14,110 nucleotides of DNA from Fibrobacter sp. (lineage in GTDB: Bacteria > Fibrobacterota > Fibrobacteria > Fibrobacterales > Fibrobacteraceae): contig JAFWRL010000286.1 of NCBI GenBank assembly GCA_017520105.1, positions 1 through 14,110 of the forward strand. The letters run 5' to 3'. A program made the position numbers and the translations under genes. A model generated the notes under the pieces. That model ran no database searches. It was given only the letters and a program-made list of their open reading frames with translations, and was not told the origin of the DNA. Below, piece after piece: positions 1 to 14,110 of the stretch. Every line of letters begins with the position of its first letter. Within the stretch, counting starts at the first letter, position 1.

Positions 1-627
1 CAAGCTCTCAAGCGCTATTATAAAGAAGGTTTTAATTTGTCTGTCGATGCGACTATTACTTTTGGCGATAGTGGCCGAGTGGTAAATGTTGATATGAATA
101 CGGATCATCCGGAATACGCCGATTTCTTGGAAGAAGTGAAATCTATTCTGTATTACGCATGGATGCCGCCAGAAGTGCGAACGCAGCTTGTTGTTCGTCA
201 AACGCATCCTATATTTACCGAATACCTTCCTCCTGAATTGCGTTCTCGGCGTATTTTTGGCAAGGTCGCTGCACAAGAAATTGTCAAGTCAGAAAAGGTT
301 CATCTCTCTTTTTCTAGAGAATATTTCCAAGAATGTCATGGCGAAGGGAGTGAAAAAGATTCCGTTGAAGTTATCGGCTATTTTGACGTCATCAAAGAAC
401 ATTGTGATGAAATCCGATTTACGAAGGACTTTGCTACGGGTGGAATTAATTATTTGCGATGCGTAAAAGGGGTGACAAAAAGAGATCCGCTGTTCCCTAA
501 AAAGCCTGTTAAACCAGCAAAATCATTTGAACTGTTTGATAGATATCATGCTATGTACGTCAAAGAAGACTTATCTTTAAATCAAGTCGTGACTCTCAAA
601 ATCCCGGCTTGCTTTGTGGAAGAATAG
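1..627 (+). CDS. 3' end of an unrecognised protein gene (5' truncated by the window edge)
   Basis: The reading frame is open from base 1 to a TAG at 625-627, so this is the last 208 codons of a longer gene. A TTG at 37 could start a 196-residue protein, but the in-frame codons before it also look coding and there is no ribosome binding site there, so a partial gene is preferred. The first ~45 residues, with a pattern like 'VDATITFGDSGRVVNVDM', loosely resemble the strand-rich C-terminal domain of TonB/AgmX-type proteins ('V.F....G.V..V.V'). That similarity is too weak to name a function. The rest has no motif I recognise, and no membrane segment is visible. It ends one base before the next gene's ATG, so the two are probably co-transcribed. 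Confidence 0.7.
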   Translation, partial: QALKRYYKEGFNLSVDATITFGDSGRVVNVDMNTDHPEYADFLEEVKSILYYAWMPPEVRTQLVVRQTHPIFTEYLPPELRSRRIFGKVAAQEIVKSEKVHLSFSREYFQECHGEGSEKDSVEVIGYFDVIKEHCDEIRFTKDFATGGINYLRCVKGVTKRDPLFPKKPVKPAKSFELFDRYHAMYVKEDLSLNQVVTLKIPACFVEE

Positions 628-628
628 T

Positions 629-1615
629 ATGATAAAACGAATAATTATATTTTCTTTGTTTGTGATTTTTATAGCATGTTTTTTGTTCTTCTTCAAGTTG
701 GAGAATATTTCATTTTGCCTTAATTTTGATAATTGCAAAATTGAAGGATTGTCTGCGTCTTATGAATCGTTACGTGATTCTTTAGAAGAGTACTCCATAA
801 AATGTGGAAAGAATGATTTTGAAAATGAAATCTTATATGATGGAGCTCGTGCCTATTGTCTATCGGATTCGTTGTTTTTGAAATATAAGTATGATAAAGT
901 TTGGAATGTAAAATATGATGGAAACGGAAAAATTTCTTTGAAACGTGGTGCCTTAAAAAATGGCTATTCGTTTAATGTAAATAAATTGTTTGACTTGATA
1001 TATGTTGTAGAAAAAAGCGAATATGCTTTTGAAATAAAAGATAAAGAAGTTAAAGAATTAAAGAATCCTTTTGAACCTCTAGAAATGCAGGTGTACGCGG
1101 ATTCCATGAATTCTGATGGCGACATGTTTGAAGTATTGATTCCAAAATCGTATTCTGTTCGTAAGAGCGGTATTATTATGGGTGAAATTGTTTGTTATAC
1201 TTTTTTAGATTCCTTGCTAAAACCTTTTATGCATTTGACTCTAGGGGTTGGGAATTCTGAAGATAATCCTTTGGGTCGAGCAGCTAACCAAGATATTCTT
1301 GATTCGTTTATTTTGCTAGAGCCTGTTTACAGAAGCTATTTTGATAATGATACCCTGAAAATCAGAAAGATTTCAAATGTGTTTGACATTTATTTTTCAT
1401 CTCGTTATATTAAAGAGCCCAAACGAAAGAGTTTTTCTTATAAAAATCCTGAAACAAAACGATATGAACATAAATATCAAAATACTGGTGATTCAATAAT
1501 ATGGTATGAGATGGATCGTTTGCATTTTGAATACGATTCCACGAAAGTTGATTCATCAATGTGCAAGAAGATAATTTCAACATTGCGGTATCGAAAACCC
1601 CAAAAAACAGAATAG
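629..1615 (+). CDS. Unknown protein with an N-terminal membrane anchor
   Basis: The protein has 328 residues from the ATG at 629. An upstream TTG at 614 is in frame but would overlap the preceding gene; the ATG has a GGAAGA at 617-622 as a plausible ribosome binding site. Residues 3-21 are almost purely hydrophobic (IKRIIIFSLFVIFIACFLFF), giving one membrane anchor with the remaining ~300 residues probably periplasmic. The Cys in 'FIAC' is not a convincing lipobox because Phe sits at -3 and hydrophobic residues continue after it. The rest is rich in Lys, Asp, Tyr and Ser with no recognised domain. The gene is clearly more AT-rich than the GH5 gene downstream and follows the preceding gene by one base, so they form an operon ended by the terminator at 1624-1648. 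Function unknown. Confidence 0.7.
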   Translation: MIKRIIIFSLFVIFIACFLFFFKLENISFCLNFDNCKIEGLSASYESLRDSLEEYSIKCGKNDFENEILYDGARAYCLSDSLFLKYKYDKVWNVKYDGNGKISLKRGALKNGYSFNVNKLFDLIYVVEKSEYAFEIKDKEVKELKNPFEPLEMQVYADSMNSDGDMFEVLIPKSYSVRKSGIIMGEIVCYTFLDSLLKPFMHLTLGVGNSEDNPLGRAANQDILDSFILLEPVYRSYFDNDTLKIRKISNVFDIYFSSRYIKEPKRKSFSYKNPETKRYEHKYQNTGDSIIWYEMDRLHFEYDSTKVDSSMCKKIISTLRYRKPQKTE

Positions 1616-1623
1616 AAACTTCT

Positions 1624-1648
1624 CGTTTGACAATTCGTCAACGTTTTT
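1624..1648 (+). terminator. Intrinsic terminator after the unknown gene pair
   Basis: CGTTTGAC (1624-1631) pairs with GTCAACG (1637-1643) across a 5-nt loop, with one bulged T, followed by five T (1644-1648). It starts 8 bp after the stop codon at 1615. Confidence 0.6.
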
Positions 1649-1660
1649 ATTGGCGTAATT

Positions 1661-1691
1661 TTTGCGATTGCCGTGTATTGATATATATTTA
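1661..1691 (+). promoter_or_regulatory. Candidate promoter of the GH5 gene
   Basis: TTTG at 1661-1664 is followed, 19 nt later, by TATATTTA at 1684-1691. This resembles the Bacteroidetes-type -33 TTTG / -7 TAnnTTTG promoter, with the last base of the -7 box differing. It would give a leader of roughly 60 nt ending in the AAGGA ribosome binding site at 1749-1753, 5 nt before the ATG. Inferred from pattern only. Confidence 0.45.
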
Positions 1692-1758
1692 AATTCGGTG
1701 TTATGGGCTTTCGTTGTTTGGGGAATAAACGCGAATGGCTTAGAACCAAAGGATTGAT

Positions 1759-3189
1759 ATGTTTAAACAGCACATTCGCGTCGCCGCGCTTTGCGGTGCG
1801 CTTTCTTTGACATTGGGCTCAAATTCTTTTGCGGCAGATTTGCCGACGGCGAACGAAATGTTTGCCAAGATGGGCTTTGGCATAAATATCGGGAACACGA
1901 TGGAAGTTCCCCAAAATCCGACGTGGTGGGGCAACAAGTTCCCGACCGAGGCGTACATTGATTCTGTCAAGGCGGCGGGCTTCAGCACGATTCGCATCCC
2001 GTGCGCGTGGTACAGCCATTCAAACGCATTGTCTCGTGATTCCAGCAGGGCTGATATTGTTCCGGGCGGTGGCCCGAACGAAATTGCTTCTAGTTGGATG
2101 GACTCTGTGCAGACGGTCGTGGACATGTGCATGCGCGCAGGCCTCGTGACGATTCTAAACATCCATTGGGATAACGGCTGGCTTGAAGGTAACTTGAACG
2201 ACAAGGAAAAGGACAAGGTGAATGCCCGCCAGAAGGATTTCTGGACGCAAATCGCGACGCATTTTAAGGACTATAATGAAAATTTGCTTTTCGCAAGTGC
2301 AAACGAGCCTGCCACAACTGACGCAAATTACAAGCACGAAACTGAAATCCTGATGACGTATCATCAGACGTTCGTGGATGCCGTGCGTGCGACGGGTGGT
2401 AATAACGCAAGCCGTACGCTCGTGATTCAGGGGCCATCGACAAGCATTGACCGCAGCTCCGAAGTGATGCCGGTAAGCAAGCTCCCGAAGGACGTGATTG
2501 CAAACCGCCTGATGGTCGAAGTGCATTTTTATGACCCCTACACTTACACGCTCATGAACGATATTGCGGATTGGGGCGCTCAAGTCTATCCGCAGTACTA
2601 CTGGGGCGACGACCTTGCGACAGGTGCGGATATCGTGCATAACTGCGGCTACAACGCTTGGGCAGGTGCCATGGGCGACAAGTGCACGAGCTCCCAGATT
2701 CAGGACCAGTTCGGCAAGATGAAAACGAACTTTGTCGATAAGGGTGTGCCTGTGATTATCGGCGAGTTCGGTGCGAATGACCGCGTGGGGGTGTTGACCG
2801 GCGACAATTATGCGAAACACCGCAAGGGCCGCCTCGCTTATTACGATGCCGTGATGAAACTTGCAAAACAAAACAAGGTGGTGCCTATCGCTTGGGATAC
2901 GGGTCACGAAGGCGAAAACAACATGACTATTATCCGTCGCCAGACAGAACCGGACGGTTCCGTGTTTGACAAGGACGTCCTGAACATCATGCGTCATGCG
3001 TACGGCCTTGACGATTATGTGAACAACGGCATAACGCATGTGGAAAACTTCAAGACCGATGACGGAAAGACTGGAATTGGGGTGATGCGTCCACGTCCGG
3101 TGCAGTCCCGCAGTTTGCGCGGTTCCCGCACTTATGACCTGCTCGGCAAGCAGAACCCGCAGGCAAGAGTCGTGAAAGTCAAGAAATAG
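1759..3189 (+). CDS. Secreted GH5 endoglucanase (cellulase) with basic C-terminal tail
   Basis: This is a glycoside hydrolase family 5 enzyme, probably cleaving beta-1,4-glucan (cellulose or a related hemicellulose) by a retaining mechanism outside the cell. The 476-residue product starts at an ATG preceded by AAGGA. Residues 1-25 form a signal peptide, with likely cleavage after SFA(25). The GH5 barrel covers about 33-420: GFGINIGNT (39-47), the IRIP strand (78-81), NIHWD (134-138), the acid/base Glu183 in ANEP, His256 and Tyr258 in VHFY, nucleophile Glu336 in IIGEFG, and Trp379 in AWDTG. All expected catalytic residues are present. After the barrel comes a short linker and an Arg/Lys-rich tail (about 443-476) containing YDLLGK. 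Fibrobacter secreted hydrolases often end in such basic tails, and the YDLLG pattern recalls T9SS C-terminal signals. No carbohydrate-binding module is visible. The gene is monocistronic. Subfamily and exact substrate (cellulose, lichenan, xyloglucan or mannan) cannot be fixed by eye. Confidence 0.93.
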   Translation: MFKQHIRVAALCGALSLTLGSNSFAADLPTANEMFAKMGFGINIGNTMEVPQNPTWWGNKFPTEAYIDSVKAAGFSTIRIPCAWYSHSNALSRDSSRADIVPGGGPNEIASSWMDSVQTVVDMCMRAGLVTILNIHWDNGWLEGNLNDKEKDKVNARQKDFWTQIATHFKDYNENLLFASANEPATTDANYKHETEILMTYHQTFVDAVRATGGNNASRTLVIQGPSTSIDRSSEVMPVSKLPKDVIANRLMVEVHFYDPYTYTLMNDIADWGAQVYPQYYWGDDLATGADIVHNCGYNAWAGAMGDKCTSSQIQDQFGKMKTNFVDKGVPVIIGEFGANDRVGVLTGDNYAKHRKGRLAYYDAVMKLAKQNKVVPIAWDTGHEGENNMTIIRRQTEPDGSVFDKDVLNIMRHAYGLDDYVNNGITHVENFKTDDGKTGIGVMRPRPVQSRSLRGSRTYDLLGKQNPQARVVKVKK

Positions 3190-3219
3190 GTTTTAGGTTA
3201 CAGGTCTTAGGTTTTAGGT
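3189..3219 (+). repeat. Short direct repeats GGTYTTAGGT (three copies)
   Basis: GGTTTTAGGT occurs at 3189-3198 and 3210-3219, with a variant GGTCTTAGGT at 3203-3212. The array begins on the last base of the GH5 stop codon and precedes the terminator hairpin. It looks like slippage-type intergenic sequence with no obvious coding role. Confidence 0.5.
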
Positions 3220-3232
3220 ACAAAAAGCAAAG

Positions 3233-3257
3233 AGTCTCGACGTTTGTCGGGACTTTT
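3233..3257 (+). terminator. Intrinsic terminator of the GH5 gene
   Basis: AGTCTCGAC (3233-3241) pairs with GTCGGGACT (3246-3254) around a GTTT loop, giving nine pairs with one G-U wobble, and ends in TTTT. It lies 44 bp after the GH5 stop codon. Confidence 0.7.
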
Positions 3258-3267
3258 CAAAATTTAC

Positions 3268-3300
3268 TGGATCCTTCGTCGCTTCGCGTCTCAGGATGAC
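3268..3300. repeat. REP-like intergenic palindromic element
   Basis: The element runs from TGGATCCTTCG to CAGGATGAC. The outer arms ATCCT (3271-3275) and AGGAT (3293-3297) pair, and a GCTTCGC-containing core lies between them. The layout (CCTGAG, then CGAAGCG, then CGAAGG on the minus strand) is shared with the element at 7763-7810. It sits in the gap between the convergent GH5 and OMP genes. A repeat family is inferred from the shared layout and from my general recollection of similar CTTCG/CTGAG palindromes in other genomes. Confidence 0.5.
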
Positions 3301-3358
3301 TTGCTCGAGGGTGACAGACTCTCCGCCAGTTTCCAGCTACCCACTTCTTACTACCTAC

Positions 3359-3373
3359 TGCGGCTCTGCCGCA
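3359..3373 (-). terminator. GC-rich hairpin just past the OMP gene, weak terminator candidate
   Basis: TGCGGC and GCCGCA form a perfect 6-bp stem with a TCT loop, 4 bp after the stop codon of the minus-strand OMP gene. No T-run follows on the minus strand, so it may only stabilise the 3' end rather than terminate by itself. Confidence 0.35.
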
Positions 3374-3377
3374 ACCA

Positions 3378-4631
3378 CTAGAATCCTATACTCGCTTGCA
3401 CCATGTAGATTCTGTTTTCTTCTTGGCCTGTGTAGTAGCCGCGTTCTTCGCCCCAGGTGGCCGCTTCAAACGTGAAGAAACGGAGCACTTCGACGCCGAT
3501 ACCCGCAGTCGGATAACCGCCCCTGAAACCGGCGGCAAGGCGCAAAGCGATGAAGCGTACTTCGTTGTTGAGGCCTGGAATTGCCGCAAGAGTCTGTTCC
3601 AGTTCAAAACCGAAGTTGAGGTGGCTGAAGAACTTGTAATTTCTGTCTGCATTGAACATGTCGGCGAAATCTACAGCGACATTGAATTTACGACCGAATC
3701 CGGTATTGCTGTTCATGAATTTCGGGCTATAGTTCGCGCCTATCGTGAAGTTCGGAATCAGTGTTTCTCCGGCTAGAGACTTGAAGTAAATGTCGCGAAG
3801 CGAAGCGCCAAAACGGACTTCGCGGTTGTACTGATAAAGAACGCCCATGTCCAAACCGAACGAGAACGTCTTGGAATCGAAGAAATCGTCAGTGGCGTTA
3901 TCGAGCTTGTTTTCGAGCGTATCGACAACACTCTTGTAGTTTGCCAACCCGAGCGTTACCATTTCGGTCTTGTGGCGCTTTGCGATTTTTCCGCCAAGGC
4001 CTACAGAAAGTTTGTTTGGGATGATTTCATAAGCGCCACCCGCTTGGGCGACTGCATCGATGTAGAACGTATCGACAACGAGGTAGGGGAGGATTAAGCC
4101 TCCTTCAACATAAGGAGCTACGCTTCCGTTCATCCAGAAAGCAGCACCAAAATTGTGGAACGCCAATTCGGCATCGAACTTCAATCTCATTTCCAATGTC
4201 TTGTGGTCATGAGAGTTGATAATATTGAGGTATCTGGGATTGTTGACAAGCGAATCTAGAATGGCACTCGTCCTGCTGGAGTTCGATTCATCTGCCGCAT
4301 TTTGCGCATTCCTAAACAAGTCCTGGACGTCAGTTACGTCGCCGTATGCCGAAAGGAATCTGCTGAATTCACCGGCTCCGCCAAATGTGAGTCGCATGTC
4401 GCCAATCCAGTTGCGCGGATAGTAGCCCTGTTCCGGACGCTTGTCGTAGTTGCCGAGTCTATTGATTTGGCTTAAACCGGCGTAGTTGAAATGAATGGCG
4501 TCTTTGTCATCGACTACTGCGACGTGGGCCCCACCCATGGATTCTGCACGGAGCGAAATGTGTCTGGGAGACTTTGCCGATGCAAAGCTTACACATAAAA
4601 TGAGAATTGCAAGTAAAGTTATTTTATTCAT
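3378..4631 (-). CDS. Outer-membrane beta-barrel protein, PorV/FadL-like
   Basis: The product has 417 residues and is an exported, probably outer-membrane protein. Residues 1-19 form a signal peptide (MNKITLL...SFASA). The mature N-terminus reads SLRAESMGGAHVAVVDD, then AIHFNYAGL, a pattern typical of PorV/UPF0164/FadL-like barrels in which an early loop precedes many amphipathic strands. The rest alternates hydrophobic and polar residues (for example FSFGLDMGVLYQY, FNVAVDFADMF, HLNFGFELE) and the chain ends in Phe (QASIGF), as is usual for barrel proteins. A ribosome binding site GGGAG lies 9 nt before the ATG, inside the upstream lipoprotein gene, whose stop codon overlaps this start as ATGA. 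Stoichiometric co-expression with that lipoprotein is therefore likely. Whether it is a channel, a secretion accessory protein (PorV-like) or a surface protein is not decidable here. Confidence 0.7.
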   Translation of the reverse strand: MNKITLLAILILCVSFASAKSPRHISLRAESMGGAHVAVVDDKDAIHFNYAGLSQINRLGNYDKRPEQGYYPRNWIGDMRLTFGGAGEFSRFLSAYGDVTDVQDLFRNAQNAADESNSSRTSAILDSLVNNPRYLNIINSHDHKTLEMRLKFDAELAFHNFGAAFWMNGSVAPYVEGGLILPYLVVDTFYIDAVAQAGGAYEIIPNKLSVGLGGKIAKRHKTEMVTLGLANYKSVVDTLENKLDNATDDFFDSKTFSFGLDMGVLYQYNREVRFGASLRDIYFKSLAGETLIPNFTIGANYSPKFMNSNTGFGRKFNVAVDFADMFNADRNYKFFSHLNFGFELEQTLAAIPGLNNEVRFIALRLAAGFRGGYPTAGIGVEVLRFFTFEAATWGEERGYYTGQEENRIYMVQASIGF

Positions 4632-6004
4632 TTTGCATTTCTCCCTTCAAACCATTTCTTGAAATCATCATCGGAGTAGTTGACCCAACATCCGCCGACC
4701 ATTTCTTTGCGCTTTTTCAGCGGATACTTAATGTTATTTATATCCGTATCGTGACGGATAAGTTCCTTGTTCTTGATTTTGGTTGCAAGGTTTTTCCCGG
4801 GGTATTTCAGGTCAACGGCAAACCTGAGTAAGTGGTTGTTCTGTTCGTCACGTTCATCGGGATCGCGAATGACATATTGCCATTCATCCGGGTCCTGGGT
4901 CCCCATTTTCTCATTCATGTCGATATCGATGGTTTCGTATTTTTCAATAGTATTGAGGTGATCAACCTGTGATTTGGTCAGGTCGTAAACTTTTCCATCC
5001 TTGTTGACTTGTGTGGTATTGTTTTCGTCTTTTGTTATGAAGGTGTTTTTAACAAGGACAACTGAACGGTAGTCTCTGCCGTCTTCGTCTATTTCGCCAT
5101 CTCCGTCGTTGTCGTAGTTATCCACGACTTCTTCGTCAACGCATCCGTCGCCGTCATCGTCCATGCCGTTTCCGAACACGAAGAACACGTCGGTCCGTTC
5201 TTCTTCAACTGTCTGGGCTCTGTCGTTTAATTGGATGACTGTGTTGGCTAGTCCAACCGTTGCGTCCGTGTAGAAATCGTCGCCGATGTCCTGTCGCGTG
5301 GAGTCGGGAAGGTAGGCTTTGATGATTTCTGCAGAGGCGTCCGGCGCTACTTTAATCGCTTCGGATGCTGCCGCCATGTCCTTGAGGAATGGCTTGAGAC
5401 TATCGCCAAGGTCGTTCAGGGTGTTTAAGTTCAACTTCATGCCTGCGCTATCAGCAGAGAGGACGGATGTGAGTTCTGTCTGGACGTTTCGGATGCGGAG
5501 CGCGGCTTTGGTGAGTAACAAGATGGCGTAACTGTCGGCGATATCGCTGAACCGTACTTTCTTGTCTGTCTTTCCGGTCGTGTCACGAACGATAAATTGG
5601 TTCAGGTAAATCAGGACAGAATCAATCCCTTTTGAAATCAAGTGGGCTTCATGGTCCTGCATCTCGAGGAATCCGTTGGATGTCGATTTGTCGTCGGCCT
5701 TTTGAGCGTAGGAGACCAGCTCGAATGCATTGAGCCCTTCTTGGCTGTTAAGGACGCACTTGGAGAGACCGACCCATGCTTCGGAATATCCGGAATCCGC
5801 GGCAATAGCTCTGCTAAAAAGCCTACGGGCGGAGTCGTAGTTCGACTTCTGGAACTCGTGGTATCCATCTAGCGTCAGAGCGGCCGCATCGTCATTTTCG
5901 GCGTCATGGCTTTCTGTTGGGTGAAACAGGTTGCAACCGGCAATGCCGACAGACAAAGCGGTTACGAGAGGCCATATCCTTTTGCTTTGTGATATTTTAC
6001 TCAT
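4628..6004 (-). CDS. Lipoprotein with TPR-like repeat and acidic calcium-loop-like repeats
   Basis: This is a 458-residue exported lipoprotein. The signal peptide ends in the lipobox IAGC, so Cys24 is the predicted lipidated residue (Lgt is encoded at 10161-11027). Residues about 43-83 form a TPR-like helical pair (GYHEFQKSNYDSARRLFSRA, then SGYSEAWVGLSK). The middle, to about 260, looks helical. Residues about 279-307 carry DDDGDGCVDEE and then DNDGDGEIDEDG, two DxDxDG loops like those of thrombospondin type 3 or EF-hand-type calcium sites. The C-terminal ~150 residues are Asp/Lys-rich and unassigned. The ATG follows AGGA at 8 nt spacing. The stop overlaps the start of the OMP gene by 4 nt. 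The pairing suggests a periplasmic-face lipoprotein partner of the barrel, perhaps an assembly or scaffold factor; this is inference. No enzyme motif is seen. Confidence 0.75.
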   Translation of the reverse strand: MSKISQSKRIWPLVTALSVGIAGCNLFHPTESHDAENDDAAALTLDGYHEFQKSNYDSARRLFSRAIAADSGYSEAWVGLSKCVLNSQEGLNAFELVSYAQKADDKSTSNGFLEMQDHEAHLISKGIDSVLIYLNQFIVRDTTGKTDKKVRFSDIADSYAILLLTKAALRIRNVQTELTSVLSADSAGMKLNLNTLNDLGDSLKPFLKDMAAASEAIKVAPDASAEIIKAYLPDSTRQDIGDDFYTDATVGLANTVIQLNDRAQTVEEERTDVFFVFGNGMDDDGDGCVDEEVVDNYDNDGDGEIDEDGRDYRSVVLVKNTFITKDENNTTQVNKDGKVYDLTKSQVDHLNTIEKYETIDIDMNEKMGTQDPDEWQYVIRDPDERDEQNNHLLRFAVDLKYPGKNLATKIKNKELIRHDTDINNIKYPLKKRKEMVGGCWVNYSDDDFKKWFEGRNAK

Positions 6005-6136
6005 TTTGCTAATCCTGAAACGATTTCTCCGCTTAAAAAAATAATCTCATTATTAAAAATAATGCATTTTTTCCTACACGAAATGCTTATTTTACCTTTT
6101 TTGGCGGACTTTTTTTACGATTTTCTCTTAAAAAAA

Positions 6137-6144
6137 TATATTTG
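6137..6144 (+). promoter_or_regulatory. TATATTTG box 6 nt before the YkgJ-type gene start
   Basis: An exact TAnnTTTG match ends 6 nt before the ATG at 6151. A -7 box so placed would start transcription at or next to the ATG, giving a leaderless mRNA. No Shine-Dalgarno is present upstream of the ATG, and no clear -33 TTTG was found. Confidence 0.45.
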
Positions 6145-6150
6145 CGCTCG

Positions 6151-6906
6151 ATGGAAGCGTACAAAGAGTATTTTCCGACGAAATCTTATCGCATTGCTGA
6201 GATGCGACTTTCCTCCCTGCTCAGGGTCGAAAGGGATCGTCTTGATGGGATTGCCGCTGCCTTGGGGCGTGAATATGCCATCGCTCCAGACAACTTGCGG
6301 GAACAGTTGCCGCAGATCCTCCAGTTTACGCAGTCGTACCATGAGGCTTATGACCAGTATTTGAAGGCTGTGCTCGTACAGCAGCCGCGCCCTATCCAAT
6401 GCAGGCCTGCTTGCGGAAACTGTTGTCATCATTATCCGATGTCGGTCGAACCGTTCGAATTGATTTTCTTGTATAATGAGCTACGGAAACGGGATGACTT
6501 GCTTACTTTGATGGAAGCTTGCCAGCTGCGTTCGGACAAGTTTGAATCTTTTTTTGATGCCCGCCGCGAAACTGGACTTTCTGAGGACGATGCCGAAGAT
6601 CGGGCGCTCCATGACTATTTTTCGTGGTGGCGTCCATGTCCTTTTTCGAACGAGTCGGGCGATTGTACCGTTTATCCGCTACGGACCGTTTCTTGCCGTA
6701 TGTATTTTAGCGAGACCGAACCGCAATATTGCACGCCGGATATGCTTCAGACCGAAAAGAACGATAGCTATATAGTTTATATGCCGGATGTCGTGGAAGA
6801 TGCCGTGTATGGAATTTCGGAACATTATTCGGCGCTCGACTTGCCTGAAAGCTTTTTTGGCGGGTTGTTGGCGTTGAATGGCTATGAAGGAGTCTTGGGC
6901 GCGTGA
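6151..6906 (+). CDS. YkgJ-family cysteine-cluster protein (probable metal or Fe-S binding)
   Basis: The product has 251 residues from the ATG at 6151. A TTG at 6142 is in frame but overlaps the proposed promoter box, so the ATG is preferred. After a helical N-terminal ~75 residues, it carries the YkgJ/UPF0153-type signature C84-x3-C88-x2-C91-C92, followed by C163, C172, C182 and C194 in the CPFS..GDCTVYP..TVSCR pattern of this family. These eight cysteines probably bind zinc or an Fe-S cluster. The family's biochemical function is not firmly known. No signal peptide or membrane segment is seen, so the protein is likely cytosolic. The stop codon overlaps the GTG start of the next gene (GTGA), so the two are translationally coupled. 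Confidence is high on the family, low on the role. Confidence 0.8.
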   Translation: MEAYKEYFPTKSYRIAEMRLSSLLRVERDRLDGIAAALGREYAIAPDNLREQLPQILQFTQSYHEAYDQYLKAVLVQQPRPIQCRPACGNCCHHYPMSVEPFELIFLYNELRKRDDLLTLMEACQLRSDKFESFFDARRETGLSEDDAEDRALHDYFSWWRPCPFSNESGDCTVYPLRTVSCRMYFSETEPQYCTPDMLQTEKNDSYIVYMPDVVEDAVYGISEHYSALDLPESFFGGLLALNGYEGVLGA

Positions 6907-7727
6907 ATCCGTTTGAAAAAATCGGTGTCCCTGCGATGGCTCCTGACGGACAGATGGATTTGTTCGGGTATGTCGCTGCGGACAACGGGCCTGAAGTCGA
7001 GGTCCCTTCGCCAGATTGCTCTCTTAATGGACTTGTGCATTTCAAGTATAGTCCGCTCATGAAGAAGAGCATCCGTTGCAAGGGTGGGGTCCTGTTCGGG
7101 CATCCGGAAGTACTTCTGCCTGCGTACATGAAGGCTCCGGAATTTGCCGATGCCCGTGAACTGGCCGCAGAATGGGCGGAACATGCGGTGCGTCGCAAAA
7201 CGCAGAAAAACAAGGCTATTATCAAGGACTTGGTAAATCGCTTTTGGCAGACCGTCGATCAGGTCTTTACTGACAAAGGACAAGCTCCGCTTGCAAGCAA
7301 GGGGCGCTTGCCGCCGATTCGTCCGCAGGGTGTTCACCATAACCTGACGGATGTGCTTGCCGCCATCAACAACACCTATTTTGATGGTTCACTTACATGC
7401 AGAATTACCTGGAGTAACCGCGTGGGAGGCCTCAGTTTCCACTCCGTGCGCAAGGACCCGGTGACAGGTGAGAACTTCCACCTCATCAGTATTAGCCGCG
7501 GTTACGATGCGGCGAACTGTCCTTTGTATGCAATCGCGGGTGTTGTTTATCATGAATGCCTGCATGTCGTGATTCCTGTCGAGGAGCGCCAGGGGCGCAG
7601 GGTCGTTCACGGTCGAGAATTTCGCCAACGCGAAAAACGCTACATCTATTATGATGAATGGATCAAGTGGCACAAGGAAGTGCTGCCGCGAAACATTCGC
7701 GCCATGCGGCACCATAAAGCTCTTTAG
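6903..7727 (+). CDS. SprT-like zinc metalloprotein (HExxH)
   Basis: The product has 274 residues starting at GTG 6903, supported by AAGGAG at 6887-6892 and by the GTGA overlap with the preceding stop. The C-terminal half has SprT/Spartan-like features: a helix followed by LAAINNTYFDGSL, ITWSNR, a strand region LISISRGYD, then the zinc-binding HECLH at 217-221 (Glu218 would be the catalytic base), with a third histidine His236 in HGREF. SprT-like proteins are zinc-dependent peptidases of the M48/SprT group; some act on DNA-protein crosslinks. The N-terminal ~115 residues are unassigned and contain no cysteine cluster of a zinc ribbon. Being coupled to the cysteine-cluster gene suggests the two proteins act together, but no partner or substrate can be read from the sequence. 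Confidence 0.72.
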   Translation: MNPFEKIGVPAMAPDGQMDLFGYVAADNGPEVEVPSPDCSLNGLVHFKYSPLMKKSIRCKGGVLFGHPEVLLPAYMKAPEFADARELAAEWAEHAVRRKTQKNKAIIKDLVNRFWQTVDQVFTDKGQAPLASKGRLPPIRPQGVHHNLTDVLAAINNTYFDGSLTCRITWSNRVGGLSFHSVRKDPVTGENFHLISISRGYDAANCPLYAIAGVVYHECLHVVIPVEERQGRRVVHGREFRQREKRYIYYDEWIKWHKEVLPRNIRAMRHHKAL

Positions 7728-7734
7728 AACTTTG

Positions 7735-7754
7735 GTTCGGCAAGTTTACCGAAC
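7735..7754. terminator. Weak hairpin between convergent genes
   Basis: GTTCGG (7735-7740) pairs with CCGAAC (7749-7754) over an 8-nt loop, 7 bp after the SprT-like stop. No long T-run follows (TTATC), so termination is only possible, not established. Confidence 0.3.
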
Positions 7755-7762
7755 TTATCAAG

Positions 7763-7810
7763 GTCCCTGAGCTGGTATGCTGAGCCTGCCGAAGCGCTGT
7801 CGAAGGGCCC
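7763..7810. repeat. REP-like intergenic element
   Basis: The element runs from GTCCCTGAGC to GTCGAAGGGCCC. It contains the modules CCTGAG, GCTGAGCCTGCCGAAGCG and TCGAAGG, an order and layout similar to the element at 3268-3300 read on the minus strand. The outer ends GTCCCT and AGGGCCC can pair. It lies between the SprT-like gene and the converging UPF0340 gene, outside any coding frame. Confidence 0.5.
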
Positions 7811-7811
7811 A

Positions 7812-8411
7812 CTAGAACTGCGGGTATCCGTCTTTTAGACTTTCGTCATAATGAGCTCGCTCACCACCGATGAATTTCGGGCGGGTGCGTGCAGCGATGA
7901 GGATCGCCTTGCCGATGTGGTTCTGCTTTAAGCGCACGGGAACAGCGACTTCGCGTAAGTGCATGCCGATAAGTGTCCCGCCGATATCTAGCCCCGCATT
8001 AGCCTTGATATGTTCGAGTGCCACGGGAGATTTGAAGGCCGCGTAACAGGCTGTTGCGAAGGAGCCGCCGGCTTTGGGTTGCGGTACGACGTTTACGATT
8101 TCTGCGTTCGGGACGGCTTCATGTTCGATAATAATGGCGCGATTCAGGTGCTCGCAGCATTGGGCGGCGATGTAGATGCCTTGTGCATTGAAAATGCTCT
8201 GGAGCCCTTCGTAGATGGCTTTCCCGACTTCGGGAACGGAATGGCTACCGACCTGGTTGCCCAGGGTTTCGCTGGTACTACAGCCGACAACTACAATATC
8301 GCCTTTTTTCAGATGCGCCGCTTCGACAAGTTCCGCAGCGGCTTTGGCAGCGTCCGACTTGATTTGCTCGACAATGTTCTTGTCGTCAACTTCGTAAGTA
8401 ATGCCTGCCAT
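7812..8411 (-). CDS. UPF0340 / TIGR01440 (YwlG-like) protein
   Basis: The product has 199 residues from the ATG at 8411. An upstream in-frame ATG (8438) would add nine residues, but AGGAG sits at 8419-8423, 7 nt before the 8411 start, and the sequence from MAGITYEV onward matches the family's usual N-terminus. Family features include the conserved GCSTSE near residues 43-48, a SHSVPEVG segment, the QCCEHLNRA region, and the GGTLIGMH and RTRPKFIGG stretches. The function of this conserved family is not established as far as I know. It is cytosolic, with no signal peptide or membrane helix. It diverges from the DAC-like gene and converges on the SprT-like gene, with no clear operon partner. Confidence 0.85.
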   Translation of the reverse strand: MAGITYEVDDKNIVEQIKSDAAKAAAELVEAAHLKKGDIVVVGCSTSETLGNQVGSHSVPEVGKAIYEGLQSIFNAQGIYIAAQCCEHLNRAIIIEHEAVPNAEIVNVVPQPKAGGSFATACYAAFKSPVALEHIKANAGLDIGGTLIGMHLREVAVPVRLKQNHIGKAILIAARTRPKFIGGERAHYDESLKDGYPQF

Positions 8412-8438
8412 TGATATGCTCCTGTTAATGTTCTTCAT

Positions 8439-8446
8439 AAAAGATA
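8439..8446 (-). promoter_or_regulatory. Candidate -7/-10 box for the UPF0340 gene
   Basis: Read on the minus strand, TATCTTTT matches seven of the eight positions of TAnnTTTG. It would give a short leader containing the AGGAG at 8423-8419 before the ATG at 8411. No upstream -33 element at good spacing was found. Confidence 0.3.
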
Positions 8447-8539
8447 ATTTTTTGAAAAAAATAAAATTTGTTTTCCAAAAATAGTGAGTTCATATTATAT
8501 TCATAACAGATAACTTAGGTTTTTGCTTTTGGTTGTTTT

Positions 8540-8544
8540 AGGAG
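8540..8544 (+). promoter_or_regulatory. Shine-Dalgarno that fixes a TTG start
   Basis: AGGAG lies 7 nt before TTG 8552. The next in-frame ATG (codon 27, 8630) has no comparable site, so the TTG start is preferred. Confidence 0.6.
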
Positions 8545-8551
8545 CGAAAAT

Positions 8552-10174
8552 TTGCAAAATACTACACATGTTATAGGGCTTGATCGAAAGAAAATAAAAG
8601 GTTTCTTTCTGCGAAAACTTCCTGAAATGAAGGAAGCGGTTATTGATGCCATTATCGAAATTTTGCCAAGTGTACCGCATTATCAAGAAGAAAGTGACCA
8701 TTTTACGTTCCGAATCATCATGGGGAACGGAAATACGCCGATGGGCTGGAATCGTCGCATATACAAGTTTTCGGGAGAATCGCTGGAAAATTTGTACAAA
8801 GAACGGGTGAAGGCGTGCTTGAAGGACGTCATCCATTTTTGCAGGAACGGGTGCGACTTGATTATCCAGCAGATGTCTGGACGCGAAAAGTCTGAGTCGT
8901 CTATCCTGGTCGGTGTGTTCCAGTCGGATATCGGAAATGCCGGCGAGACCGAACGCGCTCTCCTCGAAAAAGGTTTTTTGTTGATAGACTGCGTCAACGT
9001 TTCGAAAATCTGCATAAATTCGCATACGCCCGATGGCGGCAACGACCATTTGCTGATTCGTTTTGATTTGGATGAAAACGGTTTTGCGGATGACTTGACG
9101 GAAACTAATTTGGGCTCGTACCCGAAAGGGTTTTGGGCTGGTCTTTTTTCACAAGTCAAAAAAGAAGTTCACGGTACAATCTGTTTGTTTGTGGATCCGT
9201 CATGGAATGGGAATAAAGACGAAAATTTTGACGAAGGAAAGATAGTCTTTGATGATTACAGGGACATGCAGATAAAGCCTGATTCCATGTTGGATTCGCA
9301 GTCGTATCATGACTTGTACGAGCAGAATTTTATCCGTAAAATGTTTATCTCGATGTTGAACTACGATGGCATTACGGTTATCGACACGAATGGCTGCGTT
9401 CGGGCTTTTCACTGTTTTGTAGCCATTCATCGGGGCAAGTTTACATCAGGTGGCGCAAGGCACCGCGCATACAGGGCTCTTGCTCATCTTTTTAAGGATA
9501 ACGGTTGTTATAAAGCAATTTATTTACAGTCGCAAGAGGGAAATATCAGGTTCTATTACAATTCACGCGTTTCGTCGTCCTTTGATTCTACAGTGATGGA
9601 CGGTTGTTACGGAATAAATGAGGCGGAAAAAGCAAACAAAAAGGCGACCGCACAAGTTGTAGATGCCGCATTGGAATTGTCGGAGTCCTTAAGCCGCCTA
9701 CGTGAAGCCCATTTGGGTATAGACAACTTCTACAACGAGCCAAAGCCTGCCGAAGACTTGTATAAATCGGTTCTTGAAATGACTGACGAATCTTGGGGGC
9801 AGGTGGATGCCGAACGGGCTATCAATGTCCCTATCATTAGTTTGATAGGCAATTCGTATGGCTACTCGACAAATGCGGAACCGTTCCTCAAAAATTTTCT
9901 TGAAAAGATTCCGAATTCGGTCTGGGCTGTTTACCTGAATAACAAGGGTTTTGAAGACTCTTCGCTCTTGTCAACGCTGGGTAGCAAGAATCAAGAAGGT
10001 CAATGGTCCAAACTGATGAACGAGACAGGAACGGAAGATGCTAACGCCGAAAAGTACGTCACAGACGAACTGGCAGAACACATCAAAATTGTTTATGAAC
10101 ACGTGAGTCGGTTGTTTTTCCAAAAGTTCGAAGAAGAACACAAACTCTGGGAAAATTTCCTCAAAGGGTATTAG
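8552..10174 (+). CDS. Protein with a divergent DisA_N/DAC (diadenylate cyclase-like) domain
   Basis: The product has 540 residues starting at TTG 8552 after AGGAG. Residues about 262-340 match the pattern of diadenylate cyclase domains, which make c-di-AMP from two ATP. NYDGITVID has the metal-binding Asp272 of the DGA motif, with Ile274 instead of Ala. GGARHRAYRAL (300-310) has the RHR motif of GTRHRAA, with Ala302 instead of Thr. LQSQEGNIRFY (325-335) matches the SxExGxIxxY strand. The spacing from Asp272 to Arg303 (31) is close to that of DisA-type enzymes. This assignment rests on motifs, not on a search. The N-terminal ~255 and C-terminal ~195 residues are unassigned. There is no HhH DNA-binding region as in DisA, no transmembrane helices as in CdaA and no signal peptide, so the protein is probably cytosolic. 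Its 3' end overlaps lgt by 14 bp in convergent orientation. If active it would be a c-di-AMP or related-nucleotide synthase; a non-catalytic nucleotide-binding role is the alternative. Confidence 0.65.
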   Translation: MQNTTHVIGLDRKKIKGFFLRKLPEMKEAVIDAIIEILPSVPHYQEESDHFTFRIIMGNGNTPMGWNRRIYKFSGESLENLYKERVKACLKDVIHFCRNGCDLIIQQMSGREKSESSILVGVFQSDIGNAGETERALLEKGFLLIDCVNVSKICINSHTPDGGNDHLLIRFDLDENGFADDLTETNLGSYPKGFWAGLFSQVKKEVHGTICLFVDPSWNGNKDENFDEGKIVFDDYRDMQIKPDSMLDSQSYHDLYEQNFIRKMFISMLNYDGITVIDTNGCVRAFHCFVAIHRGKFTSGGARHRAYRALAHLFKDNGCYKAIYLQSQEGNIRFYYNSRVSSSFDSTVMDGCYGINEAEKANKKATAQVVDAALELSESLSRLREAHLGIDNFYNEPKPAEDLYKSVLEMTDESWGQVDAERAINVPIISLIGNSYGYSTNAEPFLKNFLEKIPNSVWAVYLNNKGFEDSSLLSTLGSKNQEGQWSKLMNETGTEDANAEKYVTDELAEHIKIVYEHVSRLFFQKFEEEHKLWENFLKGY

Positions 10175-11027
10175 CTTTCTTCTCTTTATAGAATAAATAC
10201 ACCATCCAGGCGAAGCCGATGATAAACATCAGCGAACAGAGCGTCTGTCCGCGGCTCATGCCAAAGAGGTCGATACGGCCGAGGTGAGCGTCCGGTTTGC
10301 GGAAAAATTCGATGAAAAAGCGGAAAAGCCCATATCCCATCAAGTAAAGGCATGGAATCTTGTCGTGGAGTTTCGGAATCTTGCGAAGGTTGTACAGAAC
10401 GACAAACAGGATGACGCCTTCGAACAACATTTCGTAAAGCTGGCTTGGGTGGTGGAGGATTGGATTTGCAAGAGTGCTGTCGTGGGCCAGCGGAAAATAC
10501 ATGCCGATAGAACTCGTTGTCACTTCGCCGAAAAGTTCACCGTTGATGAAGTTGCCGTAACGGCCCCAGGTGTAGGCGAGCGGAGCGGCGAGCATGGCCA
10601 GGTTTAGAGTTTTCCAGACGTCGAGCTTGTTGCGTTTTGCTCCGATGCAGAAAAAGATGATGCCCAAAATGAGACCGCCGTGGTAAGACATCCCGGAAAT
10701 TCCGACAAAGTGGTAGCCGAGATCGTCGTGAACCATGGGAAGTAAAATTTCGGTCGGATTCGAGAGGTAGTAACTTGCCTTGTAAAAGAATACGTATCCG
10801 AGGCGGGCGCCAAGCAAGATACCGGCGATAATCCAAGTGAATATGTTGTCGAGCTGTTCCTTGGTGTACCCTAGTTTTTCTTTTTCGCTGATTTTCCACA
10901 TGGTGAGGTAGGCGGTCACGAACGCAAAAATGTACATGATTCCGTACCAGCGCACGGGGAAGCTTCCGAGTTCAAAAGCCGTTCCGTCAAAATAAGTCGG
11001 TATTAAGTTCCACCAAGATAATTCCAT
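10161..11027 (-). CDS. lgt: Prolipoprotein diacylglyceryl transferase Lgt
   Basis: Lgt transfers diacylglycerol from phosphatidylglycerol to the lipobox cysteine of prolipoproteins in the inner membrane, the first step of lipoprotein maturation. The 288-residue length is normal. Several hydrophobic segments are visible (for example about 25-43, 60-80 and 114-131). Signature residues are present: MSYHGG with His116, and GRYGNFINGE (155-164) with Arg156, the Lgt signature with its essential arginine. HPSQLYE and the C-terminal YGLFRFFIEFFR region also fit. It is the last gene of the orn-PBP-lgt cluster, 33 bp after the PBP stop, with a weak AAAGGA about 12 nt before the ATG. Its TGA lies inside the end of the convergent DAC-like gene. 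A likely substrate in this window is the lipoprotein at 4628-6004. Confidence 0.95.
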   Translation of the reverse strand: MELSWWNLIPTYFDGTAFELGSFPVRWYGIMYIFAFVTAYLTMWKISEKEKLGYTKEQLDNIFTWIIAGILLGARLGYVFFYKASYYLSNPTEILLPMVHDDLGYHFVGISGMSYHGGLILGIIFFCIGAKRNKLDVWKTLNLAMLAAPLAYTWGRYGNFINGELFGEVTTSSIGMYFPLAHDSTLANPILHHPSQLYEMLFEGVILFVVLYNLRKIPKLHDKIPCLYLMGYGLFRFFIEFFRKPDAHLGRIDLFGMSRGQTLCSLMFIIGFAWMVYLFYKEKKANTL

Positions 11028-11060
11028 TTTGATTCTTTTTCCTTTGTGTTTAAATCTAAC

Positions 11061-12398
11061 TTAATTTTTGAGATTTTGGTGCGCCCAGTAATTAATGATG
11101 GTCGCTGCTACTTGCGTTGCCGGTTGTGAGCGGAATTCTTTGTGCATCTGCATCACGATGACGACGATGGATTTGCCCGGTTCGTTCCTTGCTTCGGCAA
11201 ATCCCATGAACCAGTCGTAACGGCCTGCGGGGTCGTTTCCGTCGAGTGAACCGGTCTTGCCTCCGAGCCGTAGGACGTCGAAGTTCTTGCGGGCCATGTT
11301 CCTTGTGGACATGTGCTTGTGTGCGGTACCCTGCGTGACGGAACGTAACATTGCTTCGCGGAGACCGTAATACGTGTTTTCGCTGAATTTGCCGACGTCA
11401 AGTGCGATGGGCTTTTGCGGGGCGAACGGAGCCATGTCGCGGGCCCACGGGATTTCGAGGGGCTTCTTGGTGAGGACTGCTCGTACTTGCGCCGCGGCGA
11501 GGAGCGGTGTCAGTGTTGTCGAAGTTGTAAAACCGCAGGCGACTTCGGCAAGGCCGTAACCTGTGTCCGGGGTGGTATAGCTGGATGCGTTCGGGGCGTT
11601 TCCGGGGAATTTCCTGTTGTAGCCGAGTTTGGCGGCGGCGGCGAGCAAGCGCTTTGCGCCGACGTTTTTCCCGACGATGGCCATGGGCGGGTTCGCGGAG
11701 CGGGCGAATGCTTCGGCAAGTTCCATCGTTGGACCTTTGTATTTTTCGGGGACGCGAAGCTGGTTCAGGTAAAGCGTGTGGTGGCGCCCGATCATCGGGA
11801 TGGGCGTGTTGAGCGAGTAGCGGTTGCTTTCCATGGCGGCAGCGATGGTCACGAGCTTTGCTAGTGATGCGGCTGGGAAGGTGGAACGTCCTATATAGTC
11901 AGGCCTATTCTGCACATGCTCGTCTCGACGTTCGCCCCAAGCTATGATTTCGTTTGTCTTGGTATCGACGACAAGGATGATGCCCAAGTCCGGGTGATAA
12001 CGGCGCAGGAGTATGTCGATTTTTTCGGCTAGGAACGGGTCTTTTTGCGACTTGATGTGGAGTGTGTCGCGGACGCCTGTGGCAACGCTGTTCTCGAAAC
12101 CTGTACTGGCCGATGTCTTGTCGAAATCTTCATCTTCGATTCCGGTAAGGCGTGAAAGTCCGTTTGGTGCCGTATTTGCGGTGTCGAAGGCCGTTGTATC
12201 GTAAAAAGCGTTCGTGTCGTTTGCCGCGATGGATTCGGATGAGGAATCTGTGGCTGGTGCGATGTTGCTTTCGACGACGTTACTTGCGGGCAAATCTTCC
12301 TTGGTGGAGCAATGGACTATGGCAACGATAATGAATACGAGAACGGTAATCGCGATGCAACGGTTACGCATTCTTTTGGCGTAAGGGAGTCTTTCCAT
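11061..12398 (-). CDS. Membrane-anchored penicillin-binding transpeptidase-domain protein
   Basis: The product has 445 residues with a single N-terminal membrane anchor (about 14-29), a low-complexity Ser/Thr/Asp-rich linker to about 110, and a penicillin-binding (serine acyl-transferase) domain to the end. All three active-site motifs are present: S178-L-A-K181, S234-A-N236, and K381-T-G383. It lacks the N-terminal PBP-dimer domain of FtsI/PbpA and the glycosyltransferase of class A PBPs, so it is a short transpeptidase- or carboxypeptidase-type enzyme acting on peptidoglycan in the periplasm. The sequence around the motifs (GKTGSLDGNDPAGRYDWFMG) is more like class B transpeptidases than DacA. 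The Cys30 region (IVHC) is not a lipobox. The start lies 4 bp after the orn stop, with no obvious ribosome binding site, consistent with operon expression. Confidence 0.85.
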   Translation of the reverse strand: MERLPYAKRMRNRCIAITVLVFIIVAIVHCSTKEDLPASNVVESNIAPATDSSSESIAANDTNAFYDTTAFDTANTAPNGLSRLTGIEDEDFDKTSASTGFENSVATGVRDTLHIKSQKDPFLAEKIDILLRRYHPDLGIILVVDTKTNEIIAWGERRDEHVQNRPDYIGRSTFPAASLAKLVTIAAAMESNRYSLNTPIPMIGRHHTLYLNQLRVPEKYKGPTMELAEAFARSANPPMAIVGKNVGAKRLLAAAAKLGYNRKFPGNAPNASSYTTPDTGYGLAEVACGFTTSTTLTPLLAAAQVRAVLTKKPLEIPWARDMAPFAPQKPIALDVGKFSENTYYGLREAMLRSVTQGTAHKHMSTRNMARKNFDVLRLGGKTGSLDGNDPAGRYDWFMGFAEARNEPGKSIVVIVMQMHKEFRSQPATQVAATIINYWAHQNLKN

Positions 12399-12402
12399 GG
12401 GG

Positions 12403-12942
12403 TTACTTGAAAATGGTTCTTCTGTAATAGGCGAGTTCGGCGATGCTTTCGCGGATGTCGTTTAGCGCTTCGTGCCTTTTTTCCTTTTGAAAATCTTCAA
12501 TGTTCGGGTACCAGCGGTAAAACAGTTCCTTGATGGAACTCACGTCGATATTTCTGTAGCACAGCCATTCTGAAATATCGGGCATGTACTTGTACAAAAA
12601 GCGACGATCCTGCGTGATGGAATTTCCGCAAAGGACATTTTTTGTCTTTTCCGTAAAGGGCTTGATAAAACGCAATGTTTCTTGTTCCGCGTCTTTGAGC
12701 GAGTATTGCGAGCGACGGCACCTATCGACGAGACCGCTCTGGTTGTGGTGTTTCGTGTTCCATTCGTCCATGCTTTCGAAAACGTTTTCGGGTTGGCGGA
12801 TGGCGATGACAGGACCTTCGGCGAGAATGTTCAGGTTAAGATCGGTAACAATGGTCGCTATTTCTAAAATGACGTCTTTTTCGGGATCGAGACCGGACAT
12901 TTCCAGGTCCATCCAGACTAAATTTCGGGAACTTTTTGGCAT
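12403..12942 (-). CDS. orn: Oligoribonuclease (DEDDh 3'-5' exonuclease)
   Basis: Orn degrades short oligoribonucleotides (nanoRNA, including pGpG) to mononucleotides. The 179-residue product has all five DEDDh residues at family positions: Asp12 and Glu14 in WMDLEMSGL, Asp112 in SITQDRRF, and His157 and Asp162 in RHEALNDIRES. Length and sequence (PKSSRNLVWMDLE start, KRHEALNDIRESIAEL end) fit canonical Orn. It is the first gene of a minus-strand cluster with the PBP and lgt. The ATG has no Shine-Dalgarno, and a TATTATTC box lies 7 nt upstream, suggesting a leaderless start. An ATG further upstream is not supported. Confidence 0.95.
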   Translation of the reverse strand: MPKSSRNLVWMDLEMSGLDPEKDVILEIATIVTDLNLNILAEGPVIAIRQPENVFESMDEWNTKHHNQSGLVDRCRRSQYSLKDAEQETLRFIKPFTEKTKNVLCGNSITQDRRFLYKYMPDISEWLCYRNIDVSSIKELFYRWYPNIEDFQKEKRHEALNDIRESIAELAYYRRTIFK

Positions 12943-12949
12943 ACGGGGT

Positions 12950-12957
12950 GAATAATA
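12950..12957 (-). promoter_or_regulatory. TATTATTC box 7 nt before orn
   Basis: On the minus strand, GCTATTATTC precedes the orn ATG at nearly the same distance as GCTATATTTG precedes fabF. It deviates from TAnnTTTG, so it is a weaker candidate. No Shine-Dalgarno lies between it and the ATG. Confidence 0.35.
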
Positions 12958-13021
12958 GCTTTTTAGAGATTAGATGGTTGAGCTTTGTTGGTAGAACTTG
13001 GTCAGTTGAATTACAAAAAAA

Positions 13022-13036
13022 ATGGAAATTTTCCAT
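13022..13036. repeat. 15-bp palindrome in the orn-fabF divergent region
   Basis: ATGGAAA and TTTCCAT flank a central T, a perfect inverted repeat with 7-bp arms. It lies between the divergent orn and fabF promoters in an AT-rich region with a second TATATTTC box at 13068-13075. It could be an operator for either gene, or chance in AT-rich DNA. The rest of the 220-bp region shows only poly-A/T runs. Confidence 0.35.
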
Positions 13037-13147
13037 ATATATAGATAAATTTGTTAAAAATTATAAATATATTTCGCATATTATACTTTTTTGTTACAAA
13101 TTGTCTTTTTCTTTCCCCACTTACGAAAATATTACATTTTTTTTTGC

Positions 13148-13155
13148 TATATTTG
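13148..13155 (+). promoter_or_regulatory. fabF: TATATTTG box 7 nt before fabF
   Basis: An exact TAnnTTTG match lies at 13148-13155, followed by seven bases and the ATG at 13163. No Shine-Dalgarno fits between them. The expected transcription start would fall at or beside the ATG, implying a leaderless mRNA. Confidence 0.45.
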
Positions 13156-13162
13156 CCGCACT

Positions 13163-14110
13163 ATGGAAAATGTTGTTATTACAGGTATGGGCTGCGTTTC
13201 CTCTTTAGGAAATACCCCCGAATTATTGTGGCAGAACTTGCTTCAAGGCAAGTCTGGCATCGCTACCATCCAGCGTTTCGACGCTTCGGCCTACACATCC
13301 CGCATTGCGAGTGAAATTCGCGAGTTTGACGCTACGGGCATCTACAGTACGAGAGACCAGTCCAGGTTCTCGCGCTGCATCCAGTACGCTGTATATTCGT
13401 CGTTGCAGGCTTTGCGTCAGGCAGGCATCGCTCCGGAAAACGAAAATCCCGAACGTTGCGGCGCTATCATCGGTAGCAGTATCGGTGGTCTTCTGCACTG
13501 CTATGAAGCTGCAGTGGCTCTCTGCACTCGTGGTCCGTCCCGCGTTTCCCCGTTCTATATTCCGATGGCTATCGTGAATATGCCGGCAGGTGAAGTCTGC
13601 AACAAGATTGGCTGGATGGGTCCGTCTTATACGGTGACTTCCGCTTGTGCGACCTCGAACCACTCCATCGCGAACGCTTACGACATGATTCGTCTTGGCC
13701 GTTGCGACGTGATGCTTGCCGGTGGTGCCGACGAAACGGTGAACCCGCTCAGCCTCGCTGGTTTTACCAGCATGAAGGCCGTCAGTAAGCGCAACGATTC
13801 CCCGGAAACCGCTTCCCGTCCGTTCGACAAGGACCGCGACGGTTTTGTTATCGGTGAAGGTGCCGCAGTTCTCGTTCTCGAAAGCGAATCCCATGCCAAG
13901 GCCCGTGGTGCAAAGATTCTTGCCCGTATCGCCGGTGTCGGTGCAAGCTCCGACGCTTATCACATTTCCGCTCCGCGTCCGGACGGCAAGGGCGTGATGC
14001 TCGCAATGAGCAACGCCATGAAAGAAGCTGGCATCGAACCCAAGGATATTAGCTATATTAATACCCACGGAACCTCGACACCGCTCGGTGACATTGCGGA
14101 ATGCTCTGCC
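13163..14110 (+). CDS. fabF: 3-oxoacyl-ACP synthase II (KAS II), 3' end beyond the window
   Basis: This is a condensing enzyme of type II fatty acid synthesis that elongates acyl-ACP with malonyl-ACP. The first 316 codons are present and the frame is still open at the right edge. The N-terminus VVITGMGCVSSLGN is typical of FabF. Active-site Cys162 sits in SACATSNHS, and the first catalytic histidine His302 sits in NTHGTSTPLGD. The second histidine, which would lie near residue 340, is outside the window. Other KAS landmarks are IIGSSIGG, MLAGGADE and RPFDKDRDGFVIGEGAAVLVLE. The GITGMG-type start and GxD..R spacing favour FabF over FabB. No acpP or fabD is adjacent within the window. The start is an ATG with no Shine-Dalgarno but a TATATTTG box 7 nt upstream. 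Confidence 0.95.
   Translation, partial: MENVVITGMGCVSSLGNTPELLWQNLLQGKSGIATIQRFDASAYTSRIASEIREFDATGIYSTRDQSRFSRCIQYAVYSSLQALRQAGIAPENENPERCGAIIGSSIGGLLHCYEAAVALCTRGPSRVSPFYIPMAIVNMPAGEVCNKIGWMGPSYTVTSACATSNHSIANAYDMIRLGRCDVMLAGGADETVNPLSLAGFTSMKAVSKRNDSPETASRPFDKDRDGFVIGEGAAVLVLESESHAKARGAKILARIAGVGASSDAYHISAPRPDGKGVMLAMSNAMKEAGIEPKDISYINTHGTSTPLGDIAECSA

Follow-up and report, generated by a model that had tools for sequence, protein, structure and literature searches.

A divergent DAC-like putative cyclase of Fibrobacter with a fused partner region

Introduction

An unannotated protein of the rumen bacterium Fibrobacter sp. raises the question of how far the diadenylate cyclases (DACs) extend beyond their recognised members. 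A 2020 review describes c-di-AMP synthesis in terms of three DAC classes, DisA, CdaA and CdaS (PMC7288161). The initial annotation of the locus proposed that this protein contains a divergent DAC domain, set between two long regions resembling none of the classical partners, and that motif substitutions may have altered its chemistry. Here we analyze the gene within its window, the whole 14,110-nucleotide stretch of DNA, together with its relatives in genomes, plasmids and viral contigs. On the evidence of its motifs and predicted fold, the protein most likely works like a DAC.

The gene and its DAC-like domain

The gene occupies positions 8552..10174 of the window, stop codon included, and encodes 540 amino acids from a TTG start, as placed by the open reading frame list and by homologues. 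It lies on the plus strand, as do all features of the gene and its protein given below. An AGGAG inferred from the sequence to be the likely ribosome-binding site (8540..8544) is found 7 bases 5' of the TTG. The protein has 112 homologues at E<=1e-3, and members of the family occur in Fibrobacterota, Bacillota and Pseudomonadota. At locus L001, the best segment is 98% identical to the window gene. An NCBIfam search with the window protein returned zero families. No description of the DAC-like family was found in the literature searched, most subscription journals lying outside its scope. Among the homologues listed, the few that carry a name from their source are all labelled “hypothetical protein”, in keeping with the earlier suggestion of a little-studied class.

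The DAC-like domain spans residues about 186-351 (9107..9604). DAC (PF02457) is the best Pfam match of the protein, at 17.2 bits and E 0.0038; because the curated cut-off is 27 bits, the protein is filed as DAC-like and outside PF02457. The expected profile match was thus found as to family, below the level at which Pfam assigns membership. DAC is also the Pfam family most often matched by aligned relatives (20 of the 47 rows of alignment A1, E <= 1); A1 comprises the window protein and 46 of the 112 homologues, picked for spread. Neither the window protein nor the family profile matched a DAC in searches of PDB sequences, and therefore sequence alone leaves the DAC identity open. Hhalign comparison with five canonical DACs, a set without the Fibrobacter CdaAs, gave probability 18 and E 0.0013 for A1, probability 25 for A2 (50 rows, mostly short forms, some shared with A1) and probability 1.5 for A3. 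The DAC-like family is deeply divergent and missed by the Pfam cut-off. In structure searches, the top matches of the window protein (Foldseek, VIA) have the DisA DAC fold, and its predicted fold contains the DAC alpha/beta core, bearing out the fold first proposed.

Conservation of the motif positions

Four motif positions were located in the domain from the columns of A1. The first, overlooked in the initial annotation, is H207-G-T-I210 (9170..9181), which by our own placement stands at the position of GALI, a named DAC motif (PMC7288161). Glycine alone is common to the two by position. In A1, the H, G and I of this motif are found in 47/47 rows and the T in 46/47. The second motif, D272-G-I-T275 (9365..9376), corresponds to DGA; its D, G and T are present in all 47 rows, and the alanine of DGA is replaced by isoleucine in 43 and valine in 4.

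The third motif, G301-A-R-H-R-A306 (9452..9469), stands at the GxRHRxA position. The RHR motif itself is present (R303-H-R305), preceded by alanine instead of threonine, and the last alanine of GxRHRxA is Tyr307. Both G301 and R303 occur in 47/47 rows, while histidine is found at position 304 in 38 and arginine at position 305 in 35. The fourth, S327-Q-E-G330 (9530..9541), takes the (V/I)SEE position and reads Q326-S327-Q328-E329 in the window, with glutamine ahead of the serine. Its S, E and G are present in every row of A1, and the first glutamate of SEE is glutamine in 46/47.

The columns without variation include G208, D272, G273, R303, S327, E329 and G330 in A1, and G208, D272, G273, R303 and S327 in A2. 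In A2, position 304 is lysine in 39 of the 50 rows, and position 329 is glutamate in 34 and aspartate in 16. The three motifs first reported (DG at 272-273, GARHR at 301-305 and SQEGNI-FY at 327-335) were confirmed at these residues and follow the order of DAC enzymes; the two residues singled out earlier, D272 and R303, are invariant across 47/47 rows of A1 and 50/50 of A2. The arrangement is not a chance one, since only 1 of 200,000 shuffles carries the DAC motif pattern; chance is further ruled out by the DAC fold.

An altered nucleotide product is possible given the motif substitutions. The argument from the loss of threonine is weakened, as the canonical CdaA of Fibrobacter (L082, L086) also lacks it, reading GMRHR and not GTRHR. 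For this reason, the missing threonine in the third motif is uninformative.

Flanking regions and the partner protein

The N-terminal flank, put at about 255 residues in the initial annotation, is corrected to about 185. This region (residues 1-185, 8552..9106), defined by invariant columns and secondary structure, is predicted to be mixed alpha/beta, and its Y44, E46 and E47 are invariant in A1. Fold searches, which scarcely covered this region, placed it in no family. Pfam gives none of the DisA, CdaA or CdaS partner domains in the protein, as previously noted. The C-terminal residues, some 195 of which had been regarded as an orphan, proved otherwise. A helical region at about residues 369-518 (9656..10105), delimited by hhalign and HMMs and carrying the signature AHLGIDNFYNEP, is by profile comparison a homologue of a separately encoded partner protein, and the window copy is its fused version.

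This partner was recognised through the related loci, 80 of 94 of which were taken in; 67 of them (L014-L080) are from clostridial genomes. Of these 67 loci, a number of which are truncated at contig ends, 16 have immediately downstream a gene of about 425 aa that falls into a single cluster; in 13 of the 16, this gene and the DAC-like gene share four bases. A profile built from the C-terminal regions of the long forms aligned with these 16 downstream genes over 146 columns (hhalign probability 98.5, E 1.7e-15), the matched part being the C-terminal third of the partner. Against four partner genes from viral contigs and plasmids, the region gave probability 99.5 and E 1.3e-22. The partner HMM finds the window protein at E 2e-8, and the C-terminal HMM finds the partner on viral contig L130 at E 4.6e-25. 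With the database size set to 100,000, the partner HMM matches the Vibrio plasmid partner at E 8.5e-63 and the Agrobacterium one at 2e-52; both carry an AHxGxDNFYNE signature in common with AHLGIDNFYNEP of the window. As its C-terminal region matches a separate downstream gene, the window gene is a fused two-gene module.

The partner gene of the Vibrio unit has matches in 17 plasmid records. No DAC is annotated beside it in any of the six records inspected, by annotation only, among the 15 from outside Vibrio and Agrobacterium; the partner family is therefore broader than the module. These partner-like genes (L136-L141) lie on plasmids of Bacillus, Streptomyces, Rhodococcus and Acinetobacter.

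A tree of 52 rows was built, leaving out L128 and L129 and counting the short P0109 and P0111 within the “long_other” group. Its midpoint parts the long forms, mostly fused, from the short forms, and long branches make its deep order unsure. Viral contig L130 and L021, the latter from a genome with a canonical DAC, branch beside other clostridial short forms. The tree is compatible with resident forms that arose from mobile ones, without showing such an origin.

Distribution and locus in Fibrobacter

The Fibrobacter locus is fixed. The gene sits between a DUF436 gene and an LGT gene, each present in 10/11 Fibrobacter loci, and a mobile island was ruled out for the window copy on these grounds. 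Near full-length copies were found in 25 of the 80 genomes of the genus and fragments only in another two, giving 27/80 in total. Two levels of similarity can be distinguished: 18 genomes have a copy with an E value no higher than 5.5e-159, and eight copies range from 5e-138 to 2.2e-128 and include a second copy from genome G003. Canonical CdaA is also present in all six Fibrobacter genomes tested, and a canonical DAC likewise accompanies the DAC-like gene in a Butyrivibrio genome.

Other genes of the window were also inspected. A 513-aa neighbour considered as a c-di-AMP hydrolase is a PLD-domain (PLDc_2) protein. A glycosyl hydrolase family 5 cellulase gene at 1759-3189 is expected for Fibrobacter. 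Two adjacent minus-strand genes at 3378-6004 (417 and 458 aa) have zero Pfam matches at E<=1e-5; the second has DDGDG/NDGDG stretches and a lipoprotein-like start.

Putative mechanism and a possible role in defence

The explanation that we favor, with confidence somewhat above even, is that the window protein is a putative soluble, active cyclic-dinucleotide synthase of the DAC type with a helical partner. Two DAC domains would most likely lie face to face with one ATP each, held through the G208 motif (base), D272 (ribose or metal), and R303-H304 with S327/E329 (phosphates). The two ATPs would then be joined to give a cyclic dinucleotide, c-di-AMP being the likeliest. Sensing or gating may fall to the N-terminal region, and the C-terminal helical region would be the built-in counterpart of the partner that is elsewhere the next gene. 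In Fibrobacter, the protein would be an accessory, regulated second cyclase alongside the housekeeping CdaA, probably turned on by stress such as phage infection. Counting against this explanation are the sub-cut-off Pfam score, the lack of a DAC among PDB sequence matches, the weak hhalign link, the missing threonine and the varying RHR.

A reading that refines this explanation without excluding it, and to which we give slightly less than an even chance, is that the protein acts as signal synthase in a two-component module directed against phages. Infection would be sensed by the partner, or by the fused helical region; the DAC-like domain would produce a nucleotide signal, and the cell would be killed or stalled by a separate effector. 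The window copy would be a fused chromosomal form, its role kept or changed. The surroundings of other copies support such a role. Two-gene units of DAC-like gene and partner are found on IMG/VR viral contigs (L128-L130), on a Vibrio plasmid, on an Agrobacterium plasmid and in some clostridia. On the plasmid of Vibrio sp. dhg (L134:888-3839), a third overlapping gene, whose 204-aa product has hydrophobic stretches and may be a membrane effector, completes the unit, and restriction-modification genes follow within 6 kb. The Agrobacterium pair (L135:3674-8260) has as neighbors a nucleotidyltransferase gene and a patatin-like gene, which we take to be the make-up of a CBASS operon. In Butyrivibrio (L012), PARIS-like AriA-like and AriB-like genes lie just upstream and a phage integrase downstream. 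A second Fibrobacter copy (L013) has a DEAD helicase just upstream; about 3.5 kb downstream, the opposite strand encodes an AbiLi-like ATPase.

Such neighbors are a handful of cases drawn from similarity searches, without a background rate, and other observations argue against a defence role. The window gene itself has housekeeping neighbors and a fixed locus, and the short form in Christensenellales looks one-per-genome. PADLOC 2023 gave 0 families for the window protein at E<=10 and 0 for the L012 and L013 copies at E<=0.001. Zero matches were found for three relatives among 50,697 phage records, for the window protein among plasmid records and for the Vibrio protein among viral contigs.

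Short forms in Christensenellales

A canonical DAC scored over the cut-off in 2 of the 50 genomes searched among the 67 clostridial ones. This was followed in one Christensenellales family of gut bacteria, that of G022, represented by 147 genomes of about 1 Mb and unstated completeness. The sample includes Candidatus Onthoplasma faecipullorum (G011), whose genus NCBI places in Christensenellales. A canonical DAC was found over the cut-off in 1/147 genomes of the family compared with 135/151 of the order sample. The short form (type I) is present in 54/147, two of these as fragments only.

Weak matches came from a further 16 family genomes; the 15 proteins retrieved measure 444-457 aa and carry a terminal DG...GGGR(L/K)AA...KIS-DG region. 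In this type II family (L099-L113, e.g. L103:1014-2354, minus strand), GGGRLAA mostly replaces the RHR motif. Its profile matches 46/147 genomes. The two types overlap in 0 genomes compared with 17 expected if independent (P 2e-12, uncorrected for kinship), and neither was found at the limits used in 47/147, one of which (G214) has a canonical DAC. The type I and type II profiles align with each other in the DAC core, along 45 columns (probability 91, E 1e-6). Two of the 15 type II proteins match Pfam DAC at E <= 0.1, the best at 3.7e-5, below the cut-off.

Known partners of c-di-AMP were counted in the family genomes only, without an order-level baseline. DarA over cut-off, the ydaO riboswitch under strict filters and GdpP GGDEF over cut-off were each found in 0/147, and TrkA_C over cut-off in 24/147. 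Since these partners are rare or absent there, c-di-AMP as the product is unsupported in this family.

A broader reading would join the two lineages: a mobile, defence-type DAC-like two-gene module may have taken two paths, to a fixed, fused accessory cyclase in Fibrobacter and to the sole recognisable DAC-like gene of many members of the Christensenellales family, where canonical DAC and most of the c-di-AMP partners counted are lacking. The Christensenellales copy may there serve some nucleotide messenger, interchangeably with the equally divergent type II. We regard this joint reading as tentative and unlikely.

Possible loss of activity

It is also conceivable, at a low probability, that the domain is a pseudo-enzyme, a sensor that binds ATP or a cyclic dinucleotide after loss of cyclization. 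The changes of DGA to DGI and GTRHR to GARHR, the variation of H304 and R305 among relatives and the existence of a canonical CdaA in each of the six Fibrobacter genomes tested are consistent with this. D272, R303, S327 and E329 are nevertheless kept in every A1 row, and A2 retains the first three in all 50 rows with glutamate or aspartate at 329, a retention exceeding the expected need of mere binding. In addition, many genomes in which a canonical DAC was not found have the short form. A resemblance of fold only, with other chemistry on a DAC-like core and no relation to cyclic dinucleotides, would suit the weak profile link to canonical DACs and the PDB sequence searches, and is made very improbable by four motif positions in order with their key residues kept and by DAC being the leading Pfam match of the protein and its aligned relatives.

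Comparison with known systems

If the favored explanation of an active synthase is true, a divergent DAC-like family with its own partner enlarges the set of nucleotide-signal synthases. The proximity of some copies to defence genes makes an anti-phage role testable. Likewise, the Christensenellales family is a natural setting in which to test whether bacteria can live without a canonical DAC and which product its replacement makes.

Sensor domains of the DACN type (Pfam DACNK PF21753) are fused to DAC domains, and DACs occur in conflict systems; the DACN names reportedly come from work on those systems. The window protein is similar in that its DAC-like domain has a non-classical N-terminal partner, but it has no Pfam DACN match. 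A trace of DACNK was seen in the type II protein L110 alone (E 0.12).

Compared with DisA, the protein shares the DAC fold and the DG, RHR and S-x-E motifs. It differs in that its DAC domain is central instead of N-terminal and sub-threshold for Pfam DAC, and that its C-terminal region is homologous by profile to the partner gene family; HhH, the C-terminal DNA-binding domain of DisA, gave no Pfam match in it at E<=10. In contrast to the membrane helices of CdaA/DacA/CdaM, its N-terminal region is mixed alpha/beta by secondary-structure prediction, CdaA_N has no Pfam match in it, and Fibrobacter carries its own canonical CdaA besides. As in CBASS and other nucleotide-signal defence, a candidate nucleotide synthase is paired with a partner gene and some copies lie in defence neighborhoods, whereas the fold is DAC instead of CD-NTase and the window protein has no PADLOC match. 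We class the window protein as a divergent DAC-like putative cyclase with a fused partner.
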